From Streptomyces sp. L2 (lineage in GTDB: Bacteria; Actinomycetota; Actinomycetes; Streptomycetales; Streptomycetaceae), in assembly GCF_004124325.1 (NCBI RefSeq), contig NZ_QBDT01000001.1:3782001-3846000 (forward strand): 64,000 bases of DNA. Reading direction: 5' to 3'. The translations under genes and the position numbers were made by a program. This document shows positions 1-64,000 of the stretch, one piece after another; within the stretch, counting starts at the first letter, position 1, and each line of letters starts with the position of its first letter. The notes below the pieces were generated by a model, which was not told where the DNA came from, made no database searches, and saw only the letters and a list, made by a program, of their open reading frames with translations.

Positions 1-1
1 C

Positions 2-895
2 GTCCTCGGCATGCTCCTCGCCGCCGCCGCCTGGTCCCTCTCCGGTCAGCTCATGCACTGGGGCATGGGCCGCCTCCTCGCCTGGCCCCTGTCGATCATG
101 TTCGACGCCGCCGGACTCATCTGCGCCACCTACGCCCGCCGCGCCGTCGAACGCGGCACCCCCGCCGGCCTCGCCCGCCTCGCGCTCCTCGCCTTCGTCG
201 GCGTCGCCGGCCTCCTCAACTGGAACCACGGCCACGCCATCGGAGGCATCCCCGCGGCCGCCGGATTCGCTTCCCTCTCCGCCGGCGTCGAGCTGCTCTT
301 CGAACTCCACCGCCGCGACGTCCGCGACGAGCAGCGAGCCGCCCGCGGACTCATCGCCGAACGGCTCCCGCACATCCCGGCACTCGGCTGGATCATGTAC
401 CCGACCCGGTCCTGGGCGACGCTGCGCCGCGCGGTCGGTGTCCGCCTCGACCTCCTCGACCCCGTCCAGAACGGGGACACCCTGTCCGCCCCGGACACGG
501 ACACCCGGCCGGACAACCGGCGCGCCGCCACTGTCCGCTCCGCTGTCCGGGCAGCCGCGGACACCCTCCCGGACGCCGACGCCGAGGACATCGTCGAGCA
601 CCTGTCCGCCGCCGGAATCGACACGGACACGGACACCGTCCGCACGATCCTCCAGGACAGCGCGGACAGCCGCCCGGACAGCAAGGACAGCAGGTCACAG
701 CGTCCGTCCGTCCGCCCTGTCCGGCCGATCGCCCCGCCCGGACAGACCGTCGCGGACACCGTCCGGACAGCCCTCGCGTCCGGGATCACGGACAAGGACG
801 CCGTCACCTCCTACGTCCGCACCGTCCACGGACAGCACGTCCCCGCGGACACCATCGCCCGCACCCGGCGCCGCATCGAGCGGTCGGCGTCATGA
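2..895 (+). CDS. DUF2637-type membrane protein, 5' end cut by window edge
   Basis: The reading frame is open to the first base, so the true start may lie left of the window; the first visible ATG is at 11 and gives 294 residues. The N-terminal 110 residues hold several hydrophobic segments around residues 1-20, 24-42, 57-75 and 80-95, the DUF2637 pattern found in Streptomyces integrative elements, plasmids and phages. The C-terminal 150 residues are hydrophilic, rich in Asp-Thr, and end in a helical stretch that could be a winged-helix or DNA-binding tail. It overlaps the next gene by 4 bp, so the two are probably translationally coupled. The family assignment is from pattern memory; molecular function is unknown. 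Confidence 0.7.
   Translation, partial: VLGMLLAAAAWSLSGQLMHWGMGRLLAWPLSIMFDAAGLICATYARRAVERGTPAGLARLALLAFVGVAGLLNWNHGHAIGGIPAAAGFASLSAGVELLFELHRRDVRDEQRAARGLIAERLPHIPALGWIMYPTRSWATLRRAVGVRLDLLDPVQNGDTLSAPDTDTRPDNRRAATVRSAVRAAADTLPDADAEDIVEHLSAAGIDTDTDTVRTILQDSADSRPDSKDSRSQRPSVRPVRPIAPPGQTVADTVRTALASGITDKDAVTSYVRTVHGQHVPADTIARTRRRIERSAS
474..852. repeat. Dense GGACA/TGTCC pentamer cluster inside the DUF2637 gene
   Basis: I count 18 GGACA and 5 TGTCC within about 380 bp, often as GGACAC or CGGACA. They encode the Asp-Thr-rich tail of the protein above. The density is far beyond what composition alone would give, so the region may be a protein-recognition array as well as coding sequence. It could equally be a by-product of a repetitive peptide. 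Confidence 0.6.
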
Positions 896-1557
896 CCGGG
901 CCGGACGCGGACGAGCTGCGTATCCGCCACCTCCTCCGCGTCCGGCGTGTCCGCCCTTTCGGCCACCAGGAGCCCACCGTGTCCCTTCCTGAACCCCGCC
1001 GTCCCGTCACGCCGACCCGGGTCATCCCCGCGGGCGCGCCCCTGCCCGCGCGCGCACCCGAGCCCGGTGAGCTACCGCCGTGGCGCACCCCGCCCCCGCC
1101 GCCTCCGCCGCCCGTCGTGCCGGACCCCGTGCCGCGCCTGCCGGACCCGGCGCCGCAGCCGATGGTCGTCCAGCACGTCCACGAGGTCCGCGTCACCCTC
1201 GCGGACCCCGAGCCGCAGCCGGATCCGCCGATGTGGGCGCGCGCCTGGGACTGGGCATGGGGGCAGTTGTTCACCTGGCGGATGCTCGCCGCGGTCCTCG
1301 CCGCACTCCTGCCCTGGGCGTACGGCCGCAGCCCCGTCAGCATCTGGGCCCACACCGTCCACCAGGCCCGCACCGACACCGGGATCGGCACCGCCTACTT
1401 CATCGCTGGCGTCGCCATCGCCGCAGCGTGGGCGCTGGACCGGCATACCGGCCGCGTCGTCCCCCGGTTCCTCCTCGTCACCGCCCTCCTCGGCGGCCTC
1501 GGCGTCCTCTCCTGGCTCGACCCGATCCTCGCCCTCACCGGAGTCCACCCATCATGA
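892..1557 (+). CDS. Membrane protein with proline-rich N-terminus (Spd-like)
   Basis: 221 residues, starting at an ATG that overlaps the previous stop (ATGA). The N-terminal 100 residues are Pro/Arg-rich and look cytoplasmic. The C-terminal half has about three hydrophobic segments (roughly residues 120-140, 165-182 and 192-212). The arrangement of short overlapping membrane-protein genes resembles the spread (spd) genes that help intramycelial plasmid transfer in Streptomyces. That link rests on context only, because spd proteins are poorly conserved. Confidence 0.65.
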   Translation: MTGPDADELRIRHLLRVRRVRPFGHQEPTVSLPEPRRPVTPTRVIPAGAPLPARAPEPGELPPWRTPPPPPPPPVVPDPVPRLPDPAPQPMVVQHVHEVRVTLADPEPQPDPPMWARAWDWAWGQLFTWRMLAAVLAALLPWAYGRSPVSIWAHTVHQARTDTGIGTAYFIAGVAIAAAWALDRHTGRVVPRFLLVTALLGGLGVLSWLDPILALTGVHPS

Positions 1558-2066
1558 CCGGCACCACCACGGCCACCCTCGGCGGCCTCCTCGCCGCCCT
1601 CGTCATCCTCGTCGCCAACCTCCACCCCTGGTACCGCGGCGGCCGCGAGATGAAGCAACTCGCGGCGTTCGGGAAGGGCTTCACCGGCGCGGCACTCGCC
1701 GCCGCCTGCCCCGGCGGCATCCTCGGCTGGGCCCACACCCACACCGGCGGCATCGCCAACGGAGCAGGCACAAGCCTCGGCAAGGGCGCCACCGGCACCA
1801 CACCCGGCAGCACCCTGACCAGCGGACGTCTCACCGGCCTCGGAGTGTCCGGCGCGATCGTCGTCGTCCTGGGCGTGCTCCTGGTCGCCCTCGCCTACAA
1901 GGCAGCGGGCAAAGCGGACAAGCGGCGGATCGTCGGCGGCGCGTTCGTCGGCAGCGTGTTCCTGCTGACCGCCGGCGTGGCCGGTGCCCTCACCTGGCTG
2001 CCGGGCGCCCTGAACGGCGCCGGCGACGCGGTAGTCGGGATGTTCCAGGGGGCGGGAGTCCTGTGA
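1554..2066 (+). CDS. Small integral membrane protein (Spd-like)
   Basis: 170 residues; the ATG overlaps the preceding stop codon. Hydrophobic segments lie near residues 6-25, 45-62, 98-118 and 130-150, separated by a Gly/Thr-rich loop. This is the third member of a run of four genes that each overlap by 4 bp. The topology, with short loops and Gly-rich segments, resembles small transfer-associated membrane proteins of actinomycete elements, but there is no motif that proves a function. A start further upstream in this frame would run antisense-like through the previous gene and is not credible. Confidence 0.65.
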   Translation: MTGTTTATLGGLLAALVILVANLHPWYRGGREMKQLAAFGKGFTGAALAAACPGGILGWAHTHTGGIANGAGTSLGKGATGTTPGSTLTSGRLTGLGVSGAIVVVLGVLLVALAYKAAGKADKRRIVGGAFVGSVFLLTAGVAGALTWLPGALNGAGDAVVGMFQGAGVL

Positions 2067-2653
2067 GCCGCCTCGCCCGCCCCGCCGCGCGGCTCGCCAC
2101 CGGCTCCCGGCTGGCCGGCCGCCGTCTCGCCGCGCGCACCGCAGCGTGGGTCGCGCGGGGACGCCGCCCTGATCTCACCGGGTGGCGCGCCGCCCTCGGC
2201 TGCTGGCTGCGCCTCGCCGCGCTTGCCTTCGGCCTGTACCTGCTGTGGCGTCTCGTCCGCGCGATCCCCAACCTGATGTGGCTGCTGTCCGCGGCCTGGC
2301 TCGCCATCGCCTGGCGGGCCGGGAAACCCGCCCCCAAGGCCGCCTCTGACGCCCTCGACGACGCCCCCGCCACGCCCCCGCGAGAGGCTGCCCGCAGGCT
2401 CCTGCTCGACGTGATGGGAGAGGCCGACGCAGTGCACCTCCGCACCGTCCTCGTCCACCTCCAGAAACACGGTCAGTGGCAGGCCCGGAAGGTGGCCGAT
2501 CTGAGGGTCCATCTGACCGCGCTCGGGGTGCCTGTCGACCGCGGCGTGAAGGTGGCCGGCGTGCCGACGTGGGGGGTCCGCCGACGCGACCTGCAAGCCC
2601 CTTCCCCGGCGTCCACCCCGGAGGCGTCTACCGCCCCGTCTACCGCCGCCTGA
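2063..2653 (+). CDS. Membrane protein with C-terminal winged-helix-like domain
   Basis: 196 residues from a GTG overlapping the previous stop (GTGA). A basic, Arg/Ala-rich N-terminus (about residues 1-45) is followed by two hydrophobic segments near residues 52-72 and 75-90, then a charged domain (about residues 115-180) that reads like a winged helix seen in Streptomyces mobile-element proteins. The last residues (Ser-Thr-Pro-rich) are encoded by the start of a TCTACCG repeat. This is the last gene of the overlapping quartet. A role in conjugative spread or element maintenance is inferred from context. Confidence 0.6.
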   Translation: MSRLARPAARLATGSRLAGRRLAARTAAWVARGRRPDLTGWRAALGCWLRLAALAFGLYLLWRLVRAIPNLMWLLSAAWLAIAWRAGKPAPKAASDALDDAPATPPREAARRLLLDVMGEADAVHLRTVLVHLQKHGQWQARKVADLRVHLTALGVPVDRGVKVAGVPTWGVRRRDLQAPSPASTPEASTAPSTAA

Positions 2654-2713
2654 CCTGCACGTCTACCGGCGTATCTACCGCGATCTACCGCCCGTCTACC
2701 GGCGTATCTACCG
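2627..2713. repeat. Seven-copy TCTACCG iteron-like array
   Basis: TCTACCG occurs seven times at 2627, 2639, 2662, 2674, 2684, 2695 and 2707. A 20-bp block, GTCTACCGGCGTATCTACCG, is repeated exactly at 2661-2680 and 2694-2713. The array begins in the end of the preceding gene and fills the gap before the next one. It could be an operator, an iteron set or a transfer site. Confidence 0.7.
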
Positions 2714-2752
2714 CCGGAGCAGCCTGCCCAGCCCCGCCGAGAGGAACTACCG

Positions 2753-2938
2753 ATGGACGAGATCACGAGCCGGATGGCCGAGGCCGAGCTGGCCGAGGCG
2801 AAGGGCGACTACCGCGAGGCGTACCGCCTCTACGGCCAGCTCGGCAAGGACATCCAGGCCCGACACGGACGGTTCGATCCCCGGGCGCTCGACGCTTTCG
2901 AGGGAGTGGCCCGCTCGATCGGCAAGCTCACCACCTAG
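2753..2938 (+). CDS. Small acidic helical protein of unknown function
   Basis: 61 residues, ATG preceded by a GAGAGGAAC ribosome binding site. The sequence is charged and predicted helical (Glu/Ala/Arg-rich), with no cysteines and no membrane segment. It starts about 40 bp after the TCTACCG array, so it could be controlled from it. Proteins of this size are common in Streptomyces mobile elements between transfer and accessory genes. I do not recognise a family. Confidence 0.55.
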   Translation: MDEITSRMAEAELAEAKGDYREAYRLYGQLGKDIQARHGRFDPRALDAFEGVARSIGKLTT

Positions 2939-3013
2939 CCCCGGGACGGCCGTCCGCCTGCCAGCAAGCCGGCCGCCCCGGTCCCATCCCAACCACGAGA
3001 CAGGAACCCCATC

Positions 3014-3181
3014 ATGGCCTTCCGCCGATCCATCCCGCAGCAGGAACTGCGGGCCAAGATGACGCCCCAGCAGCAGCTTCAGCACGAGACGACCTACCAG
3101 GCGTCACGCGGGGGCCACTTCCCCGCCAAGGACAAGCCCGTCCCCGGCAACCCCCAGAGCAACCAGCACAACCCCAAGTAA
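3014..3181 (+). CDS. Short Gln-rich protein of unknown function
   Basis: 55 residues from an ATG preceded by AGACAGGAA. The composition is polar, with a Gln cluster (residues 9-23) and a Pro/Asn/Lys-rich tail; there are no cysteines and no membrane segment. Codon third positions are strongly G/C, as in neighbouring genes, which supports real coding. Function unknown. Confidence 0.5.
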   Translation: MAFRRSIPQQELRAKMTPQQQLQHETTYQASRGGHFPAKDKPVPGNPQSNQHNPK

Positions 3182-3270
3182 GCGTGCGTGTCACAGATCA
3201 GGCACACCGCCTACACGGCACACCCACGGGCGCGCATGATGCCGCCCTGCACACCACACCTGGGGGGACT

Positions 3271-3573
3271 ATGAAACACCGCACCATCCTCGTCGCCAGC
3301 GCGGCGGCGCTCGCCGTCGCAGGGATCATCACCGGCCTGGTCATCTGGCTCAACCAGCCGTCATACAACGACACTCTCGACGCGTGTGCCAAGGCACTGG
3401 ACACGCAGTACAAGGCCGGCGGGCACGGTAAGCCCGGCGCGTGCCACGGGGTGAAGGACGACGACTACACCACGCTGGTCGCCAACGCCGCGATGGGGCA
3501 TCTGGGGTGGCTGGACGACGACGGGAACCTCGACGAGAACAAGATGCTGGACTCGGTGACCGAGACCCCGTAA
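3271..3573 (+). CDS. Small membrane-anchored or secreted protein
   Basis: 100 residues from an ATG with a strong GGGGGGAC ribosome binding site. Residues 8-28 form a single hydrophobic segment after a short basic start (Lys-His-Arg), so it is a signal peptide or N-terminal anchor. The exported part has two cysteines (in DACAK and GACHG), which could form one disulfide, and an acidic C-terminus. The same ribosome-binding-site pattern precedes the lipoprotein gene downstream, and the two are separated by a strong terminator. Function unknown; the small secreted architecture suggests a cell-surface role of the element. Confidence 0.65.
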   Translation: MKHRTILVASAAALAVAGIITGLVIWLNQPSYNDTLDACAKALDTQYKAGGHGKPGACHGVKDDDYTTLVANAAMGHLGWLDDDGNLDENKMLDSVTETP

Positions 3574-3580
3574 CCCAGCC

Positions 3581-3624
3581 GCACAACGGCCCCGCCCTGG
3601 ACTGCCCGGGCGGGGCCGTTGTGC
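3581..3624 (+). terminator. Strong intrinsic terminator
   Basis: A perfect 17-bp inverted repeat (GCACAACGGCCCCGCCC and its complement) with a 10-nt loop, 8 bp after a stop codon. There is no long U-tract, which is usual in Streptomyces. Confidence 0.85.
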
Positions 3625-3738
3625 ACTCAGTTGCAAAATCGCCGATCATGCCGCACCATGGGCCGCAGATCTGGCATGCCCGGAAACGGAAACATCCGAG
3701 ACGGCATCATGACCCCCACACCACGTCCTAGGGGGGAC

Positions 3739-4215
3739 ATGAACACCAGACACACCGCAGCCGCCCTCAGCACCGCGGCGCTCCTCGCCCTCACCGCCTG
3801 CTCCACCAGCAGCAGCTCCACCCACCCGGACAAGACGCCCGCCAGCCACACCGCGACTAAGCCCACCGGGCTCACCGCGAAGCAGGCCGCCGCCAAGCTC
3901 GCCGACGCAACCGGCGTCACCACCCTCGGCCACCCGACCGACAACACGGCCTCGTGCTCGAACAAGGCGGCGGGCAAGGACCCGAGCCCGAACGACTGCA
4001 CCCAGCTGATCACCACGGACACCGTGTCGATCTCCGAGTACAAGACGCCCGCCGTCGCCGCGCACTGGGTCAAGGCGATGAAGGTCAACGGGGACTGGCG
4101 GCAAGTCGGCAGGTTCGCCCTCTCCTGGACCGCCCGCGATCAGAAGCTGACCTCGGACGAACGGCGCGCGCAGCTGGTGACGGCGCTGAAGAAGGCCACC
4201 GCGAACGACGCCTGA
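3739..4215 (+). CDS. Secreted lipoprotein of unknown function
   Basis: 158 residues. The start is the ATG after GGGGGGAC, which gives a clean lipoprotein signal: a short basic N-terminus, a hydrophobic stretch and the lipobox Leu-Thr-Ala-Cys with Cys at residue 21. A Ser/Thr/Pro linker (22-45) leads to a folded domain of about 110 residues with two further cysteines. Upstream in-frame starts would put the signal peptide inside the protein. Lipoproteins encoded by phages and mobile elements often act in superinfection exclusion, but nothing in the sequence proves that here. Confidence 0.75.
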   Translation: MNTRHTAAALSTAALLALTACSTSSSSTHPDKTPASHTATKPTGLTAKQAAAKLADATGVTTLGHPTDNTASCSNKAAGKDPSPNDCTQLITTDTVSISEYKTPAVAAHWVKAMKVNGDWRQVGRFALSWTARDQKLTSDERRAQLVTALKKATANDA

Positions 4216-4232
4216 CCCGCACCCCACCGACT

Positions 4233-4261
4233 GGCCCGGCCGCTTCGCTCACGGCCGGGCC
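4233..4261 (+). terminator. Intrinsic terminator
   Basis: Inverted repeat GGCCCGGCCG / CGGCCGGGCC with a 9-nt loop, just after the lipoprotein gene and before the virion operon. Confidence 0.75.
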
Positions 4262-4285
4262 TTCGCACGCCCGGGAGGAGGCAGC

Positions 4286-4858
4286 ATGCCCAACCCGCCC
4301 AACAAAGGAGGCCTCCACGGCAACCAGCGGGCCGTCGACGAAGACGACTACCGGCAGGTCGCCGCCCTCCACGCCCAAGGCCTCGGCCGCAACGAGATCG
4401 CCCGCCGCATCAACCGGGCGCAGCGCACCGTCTCCGTCATCGCCGCCGAACTCGGCCTGGCCTTCGACGTCACCATGACCGAAGAAGCCACCCGGCACCG
4501 CGTCGCCCAGCTCGCCGCCCTCCGCGCCGACACCGCGATGGACCTCCACCTCGACGCGTTGAAGCTCACCCAGTCCATGTGGGAGCCCGCCACGATCTTC
4601 AATTTCGGCGGCAAGGAGAACACGTTCAACTCCGAGCCGGTCGACGAACCACCGCCCATCGACAAGAAGAACCTGATGGCCGCCGCCGGCATCGCCCTGG
4701 AGAAGTCCCTCAAGCTCGTCCCGCCCGCCGACGACACCGGCGCCGAAGACGCCCGCTCGATGCTCGGCCAGCTGATGGTGGGGCTGAAGACGGCGTACGA
4801 GCAGGCCGTGAGCGAGGAGGGCAGCGCCGGCGAGGAGGCGGAAGGTGAGTCTCCTTGA
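4286..4858 (+). CDS. Phage terminase small subunit
   Basis: 190 residues. Residues 20-60 form a helix-turn-helix (around GRNEIARRINRAQRTVSVIA), as expected for the DNA-recognition part of a small terminase that selects packaging sites. The C-terminus is helical and acidic. It lies directly upstream of the large terminase and overlaps it by 14 bp, the normal order in tailed phages. It is preceded by a GGAGG ribosome binding site. The assignment rests mainly on position plus the helix-turn-helix; confidence is high that it is the first gene of the virion operon. Confidence 0.8.
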   Translation: MPNPPNKGGLHGNQRAVDEDDYRQVAALHAQGLGRNEIARRINRAQRTVSVIAAELGLAFDVTMTEEATRHRVAQLAALRADTAMDLHLDALKLTQSMWEPATIFNFGGKENTFNSEPVDEPPPIDKKNLMAAAGIALEKSLKLVPPADDTGAEDARSMLGQLMVGLKTAYEQAVSEEGSAGEEAEGESP

Positions 4859-6122
4859 TGCACTGCCCCTGTCCCGCAAGCAGATCATCTCGGTCGTCGA
4901 GGCCACCGCGCGGATCAACGCGTGGGAGGGCAGCGTCCGTTCCGGGAAGACGATCGCGTCGCTGATCTGCTGGCTGGCGTTCGTCGCTGACGCCCCGTCC
5001 GGCGGCGAGCTGGTGATGGTGGGCCGCACCCGGGACTCGCTGTACCGGAACGTGATCCAGCCGCTGACCAACCCGGAGATCTTCGGGCCGCTCTCGAAGC
5101 AGATCAAGTACAACCCGGGCGCGCCGATCGCGTACATCATGGGCCGCACCGTCCACGTCCTGGGCGCCAACGACGCGAAGGCCGAGCCGAAGGTCCGCGG
5201 CATGACCTGCTCGGGCGCGTACGTGGACGAGGCGACGACGCTGCCGAAGACCTTCTTCGACCAGCTGCTCGCCCGTTGCTCCGTCACCGGGGCGCGGGTG
5301 TTCACCACGACCAACCCGGACAACCCGGCGCACTGGTTCCGCAAGGAGTACCTGAAGCGGCCCGTCGAGACCGGCCTGAGGTCGTGGCACTTCACCCTCG
5401 ACGACAACCCGTACCTCGACCCGGCGTACGTCGCCTTCCTGAAGACGACCTACACGGGCCTGTTCTACCGGCGGAACATCCTCGGGCACTGGGTGCAGGC
5501 CGAGGGCGCGATCTACGAGGCGTTCGACCCGGAGCGGCACGTCACCGTCGACCTGCCGCGCATCGACCGCTGGCTGTGCGACGCGATCGACTACGGCACC
5601 ACCAACCCGTACGCCGACCTCCTGATCGGCCTGGGCGCCGACCGGCGGCTGTACGTCGTCTCGGAGTACCGGTGGGACTCGCGGGCCGAGCGGCGGAAGA
5701 TGACCGACACCGAGTACAGCCTGGCCCGCCGGCGCTGGCTCGCTGGCGTGCCGCAGCCGACGACGAACGTGATCGGCGTGGCTCCGGAGTGGACGATCGT
5801 CGACCCGTCGGCGGCTTCGTACATCGAGCAGCTGCACCGCGACGGCGTGTCCGGGGTGACCGCCGCGGACAACGCGGTGGTCGACGGGATCCGCACGGTG
5901 TCCTCACTGTTCGCGGGTGACCGGCTGCGGATCCACCCGTCGGCGGCCGGGCTGCTCGAGGAAATCCCGGGCTACTCCTGGGACGACGACGCTGCGGAGA
6001 AGGGCGACGACAAGCCGATCAAGCAGGACGACCACTCCTGTGACGCGCTCCGGTACGGGGTGCGGACGACGGAGGCTCTGTGGCGGCCGCACATTCCGAT
6101 GCTGCTGGAGGTGGCTGCCTGA
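4845..6122 (+). CDS. terL: Phage terminase large subunit
   Basis: 425 residues, GTG start. The N-terminal ATPase has a Walker A motif (GSVRSGKT, about residues 28-35) and a Walker B (AYVDEAT, about 125-131). The C-terminal nuclease has the conserved acidic residues in DYGTTNPYA (about 248) and the DDHSCDALRY motif near 397. It cuts concatemeric DNA and pumps it into proheads through the portal. The length is typical for the PBSX/phage terminase class. Overlap with the next gene (TGATG) indicates coupling. Confidence 0.95.
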   Translation: MSLLDALPLSRKQIISVVEATARINAWEGSVRSGKTIASLICWLAFVADAPSGGELVMVGRTRDSLYRNVIQPLTNPEIFGPLSKQIKYNPGAPIAYIMGRTVHVLGANDAKAEPKVRGMTCSGAYVDEATTLPKTFFDQLLARCSVTGARVFTTTNPDNPAHWFRKEYLKRPVETGLRSWHFTLDDNPYLDPAYVAFLKTTYTGLFYRRNILGHWVQAEGAIYEAFDPERHVTVDLPRIDRWLCDAIDYGTTNPYADLLIGLGADRRLYVVSEYRWDSRAERRKMTDTEYSLARRRWLAGVPQPTTNVIGVAPEWTIVDPSAASYIEQLHRDGVSGVTAADNAVVDGIRTVSSLFAGDRLRIHPSAAGLLEEIPGYSWDDDAAEKGDDKPIKQDDHSCDALRYGVRTTEALWRPHIPMLLEVAA

Positions 6123-6292
6123 TGGCCGATAACCCCACGCCGATCACCCCTGGCGCGGCGATCGAGAACGCGGCCCGGCTGCTCCACGCGGCCGAGCTGG
6201 AGACGAACATCATGCTGATGGAGCGGCTGGACGAGCTGGCCACGTCGTGGCTGAGCCTGGCGCATCTGCTGATGGAACGGGAGGGCGTCTGA
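6122..6292 (+). CDS. Small phage protein of unknown function
   Basis: 56 residues, ATG overlapping the terminase stop. It is almost entirely amphipathic helix (Ala/Leu/Glu-rich) and could form a small helical bundle. It overlaps the next ORF by 1 bp, so it is part of a tightly packed operon between terminase and portal. Small ORFs in this position are usual in actinophages; no family is recognised. Confidence 0.6.
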   Translation: MADNPTPITPGAAIENAARLLHAAELETNIMLMERLDELATSWLSLAHLLMEREGV

Positions 6293-6540
6293 TGTCGTTC
6301 ATCGACGGCTTCCCGCAGACCGTCACCCTCAAGCAGATGCAGGAGGCCTGCGCCGCACTGGGCCTGCCGGCCCGGCATCTGGTCGCCCTCTCGATGGACG
6401 TCCAAGACGGAGTCGTGGCGGTGCTCCACGTGGCCAACGACGACGGACGGATCCTTGCCCATCGGGGTGCCCCGTTGATAACCGAGCTTCATATCCCTCG
6501 GGGCGAAGAGGAGGTGCCCGGTGCCGCTGCCGACGGATGA
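6292..6540 (+). CDS. Small phage protein of unknown function
   Basis: 82 residues, mixed alpha/beta character, from an ATG that overlaps the preceding stop and ending 20 bp inside the portal gene. No cysteines and no membrane segment. The compact overlap with both neighbours supports real translation. Function unknown. Confidence 0.6.
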   Translation: MSFIDGFPQTVTLKQMQEACAALGLPARHLVALSMDVQDGVVAVLHVANDDGRILAHRGAPLITELHIPRGEEEVPGAAADG

Positions 6541-8032
6541 CATGGCCTGGCCCCCGCACCACCTCAAGCCCGCCCTCGACGCCATGCACACCTGGGACAC
6601 CTGGTGGTCCGGCGACCCCGACCGCCTCGAAGTCCTCTACGGCGGCAGCACCGGCGGCGGCCCGGACCCGAAGCGGCTGCAGTACTCCGGCGGAGTCGTC
6701 GGCCGCCTGGCCCGCTGGTGGTGGGGCACCCCCACCGCCCCGGGTGAGCGGCGCACCAAGCTGCACGTGCCGATCGCCGGTGACCTGTGCGGCGGGTCGG
6801 CCGATCTGCTGTTCTCCGAGCCGCCGAAGCTCACCGTCGAAGACGACACCACGCAGGCCCGGCTGGACGAACTCGCCGATGACGGGATGCTCGCCACCCT
6901 GCAGACCGCCGCCGAGGTCGGCGCCGCACTGGGCGGGGTGTACCTCCGCCCGGTCTACGACGTCGACCTGGCGGACCGGCCATGGCTCGACGCCGTCCAC
7001 GCCGACCGCGGCATCCCGGAGTTCCAGTGGGGGCGGCTGTCCGCAGTCACGTTCTGGCGGGTGGTCGGCGAGCAGGACGGGCAGGTGTGGCGACACCTCG
7101 AGCGGCACGAGCCGGGCGTCATCCTGCACGGCCTGTACCAGGGCACGAAGGACAAGCTCGGCCGGCCGGTTCCGCTCGAGGACCAGCCGGCCACCGCCGC
7201 CTTCGCGGCTCTGGTCAACACGGATGGGGCGATCCCGACCGGCTATGAGGGCCTGGACGTGGTGTACATCCCCAACCAGTCCTCCCGCAGGTGGCGCTGC
7301 AAGCCCAAGCTGCAGGAGCTGGGTCGGTCTGACCTTGACGGTGTCGAGCCGCTCATGGATGCCCTCGACGAGACCTACTCCAGCTGGATGCGGGACCTCC
7401 GTCTTGGCAAGGGCCGCATCGTGGTCCCGGACTCCTACCTCCAGTCGAACGGGCCCGGGCGGGGATCCTCCTGGAACCCCGACCAGGAGGCGTTCGCCGG
7501 GCTGAACCACCTGAACCGCGGCGGTGACATGACGCTGACGGTGGCCCAGTTCCAGGTCCGGGTGAGCGAGCACCAGCAGACCGCCGAAGACCTGGTCAAC
7601 CAGATCCTCCGCAGCGCCGGCTACTCGGGGCAGACGTTCGGGCTCGGTGGGGACGCTGCGGCGACCGCGACCGAGGTGGTCGCTCGGGAGCGGCGGAGCA
7701 TGACGACCCGCGGCCGGAAGATTCTGCGGTGGCGTCCGGCGCTCGGCCAGGTCATCGAGGCGCTCCTCACAGTCGACCAGCAGGTGTTCGGCGGTGGGCT
7801 GAAACCGCAGCGGCCGACGATCGAGTTTGAGGACTCGGTGCAGGAGGATCCGCTGTCTCTGGCGAACACGGTCAACGTGCTCGCGCAGGCGACGGCCGCG
7901 TCGGTGGACACGAAGGTCCGCTGGGTGCACCCCGAGTGGAACGACGACCAGGTGCAGGCTGAGGTGGGCCGGATCATGCGTGAGAACGGGATGTCCGTCC
8001 CCGACCCGATGCAGACTGGCGAGCTGCCGTGA
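6521..8032 (+). CDS. Phage portal protein
   Basis: 503 residues from GTG 6521 (an ATG at 6541 is the alternative). Portal proteins form the dodecameric ring at the capsid vertex through which DNA enters and leaves. Support comes from length, position between TerL and a MuF-like protein, the Trp-rich N-terminus with a conserved WW pair, and a C-terminal acidic segment typical of SPP1-type portals. The centre contains a region with many Asp/Glu that would face the channel. No single catalytic motif is expected. Confidence is high from synteny. Confidence 0.88.
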   Translation: MPLPTDDMAWPPHHLKPALDAMHTWDTWWSGDPDRLEVLYGGSTGGGPDPKRLQYSGGVVGRLARWWWGTPTAPGERRTKLHVPIAGDLCGGSADLLFSEPPKLTVEDDTTQARLDELADDGMLATLQTAAEVGAALGGVYLRPVYDVDLADRPWLDAVHADRGIPEFQWGRLSAVTFWRVVGEQDGQVWRHLERHEPGVILHGLYQGTKDKLGRPVPLEDQPATAAFAALVNTDGAIPTGYEGLDVVYIPNQSSRRWRCKPKLQELGRSDLDGVEPLMDALDETYSSWMRDLRLGKGRIVVPDSYLQSNGPGRGSSWNPDQEAFAGLNHLNRGGDMTLTVAQFQVRVSEHQQTAEDLVNQILRSAGYSGQTFGLGGDAAATATEVVARERRSMTTRGRKILRWRPALGQVIEALLTVDQQVFGGGLKPQRPTIEFEDSVQEDPLSLANTVNVLAQATAASVDTKVRWVHPEWNDDQVQAEVGRIMRENGMSVPDPMQTGELP

Positions 8033-8424
8033 CCGGGCTCGGCATCCTGCTCGCGCACCTGGCCGGGGACTACCTCATCCAGTCGGACTGGATGGCGAAC
8101 GAGAAGACGAAGCGCTGGTGGCCAGCTTGGGCACATGCGATCACGTACGGCCTGCCGTACGTGCTGGTCACCCATGCGCCCCTCGCGCTGGCCGTCATCG
8201 TCGTCACGCATGCCGTGATCGACCGATACCGGCTGGCCCGGCACATCGTCTGGGTGAAGAACCTGCTCGCCCCGAAGGTGTATCGGCACCCCTGGGCGGA
8301 GTGCTCGGCGACGGGCTACCACCGGAGCCGTCCGCCGTGGATGACCGTCTGGCTGATGATCATTGCGGACAATACGGTCCACCTGGCGATCAATGCCGCT
8401 GTGGTGGTGTGGCTCGGGAGGTGA
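8029..8424 (+). CDS. DUF3307-like membrane protein
   Basis: 131 residues, GTG start overlapping the portal stop by 4 bp. The N-terminal pattern LLAHLAGDYLIQSDWMA is characteristic of DUF3307 proteins. Hydrophobic segments occur near residues 1-15, 40-62 and 103-127. A membrane protein is unexpected between the portal and the MuF-like minor head protein, so it may be a moron (for example acting on the host envelope or in superinfection exclusion). Function is not known for the family. Confidence 0.75.
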   Translation: MTGLGILLAHLAGDYLIQSDWMANEKTKRWWPAWAHAITYGLPYVLVTHAPLALAVIVVTHAVIDRYRLARHIVWVKNLLAPKVYRHPWAECSATGYHRSRPPWMTVWLMIIADNTVHLAINAAVVVWLGR

Positions 8425-8428
8425 CGCG

Positions 8429-9532
8429 ATGCCCGTGTCCCCGGCCCTGTCCGAAGACCTCGCGGCGGCCGTCGCCGACCTGTACGAGGCCGCCGAGGGA
8501 ACCCTGATCGAGACGATCCGCAAGGCCCTCGATCAGGGCTGGGACAGCCCCCTGTGGGCGCAGCTGCGTCTCGCCCAGCTCGGGCAACTCCAGACGGCGA
8601 TCAACGAGATCATCGCCGCCCTGCAGGCCGACGCCACCGGCGCGATCCACCAGGCCGTGGCCGAGGCGTACGACCGCGGCAGCCAGGCGGCCGTCGCCGA
8701 ACTCGGGGCGCTGGCCCCCGGCGTGCACTCGATCCCGGCCGGAGCGCAGGCCATCGACCGGCTCGCCCGCGCCGTCGTCGACGACACCGGGCCCGTCTAC
8801 CTGCGGATGCTCCGCACGAGCACGGACGTGTACCGCAACGTGATCGCCCGCGCTTCCGCTCCCTCTGTCCTGGGTGCGCAGACCCGTAGGCAGGCCGCCC
8901 AGTCGGCCCTGAACCAGTTCGCGGACCGTGGTGTGACCGGGTTCGTCGACAACGCGGGCCGCTCCTGGGAGCTGCGCTCCTACGTGGAGATGGCGATGCG
9001 GTCGGCGACCGCCCGCGCGGCCGTCGAGGCGCACTCCGACCGGCTCGGCGAGGCCGGAGTCGAGCTGGTGATCGTGTCGCAGGCCCCGGAGGAGTGCCCG
9101 CTGTGCCGGCCGTGGGAGCGGAAGATCCTCGCGCGCACGGGCGCGCCCGGGAAGCGTGAAGTGCAGGTGGAGCACGCCACCGAGGACGGCGAGATGGTCA
9201 CCGTGACGGTGGCCGGGTCGCTGCCGGAGGCCCGCGCGGCCGGACTGCTCCACCCGAACTGCCGGCACACCGTGTCCGCGTACATGCCGGGGGTGTCCCG
9301 GGTACCGAAGGCGCAGCCGTCCCGGGGAACGTACGAGGACACGCAGAAGCAGCGGTACCTGGAGCGGCAGACCCGCAAGTGGAAGCGGCGCGCGGCGGCC
9401 GCCGTCGACGACCAGGAGCGGAAGAAGGCGAACGCGAACGTGCGCGCCTACCAGAAGAGGATCCGCGAGCTGGTCGCCGACACCGGTCTGCCCCGCAAGT
9501 CCCACCGCGAGCAGCTCGCCACCGCCCGCTAG
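8429..9532 (+). CDS. Phage minor head protein (MuF / minor capsid 2-like)
   Basis: 367 residues from ATG 8429 (5 bp after the previous stop, with GGGAGG upstream). The signature is in the centre: an SQAPEECPLCRPWE segment near residues 211-224 and a later HPNCRHTV segment near 272, matching the Cys/His pattern of MuF-like minor head proteins that line the capsid interior next to the portal. A basic, helical C-terminus (330-367) fits DNA contact. Upstream in-frame starts would extend into the previous gene without a ribosome binding site. Confidence 0.8.
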   Translation: MPVSPALSEDLAAAVADLYEAAEGTLIETIRKALDQGWDSPLWAQLRLAQLGQLQTAINEIIAALQADATGAIHQAVAEAYDRGSQAAVAELGALAPGVHSIPAGAQAIDRLARAVVDDTGPVYLRMLRTSTDVYRNVIARASAPSVLGAQTRRQAAQSALNQFADRGVTGFVDNAGRSWELRSYVEMAMRSATARAAVEAHSDRLGEAGVELVIVSQAPEECPLCRPWERKILARTGAPGKREVQVEHATEDGEMVTVTVAGSLPEARAAGLLHPNCRHTVSAYMPGVSRVPKAQPSRGTYEDTQKQRYLERQTRKWKRRAAAAVDDQERKKANANVRAYQKRIRELVADTGLPRKSHREQLATAR

Positions 9533-9777
9533 GCGATGGCGTCCAGGTCGTCGAGCACCCCCGCCAGTGAAGACGGGCCTGCCATAAACCATGGGCTGTC
9601 GGGGCCGCCCGGTGCTGCGGCTTGCGCGCGTCGCGTCCGCTCATGGACGGCAACGTACGACGCCGTGAACGACCCCACCTCGTCGGATCGGTCGGCATCA
9701 GCTGCTCTGGCGATTGCATTGAGGAGCGCAACCTGCGCCCTCTCCGCCGCTGCCATTTCGTCGCTCTGCTCAGTCAT
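9529..9777 (-). CDS. Small antisense-oriented protein inside the virion operon
   Basis: 82 residues on the minus strand, ending 4 bp into the 3' end of the minor head gene. The sequence is Ala/Asp/Ser-rich with an N-terminal helix and has no cysteines and no membrane segment. Third-position G/C bias fits a real gene. It is the only minus-strand gene between the terminase and holin genes. It may be a lysogeny-expressed moron. Function unknown. Confidence 0.55.
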   Translation of the reverse strand: MTEQSDEMAAAERAQVALLNAIARAADADRSDEVGSFTASYVAVHERTRRAQAAAPGGPDSPWFMAGPSSLAGVLDDLDAIA

Positions 9778-9935
9778 GGGCCGAACGTAGCGGAATCCAC
9801 GGGCCCTGACGTCGCAGATCCGCCCGCCTCATCCCTGCGGGCACCTCAGGTTTCCGGCCGCCGGGCGCGGCCGGGGTTGCAGTACGGCCCTGCCAGGCGC
9901 GGGGCCTTCCATCACGCGCACCGGGAGTGCACGAC

Positions 9936-10730
9936 ATGCAGAAGCGGACTCTTCCTCGGCTGGCTGGTGCCGGCTGGGCACACCCTTACCGCACGGGCCC
10001 TTTCGACCCGTACCTGTACGCCGACGGCGGGGACGGAGGCGACTCCGGATCCGGCAGCGACGACACAGGTGACGACGACGGGGCGGACGACTCCGGGGAC
10101 GACGACGGTGCCGGCGGGACCGGCGACGACGACACTTCCGGCGACGATGACGCGGGCAAGGACACCAAGGCGAAGCCGAAGCCACCCGTCAAGAAGGACG
10201 ACGAGGACCCGGCCGCGACGATCGCCCGGCTCCAGAAGGAGCTGAAGGCCGCGAACGGCGATGCCGCGAAGGCTCGCACGAACGCGAAGAAGGCCGCGGC
10301 CGACGAGGCCCGCACGGAGATCGTGCAGGAACTCGGCAAGGCCCTCGGCCTGATCAAGGACGACAAGGACACGCCGCCCGACCCGGCTGCGCTCACGGCG
10401 CAGATCGAGAAGGCCACGGCGGCGCACAGGGAGACCGCAGTCGAACTGGCGGTGTACCGGGGGGCGTCGAAGTACGGCGCCGACCCGGATGCCCTCACCG
10501 ACTCCCGGGCGTTCCTGAAGTCCATCGCTGGCCTCGACCCCTCGGACGAGGAGTTCGCGAAGAAGGTCGGTACCGCGATCAAGCAGGCGGTGGCCGACAA
10601 CCCCAAGCTCAAGGCGCAGGGCCAGGCGCCCGCGCGCAGCTCCAGCGATTTCTCCGGCAGCTCGGAGAAGCCCAAGAACGGCAACAGCATTGAGGCGCAG
10701 CGTGAGGCCCGCCGCAAGGCGCGCAGCTGA
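9936..10730 (+). CDS. Phage scaffold protein
   Basis: 264 residues. The ATG is preceded by GGGAG at good spacing; a GTG at 9927 overlaps that site and is less likely. Residues 20-75 are an extremely acidic Asp/Gly stretch. A Lys/Pro hinge and a long coiled-coil-prone helix follow (about residues 88-150), then a more compact C-terminus with a basic end. This acidic plus coiled-coil plus basic-tail layout, directly before the major capsid gene, is typical of capsid scaffolds that are lost on maturation. Confidence 0.85.
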   Translation: MQKRTLPRLAGAGWAHPYRTGPFDPYLYADGGDGGDSGSGSDDTGDDDGADDSGDDDGAGGTGDDDTSGDDDAGKDTKAKPKPPVKKDDEDPAATIARLQKELKAANGDAAKARTNAKKAAADEARTEIVQELGKALGLIKDDKDTPPDPAALTAQIEKATAAHRETAVELAVYRGASKYGADPDALTDSRAFLKSIAGLDPSDEEFAKKVGTAIKQAVADNPKLKAQGQAPARSSSDFSGSSEKPKNGNSIEAQREARRKARS

Positions 10731-10757
10731 GTCTCCACTCACAGTTAGGAGGCCCCC

Positions 10758-11636
10758 GTGGCCAACTCCTTCCTCACCCCTGACCTGATCGCCACGAGGG
10801 CGCTCGCCACGCTGTACGACACAACGGTCATGGCGCAGCTCGTGCACCGCGACTACGACGCCGACTTCCGTGGCCGGCAGGGCGACACCGTCACCGTCCG
10901 CAAGCCGGCCGTGTTCACGGCGGCGGAGTTCAACCGCGGCACCGGCATCGTGTCGCAGAACGCCGTCGAGGGCAGCGTGGACGTCACGCTGAACCACTTC
11001 TCCGACGTCTCCTTCACGGTGACGACCGAGCAGCTCAACCTGGAGATCGAGGACTTCGGTACCCAGCTCCTCGACCCGGCGATGGAGGCGATTGCCCAGA
11101 AGATCGACACCGACCTCCTTGCGCTGCGGGACGACATCGTGCAGAGCACGCAGGACGTGGACAGCCCGCACGCGACGACGGCACCCGAAGTGCTGATCGA
11201 CGCGGGCATCGTCCTGAACCAGGCCAAGGTTCCTGCGGCGGAGCGGCGAGCCGTTATCGGCCCGGCGACGAACGGCCGTTGGCTGGACTCCAACGTCCTC
11301 AAGCAGGTCAACGAATCTGGCAGCACCGACGGCCTGCGCGAGGCGTATGTCGGGCGGCGCCTGTTCGGGTTCGACCCGTACTGGACGCAGCATGTCGAGT
11401 CCCCGGAAGAGGGCGTCGCCTTCCACCGCACGGCTTTCGCGCTGGTGATGCGGCCGCTGGAGGTGCCGCCGGGTGCCCAGGATGCCGTGATCATGGATTA
11501 CAAGGGGTTCAGCCTCCGCGTGGTCTACGACTACGACATCAAGTACAAGCAGACCGTCGTCTCGGTCGACTGCCTGTACGGCACGAAGACCCTCGACGCG
11601 AACCGGGCCGTCATCCTGGCCGACGCCGGTTCCTGA
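10758..11636 (+). CDS. Phage major capsid protein (P22 coat-like)
   Basis: 292 residues, GTG start after GTTAGGAGG. The pattern of an N-terminal helix, then a DTVTVRKP segment near residue 42 and a beta-rich centre is that of the P22 coat-like family within the HK97 fold. It lies right after the scaffold gene, where the major capsid gene is expected. The product would build the icosahedral shell. Downstream, instead of a connector gene, lies the sugar-modification cassette. Confidence 0.88.
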   Translation: MANSFLTPDLIATRALATLYDTTVMAQLVHRDYDADFRGRQGDTVTVRKPAVFTAAEFNRGTGIVSQNAVEGSVDVTLNHFSDVSFTVTTEQLNLEIEDFGTQLLDPAMEAIAQKIDTDLLALRDDIVQSTQDVDSPHATTAPEVLIDAGIVLNQAKVPAAERRAVIGPATNGRWLDSNVLKQVNESGSTDGLREAYVGRRLFGFDPYWTQHVESPEEGVAFHRTAFALVMRPLEVPPGAQDAVIMDYKGFSLRVVYDYDIKYKQTVVSVDCLYGTKTLDANRAVILADAGS

Positions 11637-11679
11637 GCCTCCCTTCCGGGGAGTGGGTGGCGGTGAAAGGGGGGCGTCG

Positions 11680-12606
11680 ATGCGCTGTGTCGTGCTCGGC
11701 GCTCCCCGGCCGCTGCACCTGAACCGGTGGAAGGACTGCCTCACCGAAGGCGGGACCGAACTCGGCTGGGACATGCTGCACCTGCCCGCCCGGGGCATCC
11801 CCACCGACCAGGTCATCAGCGCCTGCCGGGGCGCCGACATGCTGATCTGGGCCCGCACCCACGGCCACAACCCGGCCGGCGACATCCCCGGCATGCTGTG
11901 TGCCATCGAGGACGCGGGCACCGCCACGGTCGCCCTGCACCTGGACCTGTACTGGGGGATCCGCCGGCGCGAGCAGCAGATCGGGATGGACCCGTGGTGG
12001 TCGTGCCAGTGGGTGTTCACCGCCGACGGCGGCCACCAGGCCGAGTTCGCCGCCCGTGGCGTCAACCATTGGTGGCTGCCGCCGCCGCTGGGCCGCCGCT
12101 GGCTCGGCCGCTCGGCCCCGGACCGGCGTCGCTTCCCCGGCCGGACGGTGTTCGTGGGCGGCTACTCGCCGGGCATCCACGGCCAGCACCGCGCGCAGCT
12201 GCTCACCTGGGCGCGCCGCCGGTACGCGTACAGCTTCCAGCAGTACGGCCGGGGCCGCCCGGTGTGGGGGAAGGATCTCGGCACCCTGTACGCCTCCGCC
12301 GAGGTCGTCCTCGGCGACTCGGCGCCGGCCGCCCGCTATTGGTCGGACCGGATGGTGTGCACGATGGGCCGCGGCGGACTCCTCGCGCACCCGCGCACGG
12401 AGGGCATGACGGACCTCGGCTTCACCGATGAGGTGATGCTGACCTACGAGCGGGGCGACTTCGCGGGGCTCGGCGAGCGCATCGACTCACTGACCGCGGC
12501 TGACCGGCGGGCGATGACGGATGCGGCGATCACCCTGATCGGGGAGCGGCATCTGTGGGAGCACCGGCTGAAGGACATCGCGGAGGTGGTGTTCGGGTGC
12601 GGGTGA
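11680..12606 (+). CDS. Glycosyltransferase-like protein (CgeB-type GT-B)
   Basis: 308 residues; ATG 11680 is preceded by AAAGGGGGG. The N-terminal half looks like a Rossmann domain (VVLGAPRP at residues 4-11) and the C-terminal half has the GT-B pattern of a second Rossmann domain, with a VFVGGYSPG segment near 158-166 and a Glu-containing VVLGDSAPAA segment near 215. The C-terminus resembles spore-maturation CgeB-type glycosyltransferases. It is the first of four sugar genes placed between the capsid and connector genes. Donor and target are unknown; the virion is the likely target by position. Confidence 0.7.
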   Translation: MRCVVLGAPRPLHLNRWKDCLTEGGTELGWDMLHLPARGIPTDQVISACRGADMLIWARTHGHNPAGDIPGMLCAIEDAGTATVALHLDLYWGIRRREQQIGMDPWWSCQWVFTADGGHQAEFAARGVNHWWLPPPLGRRWLGRSAPDRRRFPGRTVFVGGYSPGIHGQHRAQLLTWARRRYAYSFQQYGRGRPVWGKDLGTLYASAEVVLGDSAPAARYWSDRMVCTMGRGGLLAHPRTEGMTDLGFTDEVMLTYERGDFAGLGERIDSLTAADRRAMTDAAITLIGERHLWEHRLKDIAEVVFGCG

Positions 12607-13268
12607 TCATCGCGTGCGCCGGGTCGCAGACGAAGTGGGGCAACCACCTCGGTGTGCCCTCCCACCTGGTGCCGCTGCGCGCGCATCACGGGGTGCCGCT
12701 GCTGTACCGGACGGTCGGCCAGGCCCGCGAACTCACCGGCGACGTGCACCTGACCTGCCCGGCCGGCGACGTCCGCTACAAGCTGCCCGGCGTGACCGTG
12801 CACGAGCAGGACGGTGGCGCGCCCTCGGAGTACGCGGCCACCCGCGACCTGTGGAACCCGCGCGGCCGAACGGTGCTGCTGCTCGGCGACGTCTACTTCA
12901 CCGACCGGGCGATGGACACGATCGGCGGTTTCCGCCCGCAGACCTACCGTGTGTTCGGACGCCCCTACGGCAGCCGGATCACCGGCACCCCGTATGGGGA
13001 GATTTTCGCCGCCTCGTGGTGGCCCGCCCAGCATGCCCGCATGGACAAGCGGCTCGCCCACGTCCACGAGCTACGCGCCGCGGGGATCGTGACCCGGCCG
13101 CCGGGCTGGATGCTGCTCCGGTCCTGGCAGCAGACCCGCATTGATCAGCACATCGTGACCGGTGATTGGTTCACCCCGATCAACGACCTCACGGACGACT
13201 TCGACACGCCGCGCGACTTCGCCCGGCACCCAGTAACCCGGGAGGCGCCCACGTGGCCAACGTCATGA
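12597..13268 (+). CDS. Nucleotidyltransferase-like protein
   Basis: 223 residues from a GTG overlapping the previous gene by 10 bp. The N-terminus (VRVIIACAGSQTKWG, then VPSHLVPL and GVPLLYRTV) resembles sugar-phosphate nucleotidyltransferases, where a Gly-rich loop binds NTP. A GDVYF segment near residue 98 could supply the metal-binding acid. The C-terminal third is not recognisable. It could make a nucleotide-sugar donor for the adjacent glycosyltransferases. The loop is atypical, lacking the usual Gly-x-Gly-x-Arg, so the activity is an inference. Confidence 0.6.
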   Translation: MRVIIACAGSQTKWGNHLGVPSHLVPLRAHHGVPLLYRTVGQARELTGDVHLTCPAGDVRYKLPGVTVHEQDGGAPSEYAATRDLWNPRGRTVLLLGDVYFTDRAMDTIGGFRPQTYRVFGRPYGSRITGTPYGEIFAASWWPAQHARMDKRLAHVHELRAAGIVTRPPGWMLLRSWQQTRIDQHIVTGDWFTPINDLTDDFDTPRDFARHPVTREAPTWPTS

Positions 13269-13888
13269 GGGCCTTGCCCGCCCTGCTCCAGCAGCTCGGC
13301 TGGACGCCGCAGCACCTCGTCCACGTCGGCGCCCACGAGGGCCAAGAGATGCCGTTCTACCGGGAGGCCGGCATCCCTCGGATCACGCTCGTCGAGCCGA
13401 TCCCGGCACTGGCCGCACGCCTGCACCGCGAGCATCCGCAGGCGATCGTCCACGAGTGCGCGTGCGCGCGCACGCCCGGGCGTGCGCGCCTGCACGTGAT
13501 GGCCCGCACGAACCTGTCGACGCTCGCCGCGCCGCAGCGCGGTGACCGCCTGGCCGACACGATCGACGTGGAGGTGCGCCGCCTCGACGACCTCGCCCCC
13601 GACGCTGACGCCGCGGTCATCGACGCGCAGGGCCGGGAACTGGACGTGCTCTCAGCAGCCCCGTGGGACAGCCTGCGCATGGTGATCGTGGAGACGTGCA
13701 CGGTCGACGACGCGACGATGGCCGCACCCTACGGCGAGACCTCCGCCGTGATGGCCGAGCGTGGCTTCTTCGAGGTAGACCGCTGGGTCCGGGACTACGA
13801 CTGGCTGAACCGCTGGGCCCGCGGTCCCGGTCAGGCGCCGCGCGGCGGAGAGGTCCGCGACGTCGTGTTCTACCGGCAGCCGTCGTGA
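13253..13888 (+). CDS. FkbM-family methyltransferase
   Basis: 211 residues from a GTG with GGGAGG upstream. The first SAM-binding motif is HVGAHEGQE (about residues 23-31) and the acidic end of the second strand is LVEPIPAL (about 45-52). The later FkbM hallmark, Asp-x-Gln-Gly followed by VL, is in IDAQGRELDVL (about 123-133). Family members put methyl groups on hydroxyls of sugars and polyketides. In this cassette it would most simply methylate a sugar added by the neighbouring transferases. Confidence 0.8.
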   Translation: MANVMRALPALLQQLGWTPQHLVHVGAHEGQEMPFYREAGIPRITLVEPIPALAARLHREHPQAIVHECACARTPGRARLHVMARTNLSTLAAPQRGDRLADTIDVEVRRLDDLAPDADAAVIDAQGRELDVLSAAPWDSLRMVIVETCTVDDATMAAPYGETSAVMAERGFFEVDRWVRDYDWLNRWARGPGQAPRGGEVRDVVFYRQPS

Positions 13889-14859
13889 ACGTCGCCGTCC
13901 TGGTGCCGTGGCGGCCGGACGGCGGCCCCCGGCAGACGGTGTGGGCGTGGATGCGCGGCCAGTGGGCTGCCGCGCACCCGGGCTGGGAGATCGTCACCGG
14001 GGCATGCCCTGACGGCCCGTGGTCGAAGGGCGCAGCGATCGCGGACGCGTTCCGCCAGACGGACGCCGACGTCCTGGTCGTCGCCGACGCGGACGTGTGG
14101 TGCATCGGTACTCCGTTCGCCGTCGACGCTGTGGCCTCCCGACGGGCCCGGTGGGCGATGCCCCACCAGCTCGTCCGCCGCCTCACCGCCGACGCCACCG
14201 AGGCTGTCCTCCGGGGCGCGCCCATGACCGGCCAGCCCACCGTCGAAACCCACCCGGGCGTCCCCGGCGGCGGCATCGTCGTCCTTGCCCGCCAGGTTCT
14301 CGAGGGCGTGCCCCTCGATCCGGCGTTCACCGGCTGGGGGCAGGAAGACCAGGCGTGGGCGCTGGCCCTGACGACGCTCGCCGGGCCGATGTGGCGCGGC
14401 ACCTCAGACCTGTTCCACCTGTGGCATCCGCCGGCCCCGCGCCGTACCCGTGCGGTCGGCTCACGCGAGTCGCTGGCCCGTTACCGCCGATACCAGCAGG
14501 CCTCCGGCCAGGCCGCCCAGATGCGGCAACTGGTGGCCGAGTTCTGCCCGACACCCTTGAAGGGGACCCCGATGGCCTACCGCTACCGCAACGACAACAC
14601 CGGCGACGAGGTGGAGTACGAGCACCCCAACGCCCGGCTGGAGATGCTGCCGAACTGGCAGCGGATCCCCGTCCCGGCGGCCGACCCGGAGCCCATGACG
14701 CCGCCGGCCCCGAAGGAGCCGGGCGAGCGGCCGGCGCAGCAGGACCCGAAGGCCGCCTGGGTGGAGTACGCCACCAGCCGCGCGCAGGACTCCGGAGAGG
14801 TCGCTGAGATCGCCACCCTGACCAAGGCCGAGCTGATCGACCGCTACGGCAAGGAGTAG
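13885..14859 (+). CDS. Glycosyltransferase (GT-A) joined in frame to a small phage head protein
   Basis: 324 residues, GTG start overlapping the methyltransferase stop. Residues 1-230 are a GT-A domain: an AVLVPWRP start, a DXD-like ADADVW near residue 68 and the galactosyltransferase-type motif GWGQED near 151-156. After about residue 229 the sequence changes to a separate 95-residue module, beginning MAYRYRNDN, with a Pro/Glu linker and a C-terminal KAELIDRYG motif common in small actinophage head genes. A strong AAGGGGACC site stands just before that internal ATG, so the second part is probably also made alone. Confidence 0.75.
   Translation: MNVAVLVPWRPDGGPRQTVWAWMRGQWAAAHPGWEIVTGACPDGPWSKGAAIADAFRQTDADVLVVADADVWCIGTPFAVDAVASRRARWAMPHQLVRRLTADATEAVLRGAPMTGQPTVETHPGVPGGGIVVLARQVLEGVPLDPAFTGWGQEDQAWALALTTLAGPMWRGTSDLFHLWHPPAPRRTRAVGSRESLARYRRYQQASGQAAQMRQLVAEFCPTPLKGTPMAYRYRNDNTGDEVEYEHPNARLEMLPNWQRIPVPAADPEPMTPPAPKEPGERPAQQDPKAAWVEYATSRAQDSGEVAEIATLTKAELIDRYGKE
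14572..14859 (+). CDS. Possible separately translated head protein inside the glycosyltransferase ORF
   Basis: An in-frame ATG preceded by AAGGGGACC, 4 nt upstream, would give a 95-residue protein. Its length, acidic linker and end (LTKAELIDRYGKE) fit the small head-to-tail or capsid-accessory proteins usually encoded right after the capsid gene. The frame is shared with the glycosyltransferase and has no stop between, so both a fusion and a free form are possible. Confidence 0.5.
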   Translation: MAYRYRNDNTGDEVEYEHPNARLEMLPNWQRIPVPAADPEPMTPPAPKEPGERPAQQDPKAAWVEYATSRAQDSGEVAEIATLTKAELIDRYGKE

Positions 14860-14865
14860 CCAGCT

Positions 14866-15285
14866 GTGAGCAGGGTCTACGCCACCGTCGACGACTATCA
14901 GACCTTCACCGGCGAGACCCCGCCCGACGGCACGGACCGGCGGCTGTCCACAGCGTCTCGCATGCTCGACCGGACGATCCTCCGCTTCTGCCGCTACGAC
15001 GTCGACGACACCGGCCTGCCCACCAACACCGTGGTGGCGGCCGCGTTCCGCGACGCGGTATGCGCGCAGGTCGCATGGTGGGGGAACGTCGGTGACCCGT
15101 CCGGCGCGGACGCGGTCGGCTGGGGCACCCTGGCGATCGGCTCCGTCAACCTCGGCCGCAACGCGACCGCCGTGTCCGGGGACGACGCACCGGCCCGCCA
15201 GCTCGCCCCCGAGGCCGCTGACGCCCTACAGTCCCCGGACCTGACGCCGGACATCTTCCGCCTCGGCGCGGTGACGTCATGCTGA
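14866..15285 (+). CDS. Head-tail connector (gp6-like adaptor)
   Basis: 139 residues, GTG start 7 bp after the previous stop. It has the mostly helical pattern with conserved aromatic residues (YATVDDYQTF near residues 5-14; AAAFRDAVCAQVAWW near 59-73) seen in adaptors that dock onto the portal ring. Position after the capsid region and before the stopper supports this. It overlaps the next gene by 7 bp. Confidence 0.75.
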   Translation: MSRVYATVDDYQTFTGETPPDGTDRRLSTASRMLDRTILRFCRYDVDDTGLPTNTVVAAAFRDAVCAQVAWWGNVGDPSGADAVGWGTLAIGSVNLGRNATAVSGDDAPARQLAPEAADALQSPDLTPDIFRLGAVTSC

Positions 15286-15593
15286 TCCCACGCGTCCTCA
15301 TGCGGCACGAGATCACCGTCGAGGCGTACTCGGGTGAGTCCAGCACGGGACCCCTGTACGAGGCCCCGACCGTGGTGCGCTGCTTCGTCGACGAGCAGAC
15401 CCGCGCCGTCCGCTCCCCAGGCGGCGAGCAGGTCACCTCCTCCTCAACCGCATACGCCGACCCCGGCACCAGCGCCCCGGCCCTGTCCCGCGTCACCCTG
15501 CCGTCCGGCCGTACCACCACGGTGATCGCCGCCCTGGACCGCAACGGCGGCGGCCTGCCGACACCGGACCACGTGGAGATCCAACTCCAGTAG
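15279..15593 (+). CDS. Head closure protein (stopper)
   Basis: 104 residues, beta-rich, with an ATG overlapping the adaptor gene. Head-closure proteins of SPP1 type are about this size, form a ring under the adaptor and plug the channel after packaging. The assignment is by order and size; no diagnostic motif is visible. Confidence 0.65.
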   Translation: MLIPRVLMRHEITVEAYSGESSTGPLYEAPTVVRCFVDEQTRAVRSPGGEQVTSSSTAYADPGTSAPALSRVTLPSGRTTTVIAALDRNGGGLPTPDHVEIQLQ

Positions 15594-15608
15594 GAAAGGG
15601 GGGCCATC

Positions 15609-15959
15609 ATGGCGGCGCGTTTCGTCCTCCGCTTCAACGCGGGCCCCGTCCGCCGGGAGCTACGGACCGGCGCCGTCCGGGGACTGCAGCTCGGTGCCGA
15701 GCATGTGCTGACCAAGTCGCAGGAGGTCGTGCCGCTCGACGAGGGCCCGCTGCAGAACTCGGGTACCACCTCCGTCGACGCATCGTCGCTGACCGCGGCG
15801 ATCGCCTACGACACGCCGTACGCCGTACGCCAGCACGAGAACTTGGAGTACCGGCACGCCCCGGGCCGCACCGCGAAGTACCTGGAGACCCCCCTCAACG
15901 CCTCCCGCGCCGAGGTCCTCGCGCTGGTCGCCGCGCAGATGCGGAGGTCCCTGCGGTGA
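15609..15959 (+). CDS. HK97 gp10-like neck / tail-completion protein
   Basis: 116 residues. It has the common pattern of this family: an N-terminal helix, a VPLDEGPLQNS segment (about residues 40-50) and YAVRQHE near 77, matching the VPvdTG-x-L and YA-x-x-xE motifs of HK97 gp10-like proteins. It completes the tail-end at the head-tail joint. It overlaps the next gene by 4 bp and lies in the expected place. Confidence 0.8.
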   Translation: MAARFVLRFNAGPVRRELRTGAVRGLQLGAEHVLTKSQEVVPLDEGPLQNSGTTSVDASSLTAAIAYDTPYAVRQHENLEYRHAPGRTAKYLETPLNASRAEVLALVAAQMRRSLR

Positions 15960-16387
15960 GCCACGACTCCGATCTCCTCCAGGGCATCGCCGAACGCCTG
16001 GATACCGCCGGCGTCGGCGTGTACGACCCGGACAGTGCCCTGTCGGCCGACGGCACAGGCATCGTCCTCGGCAAAGTGCCGGACGGCCCGGACCGGGTTC
16101 TCGGCCTGACCCTGTACCCGGTCACCGACGACGACTCCACCGACTCCGTCACGGGCGTGCAGGCGCGCATGCGCGCGGGCGTGAACCCGCTCGACGTCAT
16201 CGCCCTGGCCGACGCGGTGTTCGACGTCCTCCACAACGCCCGCTCCTACACCGTGCACGGCGTGTGGGTGGAGGTCTCCTGGCGGAACTCCCAGTCGTGG
16301 ATCGGCCAGGACACCAGCGGCCGCCAAGAGATCGCCGCGAACTACTACTTCCGGACGGTTCGGTCCGGGACCCACCTGAACCCCTGA
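15956..16387 (+). CDS. Tail terminator / minor capsid-like protein
   Basis: 143 residues, GTG start overlapping the preceding stop (GTGA). The size and order (directly before the tail tube gene) match tail terminator proteins that cap the growing tail, or the actinophage family annotated as minor capsid protein. The central GLTLYPVTDDDSTDSV region and repeated beta-strands fit such folds. Confidence 0.7.
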   Translation: MSHDSDLLQGIAERLDTAGVGVYDPDSALSADGTGIVLGKVPDGPDRVLGLTLYPVTDDDSTDSVTGVQARMRAGVNPLDVIALADAVFDVLHNARSYTVHGVWVEVSWRNSQSWIGQDTSGRQEIAANYYFRTVRSGTHLNP

Positions 16388-16397
16388 GGAGGACGGG

Positions 16398-16871
16398 ATG
16401 TCCACACCCACCGAGACCGAGCTCGCACGCGACTGGCGCCTGGAGATCAACATGGGCACCGACGACGTGCCCGACTGGCAGCTGTGCCCTGGCGTGCGCG
16501 AGTTCCAGCCCAGCAGCGACCCGAACATCGAGGACAGCTCCGACTACGACTCCGACGGCTGGGCCGGGAACACGAAGACCGCCCAGGCCTGGGAGCTGTC
16601 GGTCACCATCCGCCGCAAGGCCGACAAGACCAGCAAGGTGTACTCGTCGGTGCATGAGGCGATCCGGCTCGCCCACTACGCGTACGGCGACGCCAACCTG
16701 GTGCACCTGCGCTACATGAACCGCGACGGGCTCCCCGAGGCCTACGAGGGCAAAGCCATCCCGCAGTGGGCGCCGTCCGGCGGCGAGTACTCCGCGCTCG
16801 GCGAGGTCGAGATCACCTTCACCGGTGACGGGCCGCTCACCGCGATCGACAACCCGCTGGCAGGGAGCTGA
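16398..16871 (+). CDS. Major tail tube protein
   Basis: 157 residues, ATG after GAGGAGGACGGG. The sequence is beta-rich with the conserved Trp/Gly pattern (EFQPSSDPNIEDSSDYDSDG region near residues 35-54) of siphophage tail tube subunits that stack into hexameric rings. It sits between the tail terminator and the tail chaperone genes, the standard order. Its stop overlaps the chaperone start. Confidence 0.85.
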   Translation: MSTPTETELARDWRLEINMGTDDVPDWQLCPGVREFQPSSDPNIEDSSDYDSDGWAGNTKTAQAWELSVTIRRKADKTSKVYSSVHEAIRLAHYAYGDANLVHLRYMNRDGLPEAYEGKAIPQWAPSGGEYSALGEVEITFTGDGPLTAIDNPLAGS

Positions 16872-17389
16872 TGGCCGCCCAGTTCGAGGCCCTCGGCGAC
16901 TTCCTCGACGACTATCTGGAGCTGCCCGTCCGCTGCGAGGACGGGCAGATGCGCACCTTCCGTATCCCGTCCCCGCCGGCCAAGGTCGGCCTGCGCGTCG
17001 ATCAGATCACCAAGACCGCCGCCCAGGTGTTCCTCGGCGGCACCGACGTGGACACCGCCGTCCTCGACGACGACGAGGAGAAGGACCTCTTCCGTCTCGT
17101 CCTCGGCCCCGTCCACGACGAGATCGCCGCCCATCTGGGCTGGACACGGTTCCGGCACGTCGCCCTCACCGCCATGGTGTGGATCCTCAACGACCGGGAC
17201 GCGGCCGCGAAGTTCTGGGCCGGTCGCGACCCTTCTCTCCTGGCCCCGAACCGGGCGGCCCGTCGGCAGCGGAACTCTCAGCGCTCGGAGTCGGCTGCGG
17301 CGAATACGACCCGGTCACGGGGCTCTACGAGTGGTACGAAGGCGGGCGGCCAACGGCGTCGCAAGCCCGGCGGCAAGGGCCGCGGCTGA
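16871..17389 (+). CDS. Tail assembly chaperone (short form, G-like)
   Basis: 172 residues, ATG overlapping the tail tube stop. The first 120 residues are a folded, acidic chaperone domain. From about residue 125 the zero frame becomes a low-complexity, Arg/Ser/Gly-rich tail, which suggests that the biologically important reading shifts to another frame here. These proteins bind the tape measure during tail assembly and are not in mature virions. Confidence 0.8.
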   Translation: MAAQFEALGDFLDDYLELPVRCEDGQMRTFRIPSPPAKVGLRVDQITKTAAQVFLGGTDVDTAVLDDDEEKDLFRLVLGPVHDEIAAHLGWTRFRHVALTAMVWILNDRDAAAKFWAGRDPSLLAPNRAARRQRNSQRSESAAANTTRSRGSTSGTKAGGQRRRKPGGKGRG

Positions 17390-17598
17390 CCCGCACTGAC
17401 CTGCTGGAGCAGTGGCCCCTGGTTGAGGCCGACTTCCAGGACACCTACGGCCTCGACCTCAGCACCCCCGACCTGCTCGACGCCCGGTCGTGGCGCTGGT
17501 TCCTCACCCGCCTGTACGGGCTCCTCGCCGCAGAGACCCGGCTCTCCAGGCACTTCGCACCTCCCCCGCCCAAGCAGCCCCGTTCACGGAGGAGGTAG
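16871..17598 (+). CDS. Tail assembly chaperone, long form by -1 frameshift (GT-like)
   Basis: The -1 frame relative to the short form is open up to 17598 and codes, from about 17255, for a protein-like sequence (GEYDPVTGLYEWYEGG, then LEQWPLVEADFQDTYGLDL) that has no start codon of its own with a ribosome binding site. This is the classic tailed-phage G/GT arrangement, so a programmed -1 slip before about 17280 is predicted. The slippery heptamer is not certain; the CTGGCCCCGAAC area near 17240-17250 is one candidate. The long form would recruit tube subunits to the tape measure. Confidence 0.75.
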
Positions 17599-17600
17599 CC

Positions 17601-20126
17601 ATGGCCCTCGTCGTCGGCGAACTCACCGCCCTCATCACCCTCGACGACTCGGCCGTGGACCCGGCACTGCGCCGCACCCAGCAGGCCATGCGGCAGGCCG
17701 GACAGCAGCTCGGCCGGGCCGCCGACGACGCCGGACAGCAGGCCGGGCAGGAACTCGGCGGGGGCTTCGTCCGCGGCGCTGACGGCCGGTGGCGGGACAT
17801 GCAGGCCAACCTGGTGGACGCCGTCACTGCGGCCACCCTTGAGGCCGAGTCGAGGGCCCGCCGTGGCGGCCAGCAGGTCGGGCAGCGCTTCGACGACGGC
17901 GTGGAGCGGGGCGCCCGGCAGGCCGGCGACGACCTCGCCGACGGCGTCCGCCGCGGCGCCGGTGACGCCGCCGATGCGGCTGCGGACGCGGGTGATGACG
18001 CCAGCGGATCGTTCCTGGACCGGATGCGGGGCAGCACCTCCGACGGCATCGGGGAGATCGCGGGCAACATCCGTGAGGGCCTGGCCTCCAAGCTGGGCCT
18101 CGCCGCTGTGGGCGCGGCGGCCGGCGGCGCTCTGATGTCGGCCCTGAACGAGGCCGTCGAGCAGGAGAAGATCGCCGACCGGCTCGGGGCGAAGCTCGGT
18201 GCGACGGGCCCGCAGGCCCGGAAGTACGGGCACATCGCTGGGAAGCTGTACGCGGACGCGGTGACCGAGGACTTCGAGGGCGCAGCCGACGCGATCGGTG
18301 CCGTGATGGGGGCGGGCCTGGTCGACCCGACCGCGACGAACAAGCAGATCCAGTCGATCTCCACGAACGTCGCGGACCTGGCAACGACGTTCGACCAGGA
18401 CCTGGGTGGCGTCGTCAACGCGGTCTCGCAGATGGTCCGCACGGGCCTGGCGAAGAACAGCAAGGACGCCCTGGACATCCTGACCAAGGGCTTCCAGTCG
18501 TCGGCGAACAAAGCCGATGACTTGTTGGACACGTTCAACGAGTACGGCACCCAGTTCAGGAAGGCCGGCGTGTCCGGGGCGCAGGCGGTCGGGCTGATGA
18601 ACCAGGCCATCCAGCACGGTGCCCGGGACGCGGACATCGCCGCCGACGCGATCAAAGAGTTCTCGATCCGCGCGGTCGACGGGTCGACGACCACCGCGCA
18701 GGGCTTCAAGGCACTCGGCCTCAACGCCGACGACATGGCCAAGAAGTTCTCCAAGGGCGGCAAGACCGCGAACGGTGTCCTGGACTTGACCCTCGACAAG
18801 CTCCGCAACGTCAAGGATCCGGTGAAGCAAAGCCAGATCGCTGTCGAGTTGTTCGGAACCCAGGCCGAGGATCTCGGGCAGGCCTTGTACGCGATGGACC
18901 CGTCGAAGGCCGTCGACACCCTCGGCAAGGTCGGAGGCGCCGCCGACAAGATGGGTGACAGCCTCCGCGACAACTCCAGCACGAAGGTGGAGCAGTTCAA
19001 ACGGGGCATGAAGCAGGGCGTCGTCGACTTCCTCGGCCTGCACGTGGTGCCGGCCCTGGACAACGTCCGCAAGGGGGTCGGGAACCTGTGGGCGGATGCC
19101 GGGAAGGGCAACCAGCAGGGCGCCGACCGCGTGGTCGCGTTCTTCGATCTGCTCTGGCAGGGCATCCAGACGAAGATGGACCAGCTCGTGCCGAAAACGA
19201 TCGACGGCCTGTCACAAGCCGGTACGAAGATCGCCGAGTACATCCAGTCCAACCCGGAAGGGGCGCTGAAGATCGGCTTGATCGCGGGCGCTATCGCTGC
19301 TGCGATCATCACGCTGCCGGTGCTGGTCGCCGCTTCGGTGCTCGCCGCGGCCACGGTCCTAGTGGGGAACTTCACGACCAGCATGATCAGCGGGATCAAC
19401 CAGAAGATCCCACAGCTGGGGTCGACCATCGGGGGCTGGTTCTCCGGCCTGTGGTCCAACTACGTGGCCGGCCCGGTCTCCCGCCAGTGGAACTCCTTCA
19501 TGGGCACGGTGCGCGCCCTGCCGGGCCGGGCACGCTCAGCCCTGGGGTCGCTCGGCTCGACGCTCTCGGGCGTCGCGTCGTCGGCGTGGGGGAGTTTCCG
19601 GGACGGCACCGTCAACAAGGCCACCTCGGCGATCAACTGGGTCCGCGGCCTGCCCCATAGGGCGAAGTCCGCCCTCAGTGGCTTGGGCGGCACTCTGTAC
19701 AACGCGGGCTGGTCGCTGATCTCTGGGTTCATCAGCGGTATCCGTGACCGGATCCCATCTGTGCGGAGCGTCCTGGGTGGCCTCACCAGCAGCCTGACCG
19801 ACTGGAAAGGGCCGGCCACGGTCGACGCCCGGATCCTCACTCCAGCCGGCCGTCTGGTCATCTCTGGGTTCCAGCACGGTATCGAGCAGCAGACACCGGC
19901 GCTGCGCCGCCAGCTGCAGGGGCTGACGGCGGAGGTGCCGAGCATGGCTATGGGCGCGGGCGCCATGTCCGGTGGCAGCGGTGTGACGGCGGGATCGTCG
20001 TCGGCTGCGCCGCGGGTGGTGAAGGTGGGTTCGGACGGCTCCGCTTTCGGCAACCTGCTGGTCGCTGAGCTGCGGAAGAAGATCGGCACCCTCGGGGGCG
20101 ACGTGCAATTCGTACTGGGAGGTTGA
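17601..20126 (+). CDS. Tail tape measure protein
   Basis: 841 residues; ATG after GGAGGAGGTAGCC. It is Ala/Gly/Gln-rich and long-helical at the N-terminus (residues 15-140), with a central phage-tape-measure domain (about residues 180-480), hydrophobic segments near 555-585 and Gly/Ser repeats toward the end. The length sets tail length, and by the usual proportion of about 1.5 angstrom per residue it would give a tail near 125 nm. It lies right after the chaperone pair. Confidence 0.92.
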   Translation: MALVVGELTALITLDDSAVDPALRRTQQAMRQAGQQLGRAADDAGQQAGQELGGGFVRGADGRWRDMQANLVDAVTAATLEAESRARRGGQQVGQRFDDGVERGARQAGDDLADGVRRGAGDAADAAADAGDDASGSFLDRMRGSTSDGIGEIAGNIREGLASKLGLAAVGAAAGGALMSALNEAVEQEKIADRLGAKLGATGPQARKYGHIAGKLYADAVTEDFEGAADAIGAVMGAGLVDPTATNKQIQSISTNVADLATTFDQDLGGVVNAVSQMVRTGLAKNSKDALDILTKGFQSSANKADDLLDTFNEYGTQFRKAGVSGAQAVGLMNQAIQHGARDADIAADAIKEFSIRAVDGSTTTAQGFKALGLNADDMAKKFSKGGKTANGVLDLTLDKLRNVKDPVKQSQIAVELFGTQAEDLGQALYAMDPSKAVDTLGKVGGAADKMGDSLRDNSSTKVEQFKRGMKQGVVDFLGLHVVPALDNVRKGVGNLWADAGKGNQQGADRVVAFFDLLWQGIQTKMDQLVPKTIDGLSQAGTKIAEYIQSNPEGALKIGLIAGAIAAAIITLPVLVAASVLAAATVLVGNFTTSMISGINQKIPQLGSTIGGWFSGLWSNYVAGPVSRQWNSFMGTVRALPGRARSALGSLGSTLSGVASSAWGSFRDGTVNKATSAINWVRGLPHRAKSALSGLGGTLYNAGWSLISGFISGIRDRIPSVRSVLGGLTSSLTDWKGPATVDARILTPAGRLVISGFQHGIEQQTPALRRQLQGLTAEVPSMAMGAGAMSGGSGVTAGSSSAAPRVVKVGSDGSAFGNLLVAELRKKIGTLGGDVQFVLGG

Positions 20127-20132
20127 GCGGCG

Positions 20133-23100
20133 GTGGCGTTTCCTGAAGACCCGCTGGGGTTGAAAGGTGAGCTGGTTCTGGGGGACACCACGGTGGACAT
20201 CACCGCGGACCTGTACACCCGGGACCCGATCACGCACACGCGGGGCCGGCAGTACCGGGCGAATGCCGCGGACCCGGCGTCGTGCACGGCGACGATCCGG
20301 AACCGGGACGGCAAGTACACGCCCCGCAACCCTGAGGGCGTGTACTACGGGCTGCTCGGGAGGAACACCCCTTTCCAGATCAGTCTCCCCAGCACCACCA
20401 CCTACCTGGCGCTGACCGGCGCCGTCGACACGGCCAGCACCCCGGACGCTGCCGCGCTCGACATCACCGGTGACCTCGATCTGCGGTGGGAGGGCGAAGC
20501 CGATTGGAACGCGAACGGCGCGCAGATCCTCATCGGCAAGTGGGGGGAAGTCGGGCAGCGTTCCTACCATCTGCGGCTGCAAGACGGGTATCTCTACCTG
20601 CACACCACGCAGGACGGCAGTACCGGCCGCTTTTCCGGGCGCGTCCTTCCATCACTGCCGCGTCGGGCCGCCCTGCGCGGCACCATGGAGGCCGACAACG
20701 GGGCTGGAGGTACAACCGCCCGCCTCTACTGGGCGCCCACGCTGGACGGGCCCTGGGAGCAGCTTGGTGACGACGGCATCGTCTCTGGCACAGTTGCCAT
20801 CTTCAGCAGCACCGCCCCGCTGACCATCGCCCCCGAACAACTCGACACCGACCCCACCCGGCTGCCGGTCACCGGCCGCGTCTACAAGGCCCAGGTGTAC
20901 GACGGCATCGACGGCACCCTCGTCGCGTCCCCCGACTTCACGGCGCAGACTGCGGGCACCACCAGCTTCACCGACTCCGCCGGCCGGACGTGGACGCTCA
21001 CCTCGGGGATCACCGACCGGCTGATCCGGTTCAACGGCGAGGTACCTGAGTGGCCACCGAAGTGGGCGGCGTCCGAGGCGGACGCGTGGACCCCGATCCA
21101 GGCCGCCGGCATCCTCCGCCGGATGGGTCAGGGGCAGAAGCCGCTGCAGTCCGCGCTGACCCGCCGTGTGCCGTCGTTCGACCCGGTGGCGTACTGGCCG
21201 ATGGAGGAGGGCGCCAACGCGACTCGCGCCTACAGCCCGATCAAGGGCGTATCACCGTTGAACCTGTCGGGCTTCGACATGTCCGCCAACGACACATTGG
21301 CGGGTTCGAAGGCGCTGCCCGTCATCCGGGAAGGCGCCACCCTGTCAGGGATCGTGCCGATGCCGTCCGGTTCCCCGACCGAGTGGCATACCGAGTTCCT
21401 GTTCCGCATGGACACGGCCCCGTCCACCACCCAGACGCTGCTGCAATGGATCGGCACGGGCACCGTCAAGACGTGGAAGATCGAGCTCACGTCCAGCGGC
21501 GCGAACCTGCACGGGTACGACGCTGACGGCACCGCCGTCGTCACCTCGCTGGGCCTGTTCCCCGCCCTGTACGGCAAGTGGTACCGGTGGAAGATCTTCG
21601 CCACCCAGGACGGCACCAGCGTGGACTGGGTGGAGGAATGGACGGCCGTCGGCGAGTCCGCCAAAGCGTTCAGCGGCAACTACACCGGCACGCTCGGCCG
21701 CATCTCGAAAGTCATGGGCCCGCCCGGCTACTCCAGCGAACTCGCCGGCGCGTCCATCGGACACATCGGGGTGTTCACCGTGGCCGACACCTTCGCCTAC
21801 AACGACGGTGACATCGGATTCGCCGGTGAGACAGCAGCAGCACGCTTGCTGCGTCTGACCGATGAGGAAGGCCTTTCCCTGGCGGTCAGCGGAGACGTCT
21901 CTGAGACGGAGCTGGTCGGGCCTCAGCGGCCGACCGCCCTGCTCGATCTGCTCCGAGAGTGCGCGGACGCTGACGGCGGCATCTTCGGCGAGGCCATCGA
22001 CCGCCGCAGCTTGGTCTACCGCACCCGCGCCAGCCTCTACAACCAGGCCCCGAAGCTGACGCTCGACTACGGGGCCGGGCAGCTGGCGCCACCGTTCGAA
22101 CCCATCGAGGACGACCAGGTCCGCAACGACTGGGAGGTCACCCGTAACGGGGGATCGTCCGGCCGGGCCACCCTCACCGAGGGCACCCTGTCCACACAGG
22201 ACCCCCCGGACGGCATCGGCCTGTACGACGACAGCGTCACCCTCAACCTGGACACGGACGAGCAGACCGACCCGATCGCGGCGTGGCTGCTCCACCTCAC
22301 CTCCTGGGACGAGGCCCGCTACCCGGCAGTCACGGTCCGCCTGCACAAGAACCCGGCGCTGATCCCCGACGTGCTGGGCCTCGAGGTCGGCGACAAGATC
22401 CGCATCGAGGGCCTGCCTGTGAGGTTCGCGGCCGGCGGCACCGTCGAGTTGCTGGTGGACGGCTGGTCGGAAACCTTCCTCCCGAGGAAGTGGGAGATCA
22501 CGTTCAACTGCTCCCCGGCCGGACCGTGGAACGTCGGCGAAGTCGCCATCACCGAGGACTTCGAGGACGCCTCCCTGAGCGTGACCGCCACGGACGGCGG
22601 AGACCTGCCCTGGGCGCGCACACAGACCCACTACAACACCGGCAGTTGGTCCCTCCAGTCCGGAGCCATCACCAACAACCAGACCAGCGACTGGGTGGTG
22701 ATGGTGCCCACCGGCGCCTCCGAGCTGACATTCGCGTACCGGACCTCGTCTGAGGAAGCCGGCACGGGCTTCGAGGGCGACCGGCTCACCGTCCTCGTCG
22801 ACGGCACGCAGGTGCTGCGCGCGCAGGGCGAGACCGCCTGGACGTCGACCACCATCGACGTCACTGGAGCCAGCCAGGTGACGTTCCGGTACGCCAAAGA
22901 CAACTCGGGTGCCGTCGGCGAGGACGCGGCGTGGGTCGATGACCTCACCTTCGCCCGGGCGCCGATGCACGTGGACACCGACGGCAGCGAGCTGGCCGCG
23001 GACGCCACCAGCACGGCGACGAGCCTGTCCGTGGCCACGACGGGCGGCCCGGTGTGGGTCGACTCGACAACGTTTCCGGCTGAGTTTCCCTTCGACATCA

Positions 23101-23252
23101 CCGTCGGCGGTGAACGCATGCGGGTGACCGGCATCTCCGGGACCGCCTCGCCGCAGACCTTCACCGTCGTGCGCAGCGTGAACGGCGTGGTCAAGGAACA
23201 GGCCGACGGGACCGACGTCCGCCTTGCCGAACCAGCGATCGCCGCACTGTGA
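20133..23252 (+). CDS. Large minor tail / tail tip protein with LamG-like region
   Basis: 1039 residues, GTG start. The N-terminus resembles distal tail or baseplate hub proteins. Residues 95-260 and 400-560 are beta-rich and contain Trp/Gly patterns of LamG/concanavalin-like folds. A further beta-sandwich (about residues 805-950) and a C-terminal segment follow. Such large multi-domain proteins in actinophages bind the host surface. Since Streptomyces walls carry teichoic acids and other glycans, a sugar-binding role is likely but inferred. Confidence 0.75.
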   Translation: MAFPEDPLGLKGELVLGDTTVDITADLYTRDPITHTRGRQYRANAADPASCTATIRNRDGKYTPRNPEGVYYGLLGRNTPFQISLPSTTTYLALTGAVDTASTPDAAALDITGDLDLRWEGEADWNANGAQILIGKWGEVGQRSYHLRLQDGYLYLHTTQDGSTGRFSGRVLPSLPRRAALRGTMEADNGAGGTTARLYWAPTLDGPWEQLGDDGIVSGTVAIFSSTAPLTIAPEQLDTDPTRLPVTGRVYKAQVYDGIDGTLVASPDFTAQTAGTTSFTDSAGRTWTLTSGITDRLIRFNGEVPEWPPKWAASEADAWTPIQAAGILRRMGQGQKPLQSALTRRVPSFDPVAYWPMEEGANATRAYSPIKGVSPLNLSGFDMSANDTLAGSKALPVIREGATLSGIVPMPSGSPTEWHTEFLFRMDTAPSTTQTLLQWIGTGTVKTWKIELTSSGANLHGYDADGTAVVTSLGLFPALYGKWYRWKIFATQDGTSVDWVEEWTAVGESAKAFSGNYTGTLGRISKVMGPPGYSSELAGASIGHIGVFTVADTFAYNDGDIGFAGETAAARLLRLTDEEGLSLAVSGDVSETELVGPQRPTALLDLLRECADADGGIFGEAIDRRSLVYRTRASLYNQAPKLTLDYGAGQLAPPFEPIEDDQVRNDWEVTRNGGSSGRATLTEGTLSTQDPPDGIGLYDDSVTLNLDTDEQTDPIAAWLLHLTSWDEARYPAVTVRLHKNPALIPDVLGLEVGDKIRIEGLPVRFAAGGTVELLVDGWSETFLPRKWEITFNCSPAGPWNVGEVAITEDFEDASLSVTATDGGDLPWARTQTHYNTGSWSLQSGAITNNQTSDWVVMVPTGASELTFAYRTSSEEAGTGFEGDRLTVLVDGTQVLRAQGETAWTSTTIDVTGASQVTFRYAKDNSGAVGEDAAWVDDLTFARAPMHVDTDGSELAADATSTATSLSVATTGGPVWVDSTTFPAEFPFDITVGGERMRVTGISGTASPQTFTVVRSVNGVVKEQADGTDVRLAEPAIAAL

Positions 23253-23264
23253 GGAGCACCCCCT

Positions 23265-23765
23265 GTGACCTATGAACCGTGGCAGCCCGGGATGCGGATC
23301 ACCGCCGGGCGGCTCGCGTCGATCTCGGCGACGTGGCAGGAGTGGACGCCGACGTGGACCACGACGACCGGCGACAACACCCCGGACTACGGAAACGCGA
23401 CGATCGCCTGCGACTACTGCCAGACCGGCAACCTGGTCGTCTGCTCCTTCGACATCGCGTTCGGGTCCACCACCGACTTCGGTGATGGGGGCGGCACGGA
23501 CAACTTCGCGTTCGGCCTGCCGGTGTCGTGCGCGGCCTCGTCCGGCGACACGCTCGGTTTCATAACCATGCGCCAGTCGGACAGTGCCCAGCTGATCGGC
23601 CGGGTGCAGTACAACGGCTCCGACTCCATCCGGATCAGCGTGGACTCGGGCCGAGTCGACTCGACGGCCGTCTCCAACGCGGGGCTCATTGACGCCGTCT
23701 CGCCGTGGACGTGGGCGTCCGGGAACGCTCTGCACGGCCTGTTCCAGTACCGCGCGGCCTCCTGA
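23265..23765 (+). CDS. Minor tail protein
   Basis: 166 residues, GTG start 12 bp after the tail tip gene. The N-terminal segment YEPWQPGMRITAGRLASIS is a common start of actinophage minor tail or fibre-attachment proteins. The rest is beta-rich with two adjacent cysteines (near residues 46-62). Position after the tip gene fits an attachment or fibre role. Confidence 0.7.
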   Translation: MTYEPWQPGMRITAGRLASISATWQEWTPTWTTTTGDNTPDYGNATIACDYCQTGNLVVCSFDIAFGSTTDFGDGGGTDNFAFGLPVSCAASSGDTLGFITMRQSDSAQLIGRVQYNGSDSIRISVDSGRVDSTAVSNAGLIDAVSPWTWASGNALHGLFQYRAAS

Positions 23766-23766
23766 C

Positions 23767-23809
23767 CCGAACCCCATCCCCGTACGCCCCGCACCGTCCT
23801 GGTTCGGGG
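23767..23809 (+). terminator. Possible weak terminator
   Basis: An 8-bp inverted repeat CCCGAACC / GGTTCGGG with a long (27-nt) loop just after the minor tail gene, followed by a pyrimidine-rich stretch. The long loop makes it uncertain. Confidence 0.35.
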
Positions 23810-23832
23810 CCCTTCTCATTTCTGGAGGCACC

Positions 23833-24147
23833 GTGCCTGCACAGACGCCGTCCGTCGGACGGATCGTCCACTACCAGCTGACCGAGCACGACGCGACCGA
23901 CATCAACCGCCGCCGTCAGGACTTCCATCAGAGCCGCAGCGCCGACGAGCGCACCGGCTTCGTCGGCCACGTCGGGAACCACGCGGCCGCCGGTGACGTG
24001 TACCCCGCGGTCATCGTCCGCGTGTGGAGCGAGAGCACCACCACCTGCAACTTGCAGGTGCTGCTGGACGGCACGGACACGTACTGGGCGACCTCCCGCG
24101 CCGAGGGCTCCGAGGCCGGCACCTGGGCCTGGCCGGAGCGTGCCTGA
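23833..24147 (+). CDS. Small tail-region protein of unknown function
   Basis: 104 residues from a GTG after TCTGGAGG. It contains a VGRIVHYQL start and a beta-rich second half with a WATSRAEGSE segment. Proteins of this form are common between tail fibre and lysin genes in Streptomyces phages, where they may be structural. Its stop overlaps the lysin start by 1 bp (TGATGA). Confidence 0.65.
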   Translation: MPAQTPSVGRIVHYQLTEHDATDINRRRQDFHQSRSADERTGFVGHVGNHAAAGDVYPAVIVRVWSESTTTCNLQVLLDGTDTYWATSRAEGSEAGTWAWPERA

Positions 24148-25142
24148 TGAGCACAGGACCACAGAAGTACCCGGGAGCCTCCACCTCGTCCTGGTGGCAA
24201 TCGAAGTGGGGCGGCGACCTCATGGAGGTCAACGTCCTGGTGCTGCACACCACCGAGGGCATCGGGCTGACGGACTACGACGGCGGCAGTATGGCCCCGA
24301 ACCTCACCGCCGTCGCCGACATCCCCAACAAGCGGCTGCGCTGGTACCAGCACTTCGACATCGACCGCTCCTCCCGCGCCCTGCAGAACCTGGCCGGCGG
24401 GGTGGAGACGAACACCCTGAACGTGGTGCAGGTTGAGCTGGAGGGCACCTGCGACTACGGGCACCGCGCGAAGTGGGGCAGCAAGGTCGCAGGCCAGGAC
24501 TACATCTACTGGGGCGACCCGCCGGACTGGGCCCTCCAGGACCTGGCGGACTTCGTGCGCTGGCTCCACGCCAACCACAACGTGCCGCTGTCCGGCCCGT
24601 CGGAGTGGCTGACGTACGGCCCGGACTCACGGAGGCCCGGCGTCACCCCGGCCTCGTACGGGGCGAGCCCGGCCCGCATGACCTTCAGCGAGTGGAACGG
24701 CTTCCACGGCATCTGCGGTCACGAGCACGTCCCCGAGAACGACCACGGCGACCCCGGCTCCTTGCCGTTCGCCAAGCTCATCGCCCTCGCCAAGGGGACC
24801 CAACCGTCCGAGGAGGACGACATGCCGTCAGCAGCCGACGTGTGGAAGGCCGACGTCATCCCGGCCACCGCCCCGCCCTACAACAACAGCGACTTCGACA
24901 AGAACAAGACGTGGCAGGCCAGCTACGCCCTCTACTCCGCCGTCCTCACCGGCCGGAAGAACGCGGTCAAGTTGGACGCGCTCGCGGCGCAGATCGGTGC
25001 GCAGGCCGCGACGATCGACAAGCTGGTCGACGCCATCGGCTCGGGCGGCGGACTGTCGGCGGCGGAGATCAAGTCGGCGGCGGAGGCCGGTGCTCAGGCC
25101 GCACTGGACCGGCTCGGCGACGCGCTGTCGAAGGAGGCCTGA
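24147..25142 (+). CDS. Endolysin, N-acetylmuramoyl-L-alanine amidase (Amidase_2)
   Basis: 331 residues. The amidase domain covers about residues 25-215: the first zinc ligand His lies in VLVLHTTEG (about 34), and the GHEHVPENDHGDPG segment (about 193-206) carries the later His and Asp ligands. It cleaves the bond between the lactyl side chain and the stem peptide of peptidoglycan at the end of the lytic cycle. Residues 230-331 are a helical, Ala-rich C-terminal module instead of a recognisable cell-wall repeat. No signal peptide, so export depends on the holin downstream. Confidence 0.9.
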   Translation: MSTGPQKYPGASTSSWWQSKWGGDLMEVNVLVLHTTEGIGLTDYDGGSMAPNLTAVADIPNKRLRWYQHFDIDRSSRALQNLAGGVETNTLNVVQVELEGTCDYGHRAKWGSKVAGQDYIYWGDPPDWALQDLADFVRWLHANHNVPLSGPSEWLTYGPDSRRPGVTPASYGASPARMTFSEWNGFHGICGHEHVPENDHGDPGSLPFAKLIALAKGTQPSEEDDMPSAADVWKADVIPATAPPYNNSDFDKNKTWQASYALYSAVLTGRKNAVKLDALAAQIGAQAATIDKLVDAIGSGGGLSAAEIKSAAEAGAQAALDRLGDALSKEA

Positions 25143-25145
25143 CCC

Positions 25146-25331
25146 GTGAAGATCAGCGCTGTGTGGAAGGCCGTCGCCAGCGGGGTCGCGGCGGGCGCTG
25201 CGGCGGTCGTCACGGCGGTCCAGGACGGCCGGATCACCCCGGCCGAGGCGGTCACCATCGTGCTCGCCGTCCTCGGCGCCTACGGCATCACCTGGCGGGT
25301 GCCGAACCGGACACCTCCGGAGGGCAGCTGA
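25146..25331 (+). CDS. Holin-like small membrane protein
   Basis: 61 residues, GTG start. There are two hydrophobic segments (about residues 8-24 and 35-50) separated by a short polar loop, and a basic C-terminus. Small proteins with this form directly after the endolysin are holins that permeabilise the membrane and release the amidase. The next gene overlaps the stop (TGATGA). Confidence 0.75.
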   Translation: MKISAVWKAVASGVAAGAAAVVTAVQDGRITPAEAVTIVLAVLGAYGITWRVPNRTPPEGS

Positions 25332-25687
25332 TGATTGCGGCGGACGTCACCGATAGCACCGGCGTCCCGCCCGTCGACGCACTCGTCGTCTGGAGCCTGG
25401 GCGCCGTAGCCATCGCCGGCGCACTGGCCCTCGTCTGGCGCGTAGTCCAGACCGTCCACCGGATCGCGAGGCGAGTCGACGACTTCGTGGACGACTGGCA
25501 AGGCGTACCTGCCCGTCCCGGCGTGGCGGAGCGGCCGGGAGTGATGGACCGCCTGGACCGGATCGAGGGACGCATCACGGGAATGGAACACGAGCTGCGG
25601 CCCAACAGCGGTCGCTCGCTCCGTGATGCCGTGGACCGAGTCGACCGCCGCACGCAAACACTCACCGCCGACCCAGGCCCCGAATGA
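25331..25687 (+). CDS. DUF2746-like membrane protein of the lysis module
   Basis: 118 residues. A single N-terminal hydrophobic segment (about residues 20-42) is followed by a long charged helix, typical of DUF2746 phage proteins next to holins. It may be a second holin subunit or spanin-like helper. The family name is from memory of this shape and place, and function is unknown. Confidence 0.65.
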   Translation: MIAADVTDSTGVPPVDALVVWSLGAVAIAGALALVWRVVQTVHRIARRVDDFVDDWQGVPARPGVAERPGVMDRLDRIEGRITGMEHELRPNSGRSLRDAVDRVDRRTQTLTADPGPE

Positions 25688-25691
25688 CTCA

Positions 25692-25722
25692 GCCCCCTCT
25701 CGCCCCACGGGCGGGAGGGGGC
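25692..25722 (+). terminator. Strong terminator closing the virion/lysis operon
   Basis: Perfect 14-bp inverted repeat GCCCCCTCTCGCCC / GGGCGGGAGGGGGC with a 3-nt loop, followed by CCCTTCGTC, directly after the last lysis gene and before a minus-strand gene. Confidence 0.85.
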
Positions 25723-25740
25723 CCTTCGTCGTGTCCGGGC

Positions 25741-26598
25741 TCACTGCGGGTGCAGGGCGCGCCGGGCCCGGTTGATCACCGCCTGTGCGTCCGCGCCGTA
25801 CACCGCAGACTCCCGCAGCGTGTTCCACACCCGCAGATAGACCGCGACGGAGTCCGCGTCGTCCAGCCACAGCTCAGCGTGCCAGTCCTCCACCACGACC
25901 CGGCGATCGTCGTACACCCAGAACCCGTTCCCCGGGTAGATCTTCAGCGACGCGGAGAACGGCACGATGCCCAGCTCCACCGTGTCCAGGCCGACCACGG
26001 CCGACAGCCGGTCAAGCTGCGCGGCCAGCACCGCCGGCGGGCACACCAGCGAGCGCAGGACGCCTTCCCACATCATGATCCGGTACGTTCGGCCCCGCTC
26101 GTACAGGCCTTCCTGCCGGCGGATCCGGGCCCGTACTGCGTCCTCCGTGTCCCGGGGGGACTGCATCAGGTTGGCGTGCCGGGTGAGGACGTGCCGCGCG
26201 TAGTCGGCGGTCTGCAGCATCCCGGGGACGAGGACGTTCTCCCAGATGGTGAGCACCGTAGTCCGGTCGTGCTCGGCCGTGATGGCCTCCTGGACCGGCC
26301 GGTGCCCGGAGGCCAGCTGCCGCCGCCAGGAGCGGATGTGCGACTCGAAGCCGCGCAGCTGGGCGAGCAGCCCGGGCACGGCGCCGGGCTGCCCGGTGGC
26401 TTCGGCCCACGCCTGGAGTTCCTCGGCGGTGGCGGTCTGCCGGCCGTTCTCCAGCTTGCTGACCTTCGACTTGGTCCAGCCGCCGCCGAGGCGCTCCACG
26501 AGCTGGGCGCCGGTGAGCCGACCGCCGGGGGCCGTGAGCCGCAGCTCTCGCAGGGAGAGCCCGAGCGCTTCACGGGCCTGCTGGTAGTCAGTGCTCAC
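25741..26598 (-). CDS. XRE-type regulator with DUF5753 domain
   Basis: 285 residues. The N-terminal helix-turn-helix covers about residues 8-65 (LSLRELRL, then GGGWTKSKVSKLENGRQ). From about residue 95 it has the DUF5753 pattern, including VPGMLQTADYAR, typical of the large Streptomyces WhiJ-like regulator family whose C-terminal domain may bind a ligand. A DUF397 partner is usual in this family, but here a DUF6879 gene comes directly upstream on the same strand, 12 bp apart. They are probably an operon read from right to left. Confidence 0.85.
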   Translation of the reverse strand: MSTDYQQAREALGLSLRELRLTAPGGRLTGAQLVERLGGGWTKSKVSKLENGRQTATAEELQAWAEATGQPGAVPGLLAQLRGFESHIRSWRRQLASGHRPVQEAITAEHDRTTVLTIWENVLVPGMLQTADYARHVLTRHANLMQSPRDTEDAVRARIRRQEGLYERGRTYRIMMWEGVLRSLVCPPAVLAAQLDRLSAVVGLDTVELGIVPFSASLKIYPGNGFWVYDDRRVVVEDWHAELWLDDADSVAVYLRVWNTLRESAVYGADAQAVINRARRALHPQ

Positions 26599-26609
26599 CG
26601 GACCTCACG

Positions 26610-27347
26610 TCACGTGCCGTTGATGTCGAACTGGGCGTACGGAACTGCATGATGCCAGGCCGCGTCACGTGCCTGGCAGTACCGGTTCACGGCGGCCGGC
26701 TCGGTGATGAGTTCCGCCCCGGTGAGATGGTCGTCCTGGTCGAAGAGCAGGCGGGCCACCAGCCGGGAGTCGAACAGCCAGAAGTCCTCGCCGGGCAGGT
26801 GCAGCTGCTCGGCCTGCGCGCGGGAGAGGTTGCGGATGTCCTCGCCGACGGCGCAGTTCCGGGCGGCGTTGCTCCGCAGGTACAGCTGGCCGGGGGTGGC
26901 CGGGCTGTCAACCAGGCGTACGCGCTCGAACCGCTTCCCGGCCGCGGTCTGCGCGCGGACGTTGCGGCACCACGCGTCGTCGTAGTCCCAGTCGATGCGC
27001 TGCCCCTTGGCGTGCTGGGCCCACTCGTCGGTCTGCTCGTCGCTGGCGTAGCGGCGCCGAGTCTCCAGCCGCCACGCGGTGTGCTCGAACGTGGTGAACA
27101 GCCTGTCGAAGTCTTCGGCGGCGTCGATGAGCCGCGGGCTGTCGTCGCGGGGCCCGAAGTCGACCAGCGTATTCCGGGGGACGACGACGGCTACCTCCCC
27201 ATCGTTGAGGTGCTGCAGCTGGGCGAGGTCGGCCGGGTCGGTGAGCGGCGGCCCGTGCACGATGACCTCCCCGGTGCTGAGGTCTTCGTGGATGGCGGGG
27301 CAGCCGCCGCCGCCTGAGCCGGTGCCGTTGAACCGAAGTCGTCGCAT
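26610..27347 (-). CDS. DUF6879-family protein
   Basis: 245 residues. The C-terminal part with Trp-Arg-Leu-Glu and WLFDSRL near residue 190 matches the DUF6879 proteins that travel with XRE/DUF5753 regulators in actinomycetes. The N-terminal 50 residues are Gly/Pro-rich. It is the first gene of the operon with the regulator and is divergent from the small plus-strand genes after 27522. Function of the family is unknown; a signalling partner of the regulator is the natural inference. Confidence 0.7.
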   Translation of the reverse strand: MRRLRFNGTGSGGGGCPAIHEDLSTGEVIVHGPPLTDPADLAQLQHLNDGEVAVVVPRNTLVDFGPRDDSPRLIDAAEDFDRLFTTFEHTAWRLETRRRYASDEQTDEWAQHAKGQRIDWDYDDAWCRNVRAQTAAGKRFERVRLVDSPATPGQLYLRSNAARNCAVGEDIRNLSRAQAEQLHLPGEDFWLFDSRLVARLLFDQDDHLTGAELITEPAAVNRYCQARDAAWHHAVPYAQFDINGT

Positions 27348-27521
27348 CGCGTTCCCCTCCTGATGTCCTGGGCGTGGGGACCAGCCTTGCCCGAGGAGCC
27401 GGGCGCGGGGCAGTCCCTCAGGCGGTCCGCATTAGAAAAATGACGCAACTCTCTGCGACGGTCAAGAAACTCTGCGAAACCTGTACTGCGGTGAGCAACC
27501 CAGCGCCCCTACCGTCCACGT

Positions 27522-27731
27522 ATGGCCTCCTCACCCATCAACAATGTCGACCCCTTCGTCGCCGTCGAGCGCCTGCGTACGGCACTGGACCAGGCAGGCA
27601 TCGTCCTCCCGTCCCTCGCGGTCGATGCGGCATCCCCGAGCCTCCGCCTGGTTGAGCTGGGGCGGGTCCGATCGGACATCGCGCTCCGCCTGGCCGACGC
27701 CCTCCAGCAGCGAGCCGAGACCCCGGCATGA
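27522..27731 (+). CDS. Small protein of unknown function
   Basis: 69 residues, mostly helical, without cysteine or membrane segment. The ATG overlaps no other gene and the stop overlaps the next ATG (ATGA), so the two are translationally coupled. The 174-bp gap to the divergent DUF6879 gene probably holds the promoters of both. Small proteins of this type are common in Streptomyces regulator islands. Function unknown. Confidence 0.6.
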   Translation: MASSPINNVDPFVAVERLRTALDQAGIVLPSLAVDAASPSLRLVELGRVRSDIALRLADALQQRAETPA

Positions 27732-28111
27732 CCGCCGTAGCGCTGGACCTTCCGGCCGAGGTCGTAGACGTGCTGGCCGTCAGACTCCCGCAGCTGGACG
27801 GGCTCGCCGTCGACCGGACGCGGGGCCGGGACTGCGTCTGGTGCGGCACCCCCCTGAACGCAGAGACGGCCGTCGACCTCGGCGAGCGCACCAGCCCCCT
27901 CTCCGGCAGCAGCTCCATCTGCGGCATGCGCTGGTTCCCCCGGGCCTGCCACGCCTGCACCGCCCGCTACGCCCGCCGCGCGCTCATGGACCACAGCACC
28001 ACCTGCACCCTGTGCACGACGGAGGACACGGCCGCGGCCTGCGTCGTCGGCCGCGGCCTGTACCGGCTGCAGAGGAGGTGCCGGCAGCCCCGCTCGGAGC
28101 CGGCCGGATAG
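27728..28111 (+). CDS. Zinc-ribbon-like small protein
   Basis: 127 residues with at least seven cysteines in CxxC-like groups: CVWCG (about residues 36-40), CHAC near 75 and CTLC near 94. That pattern suggests one or two zinc-binding sites, as in many actinomycete mobile-element proteins. The gene is coupled to the preceding one by an ATGA overlap. It is not a known enzyme; a nucleic-acid or protein-binding role is possible. Confidence 0.65.
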   Translation: MTAVALDLPAEVVDVLAVRLPQLDGLAVDRTRGRDCVWCGTPLNAETAVDLGERTSPLSGSSSICGMRWFPRACHACTARYARRALMDHSTTCTLCTTEDTAAACVVGRGLYRLQRRCRQPRSEPAG

Positions 28112-28236
28112 CCCTCGCTCCTGGCCCGCGCCGATGGGGTCAGGAACGGGCAGGGTCTCCAGCAGTCCCCGACGGCGAACTTGGGGTGCTGCTGGGGTCG
28201 GCCGCCGCTCGGTCTCTACGGCGCCGGGCGGCGGCC

Positions 28237-28473
28237 TCACCGCACGAGATCGAGGCGTACGCCGATCACCCGGCAGATGCGCAGCAGCACGTCCAGGGTG
28301 GGGTTGGCCTCGCCCGCCTCGATGGCCTGGTAGTGGCTGCGGTTCAGCGGCACCGCCAGGTAGACGTGCTCCTGGGTGAGGTTGCGGTGGAGGCGCTCCT
28401 CGCGGATGCGCTGACCGACGCGGCGGCGTTCGTGGAGTTTCCAGAGGTCGGCGTCGGGCGAGTCGTGCGGCAT
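28237..28473 (-). CDS. XRE-family transcription regulator (short)
   Basis: 78 residues from ATG 28473. A helix-turn-helix occupies about residues 18-75: a VGQRIREERLHRN start, LTQEHVYLA, then HYQAIEAGEANPTLDVLLRI, which is the Cro/C1 pattern. An in-frame extension to 28617 would add a Cys/Pro-rich, unlikely N-terminus. Short XRE proteins near att sites often control lysogeny or excision. It is the last gene of the element before the tRNA. Confidence 0.8.
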   Translation of the reverse strand: MPHDSPDADLWKLHERRRVGQRIREERLHRNLTQEHVYLAVPLNRSHYQAIEAGEANPTLDVLLRICRVIGVRLDLVR

Positions 28474-28712
28474 TCGACAAACGCTGTGACCAGCGTCATC
28501 CGTTGTCAGCCTGCCACCAGCAGGCTTTTTGTGATCAAGACAGTCCGGATGAAAGGGTGCGACTGGGAAACAGTTGCACTGGGCAAAAGACGGGGGCTGG
28601 CCTTGGCCGCCCCCCATACAGGCGCCCGCGCCCGCGCGCGGGCGGGATGCGGCCCGGCGTACCTCTGTCCGCCGGATCCCGTCATCCTGGCTCTGGCCCC
28701 GGCCAGAGCAAG

Positions 28713-28742
28713 CCGCCCCACCCCCTGTCCGGGGTGGGGCGG
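28713..28742. terminator. Intrinsic terminator hairpin
   Basis: Perfect inverted repeat CCGCCCCACCCC / GGGGTGGGGCGG with a 6-nt loop, the first of two neighbouring hairpins. Confidence 0.75.
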
Positions 28743-28760
28743 TCTACGTTTGTACGCACG

Positions 28761-28787
28761 GCCCCCGCCGATCTCCTCGGCGGGGGC
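28761..28787. terminator. Second intrinsic terminator hairpin
   Basis: Perfect 11-bp inverted repeat GCCCCCGCCGA / TCGGCGGGGGC with a 5-nt loop, 18 bp after the previous hairpin. Together they would insulate the element from the tRNA gene. Confidence 0.75.
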
Positions 28788-29032
28788 CGCCGCCCGCGGG
28801 CCGGATCTCCCCATCCGGGGTCCCGCAGGTGACGACGAGCCTCTGTCTGGCGCGCGTGGGGAGCCGCGCCGTCCCCGTCTTTCGCTAGGCACTCTAAAGC
28901 GCTCAACGTTTTGTTCAAGTGCCCAGGACCGCCGCCACCAAACCGTGATCATCTGGCGTTGTGGACTCTATGCGGACTCAGGGCGTGAGCACGCCCCCCG
29001 AGGGAGTACCTCGGAGGGCGTCTGACCTGCAG

Positions 29033-29080
29033 TGGAGCCTAGGGGAGTCGAACCCCTGACATCTGCCATGCAAAGACAGC
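29033..29080. other. Probable right attachment site (3' half of tRNA-Ala)
   Basis: Phage and mobile-element genes run up to the 3' end of this tRNA and ordinary chromosomal genes begin on its other side. Integration into tRNA 3' ends restores the tRNA on one side. The matching direct repeat is expected left of this window. No copy is visible inside it. Confidence 0.5.
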
Positions 29081-29105
29081 GCTCTACCAACTGAGCTAAG
29101 GCCCC
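29033..29105 (-). tRNA. tRNA-Ala (anticodon TGC)
   Basis: On the minus strand the sequence folds as a standard cloverleaf: acceptor GGGGCCT / AGGCTCC, D-arm with AGCTCAGTTGGTAGAGC, anticodon stem around loop CTTTGCATG giving TGC, and T-arm with GGTTCGA. The discriminator base is A and the CCA end is not encoded. The 3' end points left, toward the prophage, as expected for an integration target. Confidence 0.95.
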
Positions 29106-29287
29106 GTGAGGGAAGCACCAGCCGAACGAACCGCTTACCGGCGGGTGCCGCAGACCAGAATACCGGGTCACCCCCCGTGGCTGGCAAAAAGATTGGGGCT
29201 CCCCGCGAATGACCACGCTCCGTAAGATGCTCGACGTGGTTCGCTACAGCGAACCGCGGTTTTCAGGGGAAGCGATGGGGAGACGCA

Positions 29288-29836
29288 ATGGACGCCGCAC
29301 AGCAGGAAGCCACCGCGAGAGCGCGGGAGCTGCAGCGGAACTGGTACGGGGAGCCGTTGGGGGCGCTCTTCCGTAAGCTGATCGACGATCTCGGGCTCAA
29401 CCAGGCCCGGCTCGCGGCAGTCCTGGGACTGTCCGCGCCGATGCTCTCGCAGTTGATGAGCGGTCAGCGCGCCAAGATCGGCAATCCCGCCGTGGTCCAG
29501 CGGGTGCAGCTGCTGCAGGAGCTGGCGGCACAGGCCGCGGACGGCAGCGTCAGCGCGGCCGAGGCGACGGAGCGCATGGACGAGATCAAGAAGTCGCAGG
29601 GGGGCTCGGTGCTCAGCAACACCACGCAGACGACGAGCAGTTCGGGGGCGCCGACGGTCAAGCGGGTGGTGCGCGAGATCCAGTCGCTCCTGCGCTCGGT
29701 GGCCGCCGCCGGTGACATCATCGAGGCCGCCGACACCCTCGCCGCGAGCCAGCCTGAACTGGCGGAGTTCCTCCGGGTCTACGGCGCCGGCCGCACGTCC
29801 GACGCGGTCGCGCACTACCAGTCCCACCAGAACTGA
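29288..29836 (+). CDS. Helix-turn-helix DNA-binding protein
   Basis: 182 residues. The helix-turn-helix is at about residues 33-62 (LGLNQARLAAVLGLSAPMLSQLMSGQR). A helical, Ala-rich segment (75-100) and a Ser/Thr linker (115-125) follow, and a C-terminal helical domain ends the protein. It is a conserved chromosomal gene beside the origin region in Streptomyces by its context. Target genes are unknown. Its promoter region lies between it and tRNA-Ala, about 180 bp. Confidence 0.8.
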   Translation: MDAAQQEATARARELQRNWYGEPLGALFRKLIDDLGLNQARLAAVLGLSAPMLSQLMSGQRAKIGNPAVVQRVQLLQELAAQAADGSVSAAEATERMDEIKKSQGGSVLSNTTQTTSSSGAPTVKRVVREIQSLLRSVAAAGDIIEAADTLAASQPELAEFLRVYGAGRTSDAVAHYQSHQN

Positions 29837-30123
29837 GCCCACGGCCCGGCGCACCGGAAGGGGGCCCGGGAGCCGGGCCGGAGCCGGGGTTCGAGAAGGG
29901 GCCGGCGGGGAGGCGGGGCCGGCATCGAGGGAGCCGGGACAACGGGGCCGGGACACGAGGGCCGGGACACGAGGGAGCGGCCGGTGTCGCAGAGCCGTCA
30001 GGTCCCGCCGGTCGTGCGGCCCAGGACGGTTGGGCGGCCTGCACCGACACGCGCCGCCCGCGCCGCATGCCGGCGGGGGCGAGGGGGTAGCGGGGGACCG
30101 AGGGGGAGGAGCGACGGACTGCC

Positions 30124-31758
30124 ATGGGTGAGGTGTTCGCCGGCCGGTACGAGCTGGCCGACCCGATCGGGCGCGGCGGGGTGGGCGCCGTGTGGCGTGC
30201 CTGGGACCACCGCAGGCGCCGCTATGTGGCCGCCAAGGTGCTCCAGCAGCGGGACGCCCACACACTGCTCCGCTTCGTCCGGGAGCAGGCGCTGCGCATC
30301 GACCACCCGCATGTGCTCGCCCCGGCCAGCTGGGCCGCGGACGACGACCAGGTGCTGTTCACCATGGACCTGGTCGCAGGCGGCTGCCTCGTCCACCTCG
30401 TCGGCGACTACGGCCCCCTTCCGCCGGCGTTCGTGTGCACCCTGCTCGACCAACTCCTGTCCGGGCTCGCCGCGGTGCACGCGGAAGGTGTCGTCCACCG
30501 TGACATCAAGCCCGCGAACCTGCTGCTGGAGGCCACCGGCACCGGCCGGCCGCGGCTGCGGCTGTCCGACTTCGGCATCGCCATGCGGCTCGGCGAGCCC
30601 CGCCTGACCGAGACCAACCTCGTGGTGGGCACCCCGGGTTATCTCGCCCCCGAGCAACTGCTGGGCGCCGAACCGGACTTCCCCGCCGACCTGTTCGCCG
30701 TAGGGCTGGTCGCCCTGTATCTCCTGGAGGGCGCCAAGCCGGACGCCAAGGCCCTCGTGGAGTACTTCGTCGACAACGGGACGCCGGGGCCGCCCACGGG
30801 CATCCCGGAGCCCCTCTGGCAGGTCGTCGCGACCCTCCTCCAGCCCGACCCGGAGGCCCGTTTCCGCACGGCCACGGGGGCGCGCAAGGCGCTCGCCACG
30901 GCCCGGGAACTCCTGCCCGAGCCGGGCCCGGACGACGAGTTGATCGAGATCTTCGACCAACTCGGCCCGCTGCCACCCGGGTTCGGACCGGACGGCCCGC
31001 TCAAGGCGGCGTCCGGGGTGGCCCCGGAGCTGCGGCGCCCGAACCGGGCCGAGACCACGGGGAGCGACGGACCGGAGCCGACCGGCAGCCCGGGCACCGG
31101 CGCCGCCGCCCGGAACCGGGCGACCGGCACCGCCGCGACACCGCACACCGACGCCACGCCACCCACCGACCCCCGCCTCACCACCGGGCACGGTACGGCG
31201 CCCCCGCTGCCCGCCATGTCGGACACCGGCAGCTTCCCGCTCCCGCCGCCCCAGCCGGCGACGCCTCCGGAGCCGTACACCCCACGGCCGTACACCTCAC
31301 AGCCGTACGCCCCGCAGCCGGGGCAGGAGGGCACGGGCCACCCGGCCGATGCGGTCGCCCATCCCTCCCCCGCCGTACCGCCCCACGAGCGGACGGACCC
31401 CGCCCACCGGAATCCCGCCGGCCGGCCCGGCGCCCTCTGGTCCGGGGCCTCCTGGCCGCCCCACCCGCCCACGCCGACGCCACCGCCGCACCCGCGCCCC
31501 CACGCCGACACCTCCACGGCGTCGTACACCGCTCACGATCCACAGAACGGGAGCCCGGCACAGCGGGTGGCGGGCGCCGATCGGCCGGGAACCGCCGAGG
31601 CCCGTCGGGCGCCCCGCACGCACCGTGCCCACAGCCGTGCACGGGCCCGGCGCACCACGGGCCGCCGCCCCGGTCCCCCGGCCAAGGCGGCGATACCGAT
31701 CCTGCTCCTGGCACTCGCCTGCTACGCCGTCGGTTTCTGGGCGCTCGCCCGCGGCTGA
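30124..31758 (+). CDS. Membrane-anchored Ser/Thr protein kinase
   Basis: 544 residues. The kinase domain (about residues 8-265) is intact: Gly-rich loop GRGGVG (17-22), catalytic Lys in AAKV (about 38), HRDIKPAN (about 123-130), DFG (about 145-147) and APEQ (about 176-179). Residues 280-515 are a disordered Pro/Thr/Ala-rich linker. A single membrane segment (about 522-541) is at the very C-terminus with only a few residues outside, so it has no PASTA or sensor domain. It ends 37 bp inside the convergent gene downstream, an overlap of coding ends. Confidence 0.9.
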   Translation: MGEVFAGRYELADPIGRGGVGAVWRAWDHRRRRYVAAKVLQQRDAHTLLRFVREQALRIDHPHVLAPASWAADDDQVLFTMDLVAGGCLVHLVGDYGPLPPAFVCTLLDQLLSGLAAVHAEGVVHRDIKPANLLLEATGTGRPRLRLSDFGIAMRLGEPRLTETNLVVGTPGYLAPEQLLGAEPDFPADLFAVGLVALYLLEGAKPDAKALVEYFVDNGTPGPPTGIPEPLWQVVATLLQPDPEARFRTATGARKALATARELLPEPGPDDELIEIFDQLGPLPPGFGPDGPLKAASGVAPELRRPNRAETTGSDGPEPTGSPGTGAAARNRATGTAATPHTDATPPTDPRLTTGHGTAPPLPAMSDTGSFPLPPPQPATPPEPYTPRPYTSQPYAPQPGQEGTGHPADAVAHPSPAVPPHERTDPAHRNPAGRPGALWSGASWPPHPPTPTPPPHPRPHADTSTASYTAHDPQNGSPAQRVAGADRPGTAEARRAPRTHRAHSRARARRTTGRRPGPPAKAAIPILLLALACYAVGFWALARG

Positions 31759-33188
31759 GCCCTCCGGGCCACGACCGTCCACACGCCCAGCACCAGCAGC
31801 AGGGCGGTCCCCGCACCGATCCCGCAGGCGGCGACCACCTTCATCGCGGGGTCACCGCCGCCCCCGGTATGGCCGATACCGCCGGTGCCGCCGGTTTCAG
31901 CCGCGAGACGGTCTCCGGGGGTGACCGTGAAGACGCCGGCCGGCACCGGCTTTCCGGCGTAGCCGGGCCCGTCATGCGCCCGGCCGTCGACCCGGACCCG
32001 GAGCGTCACCGTGAAGGGTCCCGCCCCGAAGGTGTCGCTCATCCGCGTGCTCAGGTGCAGGACCAGGTAGTAGTCGCCGGCGAAGCGGACGGAGCTGACG
32101 CCGCTGACGGGGGCGTACCGGTTGGCGTACTCCACGGGCGGCGCCGGGTCGAGGGCGGTGGTCTTCGCGGTGCCGGTGTAGCCGAGGGCCGCGTTGTCGA
32201 CGGACCCGCGCACGGGGTTGTAGAGCGCGAGGTTCAGCGCGCCGCCGACATAGCCGTGGCCGCCGGAGGAGCCGCCCAGTTCGGCGGTGGCGGCCAGTTG
32301 CTGTCCCCAGTCGGCCGGCACCTTGTAGAAGAGGGTCTCGCCGGGGGCGATGCGGGTCTGCCAGACTCCGGGCCCGAGCGGGCGGGCGAAGGCGAACCCG
32401 GTACCGCCCGACCGCTGCCGGGCCTGACCGGTGGCGGGCTCGGGCGAGGCCGAGTTCCAGCCCCCTGGCGCACTGGTCGCCCCGGCCTTCTTCAGGGCCG
32501 GTTCCGTGACGGGCGCGATCTCCAGACCCCAGCGCCGCGCGGAGCCCGCCGTACCACCGGACGCCGCAGGCCCCTCTGACCCCTCTGACCCCCCGGACGC
32601 CCCTGGCCCCCCGGACGCCTCCGCGCCCGTGCCGCCGGAGTCGAGCCGCTCGACGAGCACGTAGTACGTCCCGGCCCCCTGGCACACCGCCTTGCCGGCC
32701 TGGCGCCGGCCGAGGGCCGTGACGGGCCGGGGGCTGAGTCCGGCGCCGAACTGCTCGGAGGCGTAGGAGCAGGAGCCGCCGTGCGCGTCCTTGACCGAGA
32801 CGTGGATGCCGTCGGTGGCGGCCACGGTGGCGCCGGCCGGGGGTACGGCGGTGACGGGGACGTACGCCGTGGTGGCGGCGTGCAGTTCGAGGCGGTAGTA
32901 GAGCTTGCCGCCGGGCGGGATGGAGCCGCGGTAGGTCCGGCCGGGCTCCAGCAGCGGGGCGCCGGCGGTGCCATTGGCGCCCTCCACGGCCATGTCGCCG
33001 GGGGTGAAGCCGTACGACGGCCCGCCGGCGGCCGTCGCCGTGGCCCCGCCGGGCAACGCGGCCAGGGCACCCAGCACAAGCGCGACGACCGCCGTACGAC
33101 GCGCCGTACGACGCCCCGCCCGGGAGCCGGCCGCACACCACCGCGCAGCCGCGGGCAACCGATCACGCCACCCCCGCACGCGCCACAC
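31722..33188 (-). CDS. Secreted protein with C-terminal membrane anchor
   Basis: 488 residues from the GTG at 33188, preceded by GGAG; an ATG at 33302 is the alternative. The N-terminus is basic (Arg-rich) and then hydrophobic (VVALVLGALAALPGG), a signal peptide cleaved after about residue 50. A large beta-rich exported part follows with an internal Gly/Ser-rich insert (about residues 180-205). A single C-terminal membrane segment (about 458-480) and a basic tail anchor it. Proteins of this architecture in Streptomyces are of unknown function. The 3' end overlaps that of the kinase gene. Confidence 0.7.
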   Translation of the reverse strand: MWRVRGWRDRLPAAARWCAAGSRAGRRTARRTAVVALVLGALAALPGGATATAAGGPSYGFTPGDMAVEGANGTAGAPLLEPGRTYRGSIPPGGKLYYRLELHAATTAYVPVTAVPPAGATVAATDGIHVSVKDAHGGSCSYASEQFGAGLSPRPVTALGRRQAGKAVCQGAGTYYVLVERLDSGGTGAEASGGPGASGGSEGSEGPAASGGTAGSARRWGLEIAPVTEPALKKAGATSAPGGWNSASPEPATGQARQRSGGTGFAFARPLGPGVWQTRIAPGETLFYKVPADWGQQLAATAELGGSSGGHGYVGGALNLALYNPVRGSVDNAALGYTGTAKTTALDPAPPVEYANRYAPVSGVSSVRFAGDYYLVLHLSTRMSDTFGAGPFTVTLRVRVDGRAHDGPGYAGKPVPAGVFTVTPGDRLAAETGGTGGIGHTGGGGDPAMKVVAACGIGAGTALLLVLGVWTVVARRAQPRASAQKPTA

Positions 33189-33307
33189 CCCCTGCCGCTC
33201 CAGATGCCTTCGTGTCCTCGGCGGCCGCCCGCCGGACCGTGGCCATCCTGCCCCTAACGCACCCCGGTCATCCCCGCAATCCGTGCGGCCGCCGGGCGGC
33301 ACACAAA

Positions 33308-33333
33308 ACCCCGGCCGCGCGGGCGGCCGGGGT
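33308..33333 (-). terminator. Intrinsic terminator of the small downstream gene
   Basis: Perfect 11-bp inverted repeat ACCCCGGCCGC / GCGGCCGGGGT. Read on the minus strand it is followed by TTTTGTGT, so it fits the end of the DLW-39-like gene. Confidence 0.75.
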
Positions 33334-33363
33334 CTGTTCAGATTCTGGTGTCGGTACCGGTAC

Positions 33364-33492
33364 TCACGAACCCGTGGGCACGGAGTCAGTCGCCTCCGTC
33401 CACAGGTCCTGCTCGGCGCGATCCGCCTGGATCTGGCGGTACACGAGGAGCCCGCCGATGGCGGCCAGTGCGACCAGGAGCAGCTTCTTCAC
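33364..33492 (-). CDS. DLW-39-like small membrane protein
   Basis: 42 residues from GTG 33492. An N-terminal hydrophobic segment (residues 4-18) is followed by a charged helix with the motif EQDLWTEATD near the end, which gives the DLW-39 name. Such proteins sit beside gyrA in many actinomycetes. A start at 33546 would add a Pro/Arg-rich stretch without support. Function unknown. Confidence 0.8.
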   Translation of the reverse strand: MKKLLLVALAAIGGLLVYRQIQADRAEQDLWTEATDSVPTGS

Positions 33493-33546
33493 CGCGCGAC
33501 CTCGTCTTTCCTTGACGTAGGGGACCTCTGGCGCCCGACTATACAC

Positions 33547-33840
33547 ACCGACCGATACCGATCGGTGACCTGCGTCCGCCCCTCAACTCCCGCTCAGCAC
33601 CGAGCGATACGGCGGGACTGAGCCGCTCTGATCTGAGGGTGATCACATCCTCACGGACGGTCACTTTGCCCCTTCTTCGCCGGACCTCGCCGGTTTGATG
33701 AGGTTTCCGGCCTTCTTGCGCCCATCCGAGTGGTGTTCATCTGAACATCGCCGCGCCACGAGCCGAGGTCCACCACTTCCCGGCCCACATACACATCATG
33801 AGGAAAGTACGCAAATCGCCTGACCCGAAAGTGAGGGGCC
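33547..33840. other. Intergenic region before the small secreted protein
   Basis: 294 bp without a supported gene. It includes the likely promoters of both flanking genes and a moderately AT-richer stretch around 33640-33760. I see no strong repeat or hairpin. Confidence 0.5.
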
Positions 33841-34167
33841 ATGACCCAGAACAAGGTCATGAAGCTGTGGACCGCCATCGTCACCGCCTTCCTCGCGCTG
33901 TGCACGGCGCTGGGACTCGTCACCGCCACCACCGCGGCGGCCACGCCCCAGAACTCCAGCCCCGTCGAGAACACCGCGCAGCGGACGGTCCCGCCGATCC
34001 CGGCGGCCCACCAGTGGACCTGGTCACCTCACGCCAGCGCCCTGCCCCCCACGATGAAGCAGCGCATCCGGGCCGAGGCCCACGGCAAGTCCCCCAGCTG
34101 CCGCCACGGCTCCCTCCCCGACACGGCCGACCTCGCGGACGAAGTCCTCGCCCCGCTCGACTGCTGA
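33841..34167 (+). CDS. Small secreted or membrane protein, conserved in Streptomyces (possibly DUF6344)
   Basis: 108 residues. Residues 1-33 are a signal peptide or anchor: a basic start (MTQNKVMK), then a hydrophobic run AIVTAFLALCTALGLVTA. The exported part is polar, with two cysteines (about residues 87 and 108). Only the last residue is a cysteine, which is unusual. Similar short proteins are encoded near gyrA in Streptomyces; the DUF name is from memory and unsure. Confidence 0.65.
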   Translation: MTQNKVMKLWTAIVTAFLALCTALGLVTATTAAATPQNSSPVENTAQRTVPPIPAAHQWTWSPHASALPPTMKQRIRAEAHGKSPSCRHGSLPDTADLADEVLAPLDC

Positions 34168-34238
34168 GCCAGTCACCTCCCCCGTACCGCGGACGTATCG
34201 ACCAGACGGCGACTTGCGTACGCACCAGTCGACACGGA

Positions 34239-34270
34239 AGACCCCCGGCGCCAGCTCAGGCCGGGGGTCT
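34239..34270. terminator. Intrinsic terminator
   Basis: Perfect 11-bp inverted repeat AGACCCCCGGC / GCCGGGGGTCT with a 10-nt loop, after the small secreted protein. Confidence 0.75.
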
Positions 34271-34305
34271 CGCGCTGTCCGGGGGCCGTGGCGCGTGAAG
34301 GTCGA

Positions 34306-34335
34306 AGGCCCCCGGCCGATCGTGGCCGGGGGCCT
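34306..34335. terminator. Intrinsic terminator beside the tRNA-like fragment
   Basis: Perfect 12-bp inverted repeat AGGCCCCCGGCC / GGCCGGGGGCCT with a 6-nt loop. It lies 10 bp from the tRNA-Ile-like fragment, the same relation that the terminator at 35447-35480 has to the real tRNA-Ile. Confidence 0.8.
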
Positions 34336-34345
34336 TCTCTCCTGA

Positions 34346-34386
34346 TGGGGCAGACAGGATTTGAACCTGAGGTCTCATCGTCATCA
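34346..34386 (-). repeat. Degenerate copy of the tRNA-Ile 3' end
   Basis: Aligned with 35489-35529 this stretch is identical at 35 of 41 positions, including an uninterrupted 16-bp ACAGGATTTGAACCTG (T-arm) and the acceptor GGGGC. The rest of the tRNA is not present in recognisable form. It is either a tRNA pseudogene fragment or the left attachment site of a small integrated island. Confidence 0.75.
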
Positions 34387-34486
34387 AATCGATCACGGTG
34401 ACACCGCGAGCTTAGCCAACCGATACCGCTCGCAGGCGGCTCGTTCCCTGAAGTTCAGTGCCTACCACCCCTGTCGTGCTTGTCGG

Positions 34487-34984
34487 TCAGCCGGTGGCGC
34501 CGGTCGCTCCGGTGGCGCCAGTCGCACCGGTGGCCCCAGTCGCACCGGTGGCCCCAGTCGCACCGGTCGCTCCCGTGGCCCCAGTGCCGCCGGAGCCGCA
34601 ACCGCCACCACCTGTCGGAGCGGTCGCCGCCGTAGCTCCAGTAGCTCCGGTAGCAGCAGTAGCCGCCGTCGCGCCTGTGGCCGCCGTGGCACCAGTTGCG
34701 CCCGTTCCCGCGGTAGCGCCGGTGGCTCCAGTGGCAGCGGTAGCAGCCGTAGCTCCGGTCGCCGCCGTAGCAGCGGTAGCTCCAGTGGCCGCTGTGGCAG
34801 CGGAACCACAGGCTCCACTGCCTGTCGGAGCGGTGGCAGCCGTGGCTCCGGTAGCGGCGGTGGCGGCGGTGGCCCCCGTGGCAGCAGTGGCAGCGGTGGC
34901 TCCGGTGTCGGCGTAGGCGACCGTCGCCGGGACGGACATGGCGACTGCTAACGCGGCAGCCGCGGTTAAGGTACGTAACGTCAC
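34487..34984 (-). CDS. Secreted (Ala/Gly)-Ala-Thr tripeptide-repeat protein
   Basis: 165 residues from GTG 34984, preceded by GGGAG. Residues 1-25 are a clear signal peptide (basic start, hydrophobic [13 protein letters not shown] cleavage). The mature protein is about 37 tripeptides of the form Gly-Ala-Thr or Ala-Ala-Thr in three blocks, separated by two linkers, GSGACGS and GGGGCGSGG, each with one cysteine. The last block is ten Gly-Ala-Thr in a row. Every third residue is Thr, an ideal O-glycosylation pattern. The opposite strand is also open but lacks a signal peptide. Function unknown. Confidence 0.75.
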
Positions 34985-35131
34985 GACAGGTTCTCCCTGT
35001 TCGACAGTAAGGACCCTCTCAGCACAACAGCGATCCTTCGCGGGCGCATGCGGAGCTACGCCATTCGGGTGATGAGAGGATTCCGTTCAGTCGTGGCGCT
35101 GCCGGCCGTTGCCTGAGTAGTCACGCGGCGG

Positions 35132-35428
35132 GTGGTGGCTCGGCCAGTGTTCCGGCCCTTCTCAGCCCATCCTGTGCCCCAGTTCTCACCCCTCACACCG
35201 TCGCCTTCACACACCGTGGAGCGAGCGTGGTTCATGCGGTTCATGCCCCCCAGGCGGAGCGCGCCACTGGACGAACGACCTGGACGCCACGACGCGGCTG
35301 ACGTCCTGCGCGGCCTGGCCCGCCTCGCCGCCGGAGCCGCCGCTGCTTACGTCCAGATCGCCGCCCCGACTCCTGGATCAGGCCACCCTCGCCGGCGTAC
35401 TGAGCTGAGAGATCTGCTCATCCGCTGA
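35132..35428 (+). CDS. Doubtful small ORF
   Basis: 98 residues; the only ORF of note in this 500-bp interval. A shorter version from an ATG near 35234 has a helical Ala-rich centre. Composition and third-position G/C are ambiguous, and no homologous motif is visible, so it could be non-coding. Kept with low confidence because the interval would otherwise be empty. Confidence 0.25.
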   Translation: MVARPVFRPFSAHPVPQFSPLTPSPSHTVERAWFMRFMPPRRSAPLDERPGRHDAADVLRGLARLAAGAAAAYVQIAAPTPGSGHPRRRTELRDLLIR

Positions 35429-35446
35429 TGTCATCCATGGATGTCA

Positions 35447-35480
35447 AAGAACCCCCAGCCGGTATCGGCTGGGGGTTCTT
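35447..35480 (-). terminator. Terminator of tRNA-Ile
   Basis: Perfect 15-bp inverted repeat AAGAACCCCCAGCCG / CGGCTGGGGGTTCTT with a 4-nt loop, 5 bp beyond the 3' end of the tRNA. Confidence 0.9.
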
Positions 35481-35485
35481 CTCGC

Positions 35486-35562
35486 TGGTGGGGCTAACAG
35501 GATTTGAACCTGTGGCCTCATCCTTATCAGGGATGCGCTCTAACCAACTGAGCTATAGCCCC
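35486..35562 (-). tRNA. tRNA-Ile (anticodon GAT), CCA encoded
   Basis: Full cloverleaf on the minus strand: acceptor GGGGCTA / TAGCCCC, D-arm AGCTCAGTTGGTTAGAGC, anticodon stem CATCC/GGATG around loop CTGATAA, T-arm with GGTTCAAATCC, and an encoded CCA. Its 3' half is the source of the fragment at 34346-34386. Confidence 0.95.
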
Positions 35563-35725
35563 GCCGCGCTCTGCGGGGGTGTGTCCCGCGCGCTGACTCC
35601 TGAAGATTAGCGCACGACCGGGGAAGTCCCAAAATCGGTTGTCGGGGGACCGTCAGGGCACGTGGCGGGGGTGCGGGGGCCGGATTTCGCCGGCCCCGCC
35701 ACTCGCCGTCGGCGAGGGCCCGCCA

Positions 35726-35784
35726 CTCGTCCTCGGCAAAGCCCCCGCTACTCGTCCTCGGCAAAGCCCCCGCTACTCGTCCTC
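35726..35784. repeat. 25-bp tandem duplication over the DUF3566 stop codon
   Basis: A 25-bp unit, CTCGTCCTCGGCAAAGCCCC plus CGCTA, occurs at 35726-35750 and 35751-35775, with a partial third copy after it. Each unit contains the TAG stop of the minus-strand gene, so the duplication lies just past the coding end. Confidence 0.8.
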
Positions 35785-36720
35785 CGCGAGGGTCAGCTCG
35801 ACGCCGCCCACGAAGCCCGCGGAGAGGTTGTAGATGAACGCGCCGAGGGTCGCCAGCGCGGTGGCGAGGACGACGTCGATGACCGCGATGATCGCCGTGA
35901 ACATCAGGACGTGCGGCAGCGACAGGAACGACTGGAGGTCGAAGCCGTTCGACTCGTTGGAGCCGGTCGCCTCCGAGATCGTGCCGCCGACCGTGGCGAA
36001 CACGCCCATCGCGTCCATGACCATCCACAGCACCGCCGACGCGACGATCGTGCAGATGCCCAGCGCGATGGAGAGCAGGAAGCTGACCTTCATCACGGAC
36101 CACGGGTCGGCCTTGGCGACGCGCAGCCGCGCCTTGCGGGTGCGGGGGGTGGTGCGCGCGCCGGTGCGGGGGCGCCGTACCCCGGCGGTACCGCCCGTGC
36201 TCCCGGCGACGCCCGCGGTGCCCGCGACGCCCTGGGCCGGGTAGGCCTGCGGGGGGTGGTAGGGGCCGGCCGGCTGCTGCGGGCCGCGCTCGCCGGGCAG
36301 CGGGGAGGACGACTGCGTTCCGCCCGGGGCGGCCGAGCCGGCCGCCGTCTGCGGTCCTCGGGTGTCCGTCACAGTTCCCCCCTGGGATCCATGCTTGTCG
36401 GAAGAGGCCTGCGAAGAGTCCTGCGAAGAGTCCTGCGGATGGTCCTGCGAGGAATTGCGCGGGCCGGCCGCGGAGGCCTTCACCGGCTTGAGGTTCGTCG
36501 TGTGCGGATCGGGCGCGTTTCCGGCGGCCGCCGCGGAGGCCCGCGCAGATGCCGCCGAAGCAGCCGCTCCGGAAGTCGCCGCGGAGGCCACCTGCGCGGC
36601 CCCCGCCTTGCCCTTCGCCCGCTTCGCACGCGCGCCGGAGCCACGGCCGCCGCCGTCCGCGTCCGTACCCGTGGAGGTACCGGCCGATCCGGCGCCCGTG
36701 GCTCCGCTCACGTGACTCAC
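35773..36720 (-). CDS. DUF3566 membrane protein next to gyrA
   Basis: 315 residues from GTG 36720 (GTG 36711 is an alternative). Residues 1-190 are a disordered, Ala/Ser/Gly/Pro-rich cytoplasmic extension. The DUF3566 domain (about residues 200-315) follows: an RKARLRVAKADPWSVMKVSF start, a membrane segment near 218-240 and another near 275-300. DUF3566 genes are found right after gyrA throughout the actinobacteria. The gap to gyrA is 8 bp, so they are one transcript. Function unknown, possibly linked to cell division or the envelope. Confidence 0.9.
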   Translation of the reverse strand: MSHVSGATGAGSAGTSTGTDADGGGRGSGARAKRAKGKAGAAQVASAATSGAAASAASARASAAAAGNAPDPHTTNLKPVKASAAGPRNSSQDHPQDSSQDSSQASSDKHGSQGGTVTDTRGPQTAAGSAAPGGTQSSSPLPGERGPQQPAGPYHPPQAYPAQGVAGTAGVAGSTGGTAGVRRPRTGARTTPRTRKARLRVAKADPWSVMKVSFLLSIALGICTIVASAVLWMVMDAMGVFATVGGTISEATGSNESNGFDLQSFLSLPHVLMFTAIIAVIDVVLATALATLGAFIYNLSAGFVGGVELTLAEDE

Positions 36721-36728
36721 TCCTCGTG

Positions 36729-39323
<2,595 letters not shown>

Positions 39324-39365
39324 TGCTGGTGGGGATCCTTCCTGGTGCGGTCAGCTGAGACCGAC

Positions 39366-41798
<2,433 letters not shown>

Positions 41799-41913
41799 CG
41801 TGCGTCAACCCGCAGATCTCATGCGTCAGCGGGGGATCCCGTGGGTCAGCCGGGGCCCGTGCGTCAGCCGCAGATCCCGTGCGCCAGCCGGGGATCCCAT
41901 GGGTCACCCGTAG
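41799..41913. repeat. Degenerate 20-bp tandem repeat at the end of dciA
   Basis: About six units of roughly 20 bp with consensus GTGCGTCAGCCGCAGATCCC. Successive copies vary (for example GTGGGTCAGCCGGGGCCC, GTGCGCCAGCCGGGGATCCC). The block runs across the dciA stop and is otherwise non-coding. Confidence 0.8.
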
Positions 41914-42473
41914 GTATCGCCGGGTCCCGTGCTCCCGGGAGCGCGCAGCGGGCCGTAGCGGCGGGCCGGGCCGCCGGGGCCGTTGACCTTGATCACCCGG
42001 ACCGTGCCGTGCCCCAGGTCCTCGTTCAGCCGGGCCACCAGCGCCGGGGCCAGCAGCCGCAGCTGGGTCGCCCAGGCCGTGGAGTCGCAGGCCACGGACA
42101 GCACCCGCTCGTCCTCGTCGTACCGCTGCGGCACGCAGTGCTTCGCCAGGTCCTCCCCGACGATCTGCGGCCAGCGGCCCATGACGCCACCCACCGCGGC
42201 CGGCGCCTCCCAGCCGCGCTCGGTGATCAGCCGGTTGATCGCGGCACCCAGCGCCATCGGGTCGCGCCCGTCCGCGCGCGCGCCGGAGCGCAGACCGCCT
42301 CCGCGCCGCGCCTGCTTCTTCTGCCGCGCCGCGTCCCCACGCGCGCGTGCCTGTTCCTTCGCGGCGCGCAACGCCACGCGCGCGAGGTCGACGCCGGAGG
42401 GCTCGCCCGCGCCCGGCGGCTTCCGCGCGCCCGCGTTCCCGTCGTCGCCGGGGGCCGGCTCCTCGGTGCTCAC
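41904..42473 (-). CDS. dciA: DciA-type helicase loader (DUF721)
   Basis: 189 residues. The N-terminal half is Ala/Arg/Lys-rich and disordered, and the C-terminal half has the DUF721 core with [20 protein letters not shown] (about residues 93-112) and a [17 protein letters not shown] segment near 138-154. DciA recruits the replicative helicase DnaB in bacteria lacking DnaC. It overlaps the end of recF by 4 bp (ATGA), consistent with the dnaN-recF-dciA-gyr cluster. Confidence 0.92.
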
Positions 42474-43627
42474 GCCCGCTCCACCGTCCCGCCGGCCACC
42501 GCGTACCGGACGCCCGCCAGCACATGCGGTACGTCGTCGTCCACGGCGGCCGTGACCAGCACCTGCTCGCCGGGCGCGACCAGCTCGGCCAGCCGCTCCC
42601 GGCGGCGGGCGTCCAGCTCGGCGAAGACGTCGTCCAGCACGAGCACCGGCTCGTTGCCCTCCGCGCGCAGCAGGTCGTACGACGCGAGGCGCAGCGCCAG
42701 CGCGTACGACCAGGACTCGCCGTGCGAGGCGTACCCCTTGGCCGGCAACTGACCGAGCCTGAGCACCAGATCGTCGCGATGCGGGCCCACCAGGGTGACC
42801 CCGCGCTCGATCTCCTGCTTGCGCACCTCGGTGAGGGCGTCCATCAGCTGCGCGTAGAGGTCCTCGCGCGCGTGGGCGTCACCGGACCCGGACGGCCTGT
42901 CCTCGACCGACGGCTTGTACGCGGCGGACGGCTTGTACTCCAGCACGATCGGACCGCCGCCCGGCGCCAGTTGCTCGTACGCCTTGTCGGCCAGCGGCTG
43001 CAGCGCCGCGACGAGGTCCAGGCGCCGGGCCAGCAACTCGGCGCCCGCGCGCGCGAGATGCTGGTCCCACACGTCCAGGGTGGACAGGTCCATGGCGCGT
43101 CCGCCGTGCCGCCGGGCCAGCGCGGCGGTCTTCAGGAGCGTGTTGCGCTGCTTGAGCACCCGCTCGTAGTCGGAGCGCACGCCCGCCATGCGCGGGGAGC
43201 GCGCCGTGATCAGCTCGTCCAGGAACCGCCGCCGCTCCCCGGGATCCCCCTTCACCAGCGCGAGATCCTCGGGCGCGAACAGCACCGTCCGTACGATGCC
43301 CAGCACATCCCGCGGTCTGACCTGCGAGGACCGGTTGATCCGGGCCCGGTTGGCGCGGCCCGGGTTCAGCTCCAGCTCGACCAGCTGCTGCCGCTCGCCC
43401 TGGCGGACCTGCGCCCGGATCACCGCCCGCTCGGCGCCCATGCGCACCAGCGGCGCGTCGGAGGACACGCGGTGGCTGCCGAGGGTCGCGAGGTAGCCGA
43501 CCGCCTCGACGAGGTTGGTCTTGCCCTGTCCGTTGGGGCCGACGAAGGCGGTGACGCCCGGGTCGAGCGGAACCTCGGCCCGGGCGTACGAGCGGAAGTC
43601 GGCCAGCGAAAGATGCGTGACGTGCAT
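42470..43627 (-). CDS. recF: Recombination mediator RecF
   Basis: 385 residues. It has the P-loop GPNGQGKTN (about residues 30-38), the LVGPHRDD segment (about 283-290), the ABC-type signature [15 protein letters not shown] (about 307-321) and the Walker [13 protein letters not shown] (about 335-346). RecF loads RecA at single-strand gaps with RecO and RecR. An insertion with Ser/Pro/Lys around residues 230-255 is longer than in most RecF proteins. Confidence 0.97.
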
Positions 43628-43674
43628 GGTCGTCCCGCCGACCTCCTTCCTGTCGTGTTCCGGCTACTTCTTCT

Positions 43675-44553
43675 CTACGGCTTCTTCTCTACGGCGTGGC
43701 CGCCGAACTGGTTGCGCAGCGCGGCGATCATCTTCATCTGCGGCGAGTCCTCCTGCCGGGAGGCGAACCGCGCGAACAGCGAGGCCGTGATCGCGGGCAG
43801 CGGCACGGCGTGGTCGATGGCCGCCTCCACGGTCCACCGGCCCTCACCCGAGTCCTGGGCGAAGCCGCGCAGCCCGGCCAGGTGCTCGTCCTCGTCGAGG
43901 GCGTTCACCGCGAGGTCCAGCAGCCAGGAACGGATGACCGTGCCTTCCTGCCAGGAGCGGAAGACCTCGCGGACGTTCTCCACGGAGTCGACCTTCTCCA
44001 GCAGCTCCCAGCCCTCGGCGTAAGCCTGCATCATCGCGTACTCGATGCCGTTGTGGACCATCTTCGCGAAGTGGCCCGCGCCGACCTTCCCCGCGTGCAC
44101 CGCGCCGAAGTCGCCCTCCGGCTTGAGCGCGTCGAAGACCGGCCGCACCTTGGCGACGTTCTCGGCGTCGCCGCCGTACATCAGCGCGTACCCGTTCTCC
44201 AGGCCCCAGACGCCGCCGGAGACCCCGCAGTCGACGAAGCCTATGCCCTTGGCGGCCAGCTCCTCGGCGTGCTTCTCGTCGTCCGTCCAGCGGGAGTTGC
44301 CGCCGTCCACGACCACGTCACCGGGCTCCAGCAGCTCGGCCAGCCGGTCGACGGTCGTCTGCGTGGGCTCGCCGGCCGGGACCATCACCCAGACCACGCG
44401 CGGAGCGCTGAGCTTGCCCACAAGGTCTTCCAGGCTGTGGACATCCGCGAGGTCCGCGTTCCGGTCGTATCCGATGACGGTGTGGCCCGCGCGGCGAATC
44501 CGCTCGCGCATGTTGCCGCCCATCTTCCCGAGGCCGACGAGACCGAGCTCCAT
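43675..44553 (-). CDS. gnd: 6-phosphogluconate dehydrogenase, short decarboxylating type
   Basis: 292 residues, the short (Gnd/YqeC) class as opposed to the 470-residue form. The NAD(P) loop GLGKMGGNM (residues 7-15), VDGGNSRW (about 84-91) and the substrate loop CGVSGGVWGLENGYALM (about 108-124) are present, and the catalytic KMVHNG lies near 168-173. It makes ribulose 5-phosphate and NAD(P)H. The location between recF and dnaN is a Streptomyces feature. Confidence 0.93.
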   Translation of the reverse strand: MELGLVGLGKMGGNMRERIRRAGHTVIGYDRNADLADVHSLEDLVGKLSAPRVVWVMVPAGEPTQTTVDRLAELLEPGDVVVDGGNSRWTDDEKHAEELAAKGIGFVDCGVSGGVWGLENGYALMYGGDAENVAKVRPVFDALKPEGDFGAVHAGKVGAGHFAKMVHNGIEYAMMQAYAEGWELLEKVDSVENVREVFRSWQEGTVIRSWLLDLAVNALDEDEHLAGLRGFAQDSGEGRWTVEAAIDHAVPLPAITASLFARFASRQEDSPQMKMIAALRNQFGGHAVEKKP

Positions 44554-44674
44554 CAGTTGTGTTCCTTAGGTCGCTGTGTGTGACGTGAAGGCACTTTCGC
44601 ACCCACGTACGACCCTAAACCCGGACGTAGCGCCTCTCGGCAGCGGCCTGCGCGCCCCCTAGCTGCGGGCATGC

Positions 44675-44777
44675 GTGCCTCCCCCAGTGCCTTAAGGGCC
44701 TGGGGGGACCCCCAGGGCGGCACAGGTGGGCGGTGGGGGTCTCCCCGCTTGAGCGAAGCCGAGAGTGGGGGAGGCAC
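44675..44777. repeat. Streptomyces-type palindromic repeat element
   Basis: Outer perfect 12-bp inverted repeat GTGCCTCCCCCA / TGGGGGAGGCAC at 44675-44686 and 44766-44777. Two inner hairpins lie between (one near 44681-44706, one around the GCTTGAGCGAAGCC near 44748-44760). Nearly the same sequence is scattered through many Streptomyces genomes as an intergenic repeat, from memory. It lies in the gap between gnd and dnaN. Confidence 0.7.
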
Positions 44778-44864
44778 CCTGCACGCGCCGGTAAGCGACC
44801 CCACCCCCGCCCAGCCACGGCACCGGGCACCCACAAGAGCACCCCGACCCTGTGGACGAAAACC

Positions 44865-45995
44865 TCAGCCGCTCAACCGCACCGGCATGATCAGGTACTT
44901 GTACGCATCGTCGGCCTCCGCGTCCACCGCCGGCTTCCCACTCAACAGCGCCGGCTTCGTGGACGTAGTGAACGACAACTGCGCCACCGGCGAGTCGATC
45001 GCGCTCAACCCGTCCAGCAGGAACGTCGGGTTGAAGGCGATCGAGATGTCGTCGCCCTCCAGCTGCGCGTCCACCCTCTCCACAGCCTGTGCGTCGTCGC
45101 TCGACCCGGCCTCCAGGATCAGCACGCCCTGCTCGAAGCTGAGCCGCACCGGGGTGTTCCGCTCGGCGACCAGCGCCACACGCTTGACGGCCTCCACGAA
45201 CGGCGCGGTCTCGATCACGGCGACCGAGTTGAACTCGGTCGGGAACAGCGTCCGGTACTTCGGCAGGTCGCCTTCCAGCAGCCGCGTCGTCGTACGGCGC
45301 CCCGCGCCCTCGAAGCCGATCAGCCCCTCGCCCGCGCCCGAGCCGGACAGCGCCAGCGTGACGGTGTCGCCCGCGCCGAGCGCCTTCGCGGTGTCCAGCA
45401 GCGTCTTCGCCGGGACGAGGGCGACGGCGGACGCCTCCGGGTTCTCCGGCTTCCACAGGAACTCGCGGACCGCGAAGCGGTAGCGGTCGGTGGAGGCCAG
45501 GGTGACCGTGTCGCCCTCGATCTCGATCCGCACACCGGTGAGGACCGGCAGCGTGTCGTCACGGCCGGCGGCGATGGCCACCTGGGAGACGGCGGCCGCG
45601 AAGACCTCACCGGGGACCGTGCCGGTGGCGGTCGGCATCTGCGGCAGCGCCGGGTACTCCTCCACAGGCAGTGTGTGGAGCGTGAAGCGCGAGGAGCCGC
45701 AGACCACCGTCGCCCGTACACCGTCTGTGGAAATCTCCACCGGCCTGTTGGGGAGGGCGCGGCAGATGTCGGCGAGCAGCCGGCCGGAGACGAGGACGGT
45801 GCCCTCCTCCTCGACCTCCGCCTCGACGCTCACCCGAGCGGAGACCTCGTAGTCGAAGCTCGACAGGCTCAGCTGGCCTTCCTCGGCCTTCAGCAGCAGG
45901 CCGGCGAGGACAGGCGCCGGCGGACGGGCCGGGAGGCTGCGTGCCGCCCACGCCACTGCCTCCGCGAGTACGTCGCGTTCCACCCGGATCTTCAC
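44865..45995 (-). CDS. dnaN: DNA polymerase III sliding clamp
   Basis: 376 residues, ATG start. Three repeated beta-clamp domains cover the full length, beginning MKIRVERDVLAEAVAWAARS and ending YLIMPVRLS, the conserved C-terminal clamp motif. It encircles DNA and holds polymerase III and many partner proteins. It is downstream of oriC and reads toward gnd. The gap to dnaA is the origin. Confidence 0.97.
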   Translation of the reverse strand: MKIRVERDVLAEAVAWAARSLPARPPAPVLAGLLLKAEEGQLSLSSFDYEVSARVSVEAEVEEEGTVLVSGRLLADICRALPNRPVEISTDGVRATVVCGSSRFTLHTLPVEEYPALPQMPTATGTVPGEVFAAAVSQVAIAAGRDDTLPVLTGVRIEIEGDTVTLASTDRYRFAVREFLWKPENPEASAVALVPAKTLLDTAKALGAGDTVTLALSGSGAGEGLIGFEGAGRRTTTRLLEGDLPKYRTLFPTEFNSVAVIETAPFVEAVKRVALVAERNTPVRLSFEQGVLILEAGSSDDAQAVERVDAQLEGDDISIAFNPTFLLDGLSAIDSPVAQLSFTTSTKPALLSGKPAVDAEADDAYKYLIMPVRLSG

Positions 45996-46195
45996 CGTAA
46001 GCCGCCTCCTGCTGTTGCTACTGAGTCCTCCGACTCGGTGTCACCGCCCCCTGCGATGGGAAGGACACCGGGGACCAGTCTGACGCACCGCACTGACAGT
46101 AGGTGCCCGTCGGGGTCAAGTCGCTCCGAGGGACGGTCGGGCGACCGAGGGCGAGTTGTGCACAGGCCCCGCTTCAAAACTGATTCCGAGCTCTC

Positions 46196-46745
46196 TCTAG
46201 TTGGTCGTAGTAGTAGGGGCTGTGGATACCGTGGATAACTTCGTTTTCCCAGCTCAGGGCCCAGATTTTGTCCACTGCCCCTGTGGGCGGAGCCGGTGGA
46301 CAACTCGCCTCTTCTGTGGAGAACAGAAAGTTCTGCACACTCCGCCCACAGGGAAGGGCGAGTTCTCCCCAGCTGCGTCCCCAGGTTCGGCGACGTTTCC
46401 CACAGCCCCCTTCGGCACCTTGGTGTGACGCCTTTCACTCGACGCGGTGACAGGGTGCGTCGCGTTGCCGAACAGTGGACAGACTTGTGGAGAAGGGCAA
46501 GATTCTTGGGGACAACGGGGCTCAGCCTGTGGGTTCCCCGTGGACAACTTCGTGCACAGGCTGTGGATCTCCGCGTTGTCCACAGTCTGTGGAGATCCTT
46601 TGTCCACGATTCCACAGGCATCTGACCTGGGGCTTCGGTGCTGTGGCGGCTGCCCTGTGGACGCCGCTCGGGACAACTTCGCGGTCCCCAGGATGTGGAC
46701 GGAAAAAAGTCCCCGAATCTGTGGAGAGAGGCCGTAACCCGGCGG
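46196..46745. other. oriC: Chromosomal replication origin oriC
   Basis: The 929-bp gap between dnaN and dnaA contains about 15 DnaA boxes in both orientations. A perfect TTGTCCACA is at 46576-46584, with near matches at 46221, 46230, 46268, 46295, 46474, 46485, 46507, 46539, 46562, 46589, 46600, 46656 and 46694. The location in the dnaN-dnaA gap and the cluster of TGTGGAnAA-type sites are those of known Streptomyces oriC. A short A-run (GGAAAAAAGT) near 46701 is the only AT-rich patch. Confidence 0.92.
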
Positions 46746-46867
46746 CTATTCGAACACCGGCGGCGCGGGACTGGCGAGGACTGGGGCGGGACTGTCGCGG
46801 GCCGGGGCCGGTGAAGGCGGCCGAGGGATGCGCCGAGCGGCGGGGCCGCGTGCCGGTGGACGGCGAA

Positions 46868-46900
46868 GGGCGCCTCCGGGAATCGCTCCCGAAGGCGCCC
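46868..46900 (-). terminator. dnaA terminator
   Basis: Inverted repeat GGGCGCCT / AGGCGCCC with an inner CGGGA / TCCCG stem, beginning 25 bp beyond the dnaA stop on the minus strand. Confidence 0.75.
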
Positions 46901-46924
46901 TCAGCGCCGGCGTACGGCCGCCGG

Positions 46925-49153
46925 TCAGCCGTTCTTGATGCGGTTCGTCAGCTCCGTCACCTGGTTGTAGATCGAGCGCCGCTCGGCCATCAGCGCGCGG
47001 ATCTTGCGGTCGGCGTGCATGACGGTGGTGTGGTCACGGCCGCCGAACTGCGCGCCGATCTTCGGCAGCGACAGGTCCGTCAGCTCCCGGCACAGGTACA
47101 TCGCGATCTGCCGGGCGGTGACCAGCGCGCGCCCGCGCGAGGTGCCGCACAGGTCCTCCACGGTCAGCCCGAAGTAGTCGGCGGTGGCCCCCATGATGGC
47201 CGTCGCCGTGATCTCGGGCGCGCTGTCCTCGCCCCCGGGGATCAGGTCCTTCAGGACGATCTCCGTCAGGCCCAGGTCCACCGGCTGCCGGTTGAGAGAC
47301 GCGAACGCCGTCACCCGGATCAGCGCGCCCTCCAGCTCGCGGATGTTGCGCGAGATCCGGGAGGCGATGAACTCCAGCACCTCCGGCGGCGCGTTCAGCT
47401 GCTCCTGCACCGCCTTCTTGCGCAGGATCGCGATGCGCGTCTCCAGCTCGGGCGGCTGGACGTCGGTGATCAGGCCCCACTCGAAACGGTTCCGCAGCCG
47501 GTCCTCCAGGGTGACCAGCTGCTTGGGCGGCCGGTCGCTGGAGAGCACGATCTGCTTGTTGGCGTTGTGGAGCGTGTTGAACGTGTGGAAGAACTCCTCC
47601 TGCGTCGACTCCTTGTCCGCGAGGAACTGGATGTCGTCGACGAGCAGGATGTCCATCTCGCGGTAGCGCTTGCGGAAGCTGTCGCCCTTGCCGTCGCGGA
47701 TGGAGTTGATGAACTCGTTGGTGAACTCCTCCGAGCTGACGTACCGCACGCGCGTGCCCGGGTAGAGGCTGCGCGCGTAGTGCCCGATGGCGTGCAGCAG
47801 GTGCGTCTTGCCGAGGCCCGACTCGCCGTAGATGAAGAGCGGGTTGTACGCCTTGGCCGGCGCCTCGGCGACGGCCACCGCGGCCGCGTGCGCGAAGCGG
47901 TTGGAGGCGCCGATGACGAAGGTGTCGAAGAGGTACTTGGGGTTCAGCCGCGCGGTCGGCTCGCCAGGCCCGCTCGGCGACGCCGACTGGCCGCCGCGAG
48001 AAGCGGGCCCGGATCCGGCGCCGGCGCCGTGAACACCACGACCGCCGGGACCACTGGGACCTCCGGGGCCTCCGTGACTGTTGGGACCACCGTGGCCGGA
48101 GGGGCCGCTGTGACCGGCGTGGCCGCCGTTCGTTCCGGGCGACGGCAGTTCCGGCCGGCCCGGGCCGCCCCGGTGGACCGGCCCGTTCCCGCCCTGCTGT
48201 TCGGGCAGCTCGCGTCGGCCCTGGTCGCGGCCCTCGTAGTCCGACCGCGAGGGGTCGTACTCGGAGCGGGCGGCGTCGTAGTCCGAGCGCGGTCCGTCGT
48301 ACTCGGAACGCGGCGAGTCGGTGTATTCGGAGCGCGAGTCGCTGTAGTCCGAGCGCGGGCCGTCGTATTCGGAGCGCTGGCCGTCGTAGTCCGAGCCGGG
48401 GGCGTCGTAGGCCGCCCGCGGGCCACCGTCGTAGTCCGTGCGCGGCTTGTCGTAGTCCGGGCGCGGGCCGGGGTACTCGCCGCGCTTCTGGTCGTACGGC
48501 TGCTCGTAGGGGGGCCGCTCCGTCCCCTGCTGGCGGTAGTCCTGGGGCGGGGGCGTGCCGTAGCCGTCCTGCGCGGGCGAGGCGTAGGGGTCGCGCTCCG
48601 GGAAGCCGAGCCGCGGCTGCTGCCAGCCGTACTCGTCCTGTCCCGGCCGCGGCCAGGCGCCGGGCTCGGGGCGCTGGTACTCGGACGGGTAGGCGGGCCG
48701 GGCGGTGGGCAGCTGGTCGGCGCGGGGTCCGGTCTCGGCGCCCGGGAGCGCGTCGGCGCCCCGGTGCCGGCCGTAGCCCTCGTACGGCCCGGACGGCAGC
48801 TCGGGCTCCTCGTAGCGCGGCTGCTGCGCGGGGGGCGCGGGCGGCGTGGGCGCCGCGGAGGGGGCCGGCGGTTCGCCCGCGGAGTCGTCCACGGTGATCG
48901 CGATGCGGATCGGGCGGCCGCACTCACGGCTCAGGGTCTCGCTGACGACCGGTGCGAGACGGCCCTCCAGTACGCCCTTCGCGAACTCGTTCGGCACCGC
49001 GAGCAGGGCGGTGTCCGCGACCAGCGCGAGGGGCTGGCAGCGCCGGATCCAGTGCTCGTCCTTCCCTTCGACCCCCTGCCCGCGACCCTCGCCGAGGAGC
49101 TGCTCGAGTACTCGTGGCCACACTGCGGCAAGATCGGCAGGTACGTCAGCCAC
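46925..49153 (-). CDS. dnaA: Replication initiator DnaA with expanded domain II
   Basis: 742 residues from GTG 49153. Domain I (about residues 1-90) is normal. Domain II is about 315 residues: a Tyr/Asp/Arg repeat stretch (about residues 225-305) with a dozen RSDYDG/RSEYD-like units and a Gly/His/Pro-rich stretch (about 320-395). Domain III has GESGLGKT (about residues 441-448) and LVDDIQFL. The box-binding motif [12 protein letters not shown] is near the end. It opens oriC. DnaA boxes in its promoter suggest autoregulation. The length exceeds the 656 residues I recall for S. coelicolor. Confidence 0.97.
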
Positions 49154-49527
49154 AGGGCACGCTCTCTCACGGGTCCCACGAACGTGTGGTTCTGGGACTG
49201 GTCGGGATGTAAATCGGGGCGGTCGGGGATAAGGGAACGAATCAGAGTCCAGTCACGGTAGTCAGCCCGACGGGTACGGTTCAAGTTGTTGTCCCCAGGC
49301 TGTGGACAAGTGTCTCCCGGCCGCCGTCGGTTTGACCGGATGGCGTAGCCGCGCGTACCGTAACCAGGTCGAGTTGTCGATGGCTGCTGCCGCCTGCCTC
49401 CGATGGGCACAGATCGCTTCAGGTGATCGGGAAGCGGTGCACTCGGGCGTGATACGAGCTACTCGTGGGCGCACGGTGACAGCCAGGACGGCACCCCGCC
49501 ACTACCGATTTCTTCTGGAGCCCCCGA
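49154..49527. other. Divergent dnaA-rpmH intergenic region
   Basis: 374 bp that hold the promoters of the divergent dnaA and rpmH genes and the DnaA-box pair. No additional gene is supported; the ORFs overlapping it are not protein-like. Confidence 0.7.
49289..49309. promoter_or_regulatory. Pair of DnaA boxes upstream of dnaA
   Basis: TTGTCCCCA (49289-49297) and the perfect TGTGGACAA (49301-49309) stand 3 bp apart in the dnaA-rpmH gap, about 140-150 bp upstream of the dnaA start. In Streptomyces the dnaA promoter has such boxes and is repressed by DnaA. Confidence 0.85.
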
Positions 49528-49665
49528 GTGAGCAAGCGCACCTTCCAGCCGAACAACCGTCGTCGCGCGAAGACCCACGGCTTCCGGCTGCGTATGCGCA
49601 CCCGTGCCGGCCGCGCGATTCTCGCGTCTCGCCGTAGCAAGGGTCGCGCCCGTCTGTCCGCCTGA
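49528..49665 (+). CDS. rpmH: 50S ribosomal protein L34
   Basis: 45 residues from a GTG after TTCTGGAGC. The sequence is the characteristic basic L34, with [20 protein letters not shown] at its start and SKGRARLSA at its end. It binds 23S rRNA in the large subunit. The gene leads the rpmH-rnpA-yidD-yidC-khpB-rsmG operon, with rnpA 21 bp downstream. Confidence 0.98.
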
Positions 49666-49686
49666 TCCCGATCAGGTCATGACGTC

Positions 49687-50058
49687 GTGCTGCCCACCGA
49701 GAACCGGCTGAGGCGGCGCGAGGACTTCGCGACCGCGGTACGACGAGGCCGCCGGGCAGGCCGCCCGCTCCTCGTCGTCCACCTTCGTAGCGGTGCCACG
49801 GACCCGCACGCGCCTGGGGAGAGCGCTCCTCCGACGCGTGCGGGTTTCGTCGTGAGCAAGGCAGTGGGTGGAGCGGTCGTGCGCAATCAAGTCAAGCGCA
49901 GACTTCGCCATCTGATGCGTGACCGAGTCGCCCTGTTCGCCCCCGGTAGCCTGGTAGTCGTACGAGCGCTGCCCGGAGCGGGTGACGCAGACCACGCACA
50001 GCTGGCCCGAGACCTGGACGCCGCCCTGGAGCGGCTGCTGGGAGGGGGCGCGCGATGA
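49687..50058 (+). CDS. rnpA: Ribonuclease P protein component
   Basis: 123 residues, GTG start. It has the family signature [20 protein letters not shown] (about residues 56-75), with the RNR-type basic motif [11 protein letters not shown]. The protein helps the catalytic RNA mature tRNA 5' ends. Its stop overlaps the yidD start by 4 bp. Confidence 0.96.
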
Positions 50059-50420
50059 AGTACCCACTACTGGCCCTGATCAAGCTGTACCAGTGGACGA
50101 TCAGTCCGTTGCTGGGGCCGGTGTGCAAGTACTACCCGTCGTGCTCCCACTACGGCTACACGGCCATCGACCGGCATGGTGCGATCAAGGGAACGGCTCT
50201 GACCGCCTGGCGCATCCTCCGGTGCAATCCGTGGTCGCTGGGCGGGGTGGACCATGTTCCGCCGCGCAAGCGCCCGCGGTGGCACGAAATGCTGCGCAAC
50301 GCTTGGCGCGCACGCAAGGGCGGGCCCTCCGCCGCCGAACCGGCCCTTGGAGGCAAGCCGCACTCCGCGGTTCCTCCGAGCCCGGCCGCAGAGACCTCGT
50401 CCCATGCCCAAGGAGCATGA
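50055..50420 (+). CDS. yidD: Membrane protein insertion efficiency factor YidD
   Basis: 121 residues. The core is typical: a [10 protein letters not shown] segment, then [17 protein letters not shown] with the conserved Cys pair, and [14 protein letters not shown] (about residues 56-70). The C-terminal 45 residues are an Ala/Pro-rich extension. It acts with YidC at the inner membrane face and lies 3 bp upstream of yidC. Confidence 0.93.
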
Positions 50421-50423
50421 TTA

Positions 50424-51719
50424 GTGGACACGATTGCCAGCCTCTTCAGCTTCATCACGACACCCGTTTCCTGGGTCATCGTCCAGTTCCACTCGGTGTA
50501 CGGCGCGATCTTCGGCCCTGACACCGGGTGGGCCTGGGGCCTGTCCATCGTGTCCCTGGTGATTCTGATCCGTATCTGCCTGGTCCCGCTCTTCGTGAAG
50601 CAGATCAAGGCGACCCGGGCCATGCAGACGCTGCAGCCCGAGATGAAGAAGATCCAGGAGCGCTACAAGAACGACAAGCAGCGCCAGTCCGAAGAGATGA
50701 TGAAGCTGTACAAGGAGTCGGGTACCAACCCGCTCTCCTCGTGCCTTCCCATCCTGGCGCAGTCGCCGTTCTTCTTCGCCCTGTACCACGTGCTCAACGG
50801 CATCGCGACGGGCAAGACGATCGGCGTCATCAACGACCCGCTGCTCGCCAGTGCCCGTAAGGCACACATCTTCGGCGCCCCGCTCGCGGCGAAGTTCATG
50901 GACAGCTCGGACAAGGTCGCGGCGCTCGGTGCCACGCTGACGGACGTCCGGGTCGTGACCGCGGTCATGATCGTCCTGATGTCGTTCTCGCAGTTCTACA
51001 CGCAGCGTCAGCTGATGACGAAGAACGTCGACACGACGGTGAAGACGCCGTTCATGCAGCAGCAGAAGATGCTGATGTACGTCTTCCCGGTCATGTTCGC
51101 CGTCTTCGGCATCAACTTCCCGGTCGGTGTCCTCGTCTACTGGCTGACCACCAACGTGTGGACCATGGGCCAGCAGATGTACGTCATCCACAACAACCCG
51201 ACCCCGGGTTCCAAGGCCCAGGCCGCCTACCTGGAGCGTCTCGGCAAGCACGTCTCGCAGCACGGCCGGACGCGCCGGCGCAGCGAGAAGGCGATCGTCA
51301 AGGCGATCGTCGCCAAGGGCCGCGAGCGCAACGAGTTCGAGCGCAAGTTCATCAACGGTCTCAGCAAGGCGGGCCTCGCGGCCCAGGCCGACGGCACCGT
51401 GGTGAAGAGCGAGGGCCAGACACTGGTGCAGTCCGAGGACGGCGGGACCACCGCCGCCGCGGCCACCGCGCGTCGCCAGCAGCCCAAGCGGCAGAGCAAG
51501 GCCCAGCGACAGTCCGGCAGTGCGAAGCAGGCGGGCGACAGCGCGCCGGCCACCACCTCGCTGGAGAAGTCCGACGAGCCGCAGGACGCCAAGCCCGCGG
51601 GTGCCAAGCCCGCCGCTGCCAAGCAGCCCCAGAAGCCCGCTTCCGGCGGCCGCAGCAAGGCCCAGTCCGGGCAGCGCAAGGGTGGCCCGCAGCGACCCAA
51701 GTCCCCGTCCAAGAAGTAA
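50424..51719 (+). CDS. yidC: Membrane protein insertase YidC
   Basis: 431 residues, GTG start. The five-helix Oxa1 core has a [20 protein letters not shown] segment (about residues 49-68) with the conserved hydrophilic groove Arg, [14 protein letters not shown] (about 110-125) and a C-terminal membrane segment near 215-240. The last 150 residues form a basic, Lys/Ala/Gln-rich tail that could bind ribosomes. It inserts membrane proteins alone or with Sec. Confidence 0.96.
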
Positions 51720-51734
51720 GAAGGAGTCCATCCC

Positions 51735-52247
51735 GTGACGGAAGGCACCACCTCCGCCGCCGCCGAGGGCGCAGACACCCTGACCCGCCTGGAGCAGGAG
51801 GGCGAGATCGCGGCGGACTACCTGGAGGGTCTGCTGGACATCGCCGACCTCGACGGCGACATCGACATGGACGTCGAGGCGGACCGCGCCTCGGTGTCGA
51901 TCATCAGCGATGCCGGCGGCCGTGATCTGAACAAGCTGGTCGGCCGGGACGGCGAGGTGCTGGAGGCGCTGCAGGAGCTGACGCGTCTCGCGGTGCACCG
52001 GGAGACCGGGGACCGCAGTCGGCTGATGCTGGACATCGCCGGCTTCCGGGCGAAGAAGCGTGCCGAGCTGTCGGAGCTGGGCGCCAAGGCCGCCGCCGAG
52101 GTCAAGAGCAACGGGGAGCCGGTGCGGCTGAAGCCCATGACCCCGTTCGAGCGCAAGGTCGTGCACGACGCGGTCAAGGCCGCGGGACTGCGCAGCGAGT
52201 CCGAGGGCGAGGAGCCGCAGCGGTTCGTCGTCGTACTGCCCGCCTGA
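51735..52247 (+). CDS. khpB: Jag/KhpB RNA-binding protein
   Basis: 170 residues, GTG start. It has the KH domain with GRDGEVLEALQELTRLAVHR (about residues 70-90) and a C-terminal R3H-type segment with PFERKVVHDAVKAAG (about 137-151). There is no N-terminal Jag domain of the Firmicute type. KhpB binds RNA with KhpA in some bacteria. It is the fifth gene of the rpmH operon and is followed by a terminator. Confidence 0.9.
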   Translation: MTEGTTSAAAEGADTLTRLEQEGEIAADYLEGLLDIADLDGDIDMDVEADRASVSIISDAGGRDLNKLVGRDGEVLEALQELTRLAVHRETGDRSRLMLDIAGFRAKKRAELSELGAKAAAEVKSNGEPVRLKPMTPFERKVVHDAVKAAGLRSESEGEEPQRFVVVLPA

Positions 52248-52266
52248 GCCGTCTCCTCGTTCCACC

Positions 52267-52292
52267 GGCCCCGTCTGCCCGCAGACGGGGCC
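52267..52292 (+). terminator. Intrinsic terminator after khpB
   Basis: Perfect 12-bp inverted repeat GGCCCCGTCTGC / GCAGACGGGGCC with a 2-nt loop, followed by GAACTTTG. Confidence 0.8.
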
Positions 52293-52363
52293 GAACTTTG
52301 TCAGCCTGGTAGTTCTGGTGGTCGGTGCGCGGAGCGCCGGCGCGGTACGGAAGGACGGTCCCC

Positions 52364-53080
52364 GTGACGGAGGCAGCGGAGCTTCCCCCCGCCCCCGAGC
52401 AGGCGCGGGAGGTGTTTGGTGATCGCTACGCCGATGCGGTCCGCTACGCGGAGCTGCTGGCCGAGGCGGGTGTGCAGCGTGGGCTGATCGGCCCACGCGA
52501 GGTGCCCCGCCTGTGGGAGCGGCACCTGCTGAACTGCGCGGTGCTCTCGGAGGCGGTCCCCGAGGGGGTGACGGTCTGCGATGTGGGCTCGGGTGCCGGA
52601 CTGCCGGGCATTCCGCTGGCGCTGGTCCGCCGGGACCTGAACATCACGCTGCTGGAGCCGTTGCTGCGGCGCACCACGTTCCTCACCGAGGTGGTGGAGC
52701 TGCTGGGCCTGGACCACGTCACCGTGGTCCGGGGCCGCGCGGAAGAGGTGATGGGCAAGCTGCCGCCGGTGCACGTGGTGACGGCCCGTGCGGTTGCTCC
52801 GCTGGACCGCCTCGCCACCTGGGGCATTCCGCTGCTGCGGCCGTACGGCGAGATGCTCGCCCTCAAGGGCGACACCGCCGAGGAGGAGCTGAAGGCTTCC
52901 GCCACGGCGCTGAGCAAGCTGGGTGCCGTCTCGACGTCCATCCTGCATGTGGGCGAGGGGGTGGTGGATCCGCTCTCCACCGTCGTGCGGGTCGAGGTCG
53001 GGGAGAGTCCGGGCGGGGTGCGGTTCGCGGCCAAGCGAGCCAAGGCGGCCCGGACGGGCCGGGCACGCCGACGGCGTTGA
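52364..53080 (+). CDS. rsmG: 16S rRNA (guanine527-N7)-methyltransferase RsmG
   Basis: 238 residues from GTG 52364, preceded by GAAGGA. The SAM-binding DVGSGAGLPGIPLALVR (about residues 69-85) and LEPLLRRTTFL (about 92-102) are clear. It methylates G527 of 16S rRNA; loss of function in Streptomyces gives low-level streptomycin resistance. The C-terminus is Arg/Lys-rich. An upstream in-frame start at 52325 has no ribosome binding site. Confidence 0.95.
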   Translation: MTEAAELPPAPEQAREVFGDRYADAVRYAELLAEAGVQRGLIGPREVPRLWERHLLNCAVLSEAVPEGVTVCDVGSGAGLPGIPLALVRRDLNITLLEPLLRRTTFLTEVVELLGLDHVTVVRGRAEEVMGKLPPVHVVTARAVAPLDRLATWGIPLLRPYGEMLALKGDTAEEELKASATALSKLGAVSTSILHVGEGVVDPLSTVVRVEVGESPGGVRFAAKRAKAARTGRARRRR

Positions 53081-53240
53081 GAGGTTGAGGGCGTTGACGG
53101 CGCCGGTCCGGGTGGATCGGCTGGACGGATCCGTCCGGCTGTACTGATCCGTCCTGACGACGAGACGTACTCCACACAAGCTGCCAAACCTACGCGAGTC
53201 GGAGTGTCGCGGACATCCGGTCCCCGCCGCTGTGCATCGT

Positions 53241-53254
53241 GTTTCACGTGAAAC
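53241..53254. other. parS: parS site 1
   Basis: Perfect GTTTCACGTGAAAC in the rsmG-parA gap, where ParB loads onto the origin. It would be inside the coding sequence only if parA started at 53239. Confidence 0.95.
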
Positions 53255-53496
53255 GTCGCTCACTGCTGCACGGCATCATCAGTCGCGGCCGCGCCGCGGC
53301 CGAACCTCGCGACCGGAAACCTCTCGGCTCACTCGGAGAGGAGCCCGTTTCCCTGCATCCCCCGTCCCCCTCAGGGGGCACGGAGTTGTCCACAGAGGTG
53401 GATTTCTCCACAGAAGACCAGGCCTCACTGGTTCATGACCCCGAAGACATGGCAGGCTCTGTTCATTGCGAGCCTGAAGTCGAGGAGAGTGAATCC

Positions 53497-54522
53497 GTGC
53501 GGTCCGACGCCAACATCGCGGGACCGATGACCGATCCGGTCCCCGGTCCCCGTACCGAGTCGACGGGAGCGGATGTTTCACGTGAAACACCGCCCCCGAT
53601 GGACGACACTCCCATCGGCCGTGCCGCCCAGCTGGCGGTGGAGGCGCTGGGTAGAGCCGGAGAAGGCCTGCCGCGACCCGAGCAGACCCGTGTCGTCGTG
53701 GTGGCCAACCAGAAGGGCGGCGTGGGCAAGACGACAACCACCGTCAACCTTGCCGCCTCACTCGCGCTGCACGGTGGCCGGGTCCTGGTGATCGACCTCG
53801 ATCCACAGGGCAACGCCTCCACAGCACTGGGGATCGACCACCACGCCGAAGTTCCGTCCATCTACGACGTCCTGGTCGAGAGCAAGCCGCTGGCCGAGGT
53901 CGTCCAGCCCGTCTCGGACGTCGAAGGCCTCTTCTGTGCCCCCGCCACGATCGATCTCGCCGGTGCGGAGATCGAGTTGGTGTCTCTGGTGGCGCGGGAG
54001 AGCAGACTTCAGCGGGCGATCCAGGCCTACGAACAGCCGCTCGACTACATCCTCATCGACTGCCCGCCCTCGCTGGGCCTGCTGACGGTCAACGCCTTGG
54101 TCGCCGGTCGGGAGGTGCTCATTCCGATCCAGTGTGAGTACTACGCACTGGAGGGCCTGGGTCAACTGCTGCGCAACGTCGACCTGGTGCGGGGGCACCT
54201 CAACCCCGACCTGCATGTGTCGACCATCCTGCTCACCATGTACGACGGCCGGACGCGACTCGCGTCACAGGTCGCGGACGAGGTGCGCAACCACTTCGGT
54301 GACGAGGTGCTACGGACGAGCATTCCCCGCTCGGTCCGTATCTCCGAAGCACCGAGCTATGGGCAGACGGTGCTGACGTACGACCCCGGGTCGAGCGGCG
54401 CCCTCTCCTATCTTGAGGCGGCCCGAGAAATCGCGCTGAAGGGCATCGGCATCAGCTATGACGCCGGACAGGCCCATATCGGCGCCCAGAACGACCCGAA
54501 CATGGTGGAGGGGATCCAGTGA
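53497..54522 (+). CDS. parA: Chromosome-segregation ATPase ParA
   Basis: 341 residues from GTG 53497, chosen because GAGGAG stands 9 bp upstream. An ATG at 53449 and a GTG at 53239 are in-frame alternatives. After an acidic extension the Walker [24 protein letters not shown] and [15 protein letters not shown] motifs are intact. It moves ParB-bound origins during sporulation septation. A parS site is embedded near its N-terminus. Its stop overlaps the parB start by 4 bp. Confidence 0.95.
53575..53588. other. parS: parS site 2, inside parA
   Basis: Perfect GTTTCACGTGAAAC. In the parA frame it encodes Val-Ser-Arg-Glu-Thr, so the site is kept as a conserved peptide as well. Confidence 0.95.
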
Positions 54523-55613
54523 GCGAGCGACGGAGGGGACTGGGCCGTGGTCTCGGCGCACTGATCCCCGCTGCCCCGACCGAGAGGACGCCGACTCCGG
54601 CCACGACGGCGGGCACAGGGTCCACGTCCCCCGCGGCCGTCCCGGTGCTGACGGCCGACCGCGGGGTGGCCGCGGCCAAGGTGGCCACGCTGCCGCCTGT
54701 TCCACATGAAACCGAGGAGCCGTTGGCAGCTCCTCCAGCGGAGACGCCCGCACCTCCCGTGGGGGCGCACTTCGCCGAGCTGCCCCTCGACTCCATCACA
54801 CCGAACCCGCGCCAGCCGCGTGAGGTCTTCGACGAGGACGCGCTGCACGAGCTGATCACTTCCATCAAGGAAGTCGGCCTCCTCCAGCCCGTCGTGGTAC
54901 GGCAGCTGGGCCCCGCCCGCTATGAGCTGATCATGGGCGAGCGGCGGTGGCGTGCCTGCCGTGAGGCCGGCCTGGAGGCGATCCCGGCGATCGTCAGGGC
55001 GACCGAGGACGAGAAGCTCCTCCTGGACGCGCTGCTGGAGAACCTGCACCGCGCGCAGCTGAACCCCCTGGAGGAGGCGGCCGCCTACGACCAGCTGCTG
55101 AAGGACTTCAACTGCACGCACGACCAGTTGGCCGACCGGATCGGGCGGTCCCGCCCACAGGTCTCCAACACCCTGCGTCTGCTGAAGCTTTCGCCGACGG
55201 TTCAGCGCCGGGTGGCAGCCGGGGTGCTCTCCGCCGGCCATGCCCGGGCCCTGCTGTCCGTCGAGGACTCCGAGGAGCAGGACCGGCTCGCTCACCGCAT
55301 CGTGGCCGAGGGACTGTCCGTCCGGGCCGTCGAGGAGATCGTGACCCTGATGGGTTCCCGGCCTCAGTCGGCTCAGCGGGCGAAGGGGCCGCGCGCCGGC
55401 ACGCGGGTCTCCCCGGCACTGAGCGAGCTCGCGACGCGCCTGTCGGACCGCTTCGAGACCCGGGTGAAGGTTGACCTGGGCCAGAAGAAGGGCAAGATCA
55501 CTGTCGAGTTCGCGTCCATGGAAGACCTTGAGCGCATCCTCGGCACCCTCGCCCCGGGCGAGGGGCCGGTCCTGCAGAACGGTCCCCAGGACACTGCCGC
55601 GGACGAGACCTGA
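54519..55613 (+). CDS. parB: Chromosome-partitioning protein ParB
   Basis: 364 residues. The N-terminal CTPase/ParB box has [19 protein letters not shown] and [12 protein letters not shown] (about residues 147-158). The helix-turn-helix [20 protein letters not shown] (about 195-214) recognises parS. The first 80 residues are Pro/Ala-rich and variable. ParB clamps on parS and slides along DNA, organising the origin. A degenerate parS is inside the gene. Confidence 0.96.
54699..54712. other. parS: Degenerate parS-like site in parB
   Basis: GTTCCACATGAAAC differs from the consensus at two positions. ParB may bind it weakly. It could equally be chance. Confidence 0.45.
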
Positions 55614-55634
55614 CCCTCACGATCTGCTGCACGG

Positions 55635-55675
55635 GAGCGGGCGGTGTCCGGTGTCTACCGGAACACGGCCCGCTC
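55635..55675 (+). terminator. parAB terminator
   Basis: Long imperfect hairpin: GAGCGGGC / GCCCGCTC outer arms with an inner GTGTCCGGT / ACCGGAACAC stem, about 20 bp after the parB stop, followed by TTTGCTTTG. Confidence 0.8.
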
Positions 55676-55774
55676 TTTGCTTTGCGGCGGTATCGAGGGA
55701 ATCCCTCGGTGGATACGATGCGATCGGGTATGGCGCATCCACCGGACAGCATCTCTGAATGGGGAGACGGGGCC

Positions 55775-56032
55775 ATGCGATCGATGAGCCGCACCGGACT
55801 GGTGAGCGCGGGTCTGGGACTCGGAGCGGTCGGCGGGTTCGTCGGCAGCCTGCTCAGGGAACGGAGCGCTCTGACGGCCGCCCGCGACGCGGCGGGCGAA
55901 GGAAGCGAGGAACAGCCTTCATGGGGCGCCGGCTCGTACCGCTCACGCTGGACAACCTCCAGGACCTCCCCACACGATGCCGCTCGTGTGTCTTCTGGGA
56001 GCTGGACCCTGTCAGCGGTGAAGCCGCGGTAA
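55775..56032 (+). CDS. Small membrane-anchor ORF overlapping the acetyltransferase
   Basis: 85 residues from an ATG after GGGGAGACGGGG. Residues 8-26 form a convincing hydrophobic segment (LVSAGLGLGAVGGFVGSLL) followed by a charged helix. From 55921 it overlaps the GNAT gene in another frame and its codon use deteriorates, so only the first 50 residues look protein-like. It may be a real small membrane protein or a shadow of an upstream leader. Confidence 0.4.
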   Translation: MRSMSRTGLVSAGLGLGAVGGFVGSLLRERSALTAARDAAGEGSEEQPSWGAGSYRSRWTTSRTSPHDAARVSSGSWTLSAVKPR

Positions 56033-56538
56033 GAGCGGGCCGGTCCGCGACGGAGAAGGAGGCCTGGATCTCCGCCGTCCTCCTTGACTGGGGATCATGC
56101 GGCCGGGTGATCTACGTCGACGACGTGCCGGCCGGCTTCGTGCTCTACGCACCACCAGCCTATGTGCCGCGCTCCTCGGCGTTCCCCACCAGTCCCGTCT
56201 CTCCGGATGCCGTGCAGCTCATGACGGCGTTCGTCATGCCGGATTTCCAGGGGCAGGGGCTCGGACGTGTGATGGTCCAGGCCGTCGCCAAGGACCTGCT
56301 GCGCCGTGGGTTCCGGGCGATCGAGGCCTTCGGCGACGCCCGCTGGAAGGAGGCCGCCTGTCTGCTTCCAGCCGACCATCTCCTCGCGGTGGGCTTCAAG
56401 ACGGTTCGGCAGCACCCCACGCATCCCCGGCTACGGCTGGAGCTGCGGTCCACGCTGTCCTGGAAGGACGACGTGAACCTGGCGCTCGACCGACTGCTGG
56501 GGGCGGTTCAGAAGGAGCCGGCGCTGCGACCGTTGTGA
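55921..56538 (+). CDS. GNAT-family acetyltransferase
   Basis: 205 residues. The acetyl-CoA binding motif is clear: VMPDFQGQGLGRVMVQAVAKDL (about residues 102-123) with the Q-x-x-G-x-G loop. It also has two cysteines in CRSCVFWE near residue 20. It acetylates a small molecule or protein of unknown identity. The gene lies between parB and trxA in the Streptomyces order. The last 30 residues are basic. It converges on trxA across a shared terminator. Confidence 0.88.
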   Translation: MGRRLVPLTLDNLQDLPTRCRSCVFWELDPVSGEAAVRAGRSATEKEAWISAVLLDWGSCGRVIYVDDVPAGFVLYAPPAYVPRSSAFPTSPVSPDAVQLMTAFVMPDFQGQGLGRVMVQAVAKDLLRRGFRAIEAFGDARWKEAACLLPADHLLAVGFKTVRQHPTHPRLRLELRSTLSWKDDVNLALDRLLGAVQKEPALRPL

Positions 56539-56563
56539 TGCCGCGTGAGGGCTCCGGGCACAT

Positions 56564-56598
56564 GCGAAGGGGCCAACCCGCGGGGTTGGCCCCTTCGC
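56564..56598. terminator. Bidirectional terminator between the GNAT gene and trxA
   Basis: Perfect 16-bp inverted repeat GCGAAGGGGCCAACCC / GGGTTGGCCCCTTCGC with a 3-nt loop. It serves both convergent genes and directly abuts a parS site. Confidence 0.9.
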
Positions 56599-56612
56599 GT
56601 TTCACGTGAAAC
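56599..56612. other. parS: parS site 3, next to trxA
   Basis: Perfect GTTTCACGTGAAAC immediately after the terminator hairpin and 1 bp from the trxA stop codon. Confidence 0.95.
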
Positions 56613-56613
56613 G

Positions 56614-56946
56614 TCAGTCGGCGATGAACTCGTCGAGGTCGCGCACGATCGCGGCCTTCGGCTTGGCGCCGACGATGGTCTTCGCGACCTCGCCCCGCTG
56701 GTAGACGTTCAGCGTCGGGATGGACATGACGCCGTACTTGGCGGCCGTCTCCGGGTTCTCGTCGATGTTGAGCTTGACGATCTCGATCTTGTCGCCGTAC
56801 TCGGCGGCGATGGCCTCCAGCGACGGGGCGATCTGGCGGCACGGACCGCACCACGCGGCCCAGAAGTCGACCAGGACGGGCTTTTCGTTCTTGAGGACGT
56901 CCTGGTCGAAGGAGTCGTCAGTCACATTCTTGAGGGTGCCGGCCAC
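56614..56946 (-). CDS. trxA: Thioredoxin
   Basis: 110 residues. The active site WCGPCRQIAP is at about residues 31-40, in the full thioredoxin fold, and the cis-Pro loop MSIPTL lies near 74-79. It reduces protein disulfides with electrons from thioredoxin reductase. It lies 45 bp downstream of trxB, so both share the SigR promoter. There is no export signal. Confidence 0.97.
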   Translation of the reverse strand: MAGTLKNVTDDSFDQDVLKNEKPVLVDFWAAWCGPCRQIAPSLEAIAAEYGDKIEIVKLNIDENPETAAKYGVMSIPTLNVYQRGEVAKTIVGAKPKAAIVRDLDEFIAD

Positions 56947-56991
56947 GGCGGGCTCCTTAACTTGATCGTGCGGTGAGGCGGGAAGGGAGGG

Positions 56992-57963
56992 TCAGACGGT
57001 GGCGGACTTCTCGGGCTCGGCCGCGTCCTCGTCCGCCAGGGCGGCGAGGAACCGCTCGGCGTCGAGGGCGGCGGAGCAGCCGGTGCCGGCCGCGGTGATC
57101 GCCTGGCGGTAGGTGTGGTCGACCACGTCACCGGCGCCGAAGACACCCGTCAGGTTGGTACGGGTGGAGGGCGCGTCCACCTTCAGGTAGCCCTCCTCGT
57201 CCAGGTCCAGCTGGCCCTTGAACAGCTCGGTGCGCGGGTCGTGGCCGATCGCGATGAACAGGCCGGTGACGGGCAGGTCGGACAGCTCGCCGGTCTTGAC
57301 GTTGCGCAGCTTCAGTCCGGAGAGCTTCTGCTCGCCCTGGATCTCGGCGATCTCGCTGTCCCAGACGAACTTGATCTTCGGGTCGCCGAAGGCGCGCTCC
57401 TGCATGGCCTTGGAGGCACGCAGGGTGTCGCGGCGGTGGACGATCGTCACGGACTTGGCGAACCGGGAAAGGAAGGTGGCCTCCTCCATCGCGGTGTCGC
57501 CGCCGCCGATCACGGCGATGTCATGGTCCTTGAAGAAGAAGCCGTCACAGGTGGCGCACCAGGAGACACCACGACCGGAGAGCGCGTCCTCGTTCGGCAG
57601 GCCGAGCTTGCGGTGCTGCGAGCCGGTGGTGACGATGACGGCCTTCGCCCGGTGGACGGTGCCCGCCGTGTCGGTGACGGTCTTGATCTCGCCGGTGAGG
57701 TCGACGGAGACGATGTCGTCGGGGATCAGCTCGGCGCCGAAGCGTTCGGCCTGCGCCCGCATGTTGTCCATCAGGTCGGGACCCATGATGCCGTCGCGGA
57801 AGCCCGGGAAGTTCTCGACCTCGGTGGTGTTCATCAGCGCACCACCGGCGGTGACGGCACCCTCGAACACCAGGGGCTTCAGCGACGCGCGCGCGGTGTA
57901 GAGCGCCGCCGTGTAGCCGGCGGGCCCGGAGCCGATGATGATCACGTTACGGACGTCGCTCAC
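56992..57963 (-). CDS. trxB: Thioredoxin reductase
   Basis: 323 residues. It has the FAD loop [15 protein letters not shown] (about residues 11-25), the redox-active CATCDG (about 136-141), the NADPH loop GGGDTAMEE (about 153-161) and the C-terminal [19 protein letters not shown] motif (about 274-289). It reduces thioredoxin with NADPH. A SigR-type promoter is upstream, which fits the disulfide-stress regulon. Confidence 0.97.
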
Positions 57964-58004
57964 GGCTTGATTCCTCGTCTCTGGACTGCGTCAGTCGACC
58001 GGTG

Positions 58005-58022
58005 GAGCCCTTTTCAGGGCTC
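58005..58022 (-). other. Small hairpin in the trxB leader
   Basis: Perfect inverted repeat GAGCCCT / AGGGCTC with a 4-nt loop, lying between the SigR promoter and the trxB start. It could be the terminator of the upstream anti-sigma gene or a leader structure. Confidence 0.4.
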
Positions 58023-58033
58023 TCACCCCACCC

Positions 58034-58060
58034 AACGGATCCTACGGGCCCCGCATTCCC
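58034..58060 (-). promoter_or_regulatory. SigR-type promoter of trxB
   Basis: On the minus strand GGGAAT (58060-58055) is followed after exactly 18 bp by GTT (58036-58034), which matches the SigR consensus GGGAAT-N18-GTT. trxB is the classic SigR target in Streptomyces. Confidence 0.92.
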
Positions 58061-58116
58061 GCTGTGTCCGGGCACACGCGGTCCTCGGGAGCACGCGGTG
58101 CGGGCGGGGCGCCGGT

Positions 58117-59043
58117 TCAGGAACGGGTGAACGACTGCTTCAGCAGAACCTTGCCGGTGCCGTCCGGCTGCTGACCGACGCAGGCCGCGTCGACCACGTA
58201 GGCCGTGACGCGTGTGTTGTCGTGTGCGTCGGGGAGCACGACTAGATAGGCGGCCTTCCCGCCGTAGGTTCCCGTCTTGGATCCGAGGACGTCTCCACTC
58301 CGGTTGATCGCCTTCTGGACGCAGTCGGGCACGGGGGCCTCGGGCTGGAGGAGGGTCTTCGCGCTCTCGGTCGACCCCGGGCTGTTCTGCTGTGAGTCCA
58401 CACCAGAGCGCGGCTGCCGACTGGGAGAGGACTGTGTCTGGGCGGAGAGGAGGGACTTCACCTGGCTCTGGACGCTCCCGCCGGAGAAGGTGCCGACGGT
58501 GGCGGTCGGCTTTCCGTGGGCTGTCGTATCGGCGCTGTCGCTGCCGAGCGACTGCAGGACGAAAGTGCCGGCGCCGAGGACAGCGGCGGTGAGAACGGCG
58601 CCCAGGGTGACGTTCCTGCGGCGGCCGCGCTCGGACTTCTTGCGACCGGGACCAGCCGCGGCGCGCGGACGTCCGGCGGGGCGGTCCGGCGCGGTCGATG
58701 TTTCACGTGAAACATGACGCTCGGCGTCCTCGTCGGAAGCCACCGCGGCCCCGGCGGTCACTGCGGGCTCTTGGGCTTCTGGGGCTTCGGCCGCCTCAGC
58801 GGCTTCGGCGGCGAGGGCGGCGTCGATCCGGGCGGCCACGTCCTCGGGCATCCGGGGCGGCCCCTGAAGGGATCCCAGTAGCCCTCGGATCTCTTCCAGG
58901 GAGGCATGGACGTCCGCGCACATTTCGCAGCGGTCCACGTGGCGCCGTACGTCCGCGCCACGAGCGGGCGGAAGCAGACCTTCGGTGAGGTCGGAGATCT
59001 CCGAGACGTCCGGGTGCCCGGCCATGTCCGTCGTGGAAGTCAC
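58117..59043 (-). CDS. Anti-sigma factor with zinc-finger, partner of SigM
   Basis: 308 residues from GTG 59043, which follows GGAGGTGGGCG and overlaps the sigM stop by 4 bp. The N-terminal ZAS-like zinc finger has HVDRCEMCADVH (His and two Cys, about residues 34-45). A membrane segment lies near 150-170 (NVTLGAVLTAAVLGAGTFVLQ). The C-terminal exported part ends in a domain with two Cys that could be disulfide-linked. A perfect parS is embedded in the linker at 58700 and encodes Val-Ser-Arg-Glu-Thr. Confidence 0.85.
   Translation of the reverse strand: MTSTTDMAGHPDVSEISDLTEGLLPPARGADVRRHVDRCEMCADVHASLEEIRGLLGSLQGPPRMPEDVAARIDAALAAEAAEAAEAPEAQEPAVTAGAAVASDEDAERHVSRETSTAPDRPAGRPRAAAGPGRKKSERGRRRNVTLGAVLTAAVLGAGTFVLQSLGSDSADTTAHGKPTATVGTFSGGSVQSQVKSLLSAQTQSSPSRQPRSGVDSQQNSPGSTESAKTLLQPEAPVPDCVQKAINRSGDVLGSKTGTYGGKAAYLVVLPDAHDNTRVTAYVVDAACVGQQPDGTGKVLLKQSFTRS
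58700..58713. other. parS: parS site 4, inside the anti-sigma gene
   Basis: Perfect GTTTCACGTGAAAC within the coding sequence for the cytoplasmic linker of the anti-sigma factor. Confidence 0.95.
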
Positions 59044-59765
59044 GCTCGCCCACCTCCGCCCTTCACTACGGCTGAATCGCTCGGTCCGCTGTCTCCCGGG
59101 CCCCCGTCGCGGGACCCCGTTGCCGGTGGGACGGATGTCCCGTGCATCCGGTTCCGTCCGGGACCGGGGTTCTTCTCCTCGTCGCCGGCGTCCGGCCTCA
59201 GATGACCGAGGAGGGGAAGGAGTCTCGCCCGGCCACGCGCGCAACGGCTCTTCACCGTTCCGGTCGGCACATCGAGGATCCGAGCGGCCTCGGCCACGGG
59301 ATACCCCTGCATGTCCACCAGGACGAGCGCGGCGCGCTGCTCGTGCGGCAGTGTGCCGAGCGCTTCGAGGAGCTGGCGGTGCAGATCGTTCCGCTCGGCT
59401 GGGGCAGAGGCTGACTCGTGCGGCTCCAGCAGCTGCTCCAGCCGCTCGGTGTCGTCGACCGGGGAGGTCTTGCGCGTCGCCGCCTTGCGGGCCCGGTCCA
59501 GGCAGGCGTTCACGGTGATCCGGTGCAGCCAGGTGGTGACGGCCGACTGCCCGCGGAAGGTGTGGGCGGCCCGGTAGGCCGACACCAGCGCGTCCTGAAC
59601 CGCGTCAGCGGCCTCCTCCCGGTCCCCCAGCGTCCGCAACGCCACGGCCCAGAGCCGGTCCCGGTGCCGCCGCACGATCTCACCGAAGGCATCGGGATCG
59701 CCTTTCACATGCCGGGCGAGCAACTCCTGATCACCCAGCTCGTCGAATCCGATGCCCTCTGACAT
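59040..59765 (-). CDS. sigM: ECF RNA polymerase sigma factor SigM
   Basis: 241 residues. Region 2 is at about residues 28-95, with DAVQDALVSAYRAAHTFRGQ and WLHRITVNACLDRARK. Region 4 is at about 130-180, with LPHEQRAALVLVDMQGYPVAEAA and VPTGTVKSRCARGRARL. The C-terminal 55 residues are disordered (Gly/Pro/Ser/Asp-rich). It is cotranscribed with its membrane anti-sigma factor, and this pair beside trxBA is the conserved streptomycete SigM locus. Confidence 0.95.
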   Translation of the reverse strand: MSEGIGFDELGDQELLARHVKGDPDAFGEIVRRHRDRLWAVALRTLGDREEAADAVQDALVSAYRAAHTFRGQSAVTTWLHRITVNACLDRARKAATRKTSPVDDTERLEQLLEPHESASAPAERNDLHRQLLEALGTLPHEQRAALVLVDMQGYPVAEAARILDVPTGTVKSRCARGRARLLPLLGHLRPDAGDEEKNPGPGRNRMHGTSVPPATGSRDGGPGDSGPSDSAVVKGGGGRA

Positions 59766-59787
59766 CTGCCCCTCCTGAGCGGAGACC

Positions 59788-61485
59788 TCAGCTGGTCACC
59801 TTGATGTCGGCCACTCTGCCCCGCCAGTGGCCCTCGTTGTCCGGGGGCAGCTGGGTCAGCCAGACGAGGAGGTACCGAGACTTGAGGGACGTGCCCGGCT
59901 TGAGGACGACGGTCGTGCCCGAGCCTCCCGCCACCTTTGAGTAGCTGTCGAACGTCGTCGGCTCCGAGCTCTCGTTCTCTCCGGCGGCACGGAGTTCGAC
60001 CGAGGTCTCCCCGACGAAGCTGACCGTCACCTTTCCGACCTTCTGGACCTTGCCGAGGTCGAGGATGAGACCGACGCCCGACTTCAGGTTGCCGAACTTG
60101 GAACCCAGGTAGAAGTCCGTCTGCCAGTACGTGGCAGGGCTGTCGTCGTAGGCCTTCTTTATGTCGGACGGCTTCTCGGACTGGTCCCCGAACGGGTCGA
60201 AGTCATGGGCCTCTTGGATGGGGATGGGCTTGCCGGTCGACGGCAGGGGGACGCCCTTGTCGCCGCCGTCCTGCGTCTGCGTGCTGTCCGTGTCGCCGGA
60301 CTTGCCGCTCTGGTCCATCAGGGCGTCCGCGAGCTGCCAGCTGCCCAGGCCCAGCGCGGCGATGAGGAGGGCCGACACGGCCCACTTCAGCGCCTTGCCG
60401 GTGCGGCTCTGCAGCGGGGGCGGCGGAGCGGCGACCGGCTGGGTGGTGGCGGAGTGCGGTGCCGGGCGGCCGTACGTGCCCTGCTGGTACGTCGTGCGCT
60501 GGTACTCCGGCGGGGCGGCGAACGCCGGCTCCGGCGGGCGGATGCGCGGCATCTCGCCGATGGCCTTGACCAGCTCCTCCGGCGTGGTGCACGCGGCCTC
60601 GTGGCGCGAGGCGGTCGCACCGTCGTTGACGAGGGCCCGCATGGCCAGTTCGGACAGACCGCGGTGGACACCGGCCCGTACCTGGTCGGGTGAGATGAGC
60701 CCTATGTCCTTGGGCAGCCCGGACATGCCGTAGGCGTCGTTCTCGTACGGCCAGCGCTGGGTCAGCGCCGCGTACAGCAGGGCGCCGATCGCCTCGGTGT
60801 CGGTGCGCTGCGGGGTGTCGGAGCTGACGCCGCGCAGCGCGGCGTTCACGGCCAGGCCGCGGATACGCCACTGGCCGGTGGAGGCGCGCAGGACGGCGTT
60901 CGGGTTGAGCCGCAGATGGGCGAGGCCCTCGCGGTGCGCGGCGGCCATGGCGGAGGCGACCTGACTGACCAACTGGTACGCGTCGTGCGGCTCCAGCGGG
61001 CCGGCCGCGAGCAGCGCGGTCAGCTCGGTGGCGTCGGGCAGCCACTCGTGCACCACGTACACGAGGTCGTTCTCCTCGACGGCGTCGAGGACCTGCACGA
61101 AGCGCGGATCGCCGAGCAGCGCGGAGGAACGCGCGGCCGCCAGTACCGACCGGGCCCGGACATGGTCGGCGGGCAGGATGTGGACGCCGACGGCACGCCG
61201 GAGTTTCTCGTCGACCGCACGCCAGCTGCTGAATCCGTCCAGACGGGTGACGCACTCCTCCAGACGGTAGCGTCTGGCCAGTTTGTGACCGCTGTGCAGT
61301 TCGGGAGGCGAGGCCTTCTTCTCGGGGCGCTCGGTCTCGCCGCTCCCCTGCGCCTCGTCCTTCTCCGTGCCCCGCTCTGGGTTCTGGGCCACCCCGTCGG
61401 CCGTGGACTGGTCCGCCTTGGCGGTCAGCGGCTGTTCACCGCTGTTGTCTGCCACGTCGACGGCAGCCGTGCTCCGTTCCGCCAC
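59788..61485 (-). CDS. Pseudokinase with extracellular discoidin-like domain, MurJ partner
   Basis: 565 residues from GTG 61485 (GGAGG upstream; GTG 61545 is the alternative). A kinase-like domain spans about residues 70-310. Its catalytic loop reads HLRLNPNAVL instead of HRDxKPxN, so the catalytic Asp is missing and DFG is absent. A membrane segment is near residues 365-385. The exported end (430-565) is beta-rich with a DSPATYWQTD segment, like the carbohydrate-binding-type domain of mycobacterial MviN. In mycobacteria these parts are fused to MurJ; here they are a separate gene, 60 bp before the end of murJ's transcript. Confidence 0.88.
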   Translation of the reverse strand: MAERSTAAVDVADNSGEQPLTAKADQSTADGVAQNPERGTEKDEAQGSGETERPEKKASPPELHSGHKLARRYRLEECVTRLDGFSSWRAVDEKLRRAVGVHILPADHVRARSVLAAARSSALLGDPRFVQVLDAVEENDLVYVVHEWLPDATELTALLAAGPLEPHDAYQLVSQVASAMAAAHREGLAHLRLNPNAVLRASTGQWRIRGLAVNAALRGVSSDTPQRTDTEAIGALLYAALTQRWPYENDAYGMSGLPKDIGLISPDQVRAGVHRGLSELAMRALVNDGATASRHEAACTTPEELVKAIGEMPRIRPPEPAFAAPPEYQRTTYQQGTYGRPAPHSATTQPVAAPPPPLQSRTGKALKWAVSALLIAALGLGSWQLADALMDQSGKSGDTDSTQTQDGGDKGVPLPSTGKPIPIQEAHDFDPFGDQSEKPSDIKKAYDDSPATYWQTDFYLGSKFGNLKSGVGLILDLGKVQKVGKVTVSFVGETSVELRAAGENESSEPTTFDSYSKVAGGSGTTVVLKPGTSLKSRYLLVWLTQLPPDNEGHWRGRVADIKVTS

Positions 61486-61603
61486 CGTCGTCCCTGCCTC
61501 CCCATCCGTTGCACGCTGTCCGACGCCGAAACCAATTGTGCCCACAGTCCGCCGCTATGCACGACACACAGCCGCGAACGATGGTTGTGCGCCTACCCCC
61601 GCC

Positions 61604-63946
61604 TCAGCGCCCCAGTCGCCCGCGCACCATGCCCACGAGCGAGTTGAGTTCCTCGATGCGCATGCGGCGCGCCCCGACGTAGAAGACGCCGAGCAGCACC
61701 GCCCCGCCGGCCAGCAGCGCGGCGAACGAGCCGACGACCCCCTGACCGAGGGTGTGCCCGATGCCGTAGCAGGCCGCGCCGCTGAGCAGGGCCGCCGGCA
61801 CCGAGGCGATGCACAGCCGCGCATACGTCCGCAGCACCCGGGAACCGTCCAGGTCGCCGCCCAGCCGCTTGCGCAGCCGCCGCCAGGCGACGCCGACACC
61901 GATGGCGTACGCGACGCCGTACGCGGCGGCCATGCCGGCCACCGCCCAGCGGGACGGCAGCAGCAGGTAGCACAGGCCCGAGGCGCCCGCGTTGACCGCG
62001 GCGACGATGACCGTGTTGTAGAAGGGGGTGCGGGTGTCCTCGTAGGCGTAGAAGGCGCGCAGCACGACGTACTGGACGGAGTAGGGGATCAGGCCGAGGC
62101 CGAACGCCATCAGCATGTAGCCCATGTTGGTGGCGTCGCCGATGCCCGAGGAGCCGAAGATCAGCGTGCACATCGGGATGCCGAGCGAGACGAAACCGAA
62201 GGCGATGGGGACGATGGCGACCGCGGTGGTCCGCAGCCCCTGGGAGATGTCCTCGCGGACGGCGCCTCCGTCGCCCTCGGCCGCCGAGCGCGAGATGCGC
62301 GGCAGCAGCGCGGCCATCAGCGACACCGTGATGATGGCCTGCGGCAGGCCCCAGATCAGCTGGGCGCTGGCGTACGAGGCGAGACCGGTGCCCTTGACGG
62401 GGGAGTGCCTTCCGGCGGCGGTGGACAGCTGGGTCACGATCATCGCGCCGGCCTGGTTGGCGAGGACGAACAGGACCGTCCACTTGGCGAGCATCGCGGC
62501 CTTGCCCAGCCCGTGGCCACGCCAGTCGAAGCGCAGCCGCATCCGGAAACCGGTCTCGCGCAGGTACGGGATCATCGCGAGGGCCTGGACGACCAGGCCG
62601 AGCAGCACGCCGATGCCGAGCAGCCGCTGGCCCTGCACCGGGATGTTCGTGACCTGCATGCCGGAGTGGGAAGCGGTGCCGTAAACCCAGATGAACGTCG
62701 AGAGCGTCACGATGATGACGATGTTGTTCAGGACCGGCGTCCACATCATCGCGCCGAACTTGCCGCGTGCGTTGAGGACCTGACCCATCACCACGTGGAT
62801 GCCCATGAAGAAGATCGAGGGCAGGAAGTAACGGGTGAAGGTGACCGCGACGTGGTTGGCATGCGCGTCGCTGGCGACCGGGTTGGACAGCATCCGCACC
62901 AGCAGCGGCGCCGCGAACATCGCGAGCGCGGTGAGCGCGGCCAGGGCCACCATCACCAGAGTCAGCAGACGGTTGGCGAACGCCTCACCGCCGTCGTCGT
63001 CCTCCTTCATGGCGCGCACCAGCTGTGGGACGAACACGGAGTTCAGCCCGCCGCCGACGGTCAGGATGTAGATCATCGTCGGCAGCTGATAGGCGACCTG
63101 GAAGGAGTCACCGAGGAAACCGAGGCCGAGGGCCGAGACGATCAGCGCGGAGCGGACGAAACCGGTGAGCCGGGAGACCAGCGTGCCTGCCGCCATGACG
63201 GCGCTGGACTTCAGCAGTCCGCCGGCCCGCCCGCCCTTGGGTGCGGCGGGCGCTGGGGGGGTGGTCTCGGCGGGACCGGCGGGGTTCGCCGGACCGGGCA
63301 CGGTGGCCGAGCCCGGGACCGGAGCCTGTGCCGGGTTCCCGACGGCGGGCGAGGGGGCCTGGTACGGCGTCTGGGCGTACGGGTGGTGCTGCGGTCCCGG
63401 GGCCGCCGGGTACTGCTGCGGGTGCCCCTCCCCGACGCCCGGCGCCGCGGCGGGGCCGGGGACGGCTTGCGGATCCATCGGCCCGGGCTCGCCGCCCTGC
63501 TGCTGGTCCCGGAAGAGGTGCGCGAACGCGTCCGGCTCGTGGTACTCCTCGCCGGAGTGCGTGACCAGGTCGTCGACCCCCACGAACCGCGTCGTACGGG
63601 GGTCGTCGCCGTAGGGCAGGTGAGGGGCCCGGCCGTCCGGCTCCGGCGCCGGTGGCTGCGCCCAGACGCGCGGGTCGGGGGCGTACGGCGACGGGGCCGG
63701 CGGCCCGTACAGCGACTGGTCGCCGTTGCCCGGGGGCGGCGGATGCGCGGCGCGGTCGTAGAGCGCCTCGGCGACCGGGTCCTGGGCGGCGAGGTCGTGC
63801 GCCCGGTAGGGGTCCTGGTCGTAGGCGTCCTGGAGGTACATGTCCGCCGCGGGCTGCGGCGGCACCTGGCCGGGCTCGGGCGGGGTCTCGGGGTAGCCCG
63901 AGCCGGCCGCGCCCTGGCCTCGGTCACCGTCGTACGGCGAGTTCAT
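61604..63946 (-). CDS. murJ: Lipid II flippase MurJ (MviN)
   Basis: 780 residues. The first 235 residues are a disordered Pro/Ala/Asp/Tyr-rich cytoplasmic extension. The MOP-fold flippase core follows with about 14 membrane helices, beginning LLKSSAVMAAGTLVSRLTGF (about residues 246-265), with the conserved central-cavity Arg in SRLTGFVRS. It moves lipid II across the membrane for peptidoglycan synthesis. The pseudokinase gene downstream on the same strand probably regulates it. Confidence 0.95.
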   Translation of the reverse strand: MNSPYDGDRGQGAAGSGYPETPPEPGQVPPQPAADMYLQDAYDQDPYRAHDLAAQDPVAEALYDRAAHPPPPGNGDQSLYGPPAPSPYAPDPRVWAQPPAPEPDGRAPHLPYGDDPRTTRFVGVDDLVTHSGEEYHEPDAFAHLFRDQQQGGEPGPMDPQAVPGPAAAPGVGEGHPQQYPAAPGPQHHPYAQTPYQAPSPAVGNPAQAPVPGSATVPGPANPAGPAETTPPAPAAPKGGRAGGLLKSSAVMAAGTLVSRLTGFVRSALIVSALGLGFLGDSFQVAYQLPTMIYILTVGGGLNSVFVPQLVRAMKEDDDGGEAFANRLLTLVMVALAALTALAMFAAPLLVRMLSNPVASDAHANHVAVTFTRYFLPSIFFMGIHVVMGQVLNARGKFGAMMWTPVLNNIVIIVTLSTFIWVYGTASHSGMQVTNIPVQGQRLLGIGVLLGLVVQALAMIPYLRETGFRMRLRFDWRGHGLGKAAMLAKWTVLFVLANQAGAMIVTQLSTAAGRHSPVKGTGLASYASAQLIWGLPQAIITVSLMAALLPRISRSAAEGDGGAVREDISQGLRTTAVAIVPIAFGFVSLGIPMCTLIFGSSGIGDATNMGYMLMAFGLGLIPYSVQYVVLRAFYAYEDTRTPFYNTVIVAAVNAGASGLCYLLLPSRWAVAGMAAAYGVAYAIGVGVAWRRLRKRLGGDLDGSRVLRTYARLCIASVPAALLSGAACYGIGHTLGQGVVGSFAALLAGGAVLLGVFYVGARRMRIEELNSLVGMVRGRLGR

Positions 63947-64000
63947 GCCTACCCCACCTCATCGTCCCGGGCCGCACCGGCCACGACATCGCTCAACGGT
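63947..64000. other. Upstream region of murJ at the window edge
   Basis: 54 bp without a gene; expected to carry the murJ ribosome binding site (GAGGTGGGG on the minus strand) and part of its promoter. Confidence 0.5.

Follow-up and report, generated by a model that had tools for sequence, protein, structure and literature searches.

A Streptomyces prophage carries, between its major capsid gene and the head-tail genes that follow, a cassette of four overlapping genes which, judged from sequence, probably makes and tailors a glycan on the virion. Two features of this locus are new here: the last gene of the cassette encodes a glycosyltransferase fused to a head protein, and an 11-residue Pro/Thr-rich loop of the capsid protein is missing, among 75 capsids, only in viruses that carry the cassette (6/8 carriers).

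Gene content of the cassette

The window is the whole stretch of DNA that was analysed, 64,000 nucleotides from Streptomyces sp. L2 (contig NZ_QBDT01000001.1, positions 3,782,001 to 3,846,000), and coordinates refer to it (Table 1). Paired attachment repeats give the prophage a size of about 51 kb. An initial annotation, made from the letters alone, had placed four sugar genes between capsid and head-tail genes, overlapping on the late-operon strand, and the map of open reading frames bears this out on both counts: g1 to g4 are four overlapping plus-strand frames, preceded by a capsid gene that matches PF11651 and followed by head-tail adaptor and connector genes that match phrog_541 and phrog_3881. 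The whole g4 frame spans 13885-14859 (+ strand), and the inserted part of the cassette, excluding the fused head-protein portion, spans 11680-14571. The cassette is under purifying selection (dN/dS 0.18-0.36 for the four enzyme parts, window against four relatives), and its proteins contain no hydrophobic stretch of the membrane-anchor type. Gene maps came from a simple caller of open reading frames that missed or shortened some genes, for example the GT-B of loci L016 and L041, which a profile search over all frames recovered.

Table 1. Features of the cassette and its surroundings (positions in the window)
Feature	Position	Strand	Evidence
Major capsid protein, P22-like coat family, 292 aa	10758..11636	+	PF11651 3.2e-44; phrog_283 4.5e-68
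Capsid-gene junction where the 11-aa Pro/Thr-rich loop is absent	11405..11406	.	Position from window sequence against cassette-free relatives
g1: GT-B type glycosyltransferase (Glyco_trans_1_2), 308 aa	11680..12606	+	PF13524 2.4e-9; phrog_28745 2.4e-117; alignment A3
g2: MobA/sugar nucleotidyltransferase-like protein, 223 aa	12597..13268	+	phrog_33187; family Pfam and PDB profile matches; AF2 model
g3: FkbM-family methyltransferase, 211 aa	13253..13888	+	PF05050 3.2e-11; TIGR01444 3e-11; phrog_36045 9.2e-76
g4, N-terminal part: GT-A glycosyltransferase, DAD and GWGQED motifs	13885..14571	+	phrog_1721 1.1e-14; alignment A7; Firecracker gp35/Che8 gp109 homology
g4, C-terminal part: small head protein ("conn"), in-frame fusion	14572..14859	+	phrog_12035/phrog_2322; standalone homologues behind capsid gene in relatives
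Head-tail adaptor (short form), first gene 3′ of the cassette	14866..15285	+	phrog_541 5.5e-13
Right attachment repeat, 3′ end of tRNA-Ala	29032..29074	.	Second copy about 22.2 kb before the window

The calls of a CgeB-like glycosyltransferase and an FkbM methyltransferase both hold at curated cut-offs. g1 scores 37.7 bits against PF13524 (cut-off 25), a family linked to CgeB, and g3 scores 44.1 bits against PF05050 (cut-off 22.7) and 44.0 bits against TIGR01444 (cut-off 37.7). The GT-B proteins show general conservation only, across the 14 sequences of alignment A3, and their family profile has no PDB match at 0.1. The family membership of g3 makes sugar O-methylation its probable role; matches of the FkbM profile to TAL-effector repeats in the PDB were set aside, as they cover only about 28 residues of repeats.

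The description of the second gene as nucleotidyltransferase-like applies to its family more than to the window protein itself. Searched from its second codon, g2 has no Pfam match and matches phrog_33187, of unknown function, at 4.7e-88. Among 29 members of the g2 family, 15 match the MobA-like NTP transferase domain (PF12804, NTP_transf_3; E-values up to 0.1, best 3.2e-9), and the window protein is not one of them; the family profile matches sugar-1-phosphate nucleotidylyltransferases in the PDB (best 1e-4), and the AF2 model of the NT family is confident (pLDDT 94.2). Sequence similarity to the MobA-like and sugar nucleotidyltransferases is thus found for the family and not for the window protein alone. 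The canonical signature of these enzymes combines a PK lysine with a GxGxR arginine; the window protein, with PSH and AGSQTKW at these positions, departs from it, and some relatives have PKH or PKQ. Because a serine stands where the PK lysine would be, g2 may not be a true nucleotidyltransferase, and the earlier proposal that it synthesizes the sugar donor is not borne out, since the signature is altered. A relationship between g2 and the GT-A found no support from hhalign (probability 0.3%).

A glycosyltransferase fused to a head protein

Reading the fourth gene as a GT-A glycosyltransferase was correct but incomplete. Its N-terminal part matches phrog_1721, annotated as galactosyl transferase, and the DAD and WGxED columns are invariant in alignment A7 (13 sequences, one partial), so that active-site motifs, expected by the initial annotation to be conserved, are intact in this enzyme and altered in g2 of the window. 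However, the last 95 codons of g4 (residues 230-324) encode a distinct small head protein in the same frame as the GT-A. Cassette-free relatives have this protein as a gene of its own behind the capsid gene, so the cassette was inserted between the two, and the insertion joined the GT-A to the head protein. An internal ATG at 14572 follows a Shine-Dalgarno (SD)-like sequence, and the small head protein is possibly also made alone from this start. All 10 loci inspected, which count as 7 when only distinct capsid proteins are considered, have both the fusion and the internal Met codon with its SD-like sequence.

The junction is occupied in several ways among the 79 annotated viral contigs matched by capsid. 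Six have the cassette; in 33 the small head gene lies immediately 3′ of the capsid gene, in 27 one open reading frame lies between them and in two, of the Hiyaa type, two do, while 11 could not be resolved. At this site Hiyaa retains no more than a shortened FkbM gene.

Co-occurrence and spread of the cassette genes

In different phages, the cassette genes lie close to one another and to structural genes. When 45 loci of the NT family were clustered at 90% identity (25 clusters, one representative each), a GT-B gene lay within 1.5 kb in 19 clusters, an FkbM gene in 17 and a GT-A gene in 11; three clusters had no partner gene nearby, two of them being contigs of bacterial MAGs. Distance matrices of the trio genes correlate at r 0.76-0.86 (16 loci; 0/2000 permutations reach each value). 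The capsid genes found near members of the family belong to three Pfam families (P22_CoatProtein, Phage_capsid and SU10_MCP), with three genes intervening in one locus (L039); in the P22-coat carriers the set immediately follows the capsid gene. This distribution indicates that a second putative enzyme set for virion glycosylation recurs near capsid genes of different families. Tailoring enzymes appear to be exchanged between loci, with methyl- or sulfotransferase-like members: a sulfotransferase-like protein is encoded directly 3′ of NT in L028 (PF13469 4.1e-5, slightly below its curated cut-off) and in L048 (PF13469 at only 0.095; 41% identity to the L028 protein over 216 residues), and L048 additionally has a rhamnosyl O-methyltransferase/CmcI-like gene (PF04989 1.5e-33).

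The initial annotation asked whether the four genes travel together beside capsid genes and held that a lack of conserved grouping in relatives would speak against it; the grouping exists, but the neighbour is not always a capsid gene. Counterparts of g1-g3 occur together in nine named Streptomyces phages (Yara, Rooney, Dryad, phiRKBJ001 and five others); by coordinates the three are neighbours in 9/9, always in the order glycosyltransferase-nucleotidyltransferase-FkbM, and they are 45-58% identical to those of the window. Unlike the window set, the trio lies directly behind a very long tailspike-like gene (annotated at 1206-1443 residues) in the five of the nine phages that were opened, with no capsid-annotated gene within 9 kb on each side, and no GT-A was found beside it. 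A literature search in one wording found, for these phages, only a genome announcement (PMC8852317).

A capsid loop missing in carriers

All 67 capsids for which no cassette was detected have the loop. The loop-less capsids are those of the Streptomyces carriers and belong to two capsid lineages; the two metagenomic carriers retain the loop. Neither the trees nor the loop flanks support the idea that the loop was lost when the cassette and the 3′ end of the capsid gene were transferred together. A tree of the N-terminal part of the capsid places each loop-less lineage with non-carriers (1.0 and 0.999). In a tree of the C-terminal part (78 columns), L063 and L064 again join non-carriers (0.78-0.89), and the four carriers of the window lineage form a separate group (0.90). 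At the loop site, each of the loop-less lineages has retained flanks of its own.

Proposed function and alternatives

In the reading we favor, g2 would help to supply or handle an activated sugar, g1 and g4 would transfer the sugar to a structural protein and lengthen the chain there, the likeliest acceptor being the capsid protein, whose gene adjoins the cassette, and g3 would O-methylate the attached sugar. The fused head protein may hold the GT-A at the assembling head. It is worth considering a more elaborate version, which we think rather unlikely as a whole: the GT-A, permanently fused and either travelling with the assembling head or forming part of it, would decorate capsid subunits in place, the internal start would provide plain head protein, and the glycan would take over a surface role of the 11-residue loop, which would explain why the loop has been lost in Streptomyces carriers and in no non-carrier. 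The fusion suggests a concrete and testable way in which such enzymes could locate their target. The missing loop poses a structural question, whether the sugar replaces an exposed loop.

The sugar might instead be placed on a tail protein (tail tube, fibre or spike), which we consider possible but somewhat doubtful. The tailspike-like neighbour of the trio in the named phages favors such an acceptor, as does a fibre gene downstream, behind a 150-aa gene, in 5/7 distinct P22-coat carriers readable that far, and glycosylation of the mycobacteriophage tail tube is reported (PMC12363180 and PMC11600133, in excerpt). However, all four genes are present in the window and in S. tendae (L024), where the fibre and the 150-aa protein are missing, so that a fibre protein as obligatory acceptor is out, and the position of the set directly behind the capsid gene in P22-coat carriers also points away from the tail. 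We do not claim a fresh deletion of the fibre gene in the window; short adaptors without the fibre are common in cassette-free relatives.

Some prophages encode glycosyltransferases that modify the host surface, excluding superinfecting phages or altering adsorption, and this function would be a precedent for the cassette. We consider it improbable here, given genes that overlap one another inside a structural operon, proteins without a membrane segment, one enzyme fused to a head protein, and the presence of the genes in isolated phages too. In some phages glycosyltransferases modify DNA; hypermodification of the phage DNA with sugar is the least probable of these readings, as the set sits among head genes with no base-modifying enzyme noticed adjoining it, albeit without a dedicated search, and the relatives of the GT-A come from phages of kinds with glycosylated proteins (PMC12363180, in excerpt). 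Passing cargo with no role in the virion would fit the re-use of the site seen in Hiyaa and the rarity of g2 relatives (3/392 sampled Streptomyces genomes, that of the window included), but purifying selection, the same grouping in many phages and the conserved fusion make it very improbable.

Comparison with known virion glycosylation systems

Virion glycosylation has been reported for a few mycobacteriophages (PMC12363180, PMC11600133 and other citing papers, in excerpt), including that of the Che8 capsid (Freeman 2023, through citing papers such as PMC12363180). The GT-A part of g4 is homologous to Firecracker gp35 (4e-26) and Che8 gp109 (1e-21; both E-values for a nine-protein set), Firecracker representing cluster O, which includes Corndog. 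The transferases named as essential for capsid glycosylation in the excerpted text of PMC12363180 are others, Che8 gp110 and Corndog gp38; Che8 gp110 and Firecracker gp36, the counterpart of Corndog gp38 by gene order, have no match in the window cassette. The mycobacteriophage parallel drawn in the initial annotation is thereby strengthened for the GT-A, without extending to the essential-named enzymes. None of the seven Che8 and Firecracker proteins compared is homologous to g1, g2 or g3.

In Che8, gp108-gp110 share with the window the gp109 homology; they differ in that none of the three is homologous to g1, g2 or g3, and their genes lie towards the right end of the genome, where the 11.5 kb examined contains no annotated head gene. 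The initial annotation named no described capsid-linked set of four such genes in a Streptomyces prophage; excerpts of PMC4351075 describe a comparable set in cluster O (Corndog and Firecracker), a head-operon methyltransferase with three transferases, proposed in 2015 to put methyl and glycan groups on the capsid; the four Corndog enzymes were present in infected cells and, according to these excerpts, not identified in highly purified virions. Both sets consist of four genes, one methyltransferase and three of transferase type, within head genes. However, that of cluster O lies between the portal and protease genes (PMC4351075, in excerpt) and that of the window behind the capsid gene; of Firecracker gp33-36, gp35 alone has a homologue here, the GT-A, and no homology to g1-g3 is seen for the methyltransferase or the remaining two transferases; and Firecracker gp35 is a separate, unfused 230-aa gene, whereas the GT-A of the window is fused to a head protein. 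The cassette is a variant of an already described kind, the head-operon set of methyltransferase and transferases known, from the excerpted text of PMC4351075, in cluster O.

Results

A sugar-modification cassette had been proposed between the capsid and head-tail adaptor genes of the prophage, and this is borne out: four overlapping plus-strand genes, g1–g4, occupy that position, behind a capsid protein of the P22 coat family (PF11651, 3.2e-44). The identities initially assigned to g1 (GT-B glycosyltransferase) and g3 (FkbM methyltransferase) likewise hold on their Pfam matches, and g1–g3 each match a family of the phage library at 9.2e-76 or better. Measured against four relatives, dN/dS is 0.18–0.36 for the four enzyme parts and 0.28–0.60 for the head part of g4. 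A 43-bp repeat shared by the 3′ end of tRNA-Ala (29032) and a site ~22.2 kb before the window gives a prophage length of ~51 kb; a putative integrase gene (435 aa), recognized by eye only, lies just inside the left end.

Features of the cassette and the integration site, in window positions
Feature	Position	Strand	Assignment
g1	11680-12606	+	PF13524 Glyco_trans_1_2, 2.4e-9; phrog_28745
g2	12597-13268	+	phrog_33187; no Pfam match of its own
g3	13253-13888	+	PF05050 FkbM methyltransferase domain, 3.2e-11; phrog_36045
g4	13885-14859	+	phrog_1721, galactosyl transferase family, 1.1e-14
tRNA-Ala integration site	29032-29105		43-bp repeat

The reading of g2 as nucleotidyltransferase-like (NT) stands at the level of its family, in which 15 of 29 members match a MobA-like NTP transferase (E up to 0.1; best 3.2e-9) and whose profile picks out PDB entries (best 1e-4) for sugar-1-phosphate nucleotidylyltransferases, GlmU and related cytidylyltransferases. 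The window protein itself lacks a Pfam match. The PK lysine of the superfamily signature is Ser there and Lys in some relatives, so that nucleotidyl transfer by g2 is not certain. The AlphaFold2 model of g2 is of high confidence, with a mean pLDDT of 94.2.

The fourth gene is a GT-A glycosyltransferase, as first annotated, over only part of its length. Residues 1 to ~229 form the GT-A, which retains its DAD and GWGQED motifs (in the 13-member family, five match Glycos_transf_2 and three Glyco_transf_7C, E up to 0.1), but residues 230–324 make up a small head protein (phrog_12035, phrog_2322) that in relatives without the cassette is a separate gene behind the capsid gene, mostly of ~90–145 codons. 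All ten fused loci examined, representing seven distinct capsid proteins (the window; L012; L013 and L027; L014 and L026; L023; L024, from S. tendae; L033 and L034; L-numbers denote related loci), have no stop between the two parts and retain a Met codon, preceded by an SD-like sequence, at the former head-gene start; L016, where g4 runs past the contig end, lies outside this count. Selection for a translation start inside g4 is suggested rather than proven, because the SD-like bases double as codons of conserved Leu-Glu/Lys-Gly residues. The GT-A is a gene of its own in L039, L040 and L045/L046. A second type of fusion within the same set, at L053 (9698–11461), places NT-like and GT-A-like domains in one open frame, and in L123 the capsid gene is closely followed, near this same insertion site, by a lone GT-A-like gene (profile match; ORF of 267 aa) without the remaining cassette.

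A check had been suggested of whether the four genes travel together beside capsid genes; the grouping is conserved across phages, but its place is not always that one. Nine of 50,697 phage records searched bear g1, and all nine have g2 and g3 adjacent in the same order; four more (Hiyaa twice, Spocter and Keanu) hold a distant g3 relative (~32% identity). In each of the five records opened among the nine, this trio comes after a tailspike-like gene of 1206–1443 residues, annotated as a tailspike only in phiRKBJ001 (placed in cluster BN in PMC8852317), and no gene annotated as capsid was found in the stretch around it. Across 25 NT clusters (45 loci; search distance for partners 1.5 kb), NT has GT-B nearby in 19, FkbM in 17, GT-A in 11, the P22-type capsid family of the window in six, a tailspike in five and no partner in three. 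Across 16 selected loci with a complete trio, the pairwise distances of its three genes are correlated. The window family adjoins P22-type capsids, L040 and L051 are near Phage_capsid (PF05065) proteins, and in L039 an SU10-type capsid precedes the set by three genes; no capsid was recognized in L048. Directly after g2, L028 and L048 encode sulfotransferase-like proteins that are 41% identical (PF13469, 4.1e-5 and 0.095, neither reaching the curated cut-off), and L048 additionally has a CmcI/rhamnosyl O-methyltransferase-like gene (1.5e-33). Such swapping of sugar-tailoring enzymes fits glycan synthesis. NT relatives also occur in bacterial MAG contigs, L031 (9788–11125) and L030 (10001–10603) (Gammaproteobacteria with two tandem copies, Kiritimatiellia), with no phage partner genes found near them.

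Empty sites were sought in the best 80 of 111 relatives. The cassette is present in six of the 79 capsid-matched viral contigs annotated; the head gene directly follows the capsid gene in 33, one ORF intervenes in 27 and two (the Hiyaa type) in 2, and 11 are cut off or leave the arrangement unclear. The 80th, L016, likewise carries the cassette, and carriers fall into three separate capsid lineages. In Streptomyces phage Hiyaa (L006), only a shortened FkbM relative of 161 aa (7748–8233) is left between the capsid and head genes, a state that we read as decay of the cassette; two small unknown genes adjoin it. Relatives of g2 occur in three of 392 Streptomyces genomes, including the window's own (E up to 0.001). 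A looser search finds a capsid match in 39 Streptomyces genomes, five of them close relatives (E below 1e-90), and all three g2-bearing genomes fall within these five. Between the head gene and the adaptor, L012 (12735–14528), L013 (12755–13726) and L006 (9539–12871) encode a fibre-like protein, absent from the window, that weakly resembles DUF1349 in its front part and contains a variable number of long repeats; where it is present, the adaptor has an extra N-terminal domain of ~90 aa. The minor capsid gene of L014 (4751–6976), as called, has 741 codons, which is double the length usually seen.

An 11-residue Pro/Thr-rich capsid loop is missing from six of 75 distinct capsid proteins, all six from carriers. 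It is retained in two metagenomic carriers, L016 and L033, and in 67 capsids without a detected g2 relative, although the cassette may have gone undetected in some of the latter, since in ten of their contigs the sequence past the capsid gene is shorter than 3.5 kb (in four of these, shorter than 600 bases). The loop is lost in two capsid lineages, and because each preserves its own flanking residues, two separate losses are likely. The chance that two random losses would both hit carrier-only tree branches is roughly 0.7%, assuming independence.

Discussion

The cassette is real, conserved and mobile, and its most likely role is virion glycosylation with methyl tailoring. Two features would surprise a specialist: the fusion of a glycosyltransferase to a head protein, and the capsid loop. 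In the boldest reading, the fusion would tether the GT-A to the assembling head, or build it in, and a glycan would replace the loop.

It is informative to compare this arrangement with the systems of mycobacteriophages. PMC4351075 describes an O-methyltransferase and three transferases of cluster O phages, encoded between the portal and protease genes, and proposes that the capsid receives methyl and glycan groups. The study detected the four enzymes in infected cells without identifying them in virions, which speaks against a simple transfer of the tethered or built-in GT-A to cluster O. Later papers citing Freeman 2023 (PMC12363180, PMC11256854 and PMC11600133) report that capsid or tail tube proteins are glycosylated in Che8, Corndog and other phages, and in the first of them the essential transferases are given as gp110 of Che8 and gp38 of Corndog. 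Our GT-A profile matches Firecracker gp35 (4e-26) and Che8 gp109 (1e-21), both E-values being computed for a nine-protein set; the GT-B, NT and FkbM profiles match none of seven Firecracker and Che8 proteins, and no cassette profile matches Che8 gp110 or Firecracker gp36, the counterpart of Corndog gp38 by gene order. The link to the tested systems therefore runs through a companion transferase. PMC13313380 infers something similar for Rhodococcus phages, with like caution, and, judged by titles and the start of abstracts, we found no Streptomyces or FkbM case of virion glycosylation. The kind of system is already described in mycobacteriophages, and the Streptomyces cassette is a new variant within it.
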